NCBI RefSeq assembly: GCF_016595415.1
Contig: NZ_JAENIO010000004.1
Coordinates: forward strand, 1-64,000
Origin: Roseibacillus ishigakijimensis
Lineage (GTDB): Bacteria > Verrucomicrobiota > Verrucomicrobiia > Verrucomicrobiales > Akkermansiaceae
Reading direction: 5' to 3'
Length of the DNA: 64,000 nt
Part shown: piece by piece, positions 1 to 64,000 of the stretch
How the letters are laid out: each line of letters starts with the position of its first letter
Position numbering within the stretch: position 1 is the first letter of the stretch
Notes under the pieces: model-generated
Told to the model about the DNA's origin: nothing
The model's input: only the letters and a program-made list of their open reading frames with translations
The model's database searches: none
Position numbers and translations under genes: made by a program

Positions 1-899
1 GGGTCTCTACTTGGCCACCTCCCCGTTACCGGGTCATAGTAACGATAGCCGTAGTAGTAGAGGCCGGTGTGCTCGTCTCTTTGTTTGGTTGAAAAGCGAT
101 GGCGGAAAGTGCTGCGCACCGAATTCCCAGCATTAACGACAATTCGCCCAAAGGAATCATACTCATAACGAGCTTCCAGCACTCCAGCACTATCCAAGTA
201 TTGGCACACATTGCCGTTGCCGTCGTAAAGAGGATAATTCTCTCCGGCATTACCACCGGATTGGATTTCGGCAACGAGTAATCCCCCCACTCCCCCAGCT
301 CCTTGCGGGGAACCACTGAGATCCAGTCCCCAGGTCCAGGTGCGGTTCAGCGTCGTTCTAACCCAAAGTCCCAGTGGGTTCCAGCCATCGTAGTGATAAT
401 GAAAGACGGTCCCGGAGCGAGTGCGCTTGATACGGCGGCCCAGATAATCGTAGTCGTAGCTAATGGTCTGCCCATCGACCACGAGGGAAACGAGCCGGTT
501 CTCTCCATCCCATTTCAGGTTGGTGGCAGCCGCAAAATCCGGACCATCGACATCTTCGAACTCCGTGCCCGCCGCTCCCGTCGCGCCCGGAACGACTCCT
601 GCAGTCCTATTGCCATCGCCATCGTAACTTGTGGTGCGACCGAAGGGGGTGATTCGATTGCCGATGGTGTCGTATTGATAGGGCTCATCAAGGCTCTCAT
701 TGGCACTGCCCCATCCGAATCCAATCACCTGGCCAAGAAAATTCACGGTTTCAGCCTACTTCGAAATTCAATTGCTACCAGCATTTTCGACCTTGGCGCT
801 GACCTCAAGTTCGTTGCGAGCGGATTGCCAAGTCTTGAAAGCGATGTCGTTATTCAGCTTACCTCCCCCATGGGAGGAGGTCTCGCCCCGGTTCGTCAT
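1..899 (-). pseudogene. RHS-repeat protein remnant (3' part, runs off the window)
   Basis: One minus-strand frame reads as the RHS-repeat-associated core with no frameshift. It contains YD-type repeats such as SYDGDGNRT, WDGENRLVSL and YDYDYLGRRIKRT, and ends at the window edge in the core signature GLYYYGYRYYDPVTGRWPSR. Upstream in the same frame, two stops (TGA at 770-768, TAG at 758-756) separate this from a 43-codon stretch holding RHS-like SARNELEVSAK. There is no plausible start for a full RHS protein: the frame begins 3 bases after the DUF58 stop codon. RHS proteins are usually well over 1000 residues, so this is probably a 5'-truncated, decaying copy. The part left of base 1 is unseen and could carry a variable C-terminal tip. 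Confidence 0.75.
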
Positions 900-902
900 T
901 TC

Positions 903-2210
903 TCAAAAGCGTCCGGACGCGCGCAGATCGAGAAACTGGTTGGCCAAGGCGATGGGGTAGTGCTCGAGGGATTCATGAATCGCGCTGAAGCCCAGGCCCC
1001 GGGCTTCGCTCACCAGGCGGGCGACGTCATCTTCGTAGGCCAAGGCCCCGAGGTAGCGATCGGCATCGGCCGAGCTTGCCAAAGGAGACCGAAGGGCGGA
1101 CTCGACCACAGTTTCGCGCACGGAGGCCAGCATAACGAGGTGTTGCCGGGAAAGAAGCTGCAGGGCTCCGAGGGAGCCAAACTGGTCTTCGCTCCGCAAA
1201 TTCGTCAGTAAAACAATGAGGCAGCGCTTGTGCTGAGTGCGCAGGATGCGGGCGACCAATTCGTTGTAATCACTATAATCCCGTGTCGGCTGATAGTTAT
1301 AGAGATGGTCAAGGATGCGGGCCATCCCGGAATTGCCTTTCACCGGCGAGAGATAGCGGTCCGCCCCGCCGAAAGACATGACTCCCACTTTATCTCCCTG
1401 CCCCAGCGCGATGTAGGACAGCAAGATGGCGGCATTGAGGAGGTGGTCGAGAATCGGCAAATCCCCGTCGATGGCCCGGGTGCGCAGACTGCAATCGGGC
1501 ACCAAGAGAATGGTCTGATCGCGCTCTTCCTGATACTCGCGGGTGATGAGCCGGTTGGCCCGGGCAGTGGCTTTCCAATCAACCTGGGACAGGCTGTCCC
1601 CTTCGTGATAATCGCGCAGCTGATGAAATTCCTTACTCATCCCACGACGCCGGGGCTTGACGATGCCCATCAATTCGGCCCGGTCGGCGGTGGCGAGAAG
1701 ACCATAGTTCAAGGCTGGCACGTAATTGGGATAAACCCGCGCGGTGAGGCCCTCCCCCACCCGGCGGCTCCGCCACCACAGGCCCAGCAGCGAACGCAAC
1801 TCGAGATAGGCCGGCTCCACCGGCAAATCCCCGCGCTGGAGGAAAGCAACCCGATAGCTGGCCCGAGCTTTCTCGCCCGGCTTCAGCCTGGGTAAGTCAA
1901 AGGGAAGATGACTATAGCTCGACTCTGGGGGCAAGCCCTCGAAAAAGCGCAGCCGCACCGGCAAGCGGCCTTCATTGTGAACCTCATAGCTGACCTCGGT
2001 TTCTTCCTTGAGGGCAAATCGCGTGGGCCACTTGCGCACGAGAGAAACCTTGCCAATCATTCCCAGCAAGATGGCATCGAGGAGAGCCACGAAGAGGAAA
2101 AGGACGAGGGCCAGAGAGAAGAAAATCGTCGCCCCCGGCCAAAAGACTACAGCGAGGGCGAAAACGAAGAGGAGCGCACTGACTCCCAGCAACTGGAATG
2201 ACGGCCGCAT
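903..2210 (-). CDS. DUF58 domain protein
   Basis: 435 residues. Two hydrophobic segments lie at about residues 8-45, followed by a beta-rich region. The DUF58 signature GMSKEFHQLRDYHEGDSLSQ continues into VDWKATAR at about 190-220. The C-terminal half resembles a von Willebrand A fold (ILLVPDCS). DUF58 proteins are typical partners of MoxR ATPases and are thought to act at the envelope; the precise role is not known. It is the last gene of a six-gene run, starting 3 bases after the MoxR stop, and its own stop is followed immediately by RHS debris. Family assignment is firm, function is not. Confidence 0.9.
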   Translation of the reverse strand: MRPSFQLLGVSALLFVFALAVVFWPGATIFFSLALVLFLFVALLDAILLGMIGKVSLVRKWPTRFALKEETEVSYEVHNEGRLPVRLRFFEGLPPESSYSHLPFDLPRLKPGEKARASYRVAFLQRGDLPVEPAYLELRSLLGLWWRSRRVGEGLTARVYPNYVPALNYGLLATADRAELMGIVKPRRRGMSKEFHQLRDYHEGDSLSQVDWKATARANRLITREYQEERDQTILLVPDCSLRTRAIDGDLPILDHLLNAAILLSYIALGQGDKVGVMSFGGADRYLSPVKGNSGMARILDHLYNYQPTRDYSDYNELVARILRTQHKRCLIVLLTNLRSEDQFGSLGALQLLSRQHLVMLASVRETVVESALRSPLASSADADRYLGALAYEDDVARLVSEARGLGFSAIHESLEHYPIALANQFLDLRASGRF

Positions 2211-2213
2211 GGC

Positions 2214-3251
2214 TTATTGCCGGGGAGCTTCCACCGAGTTGATGATGGCGCGCACGGTCTCGTCGACCGTCTGGCCGGAGATCGCCACCTCGGGGGTGAG
2301 ACGCACGCGATGGCGGAGAACCTGCAGGGCGCATCCCTTGACATCATCGGGCACGACATAATTTCTGCCCCGCAAAAAGGCGTAGCCTTTGGCCACCTGC
2401 ACCAGCGAGATGCTCGCACGGGGGCTGGCACCGTAGGAAGTCATCTCCGAACTCCGGGTGGCTTGCACGAGCTCGACGGCGTAACGGATGACTGCAGGCG
2501 AAATGGTGATCGTTTGCAATCGGACCCGCAGGGCCTCCACTTCCTCGGGTTGGCAAATGGTCTCGATCTGCTCAGGCGCGAGATCACTTTGTCCCGAGCC
2601 CGTCGCCCGGGTGGCAATGGTGACCTCCTCCTCCAAGGCGGGCTCGAAGACGAGCAGCTTCATCATAAAGCGGTCCAGTTGGGCCTCGGGCAAGGGATAA
2701 GTGCCATCCTGCTCGACCGGGTTCTGGGTAGCCAGGACCATGAATGGCTGGGGCAAGGGGTAGGAGACGCCATCGATGGTCGCCTGCCGCTCTTGCATCA
2801 CCTCGAGAAGAGCGGATTGGGTCTTGGCGGGAGCCCGGTTGACCTCGTCCGCCAACAGCAGGTTGGTGAAAACCGGGCCTTTTTTCACCTCGAAGGCCTG
2901 GCGCGACATATCGTAAATGCTGTGCCCGCTGATATCGGAAGGCATCAAATCCGGGGTGAACTGGATGCGGCGAAATTCCCCATGAAAGGTCTTGGCCAGG
3001 GAGAGGACAAGATGGGTTTTTCCCAACCCGGGGTGGCCCTCAATGAGAACATGGCCTCCACTGAGAAAAGCGACCAGCACCCCGTCGACGAGCTCCTTTT
3101 GCCCGACAAAGACGCGCTCGATCTGGGTCCGGATGCGGGAAAGGAGGGAAAAATCGGCGTCGCTGCCAATCGCAGAGGAAGACTCGCCGGGAGCTTCCTC
3201 CCCAAGGGGAGAAGCAGGCGCGGAAGAAAGGGCGGAATCAGGGTCAGTCAT
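2214..3251 (-). CDS. MoxR-family AAA+ ATPase
   Basis: 345 residues. Walker A is GHPGLGKTH at about 72-80. Walker B with sensor context is LLADEVNRAPAKTQSALLE, followed by VMQERQATIDG and the sensor 1 stretch MVLATQNPVEQDGTYPLPEA. These are hallmark MoxR sequences. MoxR proteins act as chaperone-like ATPases on membrane or periplasmic partners, usually encoded next to DUF58 or vWA proteins. The start codon overlaps the stop of the DUF4350 gene by 4 bases (ATGA), so translation is probably coupled. The first ~30 residues are Ser/Ala/Pro/Glu-rich and likely disordered. Confidence 0.95.
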   Translation of the reverse strand: MTDPDSALSSAPASPLGEEAPGESSSAIGSDADFSLLSRIRTQIERVFVGQKELVDGVLVAFLSGGHVLIEGHPGLGKTHLVLSLAKTFHGEFRRIQFTPDLMPSDISGHSIYDMSRQAFEVKKGPVFTNLLLADEVNRAPAKTQSALLEVMQERQATIDGVSYPLPQPFMVLATQNPVEQDGTYPLPEAQLDRFMMKLLVFEPALEEEVTIATRATGSGQSDLAPEQIETICQPEEVEALRVRLQTITISPAVIRYAVELVQATRSSEMTSYGASPRASISLVQVAKGYAFLRGRNYVVPDDVKGCALQVLRHRVRLTPEVAISGQTVDETVRAIINSVEAPRQ

Positions 3252-4357
3252 AGCTTTTTATCAAGTTGGGAAAGGTGTTGCAGTCGCTCGAGAAGCCCTT
3301 TGGCAGTCACTGGAGTGAGCAGTGCCACTTCATCATCGGGACCCAGCAAGGCACGTTCTCGGGCCACTGCCACGAGCTCGGAGGCCGGAGTATTGAAGGG
3401 CAAATTGGTAGCCTTGGCCAGGCGGTGGAGCAGGCGCTCCCGCAGCGGCGCGAGCACAGCATCCTCGGCCCGGTGCTTGCGAAAAAAGGCGCCACTGGCT
3501 TGCAAGTGCTCATCAAGTTTGGCCGTGCTCACTTCCAGGCGGTGGAAACGGGGCCCGAAGCCCCGGGCCGCCCACCAGACAAAGAAGATCAGGAGCAGAA
3601 GGAAGGCCACGACCGCCGCACTGGCCTTTTCCCAGAGGAGGCGAAAGAAGGAGAGGCGGGTGGAATAGACAAACCAAACGGCATCTCCCTCTTCCAAAGT
3701 GAGCAGGTCCCAGAGCAGGGTGGCGTGCTCGCCTTTGCCCAAATGACGATTGGTGAAGGGCTCTGCGGTGGCCATCACGGTCAAGCTACCGCCTCCATAG
3801 TCAAAGCTACGGATGGACTCGGCTGGCGCTTCGTAGTCCTCCAAGTCGTCGATGAGAAAGGGAGTCTCGAACTCGGTGGCATAGGTTCCCAAGCCAAAAG
3901 GAGCGAGCGCGCTCACTTTCTTCGCTTTCTCATCCCCACCCGGAAATTCGAGCGCCAGCTGGAAGTAATTCAGGAAAGGAGCGAAATAGTCATCAAAATC
4001 CGAGCTTTCATACCACAGCCAGTCCTTGTTTTGCAGCACCATGTAGACCACAAGATGGCCTCCCTCGTCCATCCATTGCGAGATTTCCCACAATTGGCCT
4101 TCGCTTTGCAAACTGGCGGCCGAGACGACGAGAGTAGTGCCAGTGGGAGGCGGCAAGGCGGGAGCCCCCGCATAACTGCCCGCTGCCAAGCCCATTTCCT
4201 CCGCCAGCCGCTGGGCCGCCAGAAAGTGATTGATCTTGGCCAGCCCCTGATAACCAACTTCGCGCTCTTTCTCCTCAAAACGACCGCAAGCGGCAAGGAG
4301 AACCGCCATCGCAGCGAGCAGAACCCGCGCGAGCCAAACACCGCACCAGTTTTTCAC
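3248..4357 (-). CDS. DUF4350 domain lipoprotein-like membrane protein
   Basis: 369 residues. The N-terminus has a hydrophobic stretch ending in a lipobox-like LLAAC at about residues 20-24, which suggests a lipoprotein. A DUF4350-type domain follows, with LVVSAASLQ and GGHLVVYM resembling the GATase-like fold. A transmembrane segment lies near 245-265 (VVAFLLLLIFFVWWAARGFG). The C-terminal ~100 residues are cytoplasmic and helical. It sits between DUF4129 and MoxR and overlaps each neighbour by 4 bases. Probable role: envelope-anchored component of the MoxR/DUF58 complex. That is inferred from context only. Confidence 0.8.
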   Translation of the reverse strand: MKNWCGVWLARVLLAAMAVLLAACGRFEEKEREVGYQGLAKINHFLAAQRLAEEMGLAAGSYAGAPALPPPTGTTLVVSAASLQSEGQLWEISQWMDEGGHLVVYMVLQNKDWLWYESSDFDDYFAPFLNYFQLALEFPGGDEKAKKVSALAPFGLGTYATEFETPFLIDDLEDYEAPAESIRSFDYGGGSLTVMATAEPFTNRHLGKGEHATLLWDLLTLEEGDAVWFVYSTRLSFFRLLWEKASAAVVAFLLLLIFFVWWAARGFGPRFHRLEVSTAKLDEHLQASGAFFRKHRAEDAVLAPLRERLLHRLAKATNLPFNTPASELVAVARERALLGPDDEVALLTPVTAKGLLERLQHLSQLDKKL

Positions 4358-5844
4358 GACGGCCTCCTTTCAAAGGGCCACCCTTGGCAGAGAGTTTCAA
4401 AGTCTTCCCCCGTCACTCGCTCGCGGGAATAGGCCTCCTTCATCCACTGCCCGGAGAGATGGGCAAAATAGCTCCCGAGGGCTACCGGAGCGTGGCTTTC
4501 CACCTCGGCAAGACATTCATTCTCAGTCGAGGAAGATTCGATGGGCACCGCCTGCGCGGTGATGAGATGAGTGAGGGCTCCGCGATAGAGTAGAGAAAGC
4601 GCGAGCCGACTGTCCCCGGCCTGCCAATGGCGGCGCGCTTCGCCCAGTAAATCAGCGGGCAGCGACTCGGGGGTGACCTCCATCCCCAGCACCACCCGGG
4701 GAGCGGGCCGGGCCCTTTTCTTGGACAAAGCCGAGCCTTCTCGATCAGACAAACTGGTCACCAACCGAATGGCGAGGACGAGGAGGACCACCACCAGCAG
4801 CACGAGAGCGAGCACCTTGATAAAGAAAAAGAGGATTTCCCCGAAGCCGGAAGCGACTTCCGCCCCGGCACCCAGCCCCCCTAGCCAGTCAAAAAATCCT
4901 TCCCACCAGCTGCCCTCGGGCGGAATCCACTCGCGCTCGGTGCGAGTGCGGATCTTGAACTCATCGTCGGCGAGCACCTCCGCCACCACCGTCTGGGGAT
5001 CGGGCCCTTGCGCGGACAACTCCCCTCCCCCGCAGAAGGCGAAAAGAAGCAACACAGGAGCGAACCAAGCTGCGGCCGAGGAGGCTTTCTCGCGCACCCG
5101 GCTCGCCAGCTCCCGGAAGCGCAACTCGATATCCCAGGCCTCCTGATTGATGCGACTATTGAGATAAAGAGCGAAGCCGCTGGCGAGATAGAAGGGCTCC
5201 AGAAGGAGGACGAGGAAGCCGTAGGACAATCCCAAAGCCAAAGTCAGCAGGGTGGGACCCGTGCCCCCCCGGTCAAACCACGTTTGCCAGGTTTCCTGGC
5301 TCAAATCCTGCCCCTGCGGCACGAAAAAGAGGGCGAGGAGAATCACCGTTGCAAGGCCGATCAGCTCCAAAATAGCCCCGCCAGCAGTCACGAGCACGCT
5401 CTGTCCCCCGCCCATGCGAGTGACGGTGGCGCAGCGTTGGGAGCGAGCCGGACCATGGAGGTTTTCCAGATCAGTCACGGGCAAGGTCATGCTCCGGCTG
5501 GGAGAAAAGCGCCGCCAGGTCAGTAGAGGCAAAGACCCCCGGAAGAGCAAGCTCCGCCACTGGCCCAGGGTCTGCCGCACGGTGACCTCTTGGCCGAAGA
5601 TTCGACGGCTCAGGTAGAAAAGGTAAAAGCGGTCCAGGAGGGGCTTGCCCCACCAGAGCAGAAGCGGGAACAGCCAAGGCCAGAACCAGCACAAGAGAGC
5701 CAGGAGGAGGGCGGGTGGAGTGCCGAGCTTCCAACCGATGCGGAACAGGTCGCGGTAAGAATGGCGAGCCAGTTCAGTCCCGAGGTCCACGGCCTCCCAA
5801 GCCGTGCGCGGCCGAAGGCTGACGGTCAGGTCACGGACGTTCAT
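4354..5844 (-). CDS. DUF4129 domain integral membrane protein
   Basis: 496 residues. Several membrane spans occupy the first ~245 residues (for example LALLCWFWPWLFPLLLWW and LLTLALGLSYGFLVLLLEP). A further span lies near 255-272, and a very hydrophobic one near 340-365. The C-terminal ~110 residues match DUF4129 (LALSLLYRGALTHLI, then a helical tail). It overlaps the SpoIIM gene by 14 bases upstream and the DUF4350 gene by 4 bases downstream. DUF4129 proteins commonly accompany MoxR/DUF58 and transglutaminase-like genes; no transglutaminase is present here. The function of the family is unknown. Confidence 0.82.
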   Translation of the reverse strand: MNVRDLTVSLRPRTAWEAVDLGTELARHSYRDLFRIGWKLGTPPALLLALLCWFWPWLFPLLLWWGKPLLDRFYLFYLSRRIFGQEVTVRQTLGQWRSLLFRGSLPLLTWRRFSPSRSMTLPVTDLENLHGPARSQRCATVTRMGGGQSVLVTAGGAILELIGLATVILLALFFVPQGQDLSQETWQTWFDRGGTGPTLLTLALGLSYGFLVLLLEPFYLASGFALYLNSRINQEAWDIELRFRELASRVREKASSAAAWFAPVLLLFAFCGGGELSAQGPDPQTVVAEVLADDEFKIRTRTEREWIPPEGSWWEGFFDWLGGLGAGAEVASGFGEILFFFIKVLALVLLVVVLLVLAIRLVTSLSDREGSALSKKRARPAPRVVLGMEVTPESLPADLLGEARRHWQAGDSRLALSLLYRGALTHLITAQAVPIESSSTENECLAEVESHAPVALGSYFAHLSGQWMKEAYSRERVTGEDFETLCQGWPFERRPS

Positions 5845-6805
5845 ACCACTCCTTCCTACCTGACAGGAGATAGAGAATGGTCACCAGCCAAAAAGCACCG
5901 CCCACCGCGAACTTGAGGGACGGAGGGTGGGGATGCGCTGACCAGAAGCCCTCGATGAACGCCGCGAAAAAGGTGAGCACCGCCGCGCCCCCCAAGAGGA
6001 CGAGAGCCTCGCGGGCATTTTTCCCCAAAGCCGCCATGCGGGTGAGCTGCCCGGGACGAATGAGCCCCCAGCCCAGGCGCAAGCCCGCCATGGAAGAGAT
6101 ATGCAAACCCACCAGCTCGAAGGCCGAATGCCCGCTGACAAAGGTCCAGAACTTCATCGGATCCCCCGTCGCTTGCACATACCCGGCGGAGGCTCCGATG
6201 GCGAGACCATTGAAGATGGTGAAAAACAAGGTGCCGATGCCAAAGAAAATGCCCCCCGCGAATGTGCGGAAATCGATGCTGACGTTGTTCTGAATATAAA
6301 AAGCGAACATCATGAAATCGCTGCCATGGGTCTCGCGACCATGAGCGAGGGCATCGCCATTTTTGCCATACATGGCATCCAGCCCCTGCATGCTCTCCGG
6401 CCCCAGGATGGCCTGAATCCACAAGAGCCCGTTCTGCCCCGAGAAAAAGAGAAGGAAAAAGGGCAGCCAGAAAAGGACCACGCTGAGCCAGAAGAGAGGG
6501 ACATTGTGTTTGAAAGCTCCGGGAAAAGTCCGCGTCAGGAAGCGAACCGGGGCAAGGCGGGCCCGACTGCGGTGGAGATGGCGGAATCCGCCCATGACCA
6601 GGTCATTGAGCCGGGTCGTGAGGGCCATCCCGTAAAGCCGTTCCCCGGCCAGAGCGAGGTCTTGGCAGAGACGGCGGAAGCGCGCGGGCAAGGCCCGGGC
6701 CTCGGCCGGGGTGAGAGCCTCCTTTTTGTCGAGACGGGCAAAGAGCTGCTCGCTCTCCTGCCAGCGCCCCTCATTCTGGTTCTGGAACTGCTTGCGGGAG
6801 ATCAT
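5831..6805 (-). CDS. SpoIIM-family (DUF95) membrane protein
   Basis: 324 residues. A cytoplasmic helical N-terminus (~95 residues, ARLDKKEALTPAEARALPAR) is followed by about five membrane spans, including a long loop with MFAFYIQNNVSIDFRTFAGG. That loop pattern is typical of the stage II sporulation protein M family. In non-sporulating bacteria these proteins travel with RDD, DUF4129 and MoxR genes. The gene overlaps RDD by 4 bases (ATGA) and DUF4129 by 14 bases. Family call is good. The role outside sporulation is unknown, so no function is assigned. Confidence 0.85.
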   Translation of the reverse strand: MISRKQFQNQNEGRWQESEQLFARLDKKEALTPAEARALPARFRRLCQDLALAGERLYGMALTTRLNDLVMGGFRHLHRSRARLAPVRFLTRTFPGAFKHNVPLFWLSVVLFWLPFFLLFFSGQNGLLWIQAILGPESMQGLDAMYGKNGDALAHGRETHGSDFMMFAFYIQNNVSIDFRTFAGGIFFGIGTLFFTIFNGLAIGASAGYVQATGDPMKFWTFVSGHSAFELVGLHISSMAGLRLGWGLIRPGQLTRMAALGKNAREALVLLGGAAVLTFFAAFIEGFWSAHPHPPSLKFAVGGAFWLVTILYLLSGRKEWYERP

Positions 6806-7527
6806 TGTTCGTGGCGGGAAAGCCAGCGGGCAACCCCGAGGGCAAAGCTGGTCGTCTGGGGCGACTGTTGAGCGGCGGGCAGCTCGGCGAGAGCAGCGGT
6901 GACCTCAAGCTGGCGGGCGGCATTGAGATGGGCCGCGCGATCGGCGAACCCGATGAAGGCCAACTGTTCCTCGCGCGAAAGGGGCACTCCGGGCGACACG
7001 GCGGGCACGGCGATTTCGGGCAACTCCGGCACCTGCACCGGCTGTTGATAGACCACTAGGGTATCGGCCACCCGATCACCGAGGCGTTGCGACTGGCGGG
7101 AGGCCAGGATGGAGACAATGCCCACCGAACCGCAACCCGGCAGGACGTCGATCCAAAAGAGAAGGCCCCGTAGAAAAGCGGAAGCGAAGCCCACGGGAGC
7201 CCCCGAGCGCCGCACCACCTTCAGCCCCAGAGCCCGCTTCCCCGGCGTGGCGGAGTGCTTGCCCGCCTCGAAGAGCGGATCATAAAACCAGAACATGACA
7301 AAGGCGAGGAGTTGCAGAAAACCTTGCGAAATCTCCTGCCCCAGGAAGGCTCCCGGCAAAACCAGCAGCAGGGAGAGAATCGTGTAAATGGTGCCCCAGA
7401 GGAAACCATCGATAACGCGGGCGATGAGACGCGGAAAGAGGCCGGCCGGACGAAGATAAATCTGCACCCCTTCCGCGAGCTCAATCTCGCGGCGATTGTC
7501 CAATTTGGCAGCAGGGGCGATACTCAT
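6802..7527 (-). CDS. RDD-family membrane protein
   Basis: 241 residues from the ATG at 7527; the frame stays open upstream to 7584, but those residues look non-coding. The RDD signature shows as RLIARVIDGFLWGTIYTILS at about 35-54. Further spans and the loop GKRALGLKVVRRSG, followed by GLLFWIDVLPG, are typical of the family. The last ~60 residues are a soluble helical tail. It is the first gene of the minus-strand MoxR/DUF58 operon and is divergent from the DUF805 gene, leaving 84 bases for both promoters. No function is assigned beyond family. Confidence 0.85.
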   Translation of the reverse strand: MSIAPAAKLDNRREIELAEGVQIYLRPAGLFPRLIARVIDGFLWGTIYTILSLLLVLPGAFLGQEISQGFLQLLAFVMFWFYDPLFEAGKHSATPGKRALGLKVVRRSGAPVGFASAFLRGLLFWIDVLPGCGSVGIVSILASRQSQRLGDRVADTLVVYQQPVQVPELPEIAVPAVSPGVPLSREEQLAFIGFADRAAHLNAARQLEVTAALAELPAAQQSPQTTSFALGVARWLSRHEQ

Positions 7528-7611
7528 GAAAAGTCCGGAGAAAGATAATGGTTGTTTACAGGAAAAGCACTCTTCCCTAAGCAAACCGGTCTATCAACCC
7601 TCAAAAACTGA

Positions 7612-8097
7612 ATGTCCGATAATCTCTATCAAGCACCCACCGCCGCTCTCCAACCGGAAACGACGGAAGCGCCCCTCAGCCTCAAAGACAAGCTCTTCTC
7701 CGGCAAAGGCCGTTTCAGCCGCTCGCAGTATTGGGGCTACGGTGTGCTGGGCAGCTTCCTGGTCAGCCTTCCTGCCTGGTTCGTCTACGGCATGGCCTTC
7801 ATCCCCTTGTTCATGGGAGAGCAAGGCGCGGAGCCCAGCGACGGCCAAATCGTCACTCTTATGGTCGGCATGCTGGTCGCCTTTCTCCTCTACATCCCAG
7901 CCGCTTGGGTCTCCTTTGCGGCCATGTCCAAGCGCTTCCACGACCGGGGCAAGAGCGGCTGGATGGCCCTGGTCTGCCTCATCCCCTGGGTCGGCGGCAT
8001 CTGGATCCTCATTGAATGCGGCTGCCTCGTCGGCACCCCCGGACCCAACCCCTACGGCTCCGACCCCCTGCAGAGCAATCAGCCCCCCCTCAACTAA
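7612..8097 (+). CDS. DUF805 membrane protein
   Basis: 161 residues. A polar N-terminus precedes the DUF805 pattern: KLFSGKGRFSRSQYWGY, then two or three spans, then AMSKRFHDRGKSGWM and a GPNPYG-type tail (GTPGPNPYGSDPL). These motifs are diagnostic. The family is widespread, inner-membrane and of unknown function. The gene is divergent from RDD and followed by a hairpin terminator at 8138-8168. Confidence 0.92.
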   Translation: MSDNLYQAPTAALQPETTEAPLSLKDKLFSGKGRFSRSQYWGYGVLGSFLVSLPAWFVYGMAFIPLFMGEQGAEPSDGQIVTLMVGMLVAFLLYIPAAWVSFAAMSKRFHDRGKSGWMALVCLIPWVGGIWILIECGCLVGTPGPNPYGSDPLQSNQPPLN

Positions 8098-8137
8098 AAA
8101 ACCTCCGCGAGTCACACTCACGAAGGCTTTTCAAACG

Positions 8138-8168
8138 AAGCGAGCGGCTCCAGGCCTCTCGCTTTTTT
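8138..8168. terminator. Terminator between convergent genes
   Basis: Arms AAGCGAG (8138-8144) and CTCGCTT (8158-8164) form a stem, with six T on the plus strand directly after. It serves the plus-strand DUF805 gene. The minus-strand haem protein stops at 8167, inside the hairpin, so it may use the same structure from the other side. Confidence 0.7.
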
Positions 8169-10866
8169 ATTCGTAAACTTTCAGGTAGCTGACCACATCC
8201 GCGACATCCTGGGCGGTTAGACCCAGTTGCTCGGCCGACATCATCAGCGAGCGACCCAGGTCTTTCTCGGACGCGATCATCTTGCGCGGAATCAGCTGCT
8301 CCACCCCTCCGGTGGAAATAATGACCAGAGGATCCCCGGGGCTGGTGACAAGACCATGCACCGTTTTTCCATCCTTGGTTTTGATCTCCGTGCCCTTGTA
8401 GCCGTGCGCGATATCGGCGGAGGGGTCCACCAAAGCCCGGGCGATGACCTCGCGGGGCTGCCCTTTGCCCCAGCCGGAGAGACTGGGTCCGTAGACCATG
8501 CCCGCGCCCTCGAACTGGTGGCACATCGCACAACGCAGAGCAGTGGTCTTCCCTTTTTCGGCATTGCCTTCCAAGGCCAGCACGTCCTCGACGGTGTAAG
8601 TGCGCTCGCCGGAAGGCTCGGCCACCAGCACCTCACTCACTTCCACGGCATCGGGATCATAAATTCCACGCTTTTTCAACTCGGGTAAGACGTTGTGCTT
8701 CTGCCACTCCCCGGTGCCCCGGCGGAAGAGCCAGTCCATGGCCGCCCCCCGGGCTGGCGACCCCTCGTTGGCGACGGTCAGCATCGCTTCCACCGCGTCG
8801 GGGTGATCAATGAAGGCGAGGGACTCCACCGCAAAGTTGCGCGCCTCGGGTGAGAGTTCGGAGGAAAGGGCTCGCTGCTGAAGAGCGGACACTGCGGCCA
8901 CCGGCCAGAGACGCCAGGTGAGTCTGGCAAAACGGTCGTCCCACTTGAGCGCATCGCCCGCCCCCATCTTGTCCCGCAGGTGGGTCCAGATTTCGTTCTC
9001 CTGCAGGGCCGCGCCCAACCCGAGGGCTTCCAAGGAGTTTTTATCGCTGTAGTCGACCTTTTGAGCCAAGGTGAGAAAAATGTCCTTGGTCTTTTCGGCG
9101 GGCAAATCGCGCAGCGCAAGCGCAACATCACGGCGCACCCCGGCATCGGGATCATGGGCCAAGGCCTGTGCGTGAGGCAGAATATCCACCCCCACCCGGC
9201 GCAGCGCCCGGAGCGCGGCAATGCGCTTCTGGGCATCGGTATTCTTCAAGAACTCCACGCAAGCAGCGCGTCCCTCCTCCCCGAGATGGGGCAAAAGCCA
9301 GATGCCGCGCACAGCAACAAAGGGATTTTCCTCATTGGCAATGAACTCCTGCACTGCCGGGAGAGCCTCCGCGCCCTTTTCCTGCAGGGCCGTGAAGCCG
9401 AGATAACGCACATTGACCGCCGGCGAACGAAGAGCCTCGAGCGCCCCCTCCAGAGTGGAGGCATCGAAGTCTGGCACCACAGGCTGGAAGCCCTTGGGGG
9501 CAATACGGTAAATCGTGCCCGAACAGCTGTCATCCAAGTCAGCATGGCCACCGACCCGGGCATCATACCAATCGCTGATGTAGAGCGCGCCATCCGGTCC
9601 CACCGCGACATCGGAAGGCCGGAAAAGGAGGTGGGACTCGGTCTCGGATTGTTGCTTGCCCTGCGTGCCGCCCACGAAGTCGCTCCCAAAGAACTTCTTG
9701 TCTTTGTTGGTGTTGACGAAATCCTGGCGATTGAGCGAGAACGTTCCCTTGTGGGGCCGGGGTTGGTAGCTGAAGACCACATTGCGACCGGGTTCAGCAG
9801 CCAACAGGGTGCCGACAAAGCCATCCCCGAGGGCACCGTTTTCATAAAAAGCCACCCCCGTAGGCGAGCCCCCGCCGTAGACATCACCGGCATCCATGGT
9901 GCCGGGATCATCTTGCCGCCAATGATTGCGCCAATGTTCCTGGCCGGGCCGCTTTTCCGCCCGGTAGTAGCGCCGGGCATCACGAGAAAAGTAGCCCGCG
10001 CACCCGTATTCCAAGATGTAGGAAACCCGACAGGCCGGCGGATCGTCATTGTCATTTTGGAACATATCCCCGTAAGAGGTCAGGGTCTGCTCGTAGGAAT
10101 TGCGGTAGCCGTGACCAACGACTTCGAGCCCACTGCCGTCGGCATTCATGCGGAAGGTCGCCCCGGCGGTCCAGACGTGGCCGTCGGCGGACTTCTCCCC
10201 CGCCCGCTCGTGATTGTCGACAAACCACTCCCCGCCCCCACCGCGGTAAGGGCCTCCGATCACGAATTCACGCTGGTCTTGGTCTTCAAAAATCGCACCG
10301 CAGTTTCCGACATTGAAGTAGAGCTTGCCATCCGGGCCGGCCGTCACCGAGTGCAGGGAATGGTCGTGATTGCGGGCGTTGAATCCAGTGAGAAGCACCT
10401 CCCGCTTGTCCACCTCGGGCTCGAAAACGAGGTTCCGGTTCACATCCGTGTAAACAATGAGCTCCGGCGGCTGGGAGACGTAGATTTTATTGTCCAGAAC
10501 GCCGATGCCGAGGGGGGCGACGAGGGCCTCCTCCTGCACGAAAGTGTGCGACTTGTCAGCCTGGCCATCGCCATCGCTGTCCTCCAACACGACCACCCGA
10601 TCTCCCGCCGGTTGCCGGTCCTTGTGCCGCCGGTAGCGCACGCCTTCACAGACCCAAATCCGTCCCTCCTTATCAATGTCCATATTGGTGGGATTGAAAA
10701 GCTGGGGAGTAGAGGCCCAAACGGTGACTTCCAAACCCTCCGGCACCTGGAAGAGGTCCGTGGCCACTTTGGCCGGCGGGGCGCTTGGTCCCGTCTGGTC
10801 ATCTGCTCCAAGCGCCAACGGGAGAGTGGCCGCCATGGAGACTCCAAAAATAAGGGTTCTGTTCAT
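8167..10866 (-). CDS. PVC-type haem-binding protein (beta-propeller, HEAT repeats, CxxCH)
   Basis: 899 residues with a signal peptide (MNRTLIFGVSMAATLPLALG). The N-terminal ~400 residues form a six-bladed propeller of the membrane-bound-dehydrogenase type found in Planctomycetes and Verrucomicrobia (PTNMDIDKEGRIWVCEGVRY, DSDGDGQADKSHTF). Armadillo/HEAT-like repeats occupy ~440-640, and a C-terminal c-type haem domain has CAMCHQF followed by GPSLSGWGKGQPREVI. It is expected to be periplasmic or outer-membrane associated and to move electrons from an organic substrate, possibly a sugar. The actual substrate is unknown. It is monocistronic, and its promoter region (10867-11005) is shared with the divergent TM2 gene. 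Confidence 0.88.
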   Translation of the reverse strand: MNRTLIFGVSMAATLPLALGADDQTGPSAPPAKVATDLFQVPEGLEVTVWASTPQLFNPTNMDIDKEGRIWVCEGVRYRRHKDRQPAGDRVVVLEDSDGDGQADKSHTFVQEEALVAPLGIGVLDNKIYVSQPPELIVYTDVNRNLVFEPEVDKREVLLTGFNARNHDHSLHSVTAGPDGKLYFNVGNCGAIFEDQDQREFVIGGPYRGGGGEWFVDNHERAGEKSADGHVWTAGATFRMNADGSGLEVVGHGYRNSYEQTLTSYGDMFQNDNDDPPACRVSYILEYGCAGYFSRDARRYYRAEKRPGQEHWRNHWRQDDPGTMDAGDVYGGGSPTGVAFYENGALGDGFVGTLLAAEPGRNVVFSYQPRPHKGTFSLNRQDFVNTNKDKKFFGSDFVGGTQGKQQSETESHLLFRPSDVAVGPDGALYISDWYDARVGGHADLDDSCSGTIYRIAPKGFQPVVPDFDASTLEGALEALRSPAVNVRYLGFTALQEKGAEALPAVQEFIANEENPFVAVRGIWLLPHLGEEGRAACVEFLKNTDAQKRIAALRALRRVGVDILPHAQALAHDPDAGVRRDVALALRDLPAEKTKDIFLTLAQKVDYSDKNSLEALGLGAALQENEIWTHLRDKMGAGDALKWDDRFARLTWRLWPVAAVSALQQRALSSELSPEARNFAVESLAFIDHPDAVEAMLTVANEGSPARGAAMDWLFRRGTGEWQKHNVLPELKKRGIYDPDAVEVSEVLVAEPSGERTYTVEDVLALEGNAEKGKTTALRCAMCHQFEGAGMVYGPSLSGWGKGQPREVIARALVDPSADIAHGYKGTEIKTKDGKTVHGLVTSPGDPLVIISTGGVEQLIPRKMIASEKDLGRSLMMSAEQLGLTAQDVADVVSYLKVYE

Positions 10867-11005
10867 AAACGAAAATGAGACTGTGAAGGGGAACGGTCGG
10901 GCGGAAAGAGAAATTACGACAAATACAGAGAAAGAACGACACAGCGTTCCAAAATGCCGCCCCTTCTACCATCGCACCTTTCGGAAAAGGGCCTAGTTTG
11001 TCGCC

Positions 11006-11404
11006 ATGACCCCTTCCCACGATACCCACTCGAAGACCGTCGGCTACTTGCTCTGGATCTTTGGCTTCACCGGAGCCCATCGTTTTTACTACGGCAAACC
11101 CATCACCGGCGTCCTCTGGCTCTGCACCGGGGGGCTCTTCCTCATCGGCTGGCTCATCGACCTCTTCCTCATTCCCGGTATGGATCGCAAGGCCGACCGG
11201 CGCTTCCGTCCCGGACGCTACGATTACAGCATCGCCTGGGCCCTCCAGACCTTTCTCGGCTACTTGGGCGTTCACCGCTTCTATCTCGGCAAACCCCTCA
11301 CCGGCCTCCTTTTTCTCTGCACCGGCGGCCTCCTCTTCGTCGGCTGGGCCTACGACTTTTGCACCCTCAACAGACAAATCGACGAACTGAACAGCGAGAG
11401 CTAA
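11006..11404 (+). CDS. Tandem TM2-domain membrane protein
   Basis: 132 residues containing two successive TM2 units: GFTGAHRFYYGKPITGVLWL with its following span, and GYLGVHRFYLGKPLTGLLFL with its span. Each unit carries the G-x-H-R-F-Y-x-G-K loop between two membrane helices, so four helices are expected. TM2 proteins usually have a single unit. The family's function is unknown. The gene stands alone and converges on the lamin-tail gene. Confidence 0.9.
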   Translation: MTPSHDTHSKTVGYLLWIFGFTGAHRFYYGKPITGVLWLCTGGLFLIGWLIDLFLIPGMDRKADRRFRPGRYDYSIAWALQTFLGYLGVHRFYLGKPLTGLLFLCTGGLLFVGWAYDFCTLNRQIDELNSES

Positions 11405-11406
11405 GT

Positions 11407-11442
11407 CACAAAAAGCCCCGGGACTCACGTGGAGCCCGGGGC
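11407..11442 (-). terminator. Rho-independent terminator of the lamin-tail gene
   Basis: An 8-bp perfect GC stem, GCCCCGGG (11415-11422) with CCCGGGGC (11435-11442), has a 12-base loop. On the minus strand it is followed by TTTTTGTG. There is no T run on the plus strand, so it mainly serves the minus-strand gene. Confidence 0.8.
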
Positions 11443-11467
11443 CTGGAAGGAGAAAATCACAGCTAGC

Positions 11468-14071
11468 TCAGGGAGCGGCTGTGCCAGCCTTCTGGATGAG
11501 GTAGAAGGCCTTGCCACCCGCCGGAGGGGCGGCATCGGTGTAGCTGCCGGAAGCCACCCCCGCGCCTGCAGTCGCCGGAGTCCAGGTTTGCAGATCCGTG
11601 CTCACATAGACATCGGAGGCGCCGGTCGCCGTGAAGGTGACAACGAATTCCCCGCCACTGTAGGAACACCCGCTGATGGCAACAGTGTAATCGGAAGGCT
11701 CGCCAAAGAGGAAGGCCCCGGGCAAAGCGCTCGCATCGACATCTTCCCGGTTATCCCCGGTGGTGTAATTGGCCGCTTCGGTGAGCGCGGCCTTCAGCTC
11801 GGCCGGCGACCCGGTGGTGGGCCCGGTGTAGACCGCATTATCAGCTCCACTGCCAAGGGCAAAAGCTCCTCCGGAGAGCAAATCCGCCGGGAGAGCCGAG
11901 GTGTTTGGGCTGGTGGCGTCCTCATTCCAATCCGTCCCCATCTGCAAACCCGCAAGGAAGGTGGGGGCGGCATCATCCCCCTGATAGGCAAAGAGCTGGT
12001 CTCCTCCTGCCGCAAGGTTGAAGCTCCCGTCCGTAGTCTCAATGGTCCCCAAACTGACGGCCCCGTCCTCGTAAATGACGACCGTGCCCGCAGGCACCCC
12101 TTCGTTGGGAGCCGTCCAGGTCAAGACACCCTCGTTGCTGCGAAAACCACCTGCCGCGAACCAGCCGTTGTCAGTGAATTTGATTTGAATGCCACTGGCC
12201 AAATCCACCATCGCGACAAAGGCAAAGAGGTCGGGAGTATCGGAAACAGCGGCGGCGAAGAGAATATCGCAGGGCTGCAGACCCGCGGCATCAGCATCGA
12301 GAACGATCACTTCCCGCTGACCGGTCAAGGCATCGAGGGTCGCGGTCACCGTGACCGGCTGGTTGCCATCGATTTCGCTATCCGCTACCGGAGTCGCCAC
12401 GAAAGACGTCGAACTCTCGCCATCCAGGATGGTGACAGAAGCGGGCACGGTAAGTTCCCCGATGTCGCTACTGCTCAGCGTCACCGTCGCTTCCCCGGTC
12501 GTATCCGGGAATCGGGTCACGGTGAAGGTCAAGCCTTCGCTGTTGGCTTCGCTCACCGAGTCGGCCGAAACCGCGAGCGTGAGCATGGGCGAGACATTGG
12601 AAGCCCCGGGCGTGGCCGATGGCGCGGGCTCCGAAACCGGGCCAAAGGGAATGAGGCCGGTTTCTTCTCCCCCATCTTCGGTCAAATAATAACCTGCCGG
12701 AGCGAATCCACCCGGATCCACCACCGTGATATCGGGGGCCACCGGCTCTCCCGCCCGATTGGCGGTGACATTGATTTCTTCGTCCGGGTCATAGCTCAGA
12801 GTCGAAAAAACCACCTCGTCAGCGGCATTGACGAGCAAAATGGTGATATCGAAATCGTTGATATCCAGATCGGCCACCTCCAGGTCTGGGGTCACCCCGT
12901 AAACGCTGGCCAAATGCTGGTTAGCGATGGTGAAAAACTCCCCCGGAGCAAGGCTTCCGCTCGCAATCTCGATTTCATTGAGCAAAGTGCCCGCCGAGAA
13001 CCGGGAATTGGAAGCATAGACCTCCAACGAATAACCGGCCAAATCCACCGCCGTATCTCCATTGTTGAAAAGTTCGACAAATTCGGTATCCGCCCCTCCG
13101 CTGCCTTTCACCAGCATTTCGTTGATGACCAGAGTCGGGAACGAAGCTTCGTCATCTTCTACCACCAAGGACCCTTGGGAGGCCTGGTAACCTGGCGCGG
13201 TGACCTCGAAAACCAACACCGGATCGGCATCGACCACCGCATTGTCCACCGTATCGACTGAAAATGAGGCGAAATCCTCCTCAGCGGCGAAGTTCAAGGT
13301 AGTGGTACTTAAGCTCACCCGGGAGGCATCACCGGACACGATAGCGACCGTCGCCGTCAGAGCCTCGGACAAGTCTCCCCCCCGGACAACCTCTCCCAAG
13401 GTGGCAAAGGAACCGGTCTCCTCGGAAACAATCGCCGGAGCGAAATTGACTGTGAAGGAAGGCTCGGCAAAATTCGTCGCCCCAGGCGTGGGCTCCTTGA
13501 CCACGAAGCTCGCCGACCCGTCCGGGTTACGCTGAATGGACTGGGTGTCTTTGGCGCCATTTTCGTCTTCGTCGTATTGAATGCTCTGCCCCAATCCGGC
13601 CAAGAGCTCGGCATCGTCCGAATCACTGGTCCCGTAAACGATGGCATCCACCAAGTCCGTAGTAGTGGGGCTCAGGGTGCCTCCGTTAGGATCGAAGTTG
13701 GCCGCCGTGTCCCCGTTGTAAAGAGCTACCGCGTCGGCCCCATTTTGCAGGAAACCGTTCGCCCCGGGTTCGATCTCGATGTTCACATTGGGCACCCCCG
13801 GATTACCGAGAACGAAGAAGCCACCCGCCGGAATGACATCGCTCTCGAGGAGCTCAATCACCTCGTAGGACTGGTCATCGTTACCATTGAACAGCACCAG
13901 AATGTGGCCCGCCAGGTTGACTTCGGTTTCGCCCGGATTGTGGAGTTCGATGAACTCGGCGGCATCATTGCCTGGGGTGTCGGCATCGATCTCATTGATC
14001 GTGATTTGGGCCCAGGTAGCGGTGGGGAAGGTGAGGGCGGCAGCTAGTCCGCAGAAGGATTTCATTTTCAT
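11468..14071 (-). CDS. Secreted lamin-tail / Calx-beta domain protein
   Basis: 867 residues from the ATG at 14071, chosen because MKMKSFCGLAAALTFPTATW is a clear signal peptide with the purine-rich GAGAGAAA upstream; the frame is open to 14134. Two lamin-tail domains are visible: ITINEIDADTPGNDAAEFIE near residue 22 and VINEMLVKGSGGADTEFVEL near 320. A Calx-beta-like region lies near 520-610 (VSEANSEGLTFTVTRFPDTT). The C-terminus has a domain ending GGKAFYLIQKAG and no PEP-CTERM anchor. It is likely an extracellular or surface protein of unknown role. Confidence 0.8.
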   Translation of the reverse strand: MKMKSFCGLAAALTFPTATWAQITINEIDADTPGNDAAEFIELHNPGETEVNLAGHILVLFNGNDDQSYEVIELLESDVIPAGGFFVLGNPGVPNVNIEIEPGANGFLQNGADAVALYNGDTAANFDPNGGTLSPTTTDLVDAIVYGTSDSDDAELLAGLGQSIQYDEDENGAKDTQSIQRNPDGSASFVVKEPTPGATNFAEPSFTVNFAPAIVSEETGSFATLGEVVRGGDLSEALTATVAIVSGDASRVSLSTTTLNFAAEEDFASFSVDTVDNAVVDADPVLVFEVTAPGYQASQGSLVVEDDEASFPTLVINEMLVKGSGGADTEFVELFNNGDTAVDLAGYSLEVYASNSRFSAGTLLNEIEIASGSLAPGEFFTIANQHLASVYGVTPDLEVADLDINDFDITILLVNAADEVVFSTLSYDPDEEINVTANRAGEPVAPDITVVDPGGFAPAGYYLTEDGGEETGLIPFGPVSEPAPSATPGASNVSPMLTLAVSADSVSEANSEGLTFTVTRFPDTTGEATVTLSSSDIGELTVPASVTILDGESSTSFVATPVADSEIDGNQPVTVTATLDALTGQREVIVLDADAAGLQPCDILFAAAVSDTPDLFAFVAMVDLASGIQIKFTDNGWFAAGGFRSNEGVLTWTAPNEGVPAGTVVIYEDGAVSLGTIETTDGSFNLAAGGDQLFAYQGDDAAPTFLAGLQMGTDWNEDATSPNTSALPADLLSGGAFALGSGADNAVYTGPTTGSPAELKAALTEAANYTTGDNREDVDASALPGAFLFGEPSDYTVAISGCSYSGGEFVVTFTATGASDVYVSTDLQTWTPATAGAGVASGSYTDAAPPAGGKAFYLIQKAGTAAP

Positions 14072-14220
14072 GGGAGGATTTCTCTCGTGTTCGAGTCCGT
14101 GCTCATGGTCAGCATCAGCACAAAGCGCGCCCACTGGCCAACGGATTCAGTTCCAGAGCGGTTACGGTTTTGTCACACAAAAGGTTCGCCCTTTCCTCTC
14201 CGGGAAAGAAAGCTCCTCTC

Positions 14221-15360
14221 ATGCGTTCGCCTGCCGATGAACTCGCCCGCCTCCGTGCCGCAGGCCTTCTGCGGACGCTGCGCCCGGCACAGGACTCCGC
14301 TCTCCTGAACTTTTCCTCCAACGACTACCTTGGGCTTTCCCGGCACCCCGCCTTGCAGGAAGCGGCCGAACGGGCTCTCCGCGACTACGGCACCGGGGCC
14401 ACCGCCTCCCGACTGGTGTGCGGCAACCACCCCTACCACCGCGAGCTGGAGGAGCAGATCGCCAGCCTCAAGGGCACGGAGGCCGCCCGGGTCTTTGCCA
14501 ACGGCTACGCCACCTCGCTGGGCACCCTGAGCGCCCTGCTACAAAGTGGCGACACCGTCATCCTCGACAAGCTGAGCCACGCCAGCCTCATCGACGGCGC
14601 GCGCCTCAGCGGGGCCACCATACGGGTCTTTCCGCACAACAATCTCTCGCGACTGGAAACCCTTCTGCGCCAGATCCGGGCCAAGGCCCCGCCGGAGAGC
14701 CGCCTCCTGGTGGTCACCGAGTCCGTCTTTTCCATGGATGGCGACCGCTGCCCGCTGCGGGAAATCATTGCACTCAAGGACCGCTACGGAGCCCTCCTCC
14801 TTCTCGATGAAGCCCATGCTCTAGGCGTTCTCGGCCCCCGTGGGCTGGGCCTGGCCGCCCAGCTGGGGCTATCCGGCGCGGTGGATTTGCAAATGGGCAC
14901 TCTCGGCAAGGCCGCGGGTTCGGCAGGAGGCTATCTAGCCGCCAGCAGGGATTTTTGCGAGCTCCTCACCAACAAGGCCCGTTCCTTCATCTACTCCACC
15001 GCGCCCCCCCCGGCCCAGATAGCGGCGGCCCAAGCCGGACTCTCCCTCCTCACTTCTCCGGCAGGCGACGATTTGCGCGCGCGGTTGCGGGAGAATCTCC
15101 GGCACCTGCGCTCGGCGCTCGCCCTGGAGCCACCCGAGGGCGAGGTTCCCATCATTCCCCTCGTGCTGGGTGACAACGAGCAGGCACTGGCCCGGGCCGA
15201 AGCCCTGCGCGAGCACGGCTTCCTCGTCCCGGCCATCCGCTACCCCACCGTTCCCAAGGGCACGGCCCGCCTCCGCCTCACTCTCAGCGCGGCCCATCAG
15301 CAAGATGAGATCGACCAACTGACGACCCTTTGGCGGAAGCTGGCCCGTGGCGGGAGTTAA
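14221..15360 (+). CDS. bioF: 8-amino-7-oxononanoate synthase
   Basis: 379 residues from the ATG at 14221; the frame is open from 14170, but MRSPADELARLRAAGLLR is the usual start. It is a PLP-dependent alpha-oxoamine synthase that condenses pimeloyl-thioester with alanine in biotin synthesis. Visible motifs: NFSSNDYLGLSRHP, GTGATASRLVCGN, DEAHALGVLGPRG and the PLP-lysine loop MGTLGKAAGSAGGY. It lacks the Kbl-specific sequence seen in the paralogue at 36439-37614. No other biotin gene lies adjacent. The related KAPA-synthase-like enzymes are the main alternative. Confidence 0.85.
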   Translation: MRSPADELARLRAAGLLRTLRPAQDSALLNFSSNDYLGLSRHPALQEAAERALRDYGTGATASRLVCGNHPYHRELEEQIASLKGTEAARVFANGYATSLGTLSALLQSGDTVILDKLSHASLIDGARLSGATIRVFPHNNLSRLETLLRQIRAKAPPESRLLVVTESVFSMDGDRCPLREIIALKDRYGALLLLDEAHALGVLGPRGLGLAAQLGLSGAVDLQMGTLGKAAGSAGGYLAASRDFCELLTNKARSFIYSTAPPPAQIAAAQAGLSLLTSPAGDDLRARLRENLRHLRSALALEPPEGEVPIIPLVLGDNEQALARAEALREHGFLVPAIRYPTVPKGTARLRLTLSAAHQQDEIDQLTTLWRKLARGGS

Positions 15361-15477
15361 GCCACCCGACCCCAGCCTACCCGAACACCAATACTGTTAG
15401 ATGAAAACCAGTCGTTTACGGGAAAATAAGCCTCTCCTCTCTCGGTTAAAAGGAAGGAACCCGCAAACGATTGGACC

Positions 15478-16839
15478 ATGACCACGACTCTTCCCAGACG
15501 CGCGACCTTGCTTCTTTGGACCACCCTCTCCCCCTTGGCTTTTGGCGACTTGACAGGGAATTGGCACGGACTCTACCTCAAAACTCCCCGGGAACTCATT
15601 GTAAACAGCGAGGAACACCTCCTCGGAGCTTCCGACTTTGGAGGCGACAGCTACACCTATCACGCCGAAAACGGGGAATTCCGGGCACCCGGCATCGCTC
15701 CCGGGGCGGGTCTTCCCTATACCCTCGAAGACCTCGGTCGAATACTCTTCAACGACGAGGAGGGTGATCCCCGCTCCTTTTGGGTCTCCCGCAGTCGCGA
15801 CGTGATGGTCGAGTCGCGCGCCTTTTTCTCCGCAGGCACAGCCGGCCCCGCCAGCTCAGGCCACTTGCATGAGTTCAATCTTGCGGTCCGTGCGCCAGAG
15901 ACCGTGACGCTGACCGAGTTGGCCGGCAATTGGCGGGTGGCGCGCTACGTCCTCCCCGCTGAGATCAATTATTCCTACTATCCCCCCGAACAAGGTGGCT
16001 GGTTTGTTTCCAACAACCACGACTTCCGGGGAGAGAGCTTCTCCGCCACTCTTTCCCCAACGGGTGAGTTCACCATCGAAATCCCCGGGCAGCCTGCCCT
16101 CAGACAAAACCTCACAATCGACGGACCTGAAAATCTCCGCCTCGACACTTCTCCCGAGACCAGACTGTTCATCAATGCTTCCAAAAACCTCATGATAGGA
16201 GCCCTTCGTGAAGAGGAGGCCATCGGCCAAAATTTCTACCTTCCCGGCATGCTCATTCTCATGAAGCTGGCCCACGACAACCTCTCCTACGAAGCACTCG
16301 CGGGACCTCTGGTCAAAGTGAGCTTCGAGATTCCAGTCCGTTGGGAACCCCACTATGAAAATATATTCGGCAATCACCGGGGAGGAGACCGTTTCGGGGT
16401 GCGACTGGAAGGCCTTCGCTTCAGTCCCTTCGGTGATTGGCGGGGTTCCGGGCGCCATGCCGGGATCTATACCCGCCCCAATCCCGGACATTTGATCGTC
16501 AGTGGCGGAGGAATGAGCCGCTCCGTCTACTATCCTGCCAACAACGAATTTCTGCTCACGACTACCGAAGAAGGCGACGACACGACCGATCCCGCGAGCT
16601 CCTTTCGTGCCATCGAGTTCCTCCTCCGTCCCCGCCAGAGCATGGAAGTTTATCAGGACCCGGCCGACCCCGAATCAGTAGCCATTGCCTTTCCCGAATC
16701 CGGCCCCACCGAGCAACCGGTGAGGAGCAACGACGGACAAGAGTGGACTGCAGTTCCCGTCAATAGCGAGGGCTACCATTATGAACGGGCAGACGAAACC
16801 GCCCTCTTTCGCCTGGGACAAGCTAACGAGGAAGAGTGA
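15478..16839 (+). CDS. Secreted protein of unknown function
   Basis: 453 residues with an N-terminal signal (RATLLLWTTLSPLAFG, cleavage near residue 23). The mature part is beta-rich and aromatic, with repeated LTGNWHGLYL / LAGNWRVARY-like starts about 140 residues apart, suggesting two related N-terminal lipocalin-like or beta-barrel segments. I do not recognise a family. It stands alone, 117 bases after bioF. The coding assignment rests on length, signal peptide and protein-like composition. Confidence 0.7.
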   Translation: MTTTLPRRATLLLWTTLSPLAFGDLTGNWHGLYLKTPRELIVNSEEHLLGASDFGGDSYTYHAENGEFRAPGIAPGAGLPYTLEDLGRILFNDEEGDPRSFWVSRSRDVMVESRAFFSAGTAGPASSGHLHEFNLAVRAPETVTLTELAGNWRVARYVLPAEINYSYYPPEQGGWFVSNNHDFRGESFSATLSPTGEFTIEIPGQPALRQNLTIDGPENLRLDTSPETRLFINASKNLMIGALREEEAIGQNFYLPGMLILMKLAHDNLSYEALAGPLVKVSFEIPVRWEPHYENIFGNHRGGDRFGVRLEGLRFSPFGDWRGSGRHAGIYTRPNPGHLIVSGGGMSRSVYYPANNEFLLTTTEEGDDTTDPASSFRAIEFLLRPRQSMEVYQDPADPESVAIAFPESGPTEQPVRSNDGQEWTAVPVNSEGYHYERADETALFRLGQANEEE

Positions 16840-16905
16840 AAGAGGAGAGGATGCTGCTTTTGAGATCAGCGACCCTTTTCTGTGAGCAGGAAAAGTCGTT
16901 TCCCT

Positions 16906-18468
16906 TTACTCCTCTTCCAACCGGATCTGTAAGTCGGAAAGGGCGTTCATGAAGTAGAGGTAGGCGTCGTAGGCGCTGGGGTAGGGTCGCAGCCGATCGT
17001 GGAAATCGCCACACTCCCCGCCCTTGGTGCTCATGTAGTAGAAGTGCTCCGCCGTCTGCATCTTGCGCCAGCGATGAAGCAGCTTGGGGCAATTCTTAGA
17101 CTTCACCAGCTCTTCCATGTTCAGGATTTTGCGCCGCGCTTCCTCCTGCATGGCATTGCCCTTCCAAGGGGAAAGATCTTTGTCCAAGTCCGCCCAAGAC
17201 GTGGGTTCATGGCAGTCGTAGATACCTGCCGAGTCAAACTCGTCGTTGGCCTCGGAAACGGTCACGAAACGGCCACCCAGTTTGGCCCACTCGCGGGGGA
17301 AGGCTTTCAAGAACTTGAAGATGCCGGTCTCTTCTTCCTGGTGATAGCCCAGGCACTCGTAGTCCATGAAGAGGTTGATAATCTCCCCGCCATTGGTCTG
17401 GCACCAGCGGGCATACTTCTCGGCGGTGAGGGGGTGCTCCGGCCAGGCGTGATTGCCAAACCGGAAGGCGATATCATCGGAGAGAATGCCATTGCGAAGG
17501 TGAACCTTCATTTCTTTCACATTGGGCGAACGATAAAGGTAGTTCGCTTCGCGTCCGTCCAAGATGCGGCCCACGGCCTCACCCAGCATGGACTCGAAGC
17601 CGAGCCCCTCCACAAAGGCGGCCAACTCGTTGTAATAGACGCAAGCGGTGTGGCGGAAGGCCTTGGGCTTGACCCCGAAAACGCTTTCGATCTTGTCCAC
17701 CTGCATCTGCACCTGCTCGGCAAACTCCTCTTTGCTGCGGTGGAAGCTGATGGAGTGGTAATAGGTCTCGGCCACAATCTCCACGCCGCCAGTGGCATGG
17801 AGCTCTTGAAAGCTCTTCAGCACGTCGGGCCGCTCCTTCTCCAATTTTTCCAGCAGCACTCCGCTGATGGAAAGAGAGATGCGGAAATTTCCCTCCCCTT
17901 CTTCAATGAGCTCCTTCATGAGCTTGTTGGCCGGGAGATAAGACTTGTCACAGATTTCGTTGAGCAGTTTGTTGTTCAGCTCGTCGTCCTCATAGTTCTC
18001 CTCATGCCCGATATCAAAGAAGCTGTAGGGCTTGAGGCGGTTGGGCTGATGGGCTTCGAAGAAAAAGCAAATGGGCTGAATGGGTGCTGGGGGGGCCGAA
18101 TCTTCCGCCGCCACCGCCACAGAGGCCTCTTTCTTCTGCTTCCGGACGGGAGCAGGTGCCGCTGCGGTAGCGACAGGGGTCGGAACGGGCTGCTCCACAG
18201 GCTCGGGCTCGGCTTCTACGACCGGCTCTTCGGCAACCGGCTCTTCGAGCACGGGAGCCGGACTCACCTCCTCGGCTAATGGAGCCGGCGCGGGGTCGGT
18301 CACCGCTGGTGCTGGAGGCTCGTCTGCAATGGGTGGGGCCGAATCAACGGACTCCGGGGCGGTTGCCTGGCTCTGCTGCTGGCTCTGGCTGGCTGGTTTT
18401 TCCTCCGGCTCATCTTTGGAGCCGCCGGAGAGCACTTGGCTCAAACGGGAGAGAAAGCTTTTCATCAT
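16906..18468 (-). CDS. GH57-family glycoside hydrolase with disordered N-terminal tail
   Basis: 520 residues from the tandem ATG at 18468. The first 16 residues (MMKSFLSRLSQVLSGG) look like an amphipathic helix. About 120 residues rich in Pro, Ala, Glu and Gln follow. The GH57 domain then begins at PICFFFEAHQPNRLKPY. GH57 landmarks are GGVEIVAETYYHSISFH (catalytic Glu region) and NLFMDYECLGYHQEE (acid/base Asp region). Family activities are alpha-amylase or glucanotransferase on alpha-glucans. It starts 8 bases after the glycosyltransferase stop, so the two are co-transcribed and probably work on glycogen or a maltodextrin. Confidence 0.85.
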   Translation of the reverse strand: MMKSFLSRLSQVLSGGSKDEPEEKPASQSQQQSQATAPESVDSAPPIADEPPAPAVTDPAPAPLAEEVSPAPVLEEPVAEEPVVEAEPEPVEQPVPTPVATAAAPAPVRKQKKEASVAVAAEDSAPPAPIQPICFFFEAHQPNRLKPYSFFDIGHEENYEDDELNNKLLNEICDKSYLPANKLMKELIEEGEGNFRISLSISGVLLEKLEKERPDVLKSFQELHATGGVEIVAETYYHSISFHRSKEEFAEQVQMQVDKIESVFGVKPKAFRHTACVYYNELAAFVEGLGFESMLGEAVGRILDGREANYLYRSPNVKEMKVHLRNGILSDDIAFRFGNHAWPEHPLTAEKYARWCQTNGGEIINLFMDYECLGYHQEEETGIFKFLKAFPREWAKLGGRFVTVSEANDEFDSAGIYDCHEPTSWADLDKDLSPWKGNAMQEEARRKILNMEELVKSKNCPKLLHRWRKMQTAEHFYYMSTKGGECGDFHDRLRPYPSAYDAYLYFMNALSDLQIRLEEE

Positions 18469-18476
18469 GGTTTTTT

Positions 18477-19829
18477 TCAGTTCTGAATTCCGAGTTGGTC
18501 GCGATAGAGTTCGATAATGCGGTCTGAGGCTGCCTCCCAAGTGCAGTTCTTCTGGTCGGCCAGAGAATGCTGGATGGCTTCTTCCCGCGCTTTGGGATCG
18601 GTGAGCAGTTCAGTGATGTGATCGGCCATCAGATTGACATCCCAGAAGTCGGCCTTCCGCGCGTGAGTCATCACTTCCGCCACTCCAGACTGCTTGGAAA
18701 TAACGGCCGGAATACCGTACTGAGCCGCTTCGATAGCAGAGAGGCCAAAGGGTTCGCTGACCGATGGCATGCAGTAGACATCCGTCATCGAGAGTAGCTT
18801 GTTCACCTTCTCCTTATTTAGGAAACCAGTGAAGTGCAGGCGATCGCCCACATCGCGGTAGGCCCCATACTCAATGAGTTCCCGCATTTTCTCTCCCGTC
18901 CCGGCCATCACGAAGTAGACTCCCGGATTCTTCTCCAAAACGCGCGCCGCAATCTCAAGAAAATAGCGCGGGCCCTTCTGTCCGGTGAGACGCCCGAGGA
19001 AAAGCACGAGTCCGTCCTTGAAGGGACTGGCACTGCGGAAGGTGTCAACCGGATCGGCCCCATTGTGAACGAAATGCACTTTGCGTGGGTCGATGCCGTA
19101 GTGCCCGGTGCAAATGGTACCGGTGTAGCGGCTCACCGGGATGATCAGGTCGGCCGCCTCCATGGCGTTCTTCTCAATATCAAAAATCCAGCCCCGGCTG
19201 TCCGGACCACCCCGGTCGTAATTCAGCGAATGGACATGGAGGACAAGCGGCTTGCCGGTGCGCTTCTTGATCTCCATCCCGGCGACAAAAGTCATCCAGT
19301 CGTGGGCGTGGACGATATCAAAGTCCATGTCCTCCGCCAGAGAGGCCGCGACTTGGGCGTAGGCCCAGACTCGCTCGCCGACATCCTCGCCGTAGAGGTT
19401 GTCGCCCTGAAACATGGCCAAGCGGTCATCGAGGCCCACCGCGCGCAACCGGTCCACCACTTTCTCCCCTGCGACCACCTTTGCCTGCTTCTCCGCCAAA
19501 ACCGCCGTGCTCTCAGCGTGTCCAGCACTCCGCTCCACCTCCTCGGGCAGGTAAGGCATGAGCCGGGAGGCCACCTCCCCCTCCACCCACTTCACATTGG
19601 CCACATCTGCCAGGCTGGCCTCCATTTTTTCCCGGTCCACGGTGCGTTCGTCCAGATTGTTGAGGCCAATGAGCTCCAACTGATCAACGAGGAATTCAGG
19701 ATCTGCCTTCGGAAGAATAAAACTCAATTCCACCCTTTGAGCCATGGCCCGACCCAATCCCAGACAAGCTATGCCCAGGCCTCCATTAATCAGCGGGGGA
19801 AATTCCCACCCCAACATCAATACCTTCAT
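18477..19829 (-). CDS. GT4/GT5-type glycosyltransferase (glycogen/starch-synthase-like)
   Basis: 450 residues. The N-terminal Rossmann half starts MKVLMLGWEFPPLINGGLG, a starch-synthase-like catalytic start, with VHAHDWMTFVAGMEIKKRTG inside. The C-terminal half has the sugar-nucleotide donor site: LFLGRLTGQKGPRYFLEIA and the E-x7-E region MPSVSEPFGLSAIEAAQYGI. This is a retaining GT-B fold. Coupling with GH57 suggests alpha-glucan synthesis or remodelling. The 162-base gap to the divergent GH31 gene carries overlapping inverted repeats (19848-19878). ADP- versus UDP-glucose use cannot be told from sequence alone. Confidence 0.85.
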   Translation of the reverse strand: MKVLMLGWEFPPLINGGLGIACLGLGRAMAQRVELSFILPKADPEFLVDQLELIGLNNLDERTVDREKMEASLADVANVKWVEGEVASRLMPYLPEEVERSAGHAESTAVLAEKQAKVVAGEKVVDRLRAVGLDDRLAMFQGDNLYGEDVGERVWAYAQVAASLAEDMDFDIVHAHDWMTFVAGMEIKKRTGKPLVLHVHSLNYDRGGPDSRGWIFDIEKNAMEAADLIIPVSRYTGTICTGHYGIDPRKVHFVHNGADPVDTFRSASPFKDGLVLFLGRLTGQKGPRYFLEIAARVLEKNPGVYFVMAGTGEKMRELIEYGAYRDVGDRLHFTGFLNKEKVNKLLSMTDVYCMPSVSEPFGLSAIEAAQYGIPAVISKQSGVAEVMTHARKADFWDVNLMADHITELLTDPKAREEAIQHSLADQKNCTWEAASDRIIELYRDQLGIQN

Positions 19830-19847
19830 CGTTTGGTGTTTTTCTAA

Positions 19848-19878
19848 TCAAGTTTTTTGGACGACAACTTGAGTCGTC
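19848..19878 (-). promoter_or_regulatory. Overlapping inverted repeats in the GT/GH31 divergent region
   Basis: GACGAC (19860-19865) pairs with GTCGTC (19873-19878) around the loop AACTTGA. That same loop (19866-19872) is complementary to TCAAGTT (19848-19854). On the minus strand, which is the leader of the glycosyltransferase starting at 19829, the two stems cannot form together. It could be an operator for a dimeric regulator or an RNA switch. There is no T run, so it is not a standard terminator. Confidence 0.4.
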
Positions 19879-19991
19879 AGCTTATCCTGTTCCAAAATCA
19901 ATTTTTTTTCGATGACTATTTTGACTAAATACCATGAGTCGATTCTCGACACTGGCGCACTGCCTGCTAAAGCCCTCTTGAAAACCTGAAA

Positions 19992-22427
19992 ATGAACAGT
20001 GAAACCAGCGACGCAGCTCTCCAGGGAGATTCCTTCGATAAGGAAAATTATTTAGCTTCCGGTAAGAAAGAAGTTCTCCACGATCTCTACCCCGGCAAGC
20101 TCACCAAGAACTTTTGCGAAGAGAATCGTTGCATTTTGCAAACCGACAACGGAGTGAAACTTGCGGTTTGCGCCCTCTCGGAAGAGATTCTCCACTTCAC
20201 CTTCGCCCCCAATGGCCACCTTGGCGACGGATTCTCCTATGCTACTCTGAGCGAGAACTTCCCGCACGCCAAAGCACCGACATTGAGCGAGGAAGGCGCG
20301 GATATTTTGCTCGCGACCTCGCGTCTCCAAGTCCGGGTTGCGGAGAAAGGCCTCCTCCTGACCATCAGCGATGAGGAGGGCCAGGTGATGAGCGAGGACG
20401 AAAAGGGCTTTCACTGGGAACCGCACAGTCGCTACGGCGGCAATATCGTGCAGCACTCCCGCCGCATCCAGCCGCGCGAAATCTTCTACGGCCTGGGTGA
20501 CAAATCCTGCCATTCCGAAATCCGCGGGCGCCGCTTCGAGCTCTGGGGATCGGACACCTACGCCTATGGAACGGAAACCGATCCTCTTTATAAAAATATA
20601 CCTTTTTTTATAGGCATTCATCACGGAAAAGCCTATGGTATTTTCTTTGATAGCACCCACCGCTCTTACTTCGACTTTGGCAAGGAGCGAGCCGATGTTT
20701 CCTCCTTCTGGGCACAGGGCGGCCTGATGAATTTCTACTACATCCATGGTCCCAGCGTGGCGGAGGTGGTGCGCCGCTTTGCGAAATTGACCGGGGTGCC
20801 CGAGCTGCCTCCCCTCTGGTCGCTGGGCTTCCACCAGTGCAAGTGGTCCTACCGCACCGAGAAGGAGCTCACCACGCTCGCCCAGGGCTTCCTCGACCAC
20901 GAGATTCCGTGCGATGCCCTCTATGTCGATATCGACTATATGGATGGCTATCGCTGCTTCACTTGGAATCTAGAGGCCTTTCCCCGCCCGGGAGAGATGA
21001 TCCGCGAGCTGGAGGGCAAGGGCTTCAAGACCGTAGCGATCATTGATCCCGGCATCAAAGTCGATCCCGGCTACTTCGTCTACGACGAGGGCATTGCGGG
21101 TGACCACTTTTGCAAAGAGATGGACGGCGATATTTACACGGGCAAGGTCTGGCCCGGAGATTGCCATTTCCCCGATTTCACCAAGCCCAGTGTGCGCGAT
21201 TGGTGGGCGGGTCTCTTCGACGGGCTCATCAAGGACGATGGCCTGGCCGGGATCTGGAATGACATGAACGAGCCCGCCGACTTCAACGACGACAAGACTT
21301 TCCCCCGCCACATCCGTCATGACTACGATGGCCACCCCTGCTCCCACCGCCGGGCCCACAATGTCTATGGCACGCAGATGATTCGGGCCACCCGGGAGGG
21401 CATTGCCCGCTTCAATGGTGGCAAGCGCCCCTTCGCCATCACCCGCTCGGCCTACGCCGGGGCCTGGCGCTATGCCTGTGCCTGGACCGGGGACAACATC
21501 TCCACCTGGGAACACCTGCGCATCGCCAACCTGCAATGCCAGCGCCTCAATCTCTCCGGCTACAGCTTCGTGGGCTCGGACATCGGCGGCTTTCTGGACC
21601 AGACCAATGGCGAGCTCTTCACGCGCTGGATTCAGCTCGGCATCTTCCACCCCTTCTGCCGGGTGCACAGCTCCGGCGAGCATGGCGACCAAGAGCCCTG
21701 GTCCTTTGGCGAGCCCTACACCTCCATCGTGCGCAAGTTTCTGGAGCTCCGCTACCGCCTGCTGCCTTACTTCTACACCACCTTCTACCAGCACATCGAG
21801 AAGGGCGACCCCATGCTGCGCCCCCTCATCTACCTCGACCACACCGATAGCGAGACCATCCACCGCGCCGACGAATTCGCCGTCGGGGACAACCTGATGG
21901 TCTGCCCGGTGCAGGAAAAAGAGGCCAAAGGGCGCTGGATGTATCTCACCAAAGGGCACTACTACAATTACTGGACCGACGAGCTGGTCTGCGGAGGAGA
22001 AGAAATCTTCTGCGAAGCGGAGCTGGACCGCATCCCGCTCTTCGTGCGTTCCGGGGCTCTCTTACCTCTCGATCCCGTGCGGCAATATTCCTGGCAAAAA
22101 GTCTCCGCCCCCCAAGAGCACCACCTCTACCTGCCAACCGAATCCTGTGGCGCGGTGGAGTCACAGCTTTACGCGGACTCCGGCGACCACTACGACTACC
22201 AGGACGGTCACTTCGCCCTCGCCACCTTCACCTGCGAGCGGGTGGCGGCCGACAAGGTCGTCCTCGCCGTGCGCCGGGAAGGCGACTTCCCCCTGCCCAA
22301 GGTCCGTCTCCATCTGCACGGCCTCACCGGGAAGCCCAAGAGCATCACGGTAGACGGCAAAAAGGTGGCGCCCGCCCTCGAATTCACCGTCCCGGCAGCC
22401 TACGAACGAATCGAGATCGAGCATTAA
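19992..22427 (+). CDS. GH31 alpha-glucosidase
   Basis: 811 residues, the usual GH31 length. The N-terminal beta-sandwich (~1-250) leads to the catalytic barrel, starting near [20 protein letters not shown]. The nucleophile Asp is in [13 protein letters not shown] and the acid/base Asp in [18 protein letters not shown]. It hydrolyses terminal alpha-linked glucose and has no signal peptide, so it is probably cytoplasmic. It is divergent from GT and GH57, which suggests one alpha-glucan locus. A local AT-rich patch lies at ~20580-20660. Its stop codon overlaps that of the convergent deoA. Confidence 0.95.
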
Positions 22428-23740
22428 TCCCAGCTCACCCGCTCTCCCACTGCGGCGTCCAGCGGGAGAGCCTCAGCCCCTGTCAGGTAGGCCGCGCGCA
22501 CCTGGGCAGAAGCCTGCTCCGCACTCGCCTCATCGCGGGCGTGGACCAGACAAAGGGCCTCTCCCGCCGCCAACTCGTCACCCAAGCTCCGAAAGTCGCT
22601 GAGCCCCACGGCATAATCGATCCTGTCCTCGGCCCGACGGCGCCCCCCGCCCAACTCCACCACTGCCAACCCTAGAGCCCGGGTGTCGCATTTTTGTAAA
22701 AAGCCGCCCTCCGCCACCGTGACCTCCCGCACCACCGGAGCAGCCGGCAAGTAATGGTCCACTTTTTCCACAAAATCAGTAGGCCCGCCCAATCCTGCGA
22801 CCATTTTAGCAAAAACCTCCAGCGCTTTCCCCGTCGTCAAAGCCTTTTCCACCGCCTCACGAGCTTCCTGCACTTGCCCATAAAGACGCCCTAACACCAG
22901 CAATTCAGCAGACAACTCCATCACCACTTCGTGCAAGCGGGATCGTGTGTTGAGGCCCGACAAAAAGCATACTGCATCGCGCACCTCCACCGCATTGCCC
23001 GCCGCACCACAAAGAGGCTCATTCATATCGGTGATGAGGGCACTGGTGCGCACGCCTGCTCCATTGGCCACTCCCACAATGCTTTCCGCCAGACGGCGCG
23101 CATCCTCTTCCGTGGCCATGAAGGCCCCATTGCCCGTCTTCACATCCATCACCAAGCCCTCCAGTCCGGCTGCCAATTTTTTGGACAAAATGGAGGCCGT
23201 GATCAGGTCGATCGACTCCACCGTAGCCGTGACGTCCCGGGTGGCATAGAAGCGGCGGTCCGCCGGAGCCAGCTCGGCAGTCTGCCCGATGATGGCCACT
23301 CCACAGTCGCCCACGACTTGGCGAAAGAGAGCCTCGTCGGGTGAAGTGCGGTAGCCGGGAATACTGTCCAGCTTGTCGAGGGTGCCCCCGGTGTGGCCCA
23401 GGCCGCGACCGGAAATCATGGGCACATAGCCCCCGCAAGCCGCCACCAGGGGCCCGAGCATCAGGGAAACATTATCCCCCACCCCGCCAGTGGAATGCTT
23501 GTCGATGGCAGGACCATCCAAGCCATCCCACCGCAGCACCGTGCCCGAGTCCCGCATGCCCTCCGTCAGCGCCACCCGCTCGGCAAGAGTCATCCCCCGA
23601 AAGAAAACCGCCATCGCAAAAGCAGCGATCTGCCCTTCGGAAATGGAATCATCCCCAATGCCCCGGGCAAAAAAGGCCACTTCAGCGGGAGAGAGTTCAG
23701 CTCCATCGCGCTTCTTGCGAATGATTTCCTGCGGCAGCAT
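22424..23740 (-). CDS. deoA: Thymidine phosphorylase
   Basis: 438 residues. The N-terminal helical domain [20 protein letters not shown] is followed by the phosphate and substrate-binding signature [20 protein letters not shown] and [20 protein letters not shown], both diagnostic of pyrimidine nucleoside phosphorylases. The length fits DeoA (~440). It cleaves thymidine (and possibly uridine) to base and deoxyribose-1-phosphate for salvage. It ends tail-to-tail with GH31, sharing the TTAA at 22424-22427, and leaves no room for a separate terminator. Confidence 0.9.
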
Positions 23741-23833
23741 ACGTCCATGCTACCCAATTCCCGGGCGCGAGAAAACCTTCAAGCTCGCCCGCAAGGCACT
23801 TTGCCTTCCCCCAAGTTTTGATAACCTCTCGCT

Positions 23834-24724
23834 ATGCGCATTCTTCTGACGGGCACGACGGGCAAGATGGGGGGCTATCTCGCCCGGCACTGGGCCCGGC
23901 AGGACCTGCTCACCCCAGGACGGGAGGAGCTCGATTTGAGCCGCCCCGAGGCCCTCGCCCGTCAATTGGACCGACTCGACTTCGACCTCGCGGTCAATCC
24001 TGCGGCCGTTGCCACCCCGGAGGGCTGCGAGCAAGAGCCAGAACTGGCCCACCGGGTCAATGCGAAAGCGCCCGCCCTCCTCGCGCGCGAATGTGCCCGT
24101 CGCGGAGTTCCCTTCGTCCACTTTTCCACCGATTACGTACTGGATGGGAGCGAGCCGGGCTTCAAGGATGAGCATGCTCCTTGCCGACCCAACAATCACT
24201 ATGGGGCGACCAAACTGGCGGGCGAAGAGGCCGTGCTGAGCCTCCATCCCAGGGCTCTCGTCGCGCGGATTTCCTGGGTCTTCGGAGCAGCCGGAGAGAG
24301 CTTTTTGGGAAAAATCATCCGCCAGGCCCGGCAAGGGGAGCCTCTGGCTGCGGTTGCCGACAAGTATTCACTGCCGACTTATGCCAAGGACCTTGCCCGG
24401 GCCATTGACGAGCTCCTCGCCCATGGCAGGCAGGGGCTCTATCACCTTACCCACCCGGCGGAGGCTCCCGTCAGCTGGCACCGCTATGCGGAGGAGGTGG
24501 TGGCCGCCCTCCACGAGGAAGGCCAATTGCCGCGACTCCTTCCGGTGACTCCGCTGCGCTTGAGCGACCTCCCGGCCCTGCGGAGCGAGCGCCCCATCCA
24601 TACTGCGATGACCCCGGCCCGTCTCTTGGCGGAAGGACACTCCCTCCGCCCCTGGGAGGAGGCGGTGCGCGCAGGCCTACGAGAGCAGCTCCCACCCTCT
24701 CCACAAAAGGGCCTCATTATCTGA
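23834..24724 (+). CDS. RmlD-like dTDP-4-dehydrorhamnose reductase family protein
   Basis: 296 residues, a short-chain dehydrogenase fold. The NAD(P)-binding start is MRILLTGTTGKMGGYLARHW; FVHFSTDYVLDGSEPGF and the Y-x3-K pair in NNHYGATKLAGEEAVL follow, as in RmlD. The length fits RmlD (~290-300). No RmlA, B or C lies nearby, so the substrate may be a different nucleotide sugar. The gene is divergent from deoA with a 93-base gap. Family is confident, exact reaction is not. Confidence 0.82.
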   Translation: MRILLTGTTGKMGGYLARHWARQDLLTPGREELDLSRPEALARQLDRLDFDLAVNPAAVATPEGCEQEPELAHRVNAKAPALLARECARRGVPFVHFSTDYVLDGSEPGFKDEHAPCRPNNHYGATKLAGEEAVLSLHPRALVARISWVFGAAGESFLGKIIRQARQGEPLAAVADKYSLPTYAKDLARAIDELLAHGRQGLYHLTHPAEAPVSWHRYAEEVVAALHEEGQLPRLLPVTPLRLSDLPALRSERPIHTAMTPARLLAEGHSLRPWEEAVRAGLREQLPPSPQKGLII

Positions 24725-24765
24725 AAACCCATTGACCGGAGACAAAGGGATGTCATTCTCACTCC

Positions 24766-25470
24766 ATGACAAGCTGCAAATGGTTAACTCTGGCTGCCGC
24801 CTCCGCACTCGTGAGCTGTGGCCAAATCACATCTTCCCTGCAGGAGCCCATCTCAAGCGAATACAGTCCTTTGGATGGCCCTAACAGCCCCCGGGTGAGA
24901 AGCCAGAGCTTCCAGCAAACTGGTCCCAGCTACGATGCCGGCGAGTGGGTCGAGACCTCGGTGCCCAACGCCACCTTTTTTAACAAGATTCCCAAAGGGA
25001 GTGCCACTGCGGACAAAGTGCTGGCCCTGGGTTCGCCACTGAAGGTGGTCTCGACGAAGGGAACTTATCTCAAGGTGGAATTGGAAGGCGGCTCCGTGGG
25101 CTACGTGCCAGCCATCATGGTGGCCGAGCCCACGAATTCCAGCGATTCCACGCCCTTCCTCCCGCCCCCGCCCAGCCAACCCCTGCAGCGCAGCAGCGGA
25201 GCCGATGAATTCGCCCCACCCAGCTTGGAGCCCGCTCCCTTGCAAGATAGCGGGGACTCCGTCATTCCGCCTCCTTCCAATTACTCCGAGAACACCGTCC
25301 CCCTGGCCCCAGAGCCCTCGCCTGAGCGCAGCCCGGGAGAGATTCTCATTCCGACCACTTCCCGCCCGGCGGAGGCCTCCCCCCAGCTGACCATTCCCGA
25401 GCCTGCAGGCACCATCCCGGCTCCTTCCGACGAGGAAATCATCGAGGAGCCGACCATCGGCATCGAGTAG
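24766..25470 (+). CDS. SH3-domain lipoprotein
   Basis: 234 residues. The N-terminal stretch ends in a lipobox (ASALVSC, Cys at residue 18), so it is probably lipid-anchored. A bacterial SH3-like domain covers ~60-125 (VLALGSPLKVVSTKGTYLKV, GSVGYVPAIMV). The remainder is a Pro/Ser/Glu-rich tail likely to be disordered. SH3 lipoproteins of this type often bind cell-wall components; no specific function is shown here. The gene follows the RmlD-like gene by 41 bases and is followed by a good terminator. Confidence 0.75.
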   Translation: MTSCKWLTLAAASALVSCGQITSSLQEPISSEYSPLDGPNSPRVRSQSFQQTGPSYDAGEWVETSVPNATFFNKIPKGSATADKVLALGSPLKVVSTKGTYLKVELEGGSVGYVPAIMVAEPTNSSDSTPFLPPPPSQPLQRSSGADEFAPPSLEPAPLQDSGDSVIPPPSNYSENTVPLAPEPSPERSPGEILIPTTSRPAEASPQLTIPEPAGTIPAPSDEEIIEEPTIGIE

Positions 25471-25497
25471 CTTTCCTCACCGGCGCATCCTTTCCCT

Positions 25498-25532
25498 CCT
25501 GCCTCCGGCCCGGCTGGTGGCAGGATTTTTTT
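25498..25532 (+). terminator. Rho-independent terminator
   Basis: CCTGCC (25498-25503) pairs with GGCAGG (25519-25524) around a GC-rich loop. One A and seven T follow directly. It lies 28 bases after the SH3 lipoprotein stop codon. Confidence 0.75.
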
Positions 25533-25605
25533 GCCCCCTTCCCCCACGACAAGACCGCCTTTACTCCATTTGGGTAGCCATTTCCTTGCAGGAATTGTCG
25601 CTGCC

Positions 25606-26598
25606 ATGCGGTATCACCAAGGTATGCTTCGGTTTTTTCTCTCTTTCCTCTCTAGCGCTGCGGTGGCCAGTGCCCAGCCCCTGAGCTTCGATACCAATCC
25701 CCTCGGTCAGGCGGATCGCCCCCTCCTGCTGCGCACCTACGCTCCCGATCCCGGGCTGGACCCAGCGGTCTTTGCCAATCACGGCCAAGCCTCACCCTCC
25801 CCCGTCTACAGCCCCAAGGACGGCCGAGACCATCCGGAGAAAGGCGACTACGAGCTCCTCAAGGTCATTCCCGGAGCGATTGCGGTCAACCACGGGCTGG
25901 CTCTCTCCTATGTTTTCGACACCACCGAGTGCCGGGTTCTCTATGCTTGGCAAGGGGGCTTTCTCGACATGTTTCCCTATTGGGGCGATGCCACCATGGG
26001 CTCCCGGCGTTCCTTTGACTACGCGCCCCGCCTGATGGGTCACCTCTTTTACCTCGCCCGCCCGGAGGAGCGTCCCAAACCCCGCTTCCTGGGCTACGAT
26101 CTCTCCGCGCAAGGTGTGCCCACCTTCCGTTACCGCCTGGGGGAAACGGCCTATGAAGAGACCATCCTGCCCAATGAGAAAGCCCTTTCCTTCAAACGAA
26201 TCGTGCGCACTGCGGGCGAGGAAAAGGAAGAAATCGTCAGCGGAGAAGTCCTCTCCCGCCATCAGGGCTTCGACCGCACGATCAAGATTGACGAGCCCAA
26301 CGAGGACGCGGGAGAGCAGGTCTTTCTCGCCTATGGCTGCGTCGCCTGTCACTCCACTGATGGCTCCGATGGCCATGGCCCGACCTTGAAGGATCTGCAC
26401 GGCAGCATGCGGGAAATTGAAGGAGGGGAGCCCGTGCTCGCGGACGACAATTACCTGCGGGAGTCCATTTTCGCCCCTAATGCCAAGACCGCGAAAGGCT
26501 TTCCGCCCAACTACATGCCTCCTTTCCAGCTTCCCGAGAAGGAGCTGGCCTCCGTCATCCTTTTCATCAAATCCGCCCGCGAAGTCGCACCCGAGTAG
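25606..26598 (+). CDS. Secreted single-haem cytochrome c-like protein
   Basis: 330 residues from the ATG at 25606; the ATG at 25624 gives a cleaner signal peptide (MLRFFLSFLSSAAVASAQ) and is equally possible. The frame is open to 25531. The central part is a PVC-type domain with no enzymatic motif that I recognise. The C-terminal ~90 residues are a cytochrome c domain: VFLAYGCVACHSTDGSDGHG (CxxCH) and a distal Met in PPNYMPPFQLPEKEL. It is periplasmic. A propeller protein that is probably its electron donor follows 36 bases downstream. Confidence 0.8.
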   Translation: MRYHQGMLRFFLSFLSSAAVASAQPLSFDTNPLGQADRPLLLRTYAPDPGLDPAVFANHGQASPSPVYSPKDGRDHPEKGDYELLKVIPGAIAVNHGLALSYVFDTTECRVLYAWQGGFLDMFPYWGDATMGSRRSFDYAPRLMGHLFYLARPEERPKPRFLGYDLSAQGVPTFRYRLGETAYEETILPNEKALSFKRIVRTAGEEKEEIVSGEVLSRHQGFDRTIKIDEPNEDAGEQVFLAYGCVACHSTDGSDGHGPTLKDLHGSMREIEGGEPVLADDNYLRESIFAPNAKTAKGFPPNYMPPFQLPEKELASVILFIKSAREVAPE

Positions 26599-26634
26599 AT
26601 TTCACCTCTTTTCCACCACCCCTTTTCAACGATC

Positions 26635-28125
26635 ATGACCTTCACTCGTTTTTCCCGTCTTTTTGCTACTGCCACCCTCGTCGCCGCTGCGGAGGCCCCC
26701 CTCTGGGCCGCCGACGCCTATCAGGTGGAAGCCATTCCCCTCCCGGACAACAGCCCACCGGAAGTGGGTGGCATCGACTTCGCTCCCGATGGCACCTTCT
26801 TCGTCGTGCTGCGCCGGGGCGACGTCTTCCGGGCGACTCCCAGGGCCAATCCGGCGGAGTGGGACTGGCAACTCTTCGCCACCGGCTTTCACAACGGCTG
26901 CGGCATTGATGCCGTCTCCCGCGATCAGGTGCGGGTGACCCAAATGGCGGAGTTCACCGAAGCCCTCGACACCGATGGCGATGGCACCGCCGACCGCTAC
27001 AATGCCTTTGCCTCCGGCTGGGGACTCTCCGGCAACTACCACGAAACCAACACCCTCTGTGAAGACGGCAAAGGGGGCTACTACATCGCGGTGGGCACCG
27101 CCTCGCACAATGGACCTACCGCCGAGCACACCCTCGGCGATTACTCCAAATTCGGGCGGCGGGGCCGCAACTTTGCCTCCGTCAAATGGCGCGGCACCAC
27201 CCTGCACTGCGATGCCGAGGGCAATCTGACCCCCTTTTGCTACGGCTTCCGCATGCACAATGGCATTCACCTCGATCCCGAGGGCAACCTCTGGTGCGGG
27301 GACAATCAGGGCGACTGGCGAGCCGCCACCCCGCTCTATCACCTTCAGGAAGGCCACTTCTACGGTCACCCTAGTAGCTTGGTCTGGGACCCCTCCTGGC
27401 CAGCGGACAAGGACCCTCTCGCCACTTTCCGCGATGATTTGGAAGCCTACAATGAGCACCGCACCTACCCGGCGGTCCAGATTCCCCACAAGGAGATCAA
27501 CCGCTCGGCGGGTGAACCCCATGTCATCCCGGCCGCATTCCCCCATTTCGCGGGGCAAATGCTCCTGCCCGACAACAATGGCACCCGCATCAGCCGCATC
27601 ATGCTGGAAAAGGTCAATGGCGAGTTCCAGGGAGCCTGCACCCACTTCCTGGACGGAGGAGGATTGCGCTCGGGCAATCACCGCCTCCGCTTCAGCCCCG
27701 ATGGCCAGGAGATCTACGTGGGCCAAACGGTGCGTGGCTGGGGGACCCCGGCCGAAGGACTGCAACGCATCCGGGCCGTGAACAAAGCGGAGCCCTTTGA
27801 CATCACAGGCTTCCAAATCACCCCGACCGGCTTCCGCCTCACCTTCACCCAGGATGTTGCCGAATGGCCTGCCGCCAGCGAGCTGGCTTTCTCATCCTTC
27901 ACCTATCAATCCAAGTGGACCTACGGTTCCCCCCCGGAGAATCAGGCCGGGCATGCCATCACCGAGCTGCGCAAAATCGACCCACGGACCATTGAGGTCG
28001 ACTTGGCCAACTTTGTGGCCGGGAAGGTCTACCAGCTCGACCTCCCCGCCCTGACCAGCGCCGGGGGCGAGAAGGTTCAGAATCAACTCTTCTACTACAC
28101 CGCTAACCAACTACCGAAGCAGTAA
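26635..28125 (+). CDS. Secreted beta-propeller (glucose/sorbosone-dehydrogenase-like) protein
   Basis: 496 residues with a signal peptide (RLFATATLVAAAEAPLWA). NHL/PQQ-like propeller blades include VGGIDFAPDGTFFVVLRRGD, DTDGDGTADRYNAF and IHLDPEGNLWCGDNQGDW. This is the propeller used by PVC membrane-bound dehydrogenases, but it has no CxxCH of its own. The C-terminal ~100 residues are a beta-sandwich (FQITPTGFRLTFTQDV). The cytochrome encoded just upstream could accept its electrons. The substrate is unknown; a carbohydrate is the natural guess for the family. Confidence 0.8.
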   Translation: MTFTRFSRLFATATLVAAAEAPLWAADAYQVEAIPLPDNSPPEVGGIDFAPDGTFFVVLRRGDVFRATPRANPAEWDWQLFATGFHNGCGIDAVSRDQVRVTQMAEFTEALDTDGDGTADRYNAFASGWGLSGNYHETNTLCEDGKGGYYIAVGTASHNGPTAEHTLGDYSKFGRRGRNFASVKWRGTTLHCDAEGNLTPFCYGFRMHNGIHLDPEGNLWCGDNQGDWRAATPLYHLQEGHFYGHPSSLVWDPSWPADKDPLATFRDDLEAYNEHRTYPAVQIPHKEINRSAGEPHVIPAAFPHFAGQMLLPDNNGTRISRIMLEKVNGEFQGACTHFLDGGGLRSGNHRLRFSPDGQEIYVGQTVRGWGTPAEGLQRIRAVNKAEPFDITGFQITPTGFRLTFTQDVAEWPAASELAFSSFTYQSKWTYGSPPENQAGHAITELRKIDPRTIEVDLANFVAGKVYQLDLPALTSAGGEKVQNQLFYYTANQLPKQ

Positions 28126-28141
28126 CAGTAGCAGGCGAACC

Positions 28142-28164
28142 ATCCTCGGTCGCGGACCGGGGAT
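28142..28164. terminator. Hairpin between convergent genes
   Basis: ATCCTCGGTC (28142-28151) and GACCGGGGAT (28155-28164) form a 10-bp stem with one T-G wobble and a GCG loop. It lies exactly between the plus-strand stop at 28125 and the minus-strand stop at 28165. No T tract follows on either strand, so it may be a U-less terminator or an RNA-end stabiliser. Confidence 0.45.
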
Positions 28165-29865
28165 TCAGTCTGCCAGCGCCGACCAATCGAGCAAAATATC
28201 CCAGCGATACTGCTTGTCGACGGGCAGAGTGGTGGCGGTCTCGTTGTCAATGCGCTCGAAGACATTTTCCGGCGGGGTCAGGATGGCATCTTTTCCATAA
28301 ATGTAGTCCTGATCCTCCACGATGGTCTTGTAGGCCTTGTTCAGCTGGAGGGCGCGCTCTCGCGAAGGAGTGATCAAGTCGTAGACATCCCGCGCCGCCG
28401 CCAGCTTCTTCTCATCTGGCACAGTCGGTTGGTCCTCGCGGAACCAGCGCCTGGTCATTTCTTCATTATTGCGAAACTCACTGCCACCACCCACTCGCTT
28501 TAGGTAAGTGAGAAACTCTCCCTCCTCTTCTCCCCTGGTGGGCACATCGGGCATGTTTTTGAGATTGATATAGCCCCAGCCCTTGGCTCCTTCCACTTTG
28601 CGGGGGAAGCCAAAGGTCTTGTCGATAGTGGACCCGATGGAATTGTGGCACCCCATGCAGGAGAAGTTCTCCTCATGAGTGAGCGCCCGCAGGCGGCCAT
28701 TGTAACCTTCGATAAAGCCCGCAATGGACCAGCCATTCTTGTTGTCGAGGCCATGGGCACCCACCTCCTGGTAGCCCGGCAGGTGCCCGGCTTCTTTCTC
28801 AAATCCCTCTTCCTCGTAAGCCCGGCCATAAGTTGGCTTGCCGTAGCCCCGCCATTTTTTCATGTAGCGCACCTCCTTCATACGGGGGGAAACGGTGATC
28901 TCCCCGTTGTCGGCAAATCCCAGATAACGCACGGTGTGGAGAAACTCCGTCCCAGCGGGGTAAAGAAAGGTGTCCTTGAAGTCATCCTGGGCCGCTCCCA
29001 CCCAGCGATCGTGCACGGTGATTTCATGAGCGGTCCCCAAAGTTCCATCGCCATCCAGGTCGACCCCGACTTCTTCTTCGTCCACCGGGAGGCAGGTGAT
29101 GCGGGACAAACCTTTGATATTGGCCTCCAACAAAGCGAGATTGGCGCGATAAACCGCTAGCGAGGGCTCGCCCGCAGCAGTCTGCCGATACTTCTCGCCC
29201 AGCCGAATCATGATATCATCCGTCGAGCCATTGGTCGGCCAGAAGGTGCTGGGAAAGGGTTTGTAATTGAAAGCCACCCACTGGCTGCCGTCTTTGGCAA
29301 AGCCGAATTCATCGAAGGCTGCCGTCCCTTTCTGCAAATCCTTGAGTTCCGGGATCCAACCTTGAAAATCCGCCGCCCGCAATCGCTCCGCCAGCTCGGA
29401 ATAATTGTCCTGATTGATGTAGGCCAAGATCTCCTCATCACTCATCGCCGCGATTCGTGCACTGCGGTCCTCAAAGAGATTCTGCCAGTGATTGATCATC
29501 CCAACATCACTGAAGCTGTATTCCGCCTGCAAATCGTCATCATTCATGACGTTCTCCCGCCCCGCTATCCCGGCCTGATGGCAGACATAGCAGGCATTGA
29601 AAGTCTCGTGATTCTTGGTGTAGCACTGGGGAGGAATCACACTCTCCCGATTGAACATGGCCCGCACGTTGTAGACCTCGTTGGAAGGAGGCAGCACGCC
29701 CTCGTGGCGGAGGAGCTTTTGCAACAGCGTTTCGTGATAGGCAGGGCGGACTGCGGCAAGGGCTTCCGCTTGTTCAGCAGCAAGGGGAAGGGAAAGAAGA
29801 GAAGTGGCAAAGGCAGCCAGAAGCGCAGAGAGGTGGGATTTCATTTTGGCAAAAGGTTTCAGCAA
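28165..29865 (-). CDS. Secreted protein with two CxxCH haem motifs
   Basis: 566 residues. A signal peptide lies in the first ~30 residues (LSALLAAFATSLLSLPLAA); the ATG at 29844 is an alternative start. Two haem-attachment motifs are far apart: ACYVCHQAG near 89 and FSCMGCHNSIG near 400. The remainder does not resemble a family I can name. It ends near WDILLDWSALAD. The gene follows the PhoX-like gene on the same strand but lies beyond its terminator. It is probably a periplasmic di-haem redox protein; electron partners are unknown. Confidence 0.72.
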   Translation of the reverse strand: MLKPFAKMKSHLSALLAAFATSLLSLPLAAEQAEALAAVRPAYHETLLQKLLRHEGVLPPSNEVYNVRAMFNRESVIPPQCYTKNHETFNACYVCHQAGIAGRENVMNDDDLQAEYSFSDVGMINHWQNLFEDRSARIAAMSDEEILAYINQDNYSELAERLRAADFQGWIPELKDLQKGTAAFDEFGFAKDGSQWVAFNYKPFPSTFWPTNGSTDDIMIRLGEKYRQTAAGEPSLAVYRANLALLEANIKGLSRITCLPVDEEEVGVDLDGDGTLGTAHEITVHDRWVGAAQDDFKDTFLYPAGTEFLHTVRYLGFADNGEITVSPRMKEVRYMKKWRGYGKPTYGRAYEEEGFEKEAGHLPGYQEVGAHGLDNKNGWSIAGFIEGYNGRLRALTHEENFSCMGCHNSIGSTIDKTFGFPRKVEGAKGWGYINLKNMPDVPTRGEEEGEFLTYLKRVGGGSEFRNNEEMTRRWFREDQPTVPDEKKLAAARDVYDLITPSRERALQLNKAYKTIVEDQDYIYGKDAILTPPENVFERIDNETATTLPVDKQYRWDILLDWSALAD

Positions 29866-29897
29866 AAAACGGGGAGGAGGCCATCCCCCCTCCCCGT
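29864..29897 (-). terminator. Rho-independent terminator of the PhoX-like gene
   Basis: On the minus strand ACGGGGAGG (29897-29889) pairs with CCTCCCCGT (29877-29869), a 9-bp perfect stem with an 11-base loop. A TTTTTT run follows directly (29868-29864 plus the stem-closing T). It lies just after the PhoX-like stop codon (29926) and immediately before the start of the next gene. Confidence 0.82.
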
Positions 29898-29925
29898 AGA
29901 AAGAACAGGCAAACGGACCCCGGGC

Positions 29926-31449
29926 TCAGCGGCTCTGGGTCTGAATCAGTTGATGAACAAAGGTCTGGTCGGGAATATTGGTCACGTTGAACATCCAGAC
30001 TGCATCTCCCAAACCGCTATCCACTTCGTCCAAGTTGGTGGAAGCCGGGTGCTGGACGGCGACCACAAACTCCTCGGGATAGACCGGGTTCCAAATCATG
30101 CCAGTGGCTTCGGCCCCGCGCACCCGCAGGCTCAGGAAGTGGTCGACTGACTCACCCACCCCGTCGTTGTTGGTGTCGCGCACGAACCAGATGTCGCCGC
30201 CAGTGTCGCTGCTGTTGGGAGCGTCTTCGATGATGTAGATGTTGCCCAGGGCGTCCTGCGCCAGGTTGTCGGGGGAATTGATCACCGCCGTGGTGCTGGC
30301 GAAGCCCTCGTTCTTGGGCGTGCCGGAGTCGGAAGCAAAGACCCGGACCATGGCCTTGTCCACCGTGTGGGCGGGAGACCAGACCCAACGGCGACCCACC
30401 CGGTTCCAACGGCCGGGAATGTCCACCTGCATCATCTCCACCGAGTAAACGGTGTTCTCCGAAGTGGCGGCGAAGTAGAGAACTTCATTGCCATTGGCGA
30501 GGGTGCCCACTTCGCAGTCCTCGGGACGGCCGAAGGGAGTGCCTCCCACTTCGTTGGCAGCGGTGCGACCAGGACGGCCATCAGCTTCCGTCCAAGTGAA
30601 GGCGTCGGTGAGACCGGGAAGAGGATTCCCTTCCTCATCACTGATAGCCACCCAAGAAGCTTCCCCGGTGCGGATGTCGCGATTGGAGCCCCCGTCCCAG
30701 TTCAGAGCCGCATCCCCGCCATGGAAGGCGAAGGCATCCACCGACAGGACGAAAGTCTGACCCACGGTGTAATCTCCAGGAGTCTTCATCACAAACTTGT
30801 AGATGGAACCGGAATGATCCTCGTCCACGAAGTAAACGGTATCATTATATTTGTTACTGAAGTTGATTCCCTCGTGAGAAACATTGGCGAAGCTGTGCAA
30901 CTCGCGAATCTCCACATCCTCCCGATCCGCGTAAGGATTGAGACATTCGATGACGCGACCTTGGCCCGACCACTCTTCAGCCGCGATGACGGTGCCATTG
31001 GGAGTGAAGCGCGCGGGGTCAAAAGCTCCAAAGTCGTTGGACCAGTCGCCCATGTTGCCTTTGGTATCGCCAGCGAAAACGATTTCCGTCTCGCAGGTGT
31101 AGAGGTTCACCCGGCTCACTCCTGCTCCCACGAGAGTCTCATGGGGAAGAAAGAGAAAGTTGCCCGAGGGATCATAGGCGATCATATCGATCATGGATCC
31201 ATTGGAACCGAGGTCGGGAACGCGCACGATGCTTTGTCCGTAACTGAGAACCTGATCTTCGACCTCACGCAGGCTGACGATGTTTTTCTGGCTGAGCCCC
31301 TCGGGAGCAACCCAGGGCTGGGTCAGCTCTTCGGGCGAATTCGGAGTGGTGACCGGCGCGGACTCCGTGAGAGGAGTGAACCAGGTGGCAGTTCCCGCCT
31401 GGGCAGTGGCACACGCGGCAAGCGTGAGTGTAGTGATGACGTTTTTCAT
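29926..31449 (-). CDS. PhoX-like (DUF839) alkaline phosphatase family protein
   Basis: 507 residues from the ATG at 31449, giving the signal peptide MKNVITTLTLAACATAQA; the frame is open to 31503. PhoX/DUF839 features are IAYDPSGNFLFLPHETLVGA, TPNGTVIAAEEWSGQGRVIE, TPFGRPEDCEVGTLANGNEV, SPDNLAQDALGNIYIIED and FVVAVQHPAS. PhoX enzymes are Ca/Fe-dependent exported phosphomonoesterases used under phosphate limitation. The length is below the usual 600+ and the signal is Sec-like rather than the Tat signal of classical PhoX. A Pho box lies 112 bases upstream, which supports the role. Confidence 0.78.
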   Translation of the reverse strand: MKNVITTLTLAACATAQAGTATWFTPLTESAPVTTPNSPEELTQPWVAPEGLSQKNIVSLREVEDQVLSYGQSIVRVPDLGSNGSMIDMIAYDPSGNFLFLPHETLVGAGVSRVNLYTCETEIVFAGDTKGNMGDWSNDFGAFDPARFTPNGTVIAAEEWSGQGRVIECLNPYADREDVEIRELHSFANVSHEGINFSNKYNDTVYFVDEDHSGSIYKFVMKTPGDYTVGQTFVLSVDAFAFHGGDAALNWDGGSNRDIRTGEASWVAISDEEGNPLPGLTDAFTWTEADGRPGRTAANEVGGTPFGRPEDCEVGTLANGNEVLYFAATSENTVYSVEMMQVDIPGRWNRVGRRWVWSPAHTVDKAMVRVFASDSGTPKNEGFASTTAVINSPDNLAQDALGNIYIIEDAPNSSDTGGDIWFVRDTNNDGVGESVDHFLSLRVRGAEATGMIWNPVYPEEFVVAVQHPASTNLDEVDSGLGDAVWMFNVTNIPDQTFVHQLIQTQSR

Positions 31450-31543
31450 GGATAGGGTGTGAGAAAGAAGCTGGCTCAAGCGTGCGCCCTCGGGGGAGAG
31501 CAACGAATCGCCAACAGTAGAGTTCTAGTAGCGGTCCCTTGCC

Positions 31544-31549
31544 CTGATA
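31544..31549 (-). promoter_or_regulatory. Possible -10 element of the PhoX-like gene
   Basis: TATCAG on the minus strand, 11 bases after the Pho box. In PhoB-type promoters the box replaces the -35 element and the -10 follows at about this distance. The match to TATAAT is only 4 of 6. Confidence 0.35.
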
Positions 31550-31560
31550 AGGTGATTTCC

Positions 31561-31578
31561 GTGACGGTTCCGTGACAA
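31561..31578 (-). promoter_or_regulatory. Pho box (PhoB-type operator)
   Basis: The minus strand reads TTGTCACGGAACCGTCAC: two 7-base units (TTGTCAC, CCGTCAC) on an 11-base repeat. This is the architecture of the PhoB box (consensus CTGTCAT-A/T-rich 4-CTGTCAY), matching about 13 of 18 positions of the E. coli consensus. It faces the PhoX-like gene, with a weak -10 correctly spaced downstream. The PhoB regulon in this lineage is inferred; no phoB or phoR gene is in the window. Confidence 0.65.
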
Positions 31579-31638
31579 TGAGAAATCACACAAAAACCTC
31601 ACTATAAATAGGATACAAACAAGACCGCGAAGGAGGAA

Positions 31639-32193
31639 TTATCGGCGACGACGCAGGAAACCAGTGGCTCCGAGGACCAGCAGAAGAGCGGCAGAAGGCT
31701 CGGGAATGGCGGTGAAGCCCGCCGGATCGGAAACATCGATGATGAATGCCTCGATGGTGGGGTCCGTGATCAAGGTGGCTTGGTCGAGGGGAAAATCACC
31801 CGGTTTGGCGTTCAGCCCGGGAATGATTCCCGCCACCCGGTCGAGCTCTTCCTGCGTTTCCGCGATGGCAAAAAAGAAGGAGCTTGGGGTGTTGTTGATG
31901 AAATTGAGAGCGTAGAAGATCTCGCTCTCGCCCAGGTATCCGGACTCATCGCTTTTGGAGAAAGTCTGCCCAAAAAGGGTGATCTCGAAGGTTACGTCCT
32001 GGGCGAGAAGATTCTCCCCCGGAGCCCCCTGGTTGGTGAGTTTGCTTTCATCAAAAGTAAACTGACCGCTAACTGGCGTCGGGTCCACCGAAAGGCTGGA
32101 ATACAAGTCTCCAGCGAATTGATAAGTCATAGCTGCTTCCCCGGAGGCCAACAAGGCAAGGGAAGAAAGGGCGAGCAAGGATTTCATTTTCAT
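31639..32193 (-). CDS. PEP-CTERM sorting-domain protein
   Basis: 184 residues from the ATG at 32193 (MKMKSLLALSSLALLASGEA, a signal peptide); the frame is open to 32298. The C-terminus has the PEP-CTERM tripartite signal: IPEPSAALLLVLGATGFL followed by Arg4. The middle is a beta-rich domain of no family that I recognise. Such proteins are processed by an exosortase and delivered to the surface or extracellular matrix. No exosortase gene is in this window. Confidence 0.85.
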   Translation of the reverse strand: MKMKSLLALSSLALLASGEAAMTYQFAGDLYSSLSVDPTPVSGQFTFDESKLTNQGAPGENLLAQDVTFEITLFGQTFSKSDESGYLGESEIFYALNFINNTPSSFFFAIAETQEELDRVAGIIPGLNAKPGDFPLDQATLITDPTIEAFIIDVSDPAGFTAIPEPSAALLLVLGATGFLRRRR

Positions 32194-32318
32194 AGTTTTC
32201 CAAGAATGGGAATCCAACTTTGGAGCTGGATAAAGGAAGGCATCGGGCTCGGGAAAGAATGGTCCCCGAGACCCGCTGTTCTTGAAACCTGACAGCAAGC
32301 CATCGTCAATTTTCTCAC

Positions 32319-32336
32319 TGTGAACAATCCGTCACA
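32319..32336. promoter_or_regulatory. Inverted repeat TGTGA-N8-TCACA
   Basis: TGTGA (32319-32323) and TCACA (32332-32336) lie 126 bases upstream of the PEP-CTERM gene. The half-sites are like those of CRP-family regulators, but the spacer is 8 rather than the usual 6 bases, so the assignment is weak. Confidence 0.25.
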
Positions 32337-32358
32337 TCTCCCACCTCACCCGGCTTCC

Positions 32359-32712
32359 TCACTCGAAAAAGGTGTCGTCGTGGGAGTAGGGGGGAGCACA
32401 GCAGCAGAGAAAGCGGGTCTCTTCCAAACCCCGGATCTGGTGCCAGGCCCCGGCAGGAATCAGGACCGCATCCCCGGGACCCACCTCCCGCTCCTCGCCC
32501 TCAATCTCCATCACTGCGCGACCCGCCAGAAGGAAATAGAACTCTTCGCTGAGGCGGTGGTAATGACGCTGGGTCGCGCCCCCGGCCGACACCGTGGCCT
32601 CGGCGAGGCTCTGCTTCTCCACAGGGGCATTGGCCGCATCCAGAATGCTCCGGATGGTGGAACCATCGGCGGTGATGAATGGCTGCTGGGCGGAAAGCTG
32701 GCGAATGGTCAT
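32359..32712 (-). CDS. Cupin-domain protein
   Basis: 117 residues, a single small beta-barrel cupin. Motif 1 is GGATQRHYHRLSEEFYFLLA (G-x5-H-x-H-x4-E, with metal-binding His and Glu). Motif 2 is GDAVLIPAGAWHQI (G-D-x4-PxG-x2-H). It is a metal-binding sensor or enzyme of unknown substrate. It lies 31 bases after the Gre-like gene and may belong to the tdh-kbl run. Confidence 0.9.
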   Translation of the reverse strand: MTIRQLSAQQPFITADGSTIRSILDAANAPVEKQSLAEATVSAGGATQRHYHRLSEEFYFLLAGRAVMEIEGEEREVGPGDAVLIPAGAWHQIRGLEETRFLCCCAPPYSHDDTFFE

Positions 32713-32743
32713 GGACAGAGCAAAGCAGCTCTTCCTCCCTCCT

Positions 32744-33208
32744 TCAACCCAGCTCGCTCACGCTCGCCCCATTCGGCAGGGGCTCGCCCATGCGGCGACC
32801 TTCCAGCAAGGCGAAAAGAGGACTCTCCGGGCTCAGGGTGGTGACCTGCTGCTCCCCACAAGTCACCTCCAATCCCCCACCCACAGGCAGGAGAAGGTAG
32901 GAACGCCACTCCCCCTCTTGCTCCAGCTCGACCAAAGCCCCGACCTCCACCCGCTCGGTCACCGCAAAGTCCCGCAGCGCAAAGTTTTCCAGCTCCCGCA
33001 GAGCTTCGCGCAAGCTCTCGGCCTGCCGGGCTTGCCCGGAAGCCAGGTAAGACATTTCCAGGCTACGGGTATCATACTTGCTCTCCGCTTTGCTATCGGG
33101 ATCGGTAGCGGCAGCGCTGGAATCAGCCAAGGCCCGCTCAAGGGCGGACAACTCCTCCCCCAGCTTGGCCTGCACAGCTCCCAACAACTGTTCCTTGAGA
33201 TTTGCCAT
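32744..33208 (-). CDS. GreA/GreB-like transcript-cleavage-factor homologue, short coil
   Basis: 154 residues. The C-terminal half resembles the Gre FKBP-like domain (VEVGALVELEQEGEWRSYLL, TLSPESPLFALLEGRRMGE). The N-terminal half is a short helical hairpin (about 75 residues) with a tip near SAAATDPDSKAESKYDTR. Canonical Gre factors have a longer coiled coil that inserts into the RNA polymerase secondary channel. The related short proteins that carry ESKYDTRSLEMSYLA are widespread but uncharacterised. Its position next to dus hints at translation or transcription upkeep. Confidence 0.65.
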   Translation of the reverse strand: MANLKEQLLGAVQAKLGEELSALERALADSSAAATDPDSKAESKYDTRSLEMSYLASGQARQAESLREALRELENFALRDFAVTERVEVGALVELEQEGEWRSYLLLPVGGGLEVTCGEQQVTTLSPESPLFALLEGRRMGEPLPNGASVSELG

Positions 33209-33250
33209 CCCGCGATTGCAGCGACTCGCCCTCCCGGTGGCAAGGACATC

Positions 33251-34291
33251 TCACTCCAGCAAACGGGAAAAGCCGCAAAAGAGCTTGGAGCGCTCCGGGG
33301 GCAGGGCGGGCATAAGCTCCTCGTTGTCGAGATGATCTCGCAAGAGCGCAAAGAGCTCCCCTTGCTCCCGACAGCGCTTCATGCGGTATTCAAGATCTTC
33401 TCCCAAGCCACTGACCACATAGTTGAGATAGCGCTTCATCTTCTGCACATGCTTGCCCGGATCGAAGTCTTTCTTGAATTCCAGCCGGGCGCGGGCGGTC
33501 TCCTCCCAGAGCAGGGTGAGATAGCGCAAGAGATCCCGTTTCCTGACTTCGGCCACCTCCTCACCAGCGAAGGACTGGCGCAGCTGGGAAAAAATCCAAG
33601 GATTACGGATCGCCCCTCGTCCCACCATCAAGCCCGCCGCCCCCGTTTTCTCCAGATAAGCCCGGCCCGTGGCCACATCCACGACATTGCCATTGGCCAC
33701 CACCGGACAGGACAAAGCCTCCACCGCCCGCCGCACGGCCCCGGTGTGCACCGGAGTCTGGTAACGCTCTTTGACCGTGCGCCCATGCACACTCAACATA
33801 TCAATCTGATGACGAGAAAAAACCGCCAGAAGTTCCTCAAACTCGCTCTCGCTGGCAAACCCCACCCGCGTCTTGACCGTAAACCAACGAGACCCGCAGA
33901 CCTCGCGAAGATGACCTAACAAGTCATCAATCTTATTCCGATCCCGCAGCAACCCCCCGCCCGCCTGCTTGCTACAGACCACCGGGGCCGGGCAGCCGAG
34001 ATTGATATCGATTCCAGCCACCTCCTCGTAGTTGAGAAGCTCGCCCGCCGTTCGTCGCATCTCCCCCGCATCCTGGCCAATGAGCTGGGCTATGACTGGT
34101 CTGCCGGTGGGGTTCCGCAGGATGCTCGCCAGGATGTGCTTCTCCAAGGTGGAGTGAATGTGCACCCGGAAATACTCGGTAATGGCCAGATCCGCCCCTC
34201 CCCCGCACTGGGCCAGGGTGCGCCAAAAGGGCAGGTCCGTGACCTCCTGCATGGGGGCCAGAACGGTAAAGGGACGCGGCAAGTCAACCAT
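33251..34291 (-). CDS. dus: tRNA-dihydrouridine synthase
   Basis: 346 residues, an FMN-dependent TIM barrel. The start is typical (FTVLAPMQEVTDLPFWRTLA). The substrate-binding catalytic Cys sits in IDINLGCPAPVVCSKQAGGG, and VHGRTVKERYQTPV and ANGNVVDVATGRAYLEKTGA follow the Dus order. It reduces uridine to dihydrouridine in the tRNA D-loop. The bacterial subfamily (A, B or C) is not settled by eye. Confidence 0.92.
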   Translation of the reverse strand: MVDLPRPFTVLAPMQEVTDLPFWRTLAQCGGGADLAITEYFRVHIHSTLEKHILASILRNPTGRPVIAQLIGQDAGEMRRTAGELLNYEEVAGIDINLGCPAPVVCSKQAGGGLLRDRNKIDDLLGHLREVCGSRWFTVKTRVGFASESEFEELLAVFSRHQIDMLSVHGRTVKERYQTPVHTGAVRRAVEALSCPVVANGNVVDVATGRAYLEKTGAAGLMVGRGAIRNPWIFSQLRQSFAGEEVAEVRKRDLLRYLTLLWEETARARLEFKKDFDPGKHVQKMKRYLNYVVSGLGEDLEYRMKRCREQGELFALLRDHLDNEELMPALPPERSKLFCGFSRLLE

Positions 34292-34329
34292 CGGCAGCTC
34301 TTAGCGCAATCCCCCGCCGCTGGCGAGCC

Positions 34330-35061
34330 TCACCTCTCGCCCCGGTTGCGATGAGTCTCGCGCCGCACCTCGTGCAAGACCTCTTGCGTGGTCATCACAT
34401 TGGCATAGCGGAACTTGAGCACCCCCAGAGAGGCCTCATGCAATTCTTGCGATACAGTGGCGCAAGCATCATCAACCACGGTCACAAAGTAGCCCAAATC
34501 GCAGGCATCCCGGGCCGTGGTCTCGACGCACTCATTGGTGTAAACTCCCACCATGTAGAGAGTTTCTATTTCCATATTTTGCAAAACATAATGCAAATTG
34601 GTGGAAGGAAAGGCCCCGCTGGCGGTTTTATTGATGATGATCTCATCTCCGAAAGGAGCCACCTCGGGGAGGAACTCCGCTTCTTTGGAATCGGGCGCGG
34701 CGAGGAGATTGAGGCGCTTGTGCCCCTTCGAGCGATCCCGTCCATCATTGGTCAAGGCGCAGATGCGGCAATGGATGACCTCCAGAGAACTGTCGCGAAA
34801 CAGCTCCTGCAGGCGACGCATATTGGGGAGCACCGTTTTTTTCAAACGAGAAAAATAGTAGCTCCGTCCCTCTTCGGAAACGCCCGAGGCATCGGGGTCG
34901 GTGAACAAGCCATAACCGGGGGCGGCATCGAGATACTGCACATCGATGCAGAGAAGAGCCGCCCGCCGTTCCCGCAGAGCCTTGGCCCGCTCGGGGTGGT
35001 TGAGGAAGGCCTCAATATAGTCCGCGCGCCGTTCGCCCTCATCCAGGGAAAGATTCAACAT
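34330..35061 (-). CDS. Isochorismatase-family cysteine amidohydrolase
   Basis: 243 residues. The catalytic triad is visible: Asp in ALLCIDVQYLD, Lys in DEIIINKTASGAFPSTNL and Cys in MVGVYTNECVETTARDACDL. These hydrolases typically split N-carbamoyl or amide bonds, like ureidoacrylate or N-carbamoylsarcosine amidohydrolase. Its start overlaps the 3' end of the M20 carbamoylase by 7 bases. Together they suggest a ureido or amide degradation step. The substrate is unknown. A local AT-rich stretch lies at 34560-34610. Confidence 0.85.
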   Translation of the reverse strand: MLNLSLDEGERRADYIEAFLNHPERAKALRERRAALLCIDVQYLDAAPGYGLFTDPDASGVSEEGRSYYFSRLKKTVLPNMRRLQELFRDSSLEVIHCRICALTNDGRDRSKGHKRLNLLAAPDSKEAEFLPEVAPFGDEIIINKTASGAFPSTNLHYVLQNMEIETLYMVGVYTNECVETTARDACDLGYFVTVVDDACATVSQELHEASLGVLKFRYANVMTTQEVLHEVRRETHRNRGER

Positions 35062-36341
35062 GATACTCCTTTCTGACCCGGGTGACCCGAATTGCCGAAT
35101 TCCAGCAGCGCTTCCAGCAAGAGCTTGGTCCCGGCCTCAATATCGTCCCAGGAGGTCCACTCCTGCGGAGAGTGACTTTTTCCCCCGCGTGAGGGCACAA
35201 AGAGCATCACCGTCGGGGTAATGGTGGCCATAATCTGGGCATCGTGGGCAGCCCCCGATGGCATGCGGCGATAAGCCAGATCCAGCTCCTTGGCCTTTGC
35301 CTCCAGCACCTTCAACATGGGCCGCGAACAGGCCACGGGAGCGATCTCACTTTCCACCGTGAACTCAAACATCAGGTTGCGCCGCCGGGCGATGGCGGAG
35401 AGGGAGCGCCGGAATTGATCGGCGAGCTGCCGCAAAATCTCCGGATCGGTATCGCGCACATCGAGAGAGAAGATGGCCTCGCCGGGGACGGTATTGGCCG
35501 ATCCGGGGTGGAGTTCGGCCTTCCCCACCGTGGCCCGGGAGCGTTCACTGCCATTCTCCTCCAGCACGCGGGGAATCTGATAGGCAAACTCCGCCATGCC
35601 GAGAAACGCATCCTGCCGCATGTCCATGGGCGTGGTCCCGGCATGATTGGCCTCTCCTCGCAGGGTCACCGACCATTTGAAAAGCCCAGTGATATCCTCC
35701 ACCAAGCCGACTTGCTCGCGGGCGACATCAAGAACCGGGCCTTGTTCAATGTGCAGCTCCAGATAGCACTCCAGGCTTTTGGGATCGCGGCGCGCTTCCA
35801 AGGCTTGCCAAGGATCCATGCCGTGGCGCTCCAAGGTGTCGGACAACTTCACCCCGTTGAGATCGCGCGCATGGTGCAGAGTCTCCGGGGTCAGCTTCCC
35901 CGCCACCGCCTGCGAACCAAACATGCCACCGAAACGGCCCTCTTCATCCGAAAAGGAAATGACCTCGATGGAATGCCGGGGCCGGACGCCCGCCTCGGTC
36001 ATGGCGTGCAGGCTCTCCAGGGCCGCCATTACCCCGAGAGACCCATCCAAGGTGCCGGCACAAGGGACGGTATCGAGGTGGGAACCGACCAGCACCCGGG
36101 GGAGATCGGGCTCGCTGCCCTCCAGCAAACCGCTGACATTGCCCGCTCCATCCCGCGATACCTGCAGGCCGGCCTCTTTCATCTCTTTCTCCAGCCAGTC
36201 GCGGGCCTCCATGTCCTCCCGGGTGAAGGCCATGCGGTAAAGCCCTCCCACCTCGGGATCGAGACCAATCTCACTCAACTCCTTGAATCGTCGCTGCAAA
36301 CGCGACAGCGACACCGCTGCTTTTTCTTTCGTTGCACTCAT
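35055..36341 (-). CDS. M20-family hydantoinase/carbamoylase (Zn-dependent amidohydrolase)
   Basis: 428 residues from the ATG at 36341 (MSATKEKAAVSLSRLQRRFK); the frame is open to 36617 only because of overlap with kbl sequence. Metal-ligand motifs are VLVGSHLDTVPCAGTLDGSL, ISFSDEEGRFGGMFGSQAVA and YLELHIEQGPVLD. These are the L-carbamoylase / allantoate amidohydrolase signatures. It releases carbamoyl or ureido groups from N-carbamoyl amino acids or allantoate. It precedes the isochorismatase-like gene with an overlap of 7 bases. Confidence 0.9.
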   Translation of the reverse strand: MSATKEKAAVSLSRLQRRFKELSEIGLDPEVGGLYRMAFTREDMEARDWLEKEMKEAGLQVSRDGAGNVSGLLEGSEPDLPRVLVGSHLDTVPCAGTLDGSLGVMAALESLHAMTEAGVRPRHSIEVISFSDEEGRFGGMFGSQAVAGKLTPETLHHARDLNGVKLSDTLERHGMDPWQALEARRDPKSLECYLELHIEQGPVLDVAREQVGLVEDITGLFKWSVTLRGEANHAGTTPMDMRQDAFLGMAEFAYQIPRVLEENGSERSRATVGKAELHPGSANTVPGEAIFSLDVRDTDPEILRQLADQFRRSLSAIARRRNLMFEFTVESEIAPVACSRPMLKVLEAKAKELDLAYRRMPSGAAHDAQIMATITPTVMLFVPSRGGKSHSPQEWTSWDDIEAGTKLLLEALLEFGNSGHPGQKGVSC

Positions 36342-36438
36342 TTCTACCCAAAGGCCTCGCACGGATCGGCCCGCATAGCAACGAAACCCCGCATTTTTCC
36401 GGGAGGATGGCACGGGGAAGGCCTCCGCCCCAGCCGCC

Positions 36439-37614
36439 TCAAGCCACACATTGCTTGAAGGCAGCGATGGCCCGGTCCAAATCCTCGCGGCTATGGGCCG
36501 CAGAGATTTGAGTGCGGATGCGGGCCTGCCCCTGAGGCACAACCGGGTAACTGAAGGCAATGACGTAGAGGCCGAGCTGAAGCAACTCGTCCGCCAAGTC
36601 CTTGGCCTTGACCGCATCGTAGAGCATCACGGGCACAATGGGAGTGTCTCCGGGAAGGAGGTCAAAGCCGGCCGCCGTCATCTCCTCGCGGAAGTAACGC
36701 GTATTTTCCCAAAGCTTTTCGCGCAGAGCCGGGCCTTCATCCTCCAGCAGATCGAGCACTGCCAGGCTGGCCGCCACGATGGGCGGAGCGATGCTGTTAG
36801 AGAAAAGATACGGGCGCGAACGCTGGCGCAGAAGATCAATGACCTCTTGAGAAGCTCCCACGAAGCCGCCGCTGGCTCCGCCTAGCGCTTTCCCCAAGGT
36901 GCCGGTGATGATGTCGATGCGACCGAGCACCCCATGGTGCTCGTGGGTCCCCCGCCCGGTGGGGCCCATGAAACCACTGGCATGGCACTCATCCATCATG
37001 ATCTGAGCCCCGTATTTGTCGGCCAAATCGCAGATCTCCGGCAGTTTGGCCGAACAGCCATCCATGGAAAAAACGCCATCGGTGGCAATGAGGATATGAC
37101 GCGCCCCGGCCTCTTGCGCTTCCTGCAGCTTGGCCTCGAGATCAGCCATATCGGAGGTGGCATAGCGATAGCGCTTGGCTTTGCAGAGACGAATGCCGTC
37201 GATGATGGAAGCATGATTGAGGGCGTCGGAAATGACGGCATCCTCGGGTCCGAGAATAGTCTCAAAAAGACCGCCATTGGCATCGAAGCAACTCGAGTAA
37301 AGAATGCAATCTTCCACCCCCAAGAAGGCCGCCAGCCTTTGCTCCAACTCGCGGTGAATGCTCTGGGTGCCGCAGATGAAGCGCACCGAGGCGAGTCCGA
37401 AACCCCACTCGTCGAGAGCCTGATGCGCAGCAGCCACGACTTTGGGATGATTGGCCAGGCCCAAGTAATTATTAGCGCAGAGATTGATGACTTCCCCACT
37501 GCCGGGCACGGCAATGTGATTGGACTGGGGAGTGGTGATGAGCCGTTCCGTTTTGTAGAGACCAGCTTCCTTCATTTCGGCCAACTGAGCGGCCACTTTT
37601 TCAAAAAGAGACAT
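36439..37614 (-). CDS. kbl: Glycine C-acetyltransferase (2-amino-3-ketobutyrate CoA ligase)
   Basis: 391 residues, an alpha-oxoamine synthase. Motifs are [51 protein letters not shown] and the PLP-lysine loop [14 protein letters not shown]. It converts 2-amino-3-oxobutyrate with CoA to glycine and acetyl-CoA, the second step of threonine breakdown. It lies 36 bases downstream of tdh, which confirms the assignment against the paralogous bioF. Confidence 0.96.
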
Positions 37615-37650
37615 AAATTCGTTATCTTTAGCAGTGCAAAAAAATCGTCC

Positions 37651-38676
37651 TTAAACCCAATTGAGAATCACCTTCCCGCAGGAGCCCTCATTCATCAAAG
37701 CAAAGCCCTCCTCGAAATCCTGATAAGGCAAGCGGTGGGTGATGACAGGCGAAATATCGAGACCCGACTGAATCATGGTCGTCATTTGATACCAGGTCTC
37801 ATACATTTCGCGGCCATAGATTCCTTTGAGATGGAGCCCATTGAAAACGACCTTGTTCCAATCGATGGAGACTGAAGGATCAGGAATGCCGAGAAGGGCA
37901 ATCTTGCCCCCGTGCGCCATGTTGTCGATTAGGTCATTGAAAGCCGCCGGATTACCCGACATCTCAAGGCCGACATCGAAGCCTTCGGTCATGCCAAGGT
38001 CCTGCTGCACTTGAGGCAGTTTCTCCTGGGTCACATTGACCGTGCGAGTCGCTCCCAGCTCCTCCGCGAGGTCAAGTCGCTGGGAATTGACATCGGTCAC
38101 CACCACATGGCGGGCACCCGCGTGAACCGCGATGGCCGCCGCCATACAGCCGATGGGCCCCGCACCAGTGATGAGCACGTCCTCACCGAGCAAGGGGAAG
38201 GACAGCGCGGTGTGGGTGGCATTGCCAAAAGGGTCGAAAATTGCCGCCAAATCCCGGGAAATGCCGCGCCCGTGCTTCCAGACGTTGGTGGCCGGAAGAG
38301 CAATGTATTCCGCAAAGGCTCCAGGGTGGTTGACCCCCACTCCCGCAGTATCGCGGCACAGGTGGCGACGGCCAGCGAGACAGTTGCGGCAGCGCCCACA
38401 GATGAGGTGCCCTTCTCCCGAGACCAGGTCGCCCGGCTGCAGGTAGTCGACGAGCGAGCCCACCTCCACGATTTCACCCACAAACTCGTGGCCGATGATG
38501 AGGGGTGCGGGCACCGTTTTGCGCGCCCAGGCATCCCAATTGTAAATGTGCAAATCGGTGCCGCAGATGCCGGTGCGATCCACCTTGATGAGAACCTCGC
38601 GATTGCCGATTTTCGGCTCAGGGACATCGACGAGCGAAAGGCCGGGTTCTCCGGCGGCTTTGAGAAGTGCTTTCAT
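37651..38676 (-). CDS. tdh: L-threonine 3-dehydrogenase
   Basis: 341 residues, a zinc-dependent medium-chain dehydrogenase. Catalytic Zn ligands lie in [17 protein letters not shown] and [15 protein letters not shown], and the structural Zn four-Cys loop is [18 protein letters not shown] binding shows as [17 protein letters not shown]. It oxidises L-threonine to 2-amino-3-oxobutyrate, feeding kbl directly downstream. It is probably the first gene of the minus-strand run 38676-32359. Confidence 0.96.
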
Positions 38677-38734
38677 ATCGGGAGCACGGCCACCCTAACG
38701 AAATTGACAAATTATTCAATTCTTTTTCACAAAA

Positions 38735-38778
38735 GCCTAGAATTCAGAACCCTTCTCAAGTCCTTTAAGAAGCTAGGC
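38735..38778. repeat. Imperfect inverted repeat upstream of tdh
   Basis: GCCTAG (38735-38740) and CTTCT (38752-38756) pair with the continuous arm AGAAGCTAGGC (38768-38778), the 5' arm carrying an 11-base bulge. It sits in the 241-base gap between tdh and the FN3 gene, which otherwise shows an AT-rich promoter-like stretch at 38700-38735 and nothing else I can name. Confidence 0.35.
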
Positions 38779-38917
38779 AAGCAGGCTTACGGCCAACAAT
38801 CTCACAAATTTTTCCCACGAAACCCCTTGCATCCCTCTCTTCTTGTGTTTGGCTGGACGGCCCTGAGGCGCTGCTCTCTTTGCCCGAAAGAGCTTCATTC
38901 GACCTGACCCATTCGTT

Positions 38918-39373
38918 ATTTTCCGACCGCAAGTCATCCTCACACTCCTCGCCATCGTCTGCTTCGCGGACGGGGCTGCAGCGACCTCGGTCACCTTCAC
39001 CAGCCCTCCAGCGGACGAACGCTTTACCGACAATGGCACGGTGACCTTGAGTTGGGAGCCCACAGAGGAGGCCGGTCCCCAGCAAACTTTCCAAATCGAG
39101 CACCAGCCACCGGGGGAGGAGAGCTTCCTGCGCCATCCCGGCACCGACCGCACCACCGTGATCACCGGCATGGCTGCGGGCGAGCACATCTTCCGCGTGC
39201 GGGCCGGGGAAAACGACCCCTGGTCCCCGCCCTTGACCGTCGAATGCCAATACATGGCTCGCGGGCAGGTGAATCTCCTGCTCATTCTCGGTGGCCTGGT
39301 CGTCCTCGCCACTGCTGGCGCAGTCGTTCACGGTCATCTGTCCTCCCGCTCCCAACCTGACGAACTCCCCTAA
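38918..39373 (+). CDS. FN3-like single-span membrane protein, no standard start codon
   Basis: About 151 residues if started at the ATT at 38918. The open frame has a TGA at 38864 and no ATG, GTG or TTG before 39041. Yet the sequence before 39041 codes for a signal peptide (QVILTLLAIVCFADGAAATS) and the first strands of a fibronectin-type-III-like domain (NGTVTLSWEP, GEHIFRVRAGENDPWSPPL). A transmembrane segment (VNLLLILGGLVVLATAGAVV) and a short tail follow. Starting at GTG 39041 would cut the domain in half. It is 7 bases upstream of a symporter gene, so it is probably an accessory exodomain. A sequencing error or ATT initiation could explain the missing start. Confidence 0.55.
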   Translation: MFRPQVILTLLAIVCFADGAAATSVTFTSPPADERFTDNGTVTLSWEPTEEAGPQQTFQIEHQPPGEESFLRHPGTDRTTVITGMAAGEHIFRVRAGENDPWSPPLTVECQYMARGQVNLLLILGGLVVLATAGAVVHGHLSSRSQPDELP

Positions 39374-39380
39374 GCTTCCG

Positions 39381-40799
39381 ATGTTGTTCGCTGTCACCAC
39401 CGCCTCTGTCTCGCCCGTTGTGGGCTGGTCTGTTGTCATCCTCCTCAGTCTTCTCTGGGTGGGGCTCGGCATTTATTGGGGGCGCAAGGCCAAGGACTCG
39501 GAAGGCTTCACCCTCGCCGGACGGAACATCGGCCTCGCCCTCGGTTCGGCTACCGTGATGGCCACCTGGGTGACCTCCAACACCATCATGGTCGCCCCGC
39601 AATTCGCCTACACCCAGGGGCTCTGGGGCGTCCTGGCCTTTGCCACCGCCTCCTTCGGCCTCTTTCTTTTCGCCCCCTTGGCGGTGCGCATTCGCAAGCT
39701 TTTGCCCCAAGGCACGACCGCTGGCGATTTCTTCCACCTCAAATATGGCCAAACCGGGTGGCTTCTCTTTCTCGTCATCACCCTCGTCTACTCTCTGGCC
39801 TGGCTGGTCACCATGACGGTCGCCGGTGGCGAGTTGCTCGAAGTCCTCACCGGCATTCCCTACCACACCGGAATGTCGCTCATCCTCCTCGTCTGCGTGC
39901 TCTACACCCTCTTCGGCGGACTCTACGCAGTGGTGGGCACGGACTTTATCCAGAGCCTCATCATCCTCTTCGGCATCGTCCTCACCGGCGTGCTGGTGCT
40001 GACCAATCTCGATCTCCCCGACACCCACGAGCGCCTCGCCCAGCGCCAGCCCATGCTCCTGCAGACCTACATGCCGGTGGCTCTCCTCTCCTTCTTCAAC
40101 ATCATGCTCTTCGGCTTTGGCGAGGTCTTCCATAATAATGTCTGGTGGTCGCGCACCTTTGCCATGCGTGAGGGCGTGGCTCCCAAGGCCTTCACTTTGG
40201 CGGGATTCTGCTGGTTCCCCATCCCCATCGCGGCGGGCTTCATCGCCCTCTCCGCCGGTCCACTGGGCTTGAACGTGACCAATACCAACCAAGTCGGCCC
40301 TGCCGTCGCCCAGCACGTGCTCGCCGAGGCCGGCTTCGGCCCCGCAGCCGGTATACTCATCCTCGTTGTCCTCTTTTGCTCCATCGCCTCCTCCATCGAC
40401 TCGCTGCTGGCCGCCACCTCCGACCTGATCCTGAAAGACGTGCCCAAGCATTTGGGCCGAGGCGAAATTCCGGAAGCACGCTTTCGCCGCATGGCGGCCT
40501 ACATCATCATTGGCACCGGTCTGGTAGCCTGGAGCCTGGCCCTCCCCCGCTGGCCTCTCTACAAGGTGCTCTACGCCTCCGGCCCGCTCGTTGCCGCTCT
40601 CATCTGGCCTGTTATCGCAGGCATTTATTGGAAAAACGCAGCCCGCTTGCCCATCCTCATCGGCATTGTGCTCGCCGCTGGTCTGGGTCTCTGGGCCTAT
40701 TTCCAGCTCGGCTGGTATACCGCCTCCCTCATCTCGGCGGCTATTTCCATGCTGTTCTGTTTGACGGCAAAGTTTATCGGTCGACCTTCCGCCCACTAA
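39381..40799 (+). CDS. Sodium:solute symporter (SSS family)
   Basis: 472 residues from the ATG at 39381; the frame is open from 39291, but the upstream part is the 3' end of the FN3 gene. It has about 12-13 membrane spans and SSS-typical sequence: AGRNIGLALGSATVMATWVT (helix 1-2 region), GTTAGDFFHLKYGQTGW and DSLLAATSDLILKDVPKHLG. The closest look is to the urea/purine-type branch, but the substrate cannot be read off. It is followed 22 bases later by a 39-residue membrane protein, and the set continues into pyrB. Confidence 0.9.
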   Translation: MLFAVTTASVSPVVGWSVVILLSLLWVGLGIYWGRKAKDSEGFTLAGRNIGLALGSATVMATWVTSNTIMVAPQFAYTQGLWGVLAFATASFGLFLFAPLAVRIRKLLPQGTTAGDFFHLKYGQTGWLLFLVITLVYSLAWLVTMTVAGGELLEVLTGIPYHTGMSLILLVCVLYTLFGGLYAVVGTDFIQSLIILFGIVLTGVLVLTNLDLPDTHERLAQRQPMLLQTYMPVALLSFFNIMLFGFGEVFHNNVWWSRTFAMREGVAPKAFTLAGFCWFPIPIAAGFIALSAGPLGLNVTNTNQVGPAVAQHVLAEAGFGPAAGILILVVLFCSIASSIDSLLAATSDLILKDVPKHLGRGEIPEARFRRMAAYIIIGTGLVAWSLALPRWPLYKVLYASGPLVAALIWPVIAGIYWKNAARLPILIGIVLAAGLGLWAYFQLGWYTASLISAAISMLFCLTAKFIGRPSAH

Positions 40800-40821
40800 T
40801 TCCTTTCCCCGCAAAAACACC

Positions 40822-40941
40822 ATGTTTTCACCCACTGCTCTGCAGATCATCATCTATGGCTCCCTCCTCTGGACCAGCCTCGCCTTCCTGGCCCTCGCCT
40901 TGCTTTTCTTTCGCGATCTCAAAAATAAAAACCTCTGGTAA
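40822..40941 (+). CDS. 39-residue single-span membrane protein, symporter accessory candidate
   Basis: A short frame of 39 codons plus stop: MFSPTALQIIIYGSLLWTSL, then AFLALALLFFRDLKNKNLW. It forms one strong membrane helix with a positively charged C-terminal end. It starts 22 bases after the symporter stop and ends 3 bases before the pyrB start codon. Similar tiny subunits (MetS-type and symporter small accessory proteins) are known to follow transporter genes. Its membrane topology and tight packing make chance unlikely. Function is inferred from position. Confidence 0.7.
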   Translation: MFSPTALQIIIYGSLLWTSLAFLALALLFFRDLKNKNLW

Positions 40942-40944
40942 ACC

Positions 40945-42036
40945 ATGAACGACGACCTGCCCATCGCCGAGAACAAACAAGCGCCCTTCCTCGATCCTCC
41001 GGTGGATTCCGAGGCCACTCGCCCCGAGCCCTCCGGCCTTTTCACCAACAATCCCGTCAATTTCGACACCCTGGAAGAGCTGGCCGGAACCAATATCCTC
41101 AGCGCCACCCAGTTCACCTTCGATCAAGTGGCCGAGCTCTGCAAACTGGCCGCCGTTTTGGAAAAAATCGAAGTCTGGCCCTACCACCCCCTCGACGGGA
41201 AAATCGTGGTCACCGCCTTCTTCGAGCCCTCCACCCGCACCCGCATCTCCTTCGAAAGCGCGGTTCACCGGCTGGGCGGCAAGGTCATCTCCATCGCCGA
41301 CGGCACCACCACTGGCCAGGCCAAAGGTGAATCCCTGGGCGATATTGGCGAAATGTTCAACGCCTACGCCGACCTCGTGGTCATGCGTCACACCGAGACC
41401 ACCGCACCGGAACAAATCCTCGAGAACATGCGCATCCCCCTTGTCAATGCGGGCAACGGCTCTGGCGAGCACCCCACCCAGGCCCTCGCGGACTGGTTCG
41501 CCCTCCTCAAGTGGCGACCCGAACTGGCCGCTCCCAAGCCCCCCGAAGCCCCCAAGCTCCACCTCGGCATTCTCGGCACCCCGGGCTCCATGCGCGCGGT
41601 GAAATCTTTCCTCCTTCTCTCCCTTCTTTTCAAAGACCACATCGCCAAGGTGACCGTCATCTCCGAGATGGCCGACCCCTTCGGTGAAGACGTCATCAAC
41701 CACCTCACCGAAGCCGATATCGCCTATGAGGTCACCAACGACATCCAAGAAACCATCGCGGACCTCGATGTCGTTTACATGAATTCCATCGCCTTCCTGG
41801 GCGACTCCTACAAGTCCCTCGACGCCCGCTACAAGCTCGATGCGAACAGCCCGCTCAAGCCCGATGCGGTCATTCTCCATCCCCTCGCCCGTCTCGACGA
41901 GCTCGACACCTCCTTGGACAAGACTCCCCACAACCTCTACTTCTCCCAGGCCCACGGCGCGGTCTTCATCCGCCAGGCCCTCCTGATGGCCACCCTCGGC
42001 CGCCTCGACAGCCTCCCCCCCTTGGAATCGCTTTAA
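40945..42036 (+). CDS. pyrB: Aspartate carbamoyltransferase catalytic chain
   Basis: 363 residues. Carbamoyl-phosphate binding site FFEPSTRTRISFESAVHRLG and the HPTQALADWFALLK motif are canonical, and VYMNSIAFLGDSYKSL lies in the aspartate domain. It makes carbamoyl-aspartate in pyrimidine synthesis. Typical chains are about 310 residues; here ~45 extra N-terminal residues (MNDDLPIAENKQAPFLDP...) are Pro/Glu-rich and likely disordered. No pyrI (regulatory chain) is nearby. It is translated 3 bases after the small membrane protein. Confidence 0.95.
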   Translation: MNDDLPIAENKQAPFLDPPVDSEATRPEPSGLFTNNPVNFDTLEELAGTNILSATQFTFDQVAELCKLAAVLEKIEVWPYHPLDGKIVVTAFFEPSTRTRISFESAVHRLGGKVISIADGTTTGQAKGESLGDIGEMFNAYADLVVMRHTETTAPEQILENMRIPLVNAGNGSGEHPTQALADWFALLKWRPELAAPKPPEAPKLHLGILGTPGSMRAVKSFLLLSLLFKDHIAKVTVISEMADPFGEDVINHLTEADIAYEVTNDIQETIADLDVVYMNSIAFLGDSYKSLDARYKLDANSPLKPDAVILHPLARLDELDTSLDKTPHNLYFSQAHGAVFIRQALLMATLGRLDSLPPLESL

Positions 42037-42047
42037 TCCTTTCGATG

Positions 42048-42078
42048 GCAGAGTTAAGAGTGCAGAGTTAAGAGTTTC
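42048..42078 (+). repeat. Left heptad repeat array (GAGTTAA type)
   Basis: Heptads GAGTTAA, GAGTGCA, GAGTTAA, GAGTTTC follow each other at 42051-42078. The first part is a perfect tandem 14-mer GCAGAGTTAAGAGT (42048-42061 and 42062-42075). It includes the stop codon of the minus-strand four-helix gene. The opposite-orientation partner is at 42438-42472. Confidence 0.85.
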
Positions 42079-42439
42079 GACGATTCTTGTTCACCACCGT
42101 CACGAAAATCGCGATGAGCTCGTCGGCTTCCCTCTCAAGACCCTCCAATCTTTCCGCTGCCATCAGTTCACCCCTCCGTATCAACTCCAGCCAGTAGCTT
42201 GTTTCATCCAACTCCTTCAAACAATCCCCCATCTTGGCGAGGAACTCGGCTTGAGAACGAGCCCGGCAAGCTTCGCGATGATTGGCTCCCACCGATGAGC
42301 TGCTCCGCAACATCTGCACCCCGAAAGCTTTCGATTCCTGACTTCGCGGCAGAGCCCGATACAGTGCCAGACACCGTAACGAAAAAACCATTAGCCTTTC
42401 TCTCAACTCCTTTGTCCTCGGGTCCACCCACCCACCCAC
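42068..42439 (-). CDS. Four-helix-bundle (S23/IVS, Avd-like) protein
   Basis: 123 residues from a GTG at 42439 (GTG at 42427 is also possible). The family core is visible: VQMLRSSSSVGANHREACRA, SQAEFLAKMGDCLKELDETS and YWLELIRRGELMA, as in proteins encoded by 23S rRNA intervening sequences and in diversity-generating retroelement Avd proteins. The family is a small basic four-helix bundle, probably nucleic-acid binding. Here it stands alone on the opposite strand to pyrB and asnB, inside inverted heptads. No 23S rRNA or retroelement is near. Confidence 0.88.
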   Translation of the reverse strand: MGGWVDPRTKELRERLMVFSLRCLALYRALPRSQESKAFGVQMLRSSSSVGANHREACRARSQAEFLAKMGDCLKELDETSYWLELIRRGELMAAERLEGLEREADELIAIFVTVVNKNRRNS

Positions 42440-42472
42440 TCTAAACTCTGAACTCCCAACTCTAAACTCAAA
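42438..42472 (+). repeat. Right heptad repeat array (ACTCTAA type)
   Basis: Five consecutive heptads: ACTCTAA, ACTCTGA, ACTCCCA, ACTCTAA, ACTCAAA. Read on the other strand they match the left array at 42048-42078, so the pair forms an imperfect inverted repeat around the four-helix gene. It ends 2 bases before the asnB start codon and leaves no recognisable ribosome binding site for asnB. Confidence 0.85.
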
Positions 42473-42474
42473 TC

Positions 42475-44439
42475 ATGTGCGGAATCGCCGGATACTTCAC
42501 CACCAAAGGCCTCACTGAAAATGCTCCCGACATCGTCAATGCCCAATTGGAGACGATCAAACACCGGGGTCCCGATGCCTTCAATCAACACCTCGATCGG
42601 GAGCGCGGACTCGCCCTAGGACACTCGCGGCTTATCATTAACGATTTCGAGCACGGAGCGCAGCCTCTCTTTACGCCCGACAAGAGCCACTATCTCACCG
42701 TCAATGGCGAGTTCTATGACTTCAAGCGCTACCGCTCCACCCTGATGGCGGAGGGGCAACGCTTTCTCACCAAGTCAGATTCTGAAATTGCGCTCGGACT
42801 CTACCGCAAGATGGGACTCGATTTCTTCGAGTGCCTTCGCGGCGAATTCGCCTTCGCACTCTACGACCAAAAAGAAGACGAGCTCATTCTCGCGCGAGAC
42901 CGCTTCGGGGTGAGACCTCTTTTCTACTACGTTTCTGGTAACAAAGACACCATCGTCTGGGGCTCGGAGGCCAAAGCCGTCCTCGCCCACCCCGAGGTAG
43001 AGGCCCGGCTCGACCCCAAGGCCGCTCTCCATCAGTTGATGCAGACCATCGCGCCGGGCATGAGTGCTTTTTCGAATGTCCACTCGCTCTCGCCCGGTCA
43101 TTTCCTCCGCATTCGCAAGCGCAACGGCTCACTTGAAATCACGCAGGAACGCTACTGGGACTTCGACTTTCCCACCGAAGAAGAACGCCCCAAGGAGATC
43201 AGCGAGAAGGAAGAAGAGGAGCACGTCGAACGCATCCGCGCCGAGCTCATCGACGCCATCGTCAAGCGCCTCGAAGCCGATGTTCCCGTAGGCTCCTACC
43301 TCTCCGGCGGCATCGACTCCTGTTGCATCCTCGGCCTTGCTAGTGGTGCCATGCAGAGCCCGGTGAAGGCCTACACCATCTCCTTCGACGACGACCAATA
43401 CGACGAGGCTCCCATTGCGAAGGAAATGGCCGAGTCCATGAACGCCGACCAGCACGTCATCAACCTGAAAGCCGAGGATCTCTACGGCCAGAACTACATC
43501 GACACCGTTTGGCACGCCGAGCGCACCTTCTACAACACCCTCGGCGTGGCGAAGAATCTGATGTCCAAGACCGTGTGGGAATCCGGCTACCGCTGCGTCG
43601 TCACGGGCGAGGGCGCGGACGAACTCTTTGCCGGCTACCCCGCCCTCAAGCGCGACATGTTCTTGCATGGCATCAGCCACGAGCCCGCCAGCGTGCGCGC
43701 CGAATACCAAGCCGCCCTCGAGCGCACCAACAGCCTTTTCAAAGGAGCCATTCTTTCCGAAAACGAGCGCACCCACCCGGCTTGGATGGGGCTTTGCGGC
43801 TTCACCCCCTCCTGGCTGCAACCCTGGATGGACACCCTCGACATTGCCCGTCCGCTCCTCGCCGACGATGTCGCCCACGAGCTGCGCGACTACGATCCCA
43901 TTGAGGCCATCGCCGACCGCATTGACGGCTCGATGTTAGAAGGCCGCCATCCCCTCGACATCGCGCAATACACCTGGTCGAAGTGCCAGCTGGAAGGCCA
44001 GATCCTGAACTGGGGCGGCGACCGGGTGGACATGGCCAACTCCATGGAATCCCGTCCTCCCTTCCTCGATCACCACCTCGCCGCCGCCGCCGTGGACGTG
44101 CCACCCAGCCTGCGCATCAAGGGCAATACCGAGAAACACATCCTGCGCGAAGCGGTCAAAGGCGTGCTTCCCGAGGTCCTCTACAAGCGGGAAAAATTCG
44201 CCTTCATGGCTCCGCCCGCCCACACCGACGAGTCGAAAAAGGCCAAGGTCGGCGAGCTCATCAGCAGCTTCCTCAACGAGGACACCGTGCGCGATGCCGG
44301 ACTCCTTTCCCCCGAGCGCGTGACGCAATTCCTCAACGCCTACCGCGCTGACACCGACCCCACTTCCCTCGTCCGCAAAGACGCTCTCCTCAACCACCTC
44401 CTCTGCCTCCACATTCTGCACCACCAATTTGTGGCGTAG
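42475..44439 (+). CDS. asnB: Asparagine synthase (glutamine-hydrolysing)
   Basis: 654 residues. The N-terminal Ntn glutaminase starts MCGIAGYF with the catalytic Cys2; RGPDAFNQHL and HSRLIINDF follow. The synthetase domain has the PPi loop VGSYLSGGIDSCCILG and VTGEGADELFAGYPALKRD. It amidates aspartate using glutamine and ATP; some members amidate other acids in exopolysaccharide or peptide synthesis. The gene follows the heptad element with a 2-base gap and no Shine-Dalgarno, so its translation signal has probably been altered. Confidence 0.92.
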   Translation: MCGIAGYFTTKGLTENAPDIVNAQLETIKHRGPDAFNQHLDRERGLALGHSRLIINDFEHGAQPLFTPDKSHYLTVNGEFYDFKRYRSTLMAEGQRFLTKSDSEIALGLYRKMGLDFFECLRGEFAFALYDQKEDELILARDRFGVRPLFYYVSGNKDTIVWGSEAKAVLAHPEVEARLDPKAALHQLMQTIAPGMSAFSNVHSLSPGHFLRIRKRNGSLEITQERYWDFDFPTEEERPKEISEKEEEEHVERIRAELIDAIVKRLEADVPVGSYLSGGIDSCCILGLASGAMQSPVKAYTISFDDDQYDEAPIAKEMAESMNADQHVINLKAEDLYGQNYIDTVWHAERTFYNTLGVAKNLMSKTVWESGYRCVVTGEGADELFAGYPALKRDMFLHGISHEPASVRAEYQAALERTNSLFKGAILSENERTHPAWMGLCGFTPSWLQPWMDTLDIARPLLADDVAHELRDYDPIEAIADRIDGSMLEGRHPLDIAQYTWSKCQLEGQILNWGGDRVDMANSMESRPPFLDHHLAAAAVDVPPSLRIKGNTEKHILREAVKGVLPEVLYKREKFAFMAPPAHTDESKKAKVGELISSFLNEDTVRDAGLLSPERVTQFLNAYRADTDPTSLVRKDALLNHLLCLHILHHQFVA

Positions 44440-44470
44440 GAAGAGAGGTGCTCATTCCACTCTGTCACAG

Positions 44471-44498
44471 GGTGCCGGTTCCGCCGGCACCTTTTTTT
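44471..44498 (+). terminator. Rho-independent terminator of asnB
   Basis: A perfect 8-bp stem GGTGCCGG (44471-44478) / CCGGCACC (44484-44491) with a 5-base loop is followed by seven T. It lies 31 bases after the asnB stop and 16 bases before the stop of the convergent sulfatase. Confidence 0.92.
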
Positions 44499-44513
44499 GT
44501 CCGCCCCGCCCCC

Positions 44514-45905
44514 TCACTCGACGTGTGCGGCGGCCAATTTTTTCCGCATGCGGCCGAGAATCTCTCCCGCCTCATTCTCCTCCGCCAAATTGTGCCATTC
44601 GTTCGGATCGGTCTCGTGATCATAGAGCTCCTCCGAGCCATCCCCGTAGACAATGTAGCGGTAGCGTTCGTCCCGCAAGGAGCGCCCGCCATCCTTGCGA
44701 TAAGTCAGCGCGGGATGATCCCAAGTCGCGGTTTTGTTTTCCAAAAGAGGGACCAGACTCCGGCCTTCCGCCTTTTTATTGGCCGGCAAGCCACAGAGTT
44801 CGAGCAAAGTGGGATAGAGATCGAGCAAACTCACCACCCGCTCGCACTTGCCCGGTGCAATTTTACGATCATCGGCCTCGGGCACCTTGATAATAAGCGG
44901 AGAAAGGGCGGAACGCTCCCAGAGGGTGTGCTTCTGGAAGGTGTTCTTTTCCCCCAGATGATAGCCATGGTCCGACCAGAGCACCACAATGGTGTTGTCG
45001 CGGTAGGGGCTGGCCTCCAGCGCCTGCAACACTTGCCCAATCTTATCATCCACGAAGGTGATGCTGGCCAGGTAAGCCTGCACGATGTCACGCCACTGGT
45101 CCTCCTCCTGCGCCCACTCGGTGCGGGGATAGCCCTCATTGAGAGTTGCGCGCCCTGCCGCCGGGACATCAGCGAGGTCGTCCGCACGATAAGGCGGCAG
45201 CTGAATCTTTTCCCGATCATAGCGGTCGAAATACTCCTGCGGCACATACCAAGGCACATGGGGGCGCAGAAAGCCGACCATGAGCAGAAAAGGCTCCTCG
45301 TGCTCCTCCCCCAGCCGCGCAGCCGCCCACGCCGCCGCCTTGGAGTCACTCATCTTCGGCTCCGGAGTCGGGGAGCGCCCCCAGTCAGTGAGGGTTTTCT
45401 GGCTTTTCCACTGCAACTTGCGCCGCCCGCCATCCTCATCGCGATAGGTGCCCCAGCCGCCCCGCCCGCCGGAGAGGTCGAGGTGCTCGGCAGGGAGATG
45501 TTTGTGGAGGATTTTCCCCACCGCCATGGTCGTGTAGCCCGCTTCCTTGAAGCGTTCGTGCAACAGAGCAGAACCCCTCGCGTGCAACTTCTCGGCCACC
45601 ACCTCGTCGTCCATTTGCAGCTTTTGCGACTGATACTGGTGGTAGTAAATGCCCCCCATCACGCTGGCTCGCGAAGGTCCACAGACGGGATACTGGCAGT
45701 AGGCGCGCGAAAACCAGACGCCTTCCTCTGCGAGCCCATCCATGTGGGGCGAGATCACCTGCTCATCCCCCCGGTAGCCCGCCCAATCATTGAGATCATC
45801 CACCGCGATGAAGAGCACATTGGGTCTCGTCTCCTCCTCGGCGACCGAAACAAGAACTCCAACCAGCAGCAGGATCACGATTCGAGCCATCACCTTCATT
45901 CCCAC
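44514..45905 (-). CDS. Sulfatase (iduronate-2-sulfatase-like)
   Basis: 463 residues with an N-terminal signal (ARIVILLLVGVLVSVAEEE; the second or third Met is also a possible start). The metal site is NVLFIAVDDLNDWAGYRG, and the formylglycine cysteine lies in YPVCGPSRASVMGG (C-x-P-S-R). Later WSDHGYHLGEKNTFQKHTLW carries catalytic His and metal ligands. It hydrolyses sulfate esters, probably from marine polysaccharides, in the periplasm. The maturase (anSME or FGE) is not in the window. Confidence 0.92.
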   Translation of the reverse strand: MGMKVMARIVILLLVGVLVSVAEEETRPNVLFIAVDDLNDWAGYRGDEQVISPHMDGLAEEGVWFSRAYCQYPVCGPSRASVMGGIYYHQYQSQKLQMDDEVVAEKLHARGSALLHERFKEAGYTTMAVGKILHKHLPAEHLDLSGGRGGWGTYRDEDGGRRKLQWKSQKTLTDWGRSPTPEPKMSDSKAAAWAAARLGEEHEEPFLLMVGFLRPHVPWYVPQEYFDRYDREKIQLPPYRADDLADVPAAGRATLNEGYPRTEWAQEEDQWRDIVQAYLASITFVDDKIGQVLQALEASPYRDNTIVVLWSDHGYHLGEKNTFQKHTLWERSALSPLIIKVPEADDRKIAPGKCERVVSLLDLYPTLLELCGLPANKKAEGRSLVPLLENKTATWDHPALTYRKDGGRSLRDERYRYIVYGDGSEELYDHETDPNEWHNLAEENEAGEILGRMRKKLAAAHVE

Positions 45906-46032
45906 CCACTACTTCTCCCGACGCTCACATTTGTCAGCACCCCCCTCTCGCCTTTCGGTCACCCTGTGTTGCAAAAGCCGACTGCGCCAAGGCCAGCTCC
46001 AAACCAGGAGCATTGCTTGCTGGCAAAAGAAA

Positions 46033-47319
46033 CTACTCCCCCACCAAATCCTCGGGATACTTGGGCCGTCCACTGGCATCAATCGTCGTCGAGGAGATCA
46101 CCAAGTAGAGGTAGCCTTGGTCGGTCGAGATTCGCTCGACCAAGGCATGACGCTGAGGTGGCGCAATGTCGCGATACTCCGCAACCGCCGCACTGCTGAG
46201 CGCGAAAGTTGAACCTTCCCCCAACTGAATCGGACTTCCTCCCGGGCGATACTCAAATCGAAAATCCCCTTGAGAGCCAAAGCCGAAGCCACCGGCTGCG
46301 ACCGAAAGGCGCAAACCTTTCCAATCCCCATTCGGGTCACCCTCTATCGATTGGATTTCAGCTGGGGGCCCGGCAGCGGTCACCACACTGGGGAGAGGAA
46401 ACACCTGTCCCTCTGCTGAAAAATCATTCTGCAAGTCCTCCCGAGTTAGAAATCCTCGCTCCAAAGCCGGGATCTCTTGCTCGGCATAGACCATCTCACC
46501 CACAACAAGCTGTTGATAAAATACTGTTCTAAGCAATGAGCTGGTGAAGCCATCAATCTCGTCAAGTGCCGATGGGGCGGCGCGAACTGTAACCATTCCG
46601 TGAGAGCTATCAAATTCCGCCTGCTCGCCTGCTCCTCTCAACCAACCAAGCCGCTTGAACATGGCATCCAGCGAGGCCTGCTCTTCGGAAGTAATCGGAA
46701 ACTGACCTTCATTCGCCCGAAAGAATAGCTCGTGTAGGTCTGTCTTCAAAGTCGGCGGCACGGTCCACGTTCTCGTCACCAACTCCTCTTCGCTAGCAAC
46801 GGCCAAATCCTCGATCCGGACCAAGTCGAACTGCCCGTCTTCACGCCAAGTCAGCTTCACCCCATAGGCAATGGCCAAGGTCTGCAGCACTTGAGAAAAG
46901 GAGCGGTTGGTCATCAGAATATCCTGACGCTCATCGAGTCCAGCGGGAACCTGGGGACGAAAGTCGAGCGGCTCCTGTTGAGTGCGCAAGCTGATGAAAG
47001 TGTATTCCTCCAAAAGTGCATCCAGCGCCTCGGCAAAGGTCGCCTGCTCCAGTTTCAACTCCGGAATAGTGAATTCCACCAAATCCGCAACCTCGTGCGT
47101 GCCGGGCTCAAAATTCGGGGAAGGCTCCACCGTCGCTCGCAGCCGATCCAAGCGGCTCTGCTGGGCCGTCTTGCGCCCCTCCGTGAGAAGCTGGGAAGAC
47201 TTTCCCGCATGAGAGCTGAGCGGGCGGACTTTTTGAGAATCTGCTCGTTCACCACTCAATGCGAGAAAAAGGGCCACCGCCATGAGAACAATTCCCACTC
47301 CAAGCCATCGTTTTGACAT
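46033..47319 (-). CDS. Secretin-like / STN-domain protein
   Basis: 428 residues from the ATG at 47319; a TTG at 47328 is in frame. The N-terminal signal or anchor is KRWLGVGIVLMAVALFLALS. An STN/N0-like domain (AEALDALLEEYTFISLRTQQ) and the phrase TRTWTVPPTLKTDLHELFFR with GMVTVRAAPSALDEIDGF resemble verrucomicrobial secretin-type (PilQ-like) proteins. The C-terminal barrel does not look like a full secretin gate. It may be a periplasmic component of a type II or IV pilus-like apparatus. I cannot name a family more exactly. Confidence 0.6.
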   Translation of the reverse strand: MSKRWLGVGIVLMAVALFLALSGERADSQKVRPLSSHAGKSSQLLTEGRKTAQQSRLDRLRATVEPSPNFEPGTHEVADLVEFTIPELKLEQATFAEALDALLEEYTFISLRTQQEPLDFRPQVPAGLDERQDILMTNRSFSQVLQTLAIAYGVKLTWREDGQFDLVRIEDLAVASEEELVTRTWTVPPTLKTDLHELFFRANEGQFPITSEEQASLDAMFKRLGWLRGAGEQAEFDSSHGMVTVRAAPSALDEIDGFTSSLLRTVFYQQLVVGEMVYAEQEIPALERGFLTREDLQNDFSAEGQVFPLPSVVTAAGPPAEIQSIEGDPNGDWKGLRLSVAAGGFGFGSQGDFRFEYRPGGSPIQLGEGSTFALSSAAVAEYRDIAPPQRHALVERISTDQGYLYLVISSTTIDASGRPKYPEDLVGE

Positions 47320-47597
47320 CACTCCCAAACTAATTCTCGCAGAATCTCTTGTCGACGAGAAACGCTTACCATGGTGGCAGCAGGCGAAAAACGCGCTCTC
47401 TTTTTCACGAGATTTGATCGCTTTCGAATCGGGATTACCTTATTCCCATTAAACCAATCATCCGATGAGCGCGATTCATTGTGCTCTCCAGCCGCCAAGT
47501 CCTTCACCATCAGGATTCACTCTACTCAAGCCTTCCAACCCACCTCGAATCTGCCTGCCCCCCGACCCTGCCTAACGTCTCGCCACCCTTAGATAGA

Positions 47598-49739
47598 ATG
47601 GATAGCCGACACGCAAGTGCCTCCCAGCCAACTCTCTCCCGCCCAGTTTCCTCGAGCCTCCCTGCTGCTCCGGGGGTGCGCGAGCTGCTGTTAATTCTTT
47701 GCTGGCTAGGCTCCTCTCTTTCCCTTTTGGCGGAAGAAGAAATGGCCCCGGAAGTGGAGGGAGATTGCAACAATCCCTCTCTCAGCTGGAAGACCGCAGA
47801 AAACTTTCACTACTACCTCGACAGTAGCCCTGATCTGGAAGACTGGACCTGGACGGGCCGGGAAGTAGCCGGAACGGGCAGCCGGGTGGTGGAATCGAAG
47901 GCCACCAATGCCAAGCGGATGTTTTTCCGCGTCAGGGAGATGGCAGAGCCAAACAACGACGCCTTCACCCTCCTTCCCCTCCCAGCCGACGAGTCGGACG
48001 AAATTGACGGCATTTGCTTCGCCTTTGACCTGAACCTTCTCCCTAAGCGGCCCAGCGCGATTCAACTTTTCAAACGGGCGACCCATCCGCCCAATCAGCC
48101 TTGGGAGGAACTGGGAAAGATTCGGGATTTTGACGAGGAAGATGACTTCCAATTCATCCGGGGCTGCGCGGTCTGGTTGGCCGAGGTGGCTCCCGGAGAT
48201 GATAACGGCGTCTTCGAGCTGCAGGCTTCAGCCCTGAATGAGGAGGGAGTGGCCTTCGCCAGCAGCATCCGGCAGGTCACCCTGGGCCGCAACATGCCTC
48301 CCACGGTCACCATCACCGCCGGGCCGGAGCAGAATTCGCCCAACCGGCAGTTTGTCAACTTCACCGCGCTGACCCAAGATGTGGAGGGAGACCCCGTGCG
48401 CCGGGTGGAATTCTACGCCAACGGGGAGCTCATCGGGACCGACAGCACCCCGACTGAAACCGACGATCCGGCCGTTCTTTCCTTTGGCAACAATGTCCTC
48501 ACCCGGCGGGGGAACTACGTGGAGCTTCTGCGGCTTGACGACGATCCTTCCACTCCCGAGGACGAGAGCATCCACCACATCACGGCCAAGGCCTATGATT
48601 CCCGGGGTGCGGTGGGGGAGACCGCCGAGTCATATCCCATCACCGTCACCAGCGGAAACGCCCGCCCCCAACTGGAGGTCCTCTCACCTACGAGCGACTT
48701 CATCACCGTCGTGGAGCCCAACAACACCTTCACCATCCACTGCCTGGCCAGCGATCCGGATGGCGATGACGATCTAGCCAGTATCGAGGCCACCATCCTC
48801 TCCTCCCGCAGCGTCCTCTACGCCCGCACTCCCCCCGAAGGGAGCTTCACCTTCGACACCTCGGATTGGGACCTGAAAACCCACGTCATTGAGGTCGTGG
48901 CCCGCGACCAAAACGGCGACACCAGCCTCCCCTACTACCTGGAAGTGGACGTCAGCTCGGGCCTCGCCCACTCCCTGGTCAGCTCCATCGTGGCCGGCAG
49001 CTCCGTCACGGTCGTTCCCGGGAGCGAACGCTTCCATGGTGTGGAAGCCTCCAGCGGGCTCTTTTCCGGCGGCCTGGATGCAGGCTTGGAAATGGACGCA
49101 GGCGCCCTGCTCACCACCGGCCGCAAAAGCAATTGGAACAGTGGCGACGAGGATGAAGGCTCCCACAACGACACCGAATGGCGCACCGGGGGAAATGCCG
49201 AGCTGGAGGACCGCGTGGTGGGATTCCGCACCGAAGATGCCGCCGTGCTGGAATTCGACATCATCCCCTCCTCAAGCCAAATCGACATCGAGTATCAGTT
49301 TGCCTCGGAAGAATATGTGGAATGGGTCACCCAGAGAACCGACCCAAGCTGCCACAACGATGCCTTTATGATCACCGTTAATGGCGTCCTCGTATCCATG
49401 GTGCCCGATTGCTCGGACATCGTGGCCGTGCACTCCATTCACCCCAGCATCTCCGCCGAGGAATCCGACTGCAATCCCGACGACGTGAGCGCGGAAAATG
49501 AACATCTCTACGTGGACGATTCCGACATTCTCGCCCGGGTGGACCCGGAGAAAGCCGACACTCGTTGTGAATATGACGGGATGACGATCAAGCTGAGGTC
49601 CCACGTCTTCGTCACCCCCAATCAGACCTACCGCATGAAGTTCATCATTGCGGATGTCGACGACGCCCAATACGACTCGGCCCTCTTTATCAAAGAAAAC
49701 TCTCTCCGCTCCCCGGAAGAGTCGGAAGAGGGCAAATAA
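47598..49739 (+). CDS. Choice-of-anchor-L / Ig-like domain secreted protein
   Basis: 713 residues from the ATG at 47598, preceding the hydrophobic stretch RELLLILCWLGSSLSLLAEE; the frame is open to 47481. Two Ig-like regions (PPTVTITAGPEQNSPNRQFV and ARPQLEVLSPTSDFITVVEP) lead to a choice-of-anchor-L domain near 490-690 with VEASSGLFSGGLDAGLEMDA and IDIEYQFASEEYVEWV. Such proteins are secreted adhesins or matrix proteins. No PEP-CTERM is seen. The upstream 278-base gap contains the divergent promoters and no other convincing gene. Confidence 0.78.
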   Translation: MDSRHASASQPTLSRPVSSSLPAAPGVRELLLILCWLGSSLSLLAEEEMAPEVEGDCNNPSLSWKTAENFHYYLDSSPDLEDWTWTGREVAGTGSRVVESKATNAKRMFFRVREMAEPNNDAFTLLPLPADESDEIDGICFAFDLNLLPKRPSAIQLFKRATHPPNQPWEELGKIRDFDEEDDFQFIRGCAVWLAEVAPGDDNGVFELQASALNEEGVAFASSIRQVTLGRNMPPTVTITAGPEQNSPNRQFVNFTALTQDVEGDPVRRVEFYANGELIGTDSTPTETDDPAVLSFGNNVLTRRGNYVELLRLDDDPSTPEDESIHHITAKAYDSRGAVGETAESYPITVTSGNARPQLEVLSPTSDFITVVEPNNTFTIHCLASDPDGDDDLASIEATILSSRSVLYARTPPEGSFTFDTSDWDLKTHVIEVVARDQNGDTSLPYYLEVDVSSGLAHSLVSSIVAGSSVTVVPGSERFHGVEASSGLFSGGLDAGLEMDAGALLTTGRKSNWNSGDEDEGSHNDTEWRTGGNAELEDRVVGFRTEDAAVLEFDIIPSSSQIDIEYQFASEEYVEWVTQRTDPSCHNDAFMITVNGVLVSMVPDCSDIVAVHSIHPSISAEESDCNPDDVSAENEHLYVDDSDILARVDPEKADTRCEYDGMTIKLRSHVFVTPNQTYRMKFIIADVDDAQYDSALFIKENSLRSPEESEEGK

Positions 49740-49760
49740 ACCCGGCGGGAGCGCCCGCGA

Positions 49761-50627
49761 TCACGACCTCGACAAATCCCCCAGATGCTTGCGTAAAAAA
49801 GTGGCGACGCGGTACTGCCAGGCGGGTGAAAAGAAGCGGGCTCCCCCGTGCTTTTCCTCCGGAAGAATCTCACTTTCCACCGTCAGGCCTTTCTCTTGAT
49901 AACAAGCAATCATGCGTTCCGCTTGATCGACGAGAACTTGGGGATCTTTCCCGCCATGGATGACCAGCAGCGGCGGGGCAGCGGCATGGACGTGAAAGGC
50001 CGGGCTGGCCAAGCGAGCCCGTTCCGGATGCTCCCTGACCGCGCCTCCCAGGAGCTTGTGCACCACCGAGCCCGGGGGCTCGGTGGCCCGGGGCTGGCTG
50101 CGGCTGCGCAGCAAAAGATCGCTGGCTCCAAAGTAATCGACCACCGCTTGCACGGAGGAATCCTCTCCCTCATTGCCGCCCACCGTCCCTTCCAACTCGG
50201 GATGGCCGGCAGAGACCCCGGCCAACATCGCCAGATGCCCCCCGGCGGAAACTCCCACCGCTCCGATACGACGTGCATCGTAGCCATAGTAGGGAGCCCG
50301 GGCCCGCAACCAGCGCAGCGCTCCCTTGACGTCGTGGATTTGGGCCGGAAAGACCGCCTCCCCACTGAGCCGATACTGCACGCTGGCCACTGCAAAACCA
50401 TAGCCCGTCAACCATTCCGCCCCAGGGCTGGCGTAGCTCCCCGAGCTCCAGCCGCCGCCATGAAGCGAGATCACCAGCGGACAACTGCGAAGGGAAAAAG
50501 CCGGGAGATAGAGGTTAAGATGCAGCTCTTTCCCCCCAACCTCGCCATAAACGAGGTCCCGGTAAGTCGGCCCCCGCAAGCGGGCCCATGTCATCCGGAA
50601 AGCGACTCGTAAAGGATTCTCCATCAT
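49761..50627 (-). CDS. Alpha/beta-hydrolase (carboxylesterase-like)
   Basis: 288 residues. The oxyanion motif is LVISLHGGGWSSGSY, the nucleophile Ser lies in GVSAGGHLAMLAG (G-x-S-x-G), and the acid lies in LLVIHGGKDPQVL, followed by a C-terminal His in EEKHGGARF. It is a hormone-sensitive-lipase/BD-FAE-like esterase. Upstream, GGAGGA is a good Shine-Dalgarno for the tandem ATG at 50627. There is no signal peptide, so it is cytoplasmic. The substrate is unknown. Confidence 0.88.
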   Translation of the reverse strand: MMENPLRVAFRMTWARLRGPTYRDLVYGEVGGKELHLNLYLPAFSLRSCPLVISLHGGGWSSGSYASPGAEWLTGYGFAVASVQYRLSGEAVFPAQIHDVKGALRWLRARAPYYGYDARRIGAVGVSAGGHLAMLAGVSAGHPELEGTVGGNEGEDSSVQAVVDYFGASDLLLRSRSQPRATEPPGSVVHKLLGGAVREHPERARLASPAFHVHAAAPPLLVIHGGKDPQVLVDQAERMIACYQEKGLTVESEILPEEKHGGARFFSPAWQYRVATFLRKHLGDLSRS

Positions 50628-50717
50628 TCCTCCTCCCTACAGGGGAAAGCGAATCAGCAGGCAAAGCAAGGAGAAGATCTTGTGAAAAGAAACCGCGTTT
50701 TCTAGATTCTCACCCGA

Positions 50718-51773
50718 ATGAGAGAGCCCCTTTCTCCGTCAAACTTTCCGCCTTCGCCGGAAAATCCCGTGCGGCACCCCCTCGCCAAATGGCGGGTGCC
50801 CCTCGCTCTCGGCATTGGATTGCTCTACGGCCTCCTGACCCGCCTGAGCTGGGGCTACGAGCCGCTGCAAGGGATCTTCGGCACTCCCGTGAGCATGAGC
50901 TATCTCTTTCTCACCCCCTTCGTCCTCGGAGCCCTGGTGGCCCTCGTCGGCATGCTCGTCGCCCCCACCCGCAATGTCTCATTCTGGGGCGTGGCGATGC
51001 CCATTCTGGCCATCATCATTGGCACCGTGGCTGCCCTCATCTCCCATCTGGAGGCTCTTTTTTGTCTCATCGTGGCCTTTCCCATTCTCATGACCATGGC
51101 CATTTTGGGCGGAGTCATCACCTCCTTGCTGATGCGCCAAATGCGCCCTTCCAGTCTCAAGTTCTACTCCTCCAGTCTTCTCTTTCTCCCCTATCTCGTC
51201 GCCCCCATCGAGCAAATGCTCGACCTCCCTCCTGAAGAGATCACCATGCACGACAGCATCCTCGTCCAAGCCCCTGCCGAGGTCATCTGGGACCAAATCG
51301 CCAGCGTGCCGGAAATCCAGCAGGACGAGATCCGCAATTCCTGGATCTATCAACTCGGCTTTCCCCGCCCCCGGGCCGCCACCCTCGATCACCACGGCGT
51401 CGGCGGCAAACGCATCGCGACCTTCGAGCGGGAGGTCAGCTTTTTCGAGGTCATCGACACCTGGAATCCCCCCCAGAGCCTCTCCTTCAGCATCGAAGCC
51501 GACCCCGCCTTCATTCCCGCCAATGCCTTCGACGAGCACATCATCGTCGGCGGCCGCTTCTATGATGTCTTGGATGGCAAATATGAAATTGAAGCCCTCG
51601 ACCCTCATCAGTGCCGCCTCCACCTCACTAGCCGCCACCGCCTGGGCTCCCATTTCAATCGCTATGCCGAGTGGTGGAGCCGGGTCATCATGAAGGAAAT
51701 CCAGACCACCATCCTGGAAGTCGTCGCGCAGCGCGCCGAAGCAGCCTCCTCGCACGCAGAAGGAAATCGGTGA
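50718..51773 (+). CDS. Membrane protein with C-terminal SRPBCC-like domain
   Basis: 351 residues. Four to five hydrophobic spans lie at ~27-170 (for example YLFLTPFVLGALVALVGMLV and AIIIGTVAALISHLEALFCL). A soluble domain of about 160 residues follows with SRPBCC/START-type sequence (EITMHDSILVQAPAEVIWDQ, IDTWNPPQSLSFSIEAD, WSRVIMKEIQTTILEVVAQR). Fusion of a polytopic membrane part to this ligand-binding fold is uncommon. Function is unknown. It stands alone between the esterase and the second sulfatase. Confidence 0.75.
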   Translation: MREPLSPSNFPPSPENPVRHPLAKWRVPLALGIGLLYGLLTRLSWGYEPLQGIFGTPVSMSYLFLTPFVLGALVALVGMLVAPTRNVSFWGVAMPILAIIIGTVAALISHLEALFCLIVAFPILMTMAILGGVITSLLMRQMRPSSLKFYSSSLLFLPYLVAPIEQMLDLPPEEITMHDSILVQAPAEVIWDQIASVPEIQQDEIRNSWIYQLGFPRPRAATLDHHGVGGKRIATFEREVSFFEVIDTWNPPQSLSFSIEADPAFIPANAFDEHIIVGGRFYDVLDGKYEIEALDPHQCRLHLTSRHRLGSHFNRYAEWWSRVIMKEIQTTILEVVAQRAEAASSHAEGNR

Positions 51774-51804
51774 ATCTACGGGGGACTGAACACCCTCACC
51801 TCCC

Positions 51805-53262
51805 TCAGCGCGATCGTCTCCGGGAGTTTTTGCCAATAAAATCGTGGGACCCAATGTCTTCTTGGGCAAAATCCAGGTAAGCTTTCAGTCGCGCAACCAC
51901 CTCGGGATGGTCGGCAGCCACATTTGTGGTCTCCCCGATGTCCTTGCTCAGATTGTAGAGGGTCAACTCCTTGAGATAAGGGCGGTCCTCTTCGGGGACA
52001 TGACTGAGCCAGCTTTCTCCTTCCTTGGTCTTATCGAGCTCCGAATGGGGAAGATGGAGCTTCCAGTCCCCCTCGCGCACCGCGCGCAGAGCCTGATGCT
52101 GGTAATAAAAATAAGGACGCATCCTTTCGCGGTCCTCCCCATGGAATTGACTTGTGAGATCCAACCCGTCAATCACGCGATCGGTAGGAATCTCTCCTCC
52201 CGCCAGTCGCACCAGAGAAGGAAGCAAGTCGATGGTGGCGGCCAGCTGATGACAGGTGGTTCCAGCGGGGATCCGCCCCGGTGCCCGAATGACAAAGGGC
52301 ACGCGAAGACCGCCTTCGTAAGTGCTCGTTTTGGCCCCGCGCAAGGGATGGCAATGCCCACCATTCTTCCCCTGGCGCCACCAGGGTCCATTGTCGCTGG
52401 TGTAGATGAGGTAGGTGCGCTCATCCAATCCGAGCTCCCGCAGCTTGTCCAGCACCCGCCCGGTATGGAAGTCCAGCTCCTCGATGACGTCCCCATAAAG
52501 TCCTTCCGCAGACTTTCCCTTGAAAGCGGGAGAAGCATCGATGGGGGTGTGCGGCATGGGATGTGCCAAGTAAAAGAAAAAGGGCTCCTCCTGATGCTCC
52601 TCAATGAAGTCGAGAGCCTTCTCGGTAAAGAGCTTTGTCAGACTTGCGCGCGGGGGCTTCCTGCGCACCACTTCCTCCCCCACCCGGATGTTCCGGCAAT
52701 CACTGGTCTCAGCCCAAAAGGTGGTCTCGAATCCCTGATTGTGTGGGCCGAGCGCAACCCGAAAGGCATCCTTCCGTCCCGAGAGGTCCCACTTGCCCGC
52801 CATCCCGGTGCGATAGCCCAGGGGTTTGAGAAGCTCGGCGAGAGTCACCTCCTGCAAGGAAATCGCGGGATGTGGAATCTGTCCGTCATCGTGCCCGGCC
52901 CACTCCGTTCTCATCGGATAGGAACCAGTCAGAAGGGAAACGCGAGCGGGACCACAAACCGTTTGCGCATAAAAATTGGTGAACTTGCGCCCTTCCCGCG
53001 CCATCTGGTCGACTCGTTGCGTCCGGATATTGGGAGAGCCAAAGCATCCCAAGTCCTGATAACCCTGATCATCAGTCAGAATAATGATGAAATTCGGCTT
53101 CACCCGCGCTTGGGAGGTCTCCGCCACCGCCGGGGAGAGAGGAGAAAGAAAAGCCGCCAGCAGGAGTCCGGCCTGCCGGAGAAGGGATGCACCGGAGCAG
53201 GGCCGCTTCGCTCGCAACAGGCTTTTTGTCCAAGAAGAGATCGGGGTCGGAAGAAAGTTCAT
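51805..53262 (-). CDS. Arylsulfatase A-type sulfatase
   Basis: 485 residues from the ATG at 53262, chosen by the signal (RQAGLLLAAFLSPLSPAVAE) and the mature start KPNFIIILTDDQGYQDLGCF. The frame is open to 54615 but runs antisense to fabV. The formylglycine cysteine lies in TVCGPARVSLLTGSYP (C-x-P-x-R). YTSDNGPWWRQGKNGG carries metal ligands. It is exported and hydrolyses a sulfate ester. It is the second sulfatase in the window; the two are about 6 kb apart and not a tandem copy. Confidence 0.92.
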   Translation of the reverse strand: MNFLPTPISSWTKSLLRAKRPCSGASLLRQAGLLLAAFLSPLSPAVAETSQARVKPNFIIILTDDQGYQDLGCFGSPNIRTQRVDQMAREGRKFTNFYAQTVCGPARVSLLTGSYPMRTEWAGHDDGQIPHPAISLQEVTLAELLKPLGYRTGMAGKWDLSGRKDAFRVALGPHNQGFETTFWAETSDCRNIRVGEEVVRRKPPRASLTKLFTEKALDFIEEHQEEPFFFYLAHPMPHTPIDASPAFKGKSAEGLYGDVIEELDFHTGRVLDKLRELGLDERTYLIYTSDNGPWWRQGKNGGHCHPLRGAKTSTYEGGLRVPFVIRAPGRIPAGTTCHQLAATIDLLPSLVRLAGGEIPTDRVIDGLDLTSQFHGEDRERMRPYFYYQHQALRAVREGDWKLHLPHSELDKTKEGESWLSHVPEEDRPYLKELTLYNLSKDIGETTNVAADHPEVVARLKAYLDFAQEDIGSHDFIGKNSRRRSR

Positions 53263-53415
53263 ACTAACAATGCGCGGGATTCCGGGCGATTGGAACACCC
53301 CATCACGAGAAATGTCCCTTCGCAAGGCAGTTTCCCGAAAAGCCCTGCCCGGGAACGCGAATCGTGATTTTCCAACACTTGCCAAATGACGCCCCGCTGG
53401 GCAAAGTCGGCCCCT

Positions 53416-54600
53416 ATGCCCGTTATCAAGCCCAAGATCCGTGGATTCATCTGCACCACCTCGCACCCCGATGGTTGCGCGGCCCACGTGCAGGAGCAAA
53501 TCGCCTATGTCAAAAGCCAGCCCAAGCTGGACAATGCTCCCCAGAAGGTGCTCGTGATCGGCTCCTCGACGGGTTACGGGCTCGCTTCGCGCATCGTGCC
53601 CGCCTTCGGAGGAGGGGCCGCCACCATGGGGGTCTTTTTCGAGAAAGAAGGCACCGAGAAAAAGCCCGGATCGCCCGGCTGGTATAACAGCGTGGCCTTC
53701 GAGGAAGCCGCCAAGGAGGAAGGGCTCTACGCCCGCAGCTTCAATGGTGACGCCTTTTCCACCGAAATGAAGGAGCAGGTCATCGCCGCCATCAAGGAGG
53801 ACCTCGGTCAAGTGGACATGGTGGTCTACTCGCTGGCCTCTCCCCGCCGCACCGACCCCGCCACCGGTGAGACCTACCGCTCCGTGCTCAAGCCCACCGG
53901 CGACACCTACACCCAGCACACCCTGAATACCGACAAGGGCGAGGTGGAGAAAGTGACCATCGAGTCCGCCAGCGAAGAAGAAATTGCAGCCACCGTGAAG
54001 GTGATGGGCGGCGAAGATTGGCAGCTCTGGATCGAGGCCCTGAAGGAGGCCGGCGTGCTGGCCGAAGGCTTCCGCACCGTGGCCTACTCCTACATCGGGC
54101 CGGAAATCACCTGGGCCGTCTACACCGATGGCACCATCGGTCGGGCCAAGGAGCATTTGGAACAAACTGCCGCCGCCATGAACGAGCAATTCGGCGCGCA
54201 GACCGCCCTGGTCTCGGTCAACAAAGCTCTCGTCACCCAGGCCAGCTCCGCCATCCCGGTGGTGCCCCTCTACATTTCCATTCTCTACAAAATCATGAAA
54301 GAGAAGGGGCTGCACGAGGGAACAATCGAGCAAATCCAGCGCCTCTTCGCCGACCACTACTGCGGCCCCAATGGTCCCCAGTTGGACGAGAAGGGCCGCA
54401 TCCGTATCGACGATTGGGAAATGCGCGAGGACGTGCAAGCCGAGGTGATGAAAGTCTGGGAAAACATCTCCACCGAAAACCTCGCCAGCGAGACCGACTT
54501 TGCCGGCTACCAGGCCGAGTTCCTCAAGCTCTTTGGCTTCGGCCTCGCCGGCGTCAACTACGAGGCCGAGACCCACACCGAGCGCCCCCTGCCGAGTTAA
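53416..54600 (+). CDS. fabV: Trans-2-enoyl-ACP/CoA reductase FabV
   Basis: 394 residues from the ATG at 53416 (MPVIKPKIRGFICTTSHPDG, the typical FabV start). The NADH-binding loop is VLVIGSSTGYGLASRI. The active-site pattern Y-x8-K is visible in YTDGTIGRAK. It carries out the last step of fatty-acid elongation; FabV is known to resist triclosan. The length of ~394 fits the family (~400). It stands alone, divergent from the sulfatase with 153 bases between. Confidence 0.96.
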   Translation: MPVIKPKIRGFICTTSHPDGCAAHVQEQIAYVKSQPKLDNAPQKVLVIGSSTGYGLASRIVPAFGGGAATMGVFFEKEGTEKKPGSPGWYNSVAFEEAAKEEGLYARSFNGDAFSTEMKEQVIAAIKEDLGQVDMVVYSLASPRRTDPATGETYRSVLKPTGDTYTQHTLNTDKGEVEKVTIESASEEEIAATVKVMGGEDWQLWIEALKEAGVLAEGFRTVAYSYIGPEITWAVYTDGTIGRAKEHLEQTAAAMNEQFGAQTALVSVNKALVTQASSAIPVVPLYISILYKIMKEKGLHEGTIEQIQRLFADHYCGPNGPQLDEKGRIRIDDWEMREDVQAEVMKVWENISTENLASETDFAGYQAEFLKLFGFGLAGVNYEAETHTERPLPS

Positions 54601-54692
54601 GGAGGCTTTCCCCAAAAACCGATCGCAAAGATGCGGATGGTGGCTCCCGGTTCATCCTTGGGAATCACCCCGCAGCTTTGCGCACTCTCTCG

Positions 54693-56120
54693 CTAGGCGA
54701 TGATGTCGTGCAAGATGTGGCCATGCACATCAGTGAGGCGCATATCGCGCCCACCGAAGCGGAAAGTGCTCTTTTCATGCTCCAAGCCGAGAAGGTGCAG
54801 CATGGTGGCGTGGAGATCATGAATCTCAATGCGGTCCTGAATCGCCTTGTAGCCAAATTCATCGGTCTCGCCGTAGCTGGCCCCGCCCTTCACTCCGCCG
54901 CCAGCCATCCAGATGGTGAAGCCGAAGGGGTTGTGATCGCGACCATTCTTCCCTTGCGCAAAGGGAGTGCGGCCAAATTCGCCCGCCCAGACGACGAGGG
55001 TTTCCTCGAGCAGCCCCCGGCTCTGCAAGTCCGTGAGCAAGCCCGCGATGGGCTGATCCACCGCCTTGCAATTCGCCTCGTGCCCCTGCCGCATCTTACT
55101 GTGCTGGTCCCAGCGATCATCGGTGCACTTCGGGCAAGTCAGCTCGATGAAGCGCACCCCGCGCTCGACCAGGCGCCGGGCGATGAGGCATTGCCCGCCA
55201 AAGGTGCGGGTGGCTTCGAAGGATTCATCCAGCCCATAGAGCTTGCGGGTGGCCTCCGTCTCGCCGCGCAGATCCATGAGGTCGGGCACGGCAGCCTGCA
55301 TGCGATAGGCCGTCTCGTAGTTGGCAATGGCAGATTCGACCGCCTCCGCTCCCCCGAAATCGCCCACCGCGAGCTGATCGAGACTACGAAGCGTCGCAAG
55401 CTTGTTGCGCTGGAGAGATGGCTGCGCTTCCTGGGGCACGATATTGGCCAGCGGCTCCTTGCCTGACTGGAAAATGGAGCCTTGGTAAGTCGCCGGGAGA
55501 AAGCTGGAATTGAAGTTATCAAGTCCCCCGGGCGGAATGAGGCCGCCATTGAGAACGACGAATCCGGGCAGGTTCTGGTTGCTGCTCCCAAGGCCGTAGC
55601 CCACCCAGGCCCCCATGCTCGGGCGACCCTGCAAGCCCGACCCAGTATGGAGAAAGTAATTGGCGGCGGTGTGCTCGGAAAATTGTGAGGTGCAGGACTT
55701 GATCATGGCCAACTTGTCCGCGTGCTTAGCCACATGAGGAAAGAGGCTACTCACCCAGTGCCCGCACTCTCCGTGTTGCTTGAACTCCCAGGGAGATCCC
55801 ATGATGGAGCCAATATTGTCAAACTGGGTGGGCTCCAGCTTACCCATCACTTCGGCCGCATTCTGCCCATTGTATTTCGCCAAAGCAGGCTTGTAATCAA
55901 AGGTATCGATATGGGAAGGCCCGCCATCCATGTAGAGGAAAATGACGTTCTTGGCCCTGGGGCGATGATGGGGCAACTGCACGAGACCGCTCCCCGGCAC
56001 CCGGCCAAAAGCCCGATCGTTCAACAAAGTGGCCAGCGCCACCGCACCGATGCCATGGGCTCCCTGTTGCAGAAGCTGACGACGGGTGAGAGGACGGGGA
56101 GTGAATCGTTGGCAATGCAT
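54693..56120 (-). CDS. DUF1501 protein (Tat-exported)
   Basis: 475 residues. A Tat-type signal (LTRRQLLQQGAHGIGAVALA) lies near residues 11-30. DUF1501 sequence follows: NVIFLYMDGGPSHIDTFDYK, VRFIELTCP, VWAGEFGRTPFAQGKNGRDH and FGGRDMRLTDVHGHI. It belongs to the alkaline-phosphatase-like superfamily. It begins 8 bases after the DUF1549/DUF1553 gene, the standard pairing in Planctomycetes and Verrucomicrobia. The biochemical role of the pair is unproven; involvement in polysaccharide or sulfated-glycan breakdown is commonly suggested. Confidence 0.92.
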   Translation of the reverse strand: MHCQRFTPRPLTRRQLLQQGAHGIGAVALATLLNDRAFGRVPGSGLVQLPHHRPRAKNVIFLYMDGGPSHIDTFDYKPALAKYNGQNAAEVMGKLEPTQFDNIGSIMGSPWEFKQHGECGHWVSSLFPHVAKHADKLAMIKSCTSQFSEHTAANYFLHTGSGLQGRPSMGAWVGYGLGSSNQNLPGFVVLNGGLIPPGGLDNFNSSFLPATYQGSIFQSGKEPLANIVPQEAQPSLQRNKLATLRSLDQLAVGDFGGAEAVESAIANYETAYRMQAAVPDLMDLRGETEATRKLYGLDESFEATRTFGGQCLIARRLVERGVRFIELTCPKCTDDRWDQHSKMRQGHEANCKAVDQPIAGLLTDLQSRGLLEETLVVWAGEFGRTPFAQGKNGRDHNPFGFTIWMAGGGVKGGASYGETDEFGYKAIQDRIEIHDLHATMLHLLGLEHEKSTFRFGGRDMRLTDVHGHILHDIIA

Positions 56121-56128
56121 GGAGACGG

Positions 56129-59014
56129 TTATTTAAGATAGATAAATTCTTTCTGGTTAATAAGCAAATGGCAGAGGTCGGTCCAGAGCTGCTCATCATC
56201 GGGCCCGGCCTGGTAATGCTCTTGCTGACTGCTCAGGAATTGACGCAAGAGGTCCCTTTCCTCGGCGGAAGGAGAGCGCGAGAAGGCGGCCAGATATGCC
56301 GACTCCAGCCGCTCTTCGCTGGCCGGGAGCGCGAGCAAGGTCCGCGCCCAGCGCCGGGCCTCTTCCAGCACGAAGGGATCATTCATCAGGGTCAGAGACT
56401 GGGCCGGAACATTGGAGCTCGTTCGCCGCCCAATGGTGGTGAAGGGGATAGGACGATCAAAGGCATGCTCAAAGGGCGACAGGAAATTGCGCCGGATGGC
56501 GAGGTAGAGACTGCGCCGGCCATCGAGGTCGAGGGGACCACTCTCCGGCTTCCCCCGTCCCGAGAGAAACGGAGTGAGGTGAACGAGCACACTGGGGCCC
56601 CCATGCTGGTCACTCAAGGAGCCCGAGACCGCCAGGATGGCATCACGCACCCCCTCCGCCGGGAGACGGCGCACCCGAAAGTGATGCAACAGACGATTGT
56701 TGGGGTCCGCTTGCGCGATGAGGTCGGCCGAATTTTCCTCCGCAGCCACCACCCCCTGGCGATAGGTGCGGGAGAGCACAATCTGGCGAATCATGGCCTT
56801 GCTGGACCATCCTTGCGCGATGAAGTCGCGAGCCAGCCAATCAAGCAAGGCGGGATGGCTCGGCTCTTCCCCCATCACCCCGAAATCATCGACCGAGGCC
56901 ACCAGACCCACTCCGGTGAGATAGTGCCAGAGGCGATTGACATAGACCCGCGCGGTCAAGGGATGGTCCTCCGCGATGAGGGACTGCGCGAGCTGCAGCC
57001 GCCCACTCGCCCCGGGGGGCACGGTGAAGGCCTCCTCGCCCAGGGCGGTGAGATTCCGCCGGGGCACCTCGTCGCCAAGACTCTTGTGCCCGCCCCGGAT
57101 GTGCACAAATTCATTCTCCGGAGTGCCCTCCTGCAGAGCGAGGGTCACCACGGGCGCGGGCAGAGACTGCTCCACCTCCGCAGCCTCCGTGAAGATCGGC
57201 TGCAAGGCCTCCTTGAGCCCGGCCTCCGCTTGCTGGGTAAACTCCGGCTTCTCCGAACGCCGATAGGCAATCTCGTCGATAGCCAGGTAGCCATTCCCCA
57301 AATCGGCAAACTCGAGGTAGATACGATGCCCGACGTATTTCCGCAGATCTCCGCCCAACGTCTTCCATGCAAAGGCTCCCTTGGTGTTGGCCTGCCCTGA
57401 ATCCAAATTGGTCCCTTTGAAGAGCAACTGATGATACTCCGTCATGAAGTAGCCATCAATCACTGCCCGCACCCGCACCGGACCGGTCGCCGCGAGCCGA
57501 ATATGGATCTCGGGCTCGGTGAGCTCAAAAGTGGGCGACTGCAGCACCCCCTGCTGTTTTTTCCCAAAAAGACCGCTGTGCACCACCCCCGCCGGCACCA
57601 GAGGGCGCTCCTCATCAGCCAGCGCAACGGTCGCCTCTGCGGCCGGGCCCTGGGAACCGGGCTGAAAGGCTGGACCACTGACAAACCAATCGGCAGGCAC
57701 CCCTTGCGCAAAAGACTCGATGACTTCCGCGCCGGGCGAAGGTTCCTCAACTCCTCCTCCCGTGCTCTCGGAAAGAAGTCCCGCAGCCTCCCGCTGCAAG
57801 TCCTGCAACCGGGAGAGCCCCTGCGAAAGGCGGCCATCCGGATCGTGATAGGCCTCCCGCCGCCGGCTACTCTGGAGGAAACCCGCCAAGGCATAGAAAT
57901 CCTTGGTCGAAATGGCATCGAACTTGTGATCGTGACAGCGCGCACAGGACACCGTCAGGCCGAGGAAGGTCTTGGAGAAAACGTCGATCTGATTGTCGAT
58001 ACGAAGAGCCTCATCCCCCCGCACATCAGTCGGCGCATGATTGGCCTCCCCCAGCCACCAGGAAGTGGTCGCGACAATCGCTTCATTCAGGCCCGAACCC
58101 TCCTCGACCCGGGGCTCGACCAAATCACCCGCCACGTGCTCGACGAGAAACTGGTCGTAGGGCAAATCTTCATTGAAGGCCCGCACCACGTAATCGCGAT
58201 ACCGCCAGGCATGGGGGATGGGATAATCGAACTCGTGCCCATAGCTATCCGCATAACGCATGAGGTCCAGCCAATGGCGGGCCCATTTTTCGCCAAAGCG
58301 GGGCGAGGCCAACAAGCGATCCACCACCTTGGCATGAGCCTCCGGCGAAGAATCAGCGAGGAAATCCGCCACCTCCTGCGCAGTGGGCGGGAGCCCGGTG
58401 AGGTCGAAGCTCACCCGACGCAGCCAAGAGCGCCGGTCGGCATCGGGGGCCGGCTTCAGTCCCGCCTCCTCCAAGCGGGCGAGAATAAAATGGTCAATCG
58501 GTCCCTGCGGCCAATCCCGTTGCTCCACCGACGGCAGCTCCCGCTCCTCGGGGCCATGCCAACTCCAGTGCTCGTCGCGGCGCCCTTCCAAATCGAATCC
58601 TCCCGCCCGCTTGACCCCGTCATCGGGTTCATCCGGCCAAGGTGCCCCGATCGCAACCCACTTTTCCAGCGCCGCAATCGCCGCATCGGGCAACTTGGAC
58701 TTGGGGGGCATCTCCAGATCGACGTTGTTGTAGCGCACCGTTTCGATCAGCAAACTGGCATCGGGATCGCCCGGCACGATGGCCGGACCGGTATCCCCTC
58801 CGGAGAGAATGGAAGCCCGCGAATCCAGCCACAACCCGGCCTTCAACTTCTTGGCCTCCGCACTGTGACAACTGTAGCAGGACTCGGCCAGGACAGGACG
58901 CACCTCGCGCTCAAAGAACTCGAGATCTGCCGCACTGAAGGCTTCCGCGCTCACTCGCACCAGAAGGAGAAACTGAAAAAAAAGGACGACTCTCACTGCA
59001 GAGCAGAACGGCAA
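56129..59014 (-). CDS. PSD1-type cytochrome (DUF1549/DUF1553, CxxCH)
   Basis: 961 residues with a signal (VVLFFQFLLLVRVSAEAF). The planctomycete cytochrome C domain has ESCYSCHSAEAKKLKAGLWL. DUF1549 follows (DHFILARLEEAGLKPAPDAD, HWLDLMRYADSYGHEFDYPI), then a carbohydrate-binding-like insert near 470-590, and DUF1553 (RVYNRLWHYLTGVGLVASVD-like region, SLTLMNDPFVLEEARRWAR). It is an exported redox-linked protein of unknown substrate, co-transcribed with DUF1501. Confidence 0.92.
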   Translation of the reverse strand: MPFCSAVRVVLFFQFLLLVRVSAEAFSAADLEFFEREVRPVLAESCYSCHSAEAKKLKAGLWLDSRASILSGGDTGPAIVPGDPDASLLIETVRYNNVDLEMPPKSKLPDAAIAALEKWVAIGAPWPDEPDDGVKRAGGFDLEGRRDEHWSWHGPEERELPSVEQRDWPQGPIDHFILARLEEAGLKPAPDADRRSWLRRVSFDLTGLPPTAQEVADFLADSSPEAHAKVVDRLLASPRFGEKWARHWLDLMRYADSYGHEFDYPIPHAWRYRDYVVRAFNEDLPYDQFLVEHVAGDLVEPRVEEGSGLNEAIVATTSWWLGEANHAPTDVRGDEALRIDNQIDVFSKTFLGLTVSCARCHDHKFDAISTKDFYALAGFLQSSRRREAYHDPDGRLSQGLSRLQDLQREAAGLLSESTGGGVEEPSPGAEVIESFAQGVPADWFVSGPAFQPGSQGPAAEATVALADEERPLVPAGVVHSGLFGKKQQGVLQSPTFELTEPEIHIRLAATGPVRVRAVIDGYFMTEYHQLLFKGTNLDSGQANTKGAFAWKTLGGDLRKYVGHRIYLEFADLGNGYLAIDEIAYRRSEKPEFTQQAEAGLKEALQPIFTEAAEVEQSLPAPVVTLALQEGTPENEFVHIRGGHKSLGDEVPRRNLTALGEEAFTVPPGASGRLQLAQSLIAEDHPLTARVYVNRLWHYLTGVGLVASVDDFGVMGEEPSHPALLDWLARDFIAQGWSSKAMIRQIVLSRTYRQGVVAAEENSADLIAQADPNNRLLHHFRVRRLPAEGVRDAILAVSGSLSDQHGGPSVLVHLTPFLSGRGKPESGPLDLDGRRSLYLAIRRNFLSPFEHAFDRPIPFTTIGRRTSSNVPAQSLTLMNDPFVLEEARRWARTLLALPASEERLESAYLAAFSRSPSAEERDLLRQFLSSQQEHYQAGPDDEQLWTDLCHLLINQKEFIYLK

Positions 59015-59143
59015 GTTTGCCGCGAAGTTTTCAGCATTCCCTTGTCCCTTTTCCGCTCACCTTGGTGAATTGCAAAAAAAAGAGGCGATTTCCAGTCCGG
59101 GTAGCAGTGACTCCTTTGAGTTCCTCTCAAAAAACCAAAAAGC

Positions 59144-59160
59144 GCGAAGGCAACCTTCGC
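59144..59160 (+). promoter_or_regulatory. 5' leader hairpin of the LamG PEP-CTERM gene
   Basis: A perfect 7-bp stem GCGAAGG (59144-59150) / CCTTCGC (59154-59160) with a CAA loop lies 24 bases before the ATG. It could stabilise the mRNA or affect initiation. No known riboswitch shape is seen. Confidence 0.4.
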
Positions 59161-59184
59161 AACCAACACCTAAAACAGAAAACC

Positions 59185-60009
59185 ATGAAAAAGCGAACAC
59201 TCATTCTTAGCCTCGCTTGTGCTGCCAGCAGCCAAGCCGCGCTTGTTGCCCACTACACCTTTGACGAATCCAGCGGCCAAACCGCCGCCGATTCTGCCGG
59301 CACTCCGCAAAACCTCACCACCACCAATGGCACTGTGGCTTGGACAACGGGACAGATGGGAGGAGCCATCGATCTCACCGCCGACGTCATGGTGGCCAAT
59401 GACGCTATCGGAAACGGCAATAACTTCACCATTTCCATCTGGGTAAACGAGGCCAGCGGGCAGACCGGCTATCGCGGTATCTTCACCACTGGGGCCGACT
59501 TTGTCGACAATACGAGCGGCGACCCCATTGTTCCCGGAGGCGGAGAGGACAACTGGGGCATCAATGTTGAAGGCACCCGCCAAGCCGACATGCGCTACAA
59601 CAATCCGACCGTAGGAAGTAGCCACGGAGTTGACGTCCCCGCTTTCGAGCAAAATGTTTGGCAACACTTGGTCATGACCTTCGCGGGCGATGGGGTATCC
59701 AGCACCGGCGGAGTTTATCTCAATGGAAACCTCATTGCCACCATCACACAGCCGACATTTAACGATCTCAGCTACAACGCTGGTGGGCAGATCTGGCAAC
59801 TTGGCACCGACCGCAACAACGACAGTCGCCGCTTCACCGGTCTGGTCGATGACCTCGCCATCTGGGACGAAGCCCTGAGTGATGAGCAGATCACAGCACT
59901 CTACAATGGTGGCTTGGCCGGACTCAATGCCGCCGAAGTCATCCCCGAGCCATCCTCCGCTCTGCTCGTTCTATCCGGCGGACTCCTTGCCCTCCGCCGC
60001 CGTCGCTAG
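59185..60009 (+). CDS. LamG-domain PEP-CTERM protein
   Basis: 274 residues from the ATG at 59185 (signal MKKRTLILSLACAASSQAAL); the frame is open upstream to 59017. A concanavalin-A-like LamG domain spans ~22-240 (HYTFDESSGQTAADSAGTPQ, FTISIWVNEASGQ, GLVDDLAIWDEALSDEQITA). The C-terminus has IPEPSSALLVLSGGLLAL and Arg4, a PEP-CTERM signal. It is probably surface or matrix attached. It is divergent from the PSD1 gene with a 170-base gap. Confidence 0.88.
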   Translation: MKKRTLILSLACAASSQAALVAHYTFDESSGQTAADSAGTPQNLTTTNGTVAWTTGQMGGAIDLTADVMVANDAIGNGNNFTISIWVNEASGQTGYRGIFTTGADFVDNTSGDPIVPGGGEDNWGINVEGTRQADMRYNNPTVGSSHGVDVPAFEQNVWQHLVMTFAGDGVSSTGGVYLNGNLIATITQPTFNDLSYNAGGQIWQLGTDRNNDSRRFTGLVDDLAIWDEALSDEQITALYNGGLAGLNAAEVIPEPSSALLVLSGGLLALRRRR

Positions 60010-60042
60010 GGCTCACCCCCCTCCGCGACCCCTTCTTTCGAC

Positions 60043-60801
60043 TCATCCGGCCTTCGGGTCGGATTTTTTTTTGCACACGAACTCGCGCACCAGACGAAGG
60101 AACTCCTCCGGGCGCTCCCAGGGCAGGCGATGACCGCAATCCGCCACCGCCTGATGACGGCCGCAGGACAGAAGAGGAGCCGCTTCCCCTGCCAGTCGGG
60201 TGAACTTCCCATCGCGCTCCCCCGTCAACCAGAGTATCGGGCAACTGATCTCCGCGAGACGGGGACGCAGATCTTCTTGTTTGCCCAAGGACCATTCCAT
60301 AAAGGAACGGGCAATGGCGCGCCGACGGTTGACTAGCTTCAGCCGGGGATCAGGGTCAGGCCGCACCACATCGCTTTGCAACACTCCCTGCTCATCCCAA
60401 TTCCGTAAAAACTGCCCCCAGTCCGCCGTCAGCACGGAGGCCGCCCACTCGGCATCGACCACCATGCGTTGGAAACGCTCCGGCTCCGCTCGCAGCCCGG
60501 GGTGGGCCGAGACGATGACCGCTTTTTGCCACAGGGAAGGCCGCGCCAAGAGGGCATGCAGGGCGAGACGACCTCCCAGCGAATAGCCGACGAGAACATT
60601 CTCCGCCGCCCCGGCCGCAGCCACCTCGGCATTAAAGGCCCCCGCCCAATCGGCAAAGGAGAGGCTGTCACACTCTTGAAAGCGCCACAAGTCCACCGCG
60701 CGGCAGGTCTCCCCGTGCGCGGCGAGGGCCCCCGAGAAATCGTCCCAGTCCCCGGCCCGGCCTATGGCTCCGTGGAGACACCAAATCATGCGTGCCGACA
60801 T
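60043..60801 (-). CDS. MenH-like alpha/beta-hydrolase
   Basis: 252 residues. The oxyanion motif is MIWCLHGAIGRAGDWDDF, the nucleophile Ser lies in VLVGYSLGGRLALHALL (G-x-S-x-G), the acid in LWLTGERDGKFTRL and the His in ADCGHRLPWERPEEF. These are typical of the MenH/2-succinyl-6-hydroxy-cyclohexadiene-carboxylate synthase fold, though general hydrolases share them. It starts 2 bases after the OmpA stop. Its last codons also form the terminator stem of the convergent gene. Confidence 0.82.
   Translation of the reverse strand: MSARMIWCLHGAIGRAGDWDDFSGALAAHGETCRAVDLWRFQECDSLSFADWAGAFNAEVAAAGAAENVLVGYSLGGRLALHALLARPSLWQKAVIVSAHPGLRAEPERFQRMVVDAEWAASVLTADWGQFLRNWDEQGVLQSDVVRPDPDPRLKLVNRRRAIARSFMEWSLGKQEDLRPRLAEISCPILWLTGERDGKFTRLAGEAAPLLSCGRHQAVADCGHRLPWERPEEFLRLVREFVCKKKSDPKAG
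60045..60072 (+). terminator. Terminator made from the end of the opposite coding gene
   Basis: ATCCGGCC (60045-60052) and GGTCGGAT (60057-60064) pair around a TTCG tetraloop, with one mismatch, and nine T follow. It serves the LamG PEP-CTERM gene (stop at 60009). The stem lies inside the last codons (Ser-Asp-Pro-Lys-Ala-Gly) of the convergent hydrolase. Confidence 0.85.
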
Positions 60802-60803
60802 CC

Positions 60804-63152
60804 TCAGCCTTGCGGGGTGGGTTGCACCGTGATCTCGACCCGGCGGTTCTGGCGCCGCCCCTGTTCACTCTCGTTGGAGGCCTCCGGCTCGTTGTCGCCA
60901 CAGCCCCTCACTTCCGTAAAAAGGGTTTCCGCCAATCCGGCCGCCACGAGGAAATCGCGCAAGCCAGCCGCTCGCTGTTCGCTGAGCTTCTGGTTACCCT
61001 CCTTGCTCCCCAGATTACAGGTATGCCCTTTGATCGCAAAGTGCGTCTCGGGATAGACCTCCAGAATCTGGCGCACCTCGGCCAGGACCCGCTGCTGCTG
61101 GGCCACCACATCGGCGGAGGCCAGCTGATAGCGCACGGGCTCGATGGAGAGAAAGCGCTCGCGCAGCGCGGTCACCTCACGAGTGAGTTGGGATTGCCCG
61201 AGTTGCAGGTCGCCGAGTTCCCGGCGAGCCTTCTGCAACTCGGTTTCAAGCTTTCCCAAGGCCGCCTTTCCCTTGGCCGCATCCTGCTCGGCATCTTCCT
61301 TTTCTTTCTCGACCTCTTCGACTTGTTGACGGGCTTTTTTCAGCTTTTCCTCTTCCACGCGAAGTTTCTCACGCAGTTTTTCCAGCTCGGCCTCGGCCTC
61401 CTTTCGCCGCGCGATCGCCTCTTGCGCGCCTTTGGCTTCTCCTCCGGATTTCGCTTGGAGCTCGAGGTAGGATTTTTGCAATTTCTCGAAATCTCCCATG
61501 GTGGTCAGGAGGGTGCCTTCAAGCTCTTGTTGCGCAACCGTGAGACGGCCCAACTGGGTTTCCAAATGATTGATCTGGGCACTCTTGCGAGCCACTTCTT
61601 CCTTCGCCCCGGCATGGGTCCGGGCCTCCTGCCGAGCCTGGTTCAGCTGTTCACGAGTGGTGGCGAGCTGGCTTTCCAACTCTTGGGTCCGGGCTTTCAG
61701 CTTCTCGGCCTCCGCTTTGGCCGCCGCCAGGCTCTCGGTAGTCTGGGCAAGCTCCTTTTCGGTCTCAGCATGATGAGCCTTGAGCTCCTTGAGTTCCTCC
61801 TTCAGCGCGGCCAGAGCCTGGGCATCCGCCTCCTTTTGACTGCGGTAATCGCTGACTTCGGACTTGAGCCGGTCCAATTCGCCCTGCAACTCGGCCAGCT
61901 TGCCCTTGAGCCCTTTTTCGCTCTCTTGCACCGCTCCCAAATCCTGCTTCAGCTTGGCGGCCAACGCCACCTGGGTAGCCAGTTTGGTGCTGATTTCCTG
62001 ATTGGCCTTTTGACCATTCTTGATAGCCAGGCGTTCTCTCTCGACCGCCTGAGTCAGCTTCTGGTCCAGGCCGGAGACCTTGGCTTCCAATTGGTCGATG
62101 GTCTTCTGGAGACCACCCCGTTGTTCGGTCCAATTTTTGGCAAGTTGTTCCGCTTCGGCGGCCAGGGAATTGAGGGCGGCGTCTTTGTCGGCAAGGCTTT
62201 TCTCAAGCTCGGCCATCCGCTGGTCGCGTTGCTGAAGCTCCTCCGCGGACGTGGCGTTCTGCTGGCGCAGCTTCTCCAGTTCGGACTGGGTTTCCGCGCG
62301 CTCTTTTTTCCAAACCTCGGCCAGCCGGGCGGACTCGGCACCGATTTCGGCCAGCGCGCGTGATTTCTCCTGCAAATTCTGCTGCAAGGTCACCACTTGG
62401 GCCGCTTTTTCCTGGCTCACCCCGAGTTCTTTCTCCAGACCGCTGACCTGCTCTCCCAAGGCGACCACTTTTTCCTCCAGCTGCGAGCGCTCGCTCTGCC
62501 ACTCCTTGGCCAGGCGAGCGGTATTGGCCACTGCAGTCTGGGCTTCCCGCACCTGGGCGGTGCGCAGAGCTTTCTCTGCTTTCTGGCGCCAGTCGGCAAC
62601 CGCCTTGCGCCAGGCCTCATTGTCGCGAACCCGGGTCAATTCGGATTCCTCCAATTTGCGCTGAGCGGCGTCGCGTTCTTTTTCCACCTCGGCCAATTGG
62701 CCCTCCCACTTGCCCTTTTGCTGGCCAAACTCCGCCTGCAGACCGGCCAGCCGGCGCTCGAAGTCGGCGTCCACCTTGGCGCGATCCGCTTCAATCTTGT
62801 TGACCTTGGCAGCCAACTGCTTTTCCCGGGCTGCAAACTCGTTTTGTTCTTGCTCGCTGGCCCGCAGGGCTTGCGCGGCCTTCTGCCGGGCCGCCTGCAA
62901 TTGCTGGCGCAGCTCGGCCACGTTGACCGCCGTTTCGCCCTGCTTTTCCAAAGCCCGCTGGGCTCCGGCCTTTCCTTGCAAAGCTTGGTCGAGCTCACTC
63001 CGCAAGCGGTCAATCTCAGCCGCAGCCTTTTCATATTCCCCGATGGGAACGATGCCAATATTTGCTCCGGTCACCTCCTCTTTGGGAGTCACCGCCGCTT
63101 CCTGGCCCCAGGCCAAGTTGGCGGTCGCTAGTAAAATAAACGCCCTCTTCAT
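60804..63152 (-). CDS. OmpA-family protein with long coiled coil
   Basis: 782 residues from the ATG at 63152 (signal MKRAFILLATANLAWGQEA); the frame is open to 63335. After the signal, ~570 residues are nearly uninterrupted heptad coiled coil, rich in Ala, Glu, Gln, Lys and Leu. The C-terminal ~110 residues are an OmpA/peptidoglycan-binding domain (FAIKGHTCNLGSKEGNQKLS, RRQNRRVEI). The position normally holding the diaminopimelate-binding Asp (GHTD) is Cys here. It likely links the outer membrane to peptidoglycan over a long distance. The downstream hydrolase starts 2 bases after its stop. Confidence 0.88.
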   Translation of the reverse strand: MKRAFILLATANLAWGQEAAVTPKEEVTGANIGIVPIGEYEKAAAEIDRLRSELDQALQGKAGAQRALEKQGETAVNVAELRQQLQAARQKAAQALRASEQEQNEFAAREKQLAAKVNKIEADRAKVDADFERRLAGLQAEFGQQKGKWEGQLAEVEKERDAAQRKLEESELTRVRDNEAWRKAVADWRQKAEKALRTAQVREAQTAVANTARLAKEWQSERSQLEEKVVALGEQVSGLEKELGVSQEKAAQVVTLQQNLQEKSRALAEIGAESARLAEVWKKERAETQSELEKLRQQNATSAEELQQRDQRMAELEKSLADKDAALNSLAAEAEQLAKNWTEQRGGLQKTIDQLEAKVSGLDQKLTQAVERERLAIKNGQKANQEISTKLATQVALAAKLKQDLGAVQESEKGLKGKLAELQGELDRLKSEVSDYRSQKEADAQALAALKEELKELKAHHAETEKELAQTTESLAAAKAEAEKLKARTQELESQLATTREQLNQARQEARTHAGAKEEVARKSAQINHLETQLGRLTVAQQELEGTLLTTMGDFEKLQKSYLELQAKSGGEAKGAQEAIARRKEAEAELEKLREKLRVEEEKLKKARQQVEEVEKEKEDAEQDAAKGKAALGKLETELQKARRELGDLQLGQSQLTREVTALRERFLSIEPVRYQLASADVVAQQQRVLAEVRQILEVYPETHFAIKGHTCNLGSKEGNQKLSEQRAAGLRDFLVAAGLAETLFTEVRGCGDNEPEASNESEQGRRQNRRVEITVQPTPQG

Positions 63153-63163
63153 GTCGGCGATGA

Positions 63164-64000
<837 letters not shown>

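Follow-up and report, generated by a model that had tools for sequence, protein, structure and literature searches.

A single S23/IVP gene between inverted heptad arrays at a pyrB-asnB junction: a probable compact mobile element

The window, a stretch of 64,000 nucleotides, belongs to contig C137 of a draft genome of 4.14 Mb (G000) and carries a unit of approximately 425 bp (42048 to 42472) between two protein genes on the plus strand. To its left lies a pyrB-like gene for an aspartate/ornithine carbamoyltransferase (40945 to 42036; PF02729, PF00185) and to its right asnB, the gene for asparagine synthase (42475 to 44439; PF00733, PF13537). The extent of the unit is based on four relatives with an empty pyrB-asnB junction and on a homologous unit in another genome (G100). 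Its left end consists of about four GAGTTNN-type heptads on the plus strand (42048 to 42076; TRF period 7/14 and motif search), its right end of about 4.6 heptads of the form ACTCTNA (42437 to 42469; TRF and arm alignment), which read GAGTTNN on the minus strand. The left array reads GCAGAGTTAAGAGTGCAGAGTTAAGAGTT and the right array CACTCTAAACTCTGAACTCCCAACTCTAAACTC, both with a TRF period of 7, and they nearly touch the flanking genes: 12 bases separate the pyrB stop codon from the left array, and 6 bases the right array from the asnB ATG. The original prediction described the two arrays as reverse complements of each other, which is correct for the GAGTTNN core but not base for base; aligning the left arm to the reverse-complemented right arm gives a score of 32. 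Sites resembling GAGTTNNGAGTT occur 10 times in the window against 2.8 +/- 1.6 in shuffled sequences (none of the 100 shuffles contains as many), and seven of the ten fall within the two arrays. Chance or a local artefact as the source of the heptad pattern is ruled out by these shuffles and by the controls on mismatched loci and outer flanks described below.

The gene of the unit is a minus-strand ORF (42068 to 42439), antisense to the pyrB-asnB pair. Its product passes the curated cut-off of both S23/IVP profiles, with 62.9 bits against 33.8 for PF05635 and 86.4 bits against 24 for TIGR02436 ('four helix bundle protein'). The AlphaFold2 monomer model (mean pLDDT 94.7) has four helices, at residues 7-29, 34-58, 63-89 and 95-121, arranged as an antiparallel four-helix bundle. 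The best PDB matches found by Foldseek with this model are 2RLD (E 2e-6, TM about 0.8-0.9) and 2GSC, both of the S23 family; a more distant and weaker match is Avd of diversity-generating retroelements (DGRs; 4DWL, also 8UB7). The family named in the original prediction is thus correct on both profiles, whereas its length of 123 residues probably is not, because alignment with the closest relative (L327) makes the GTG at 42427 the likelier start codon, giving 119 aa. Between these two genes dN/dS is about 0.16, and values of 0.06-0.16 across S23/IVP comparisons show that the protein is maintained under purifying selection. The profile search yields no second gene inside the unit: PF05635 is its sole Pfam match, and an encoded recombinase, transposase or reverse transcriptase (RT) is absent by the same profiles.

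A search of the window against Rfam returned neither rRNA nor any other Rfam family, in line with the earlier statement that no rRNA is involved. The accompanying statement that there is no retroelement here also holds: no RT with a template repeat adjoins the gene, and the sole RVT_1 match of the source genome sits on a different contig (C149:2058-2702). At approximately 11 kb from that match lies the long frame of an S23-like protein (L006, C149:13804-14007), which may be a DGR-type accessory. It has no arms and scores below the cut-off, and was excluded from the elements discussed here.

We searched pyrB in 60 genomes of the family. An empty pyrB-asnB junction in relatives, as the original prediction anticipated for an inserted unit, was found in four: G024 (same genus, pyrB 93% identical), G011 (same genus, 84%), G047 and G012 all have asnB directly after pyrB, with neither an S23/IVP gene nor heptads. 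The closest relative of the window protein (63% identical) is encoded in another genus, by G100, at the same junction, also antisense and with GAGTTCA arms, so that the two homologous units agree in site and orientation. The junction of G047 is empty although G047 and G100 share a genus; the site is therefore occupied sporadically, either through repeated loss or through repeated insertion at one place. A separate observation concerns the region upstream of pyrB, where a 39-codon ORF for a membrane peptide (MFSPTALQIIIYGSLLWTSLAFLALALLFFRDLKNKNLW, 40822 to 40941) is conserved in the same four genomes; the peptide probably serves the sodium:solute symporter encoded next to it as its small subunit.

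The combination of gene and inverted heptads is not limited to this junction. Six PF05635 matches are present in the source genome (the sixth being the excluded L006), and inverted heptad arms are clear at four of the five loci above the cut-off and weak at the fifth (L001). Every armed locus has its own heptad, and besides pyrB/asnB the flanks include apparent cysD/cysN, metK/ahcY and two nrd genes (flank names other than pyrB-asnB were assigned by eye, not by profile search). At the level of the family, PF05635 is found in 70 of 97 genomes, with 0 to 14 copies each. For 116 family loci, selected by protein score and not by repeats, we compared the left flank with the reverse complement of the right flank: the median score is 34 against 16 for mismatched loci, and a score of at least 26 is reached by 74% of the loci against 2.6% of the mismatched ones. 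The strongest autocorrelation lag is 7 in these flanks, compared to 3, 6 or 21 in outer control regions. Similar figures are obtained outside Verrucomicrobia, where inverted arms are seen at 75% of 63 loci (from 80 named loci of a species collection) against 3% of mismatched loci; these 63 represent Pseudomonadota, Bacteroidota, Clostridia, Desulfobacterota, Elusimicrobia, Caldithrix and others. The expectation that gene and flanking heptads would recur together at other loci is therefore borne out, at four of five genes in the source genome (the fifth being weak) and at about 75% of the loci elsewhere, while about 25% have no recognisable arms at the score threshold used. No S23/IVP profile matches were obtained in phage records. 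Earlier papers noted S23/IVP genes in cas loci (PMC3936711) and in rRNA insertions of CPR (PMC11270868). Consistent with the former, two cyanobacterial plasmids carry S23/IVP units between cas6 and cas4 (L301, L304). Searches of an open-access library, with subscription papers and preprints outside their scope, found no report linking S23/IVP genes to flanking heptads outside rRNA, and the novelty of this link is accordingly provisional.

The heptad itself varies among loci (GTAGCGA, GGTCAGT, AGTTTTC, AGTGATC, AAGACNN and GAGTTNN, among others), whereas the two arms of one locus resemble each other: over 95 loci with two periodic arms, the heptad consensus of both arms is identical at a mean of 5.6 of 7 positions within a locus against 3.6 across loci. 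The same is seen when the site is held constant. In groups of loci with shared flanks, for example an nrd junction occupied in 20 genomes and the metK-ahcY junction in 11, a unit's own left and right arms score 40.9 against 28.5 +/- 1.2 for permuted partners within the site, and none of 5000 permutations scores as high. Both arms thus change in concert at fixed sites. Agreement between the arms is unequal along the heptad: with the columns anchored on AG, which is thereby fixed, the arms match in 80-95% at the remaining three core positions and in 66% at the two spacer positions. Pseudoalteromonas shows this most plainly, with a core TCAGC common to both arms and spacers that are uniformly unlike (TCAGCTA against TCAGCGG). 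Most arms count 2-5 heptads, and the median unit length is 471 bp.

The arms also have a direction. Of 133 loci read inward from their ends, 117 contain more AG than CT (11 are opposite) and 122 more G than C (8 opposite), showing that heptad polarity is fixed as NNAGNNN inward from both ends. Since a mere hairpin would not need such a polarity, it suggests strand-specific recognition at both ends. A strict code between protein and heptad was rejected: for pairs that are not orthologous, protein identity and heptad similarity are only weakly correlated (Spearman 0.056), and between loci the similarity of the heptads drops quickly as the proteins diverge, a weaker relation than a strict code would give. 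Any protein-heptad code would therefore have to turn over fast. In addition, the S23/IVP proteins of one site form site-specific clades across genera, which makes many copies old residents, and the pattern may be shaped by loss or homing rather than frequent jumping.

Movement can be followed on plasmids, where S23/IVP genes occur mainly in cyanobacterial records and inverted heptads are present at all 11 loci inspected. Homologous plasmids provide filled and empty sites that are about 90-95% identical. They include a TraM site (with a unit in L303 and L310, without one in L307 and L308), an integrase site (unit in L297 and L298, none in L311-L313) and a third site (unit in L302, none in L314-L316). 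One operon has a unit in its second junction in L296, a different unit in its first junction in L318 and L320, and none in L319 and L321. The empty site has an overlapping TAATG, which in L296 reads TA-ATG-[unit]-ATG, so that stop and start are both kept. This clean target duplication (3 bp, ATG) is confined to L296; the other junctions are blurred, ambiguous or have lost bases. The unit of L302 aligns with that of L318 over 432 bp at 80% identity; the alignment stops at the arms, and the flanks are unrelated. L325 represents a third place of the same unit. A copy of approximately 170 bp (L324) keeps both ends of this unit but no full gene. The gene is antisense to the operon in L299, L300, L327 and the window, and both orientations of insertion exist. 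Judged by what is asked of a transposable element, one unit at unrelated sites is found for the plasmid relatives and not for the window copy itself, and an empty orthologous site is found for both. Gene and arms thus appear, with good support from these comparisons, to sit and move together as one unit of approximately 430-500 bp. The reading of the original prediction as a minimal mobile element is largely supported by the empty sites, the other loci with gene and heptads, and the occurrence of one unit of approximately 430 bp at several unrelated plasmid sites.

An expectation stated in advance concerned Xanthomonas, in which GGGAATC heptamers form 70-75 convergent inverted pairs with a role still to be elucidated (PMC4692102). 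Xanthomonas is also the genus of XCC0516 (2GSC), and a genome with such repeats was expected to contain an S23/IVP gene flanked by GGGAATC arms. Among 369 gammaproteobacterial genomes, three tandem GGGAATC were found in one, G527. It has exactly one S23/IVP gene, which is, as expected, bracketed by GGGAATC arms; the gene lies between apparent accB and accC and seems frameshifted. Elsewhere in G527 a gene-less GGGAATC pair (L393) has both ends and some internal sequence in common with this locus (L395). By their retained ends, L393 and the plasmid copy L324 are recognisable as gene-less copies with an internal deletion.

Heptad arrays that lack the gene occur in the source genome and in others. 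A scan of approximately 580 kb of the source genome yields four strong period-7 arrays, three of which have the GAGTT core of the window element, and no arrays of period 5, 6, 8, 10, 11 or 13 (N runs set aside). Among 145 family genomes, GAGTTNN arrays are most numerous in G100 (33, against 0 for the reversed-pattern control); the source genome has 22 (control 11). Such arrays are also present in genomes without a known window-type gene, for example G072 and G132, and a link between the abundance in G100 and its window-type unit is therefore suggestive only. One array pair of G100 (L360) is a gene-less inverted GAGTTNN pair lying, apparently in frame, within a coding region, and is counted with L324 and L393 among the gene-less copies. 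Single-orientation arrays without an S23/IVP gene are common. Heptads spread genome-wide without the gene had been named beforehand as an argument against mobility; this is seen in part, and some of them are the gene-less deletion copies of the unit just mentioned (L324, L393).

Several of these arrays merit separate description. Between apparent cas2 and cas1 on contig C126 of the source genome (L017, 43937-44032), a long single-orientation array runs from GAGTTGA and GAGTTCA to GAGTTTT with no S23/IVP gene. On the same contig 13 tandem AAGATTC (41648-41742; L278:1648-1742) repeat a heptad that recurs in the metK-ahcY element (L002), within its right arm. Plasmid pNsp_c of Nostoc ATCC 53789 (L309) has, at the TraM site filled in L303, inverted arrays with approximately 150 bp between them and no gene. 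In Pseudoalteromonas G146, TCAGC pairs surround an S23/IVP gene (L377), a segment of 56 bp (L376, contig C31) and other ORFs (L374, L375). The 56 bp resemble a transcription terminator hairpin; the pairs on contigs C4 and C9 (L374, L375) span 820 and 1263 bp in which there are other small ORFs but no S23/IVP gene, and it is possible that these ORFs are cargo or unrelated neighbours.

Summarizing, we consider it probable (roughly 0.78) that the window unit is a compact mobile element with one S23/IVP gene, ending on either side in an array of a few heptads, the two arrays being inverted. In a mechanism that fits, the bundle protein, pentameric in solved relatives, would bind both terminal heptad arrays of the element that encodes it and thereby define the unit. 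Such binding would explain why the core of approximately 5 bases is common to the arms while the 2-base spacer drifts, and is suggested by the concerted change of the core (less so of the spacer), the fixed polarity and the gene-less copies. The protein would also direct insertion next to stop and start codons, in trans for gene-less copies too, like RAYT on REPs. Cutting and joining might be an unrecognised activity of the S23/IVP protein or be borrowed from the host. The intervening sequences (IVSs) of 23S rRNA would then represent this very element trapped in rRNA, with RNase III able to remove it from the transcript. The wider proposal is tentative, with somewhat less than even odds. It holds that S23/IVP units are an autonomous mobile class, the sole encoded protein of which, a small four-helix bundle with no catalytic fold known for DNA cutting, reads strand-polar heptads at both ends and drives the movement of its own unit and of gene-less arrays; that the heptad core is an element-specific address changing in concert; and that rRNA IVSs, cyanobacterial heptanucleotide repeats and Xanthomonas GGGAATC are all products.

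Selection on RNA might also maintain the arms. They could form an mRNA stem that is cut by RNase III, freeing the S23/IVP message from that of the operon, and their symmetry in DNA would be a by-product. The operon-strand RNA of the window unit folds with the arms as closing stem (z -1.9), many insertions lie inside operons, and in Coxiella the IVS is cut out by RNase III at its terminal stem (PMC4990558). However, arm mismatches have no G-U bias on the gene-sense strand (50 of the G-U type against 90 of the A-C type, with 234 transversions), a spectrum on which we rejected an RNA stem as sole driver of the arms. The uniformly unlike spacers of Pseudoalteromonas, the single-orientation arrays and the gene-less units inside coding regions also argue against this explanation, which we regard as rather unlikely. 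We think it improbable that the gene is an immobile host gene, the product of which controls the operon around it by binding the heptads there, as TRAP does on repeated triplets. The position between neighbouring operon genes, sites conserved across genera, purifying selection, fixed polarity and few units per arm would all suit a resident regulator, but the host genes are unrelated, the flanking genes have no common function, close relatives have empty sites, and units have moved between plasmids and occur in both orientations.

Copying by an RT encoded elsewhere, with the S23/IVP protein as an Avd-like accessory, is suggested by the resemblance of the fold to DGR Avd (4DWL, 8UB7) and by the one RVT_1 gene of the source genome. 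It seems very improbable given that G092, which has the most copies (14), is without an RVT_1 match, as are G006, G019, G027, G036 and G051 with several copies each; dependence of the units on RT was rejected on these genomes. Finally, slippage-prone heptad arrays might arise alone, with S23/IVP genes inserting into them afterwards. Gene-less arrays do exist in the source and other genomes, and heptamers are the most abundant class among repeats of 5-11 nt in many genomes (PMC4679880). Hot spots of this kind are nonetheless hardly credible as an explanation, for the empty sites are without arrays, the arms travel with the gene, and the arms are inverted and mutually matching, with an inward polarity fixed across phyla.

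The shared anatomy of a gene with inverted heptad arms, present or missing at many sites in different phyla, links three separate questions: what S23/IVP proteins do, where 23S rRNA IVSs come from (PMC4990558) and what role bacterial heptamers have (PMC4692102). For the 'four helix bundle proteins' structures have been solved without a function being assigned. Should the S23/IVP protein be the mobility factor, the units would constitute a transposition system without a known nuclease fold.

Several known systems share features with the unit. Tandem units of 7 bases are also seen in the heptamer repeats of bacteria, namely Xanthomonas GGGAATC, GGGGA(C/T)T in Nostoc (PMC4692102), TAACTGA in Beggiatoaceae (PMC4679880) and the cyanobacterial STRRs; the passages describing such repeats in these two papers draw no tie to S23/IVP genes or mobility. 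Like MITEs, the gene-less S23/IVP copies (L324, L393) keep both ends and lose the interior, but no transposase family with matching ends was identified for S23/IVP units. RAYTs (TnpA-REP) with their REPs and REPINs likewise combine one small gene between inverted short repeats with scattered, gene-less and seemingly related repeats. RAYTs belong to the Y1 (HUH) transposases and REPs are palindromic, whereas the window unit has PF05635 as its only Pfam match and ends in tandem heptads. With DGR Avd the window protein shares the four-helix-bundle fold (Foldseek 4DWL, 8UB7), but neither a template repeat nor an RT adjoins the window gene, and we know of no report of Avd bracketed by heptads. The 23S rRNA IVSs of Coxiella burnetii and Leptospira encode the same protein family, and in Coxiella the likeness extends to size, terminal inverted repeats and heptamers: its IVS measures 428 nt, has the S23p ORF inside terminal inverted repeats of 28 bp, as the window unit has its own ORF inside inverted arms, and carries tandem GACAGAT heptamers ahead of the S23p start, with a copy number that varies between strains (PMC4990558). 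The window unit differs in that it lies between protein genes rather than within an rRNA helix (23S or 16S), and in that it runs antisense to the operon. The origin of the IVS was called unclear, a mobile origin having been proposed earlier (PMC4990558). With GACAGAT heptads before its S23 gene, the Coxiella IVS as published makes the 23S rRNA IVSs look like the S23/IVP heptad element inserted in rRNA.
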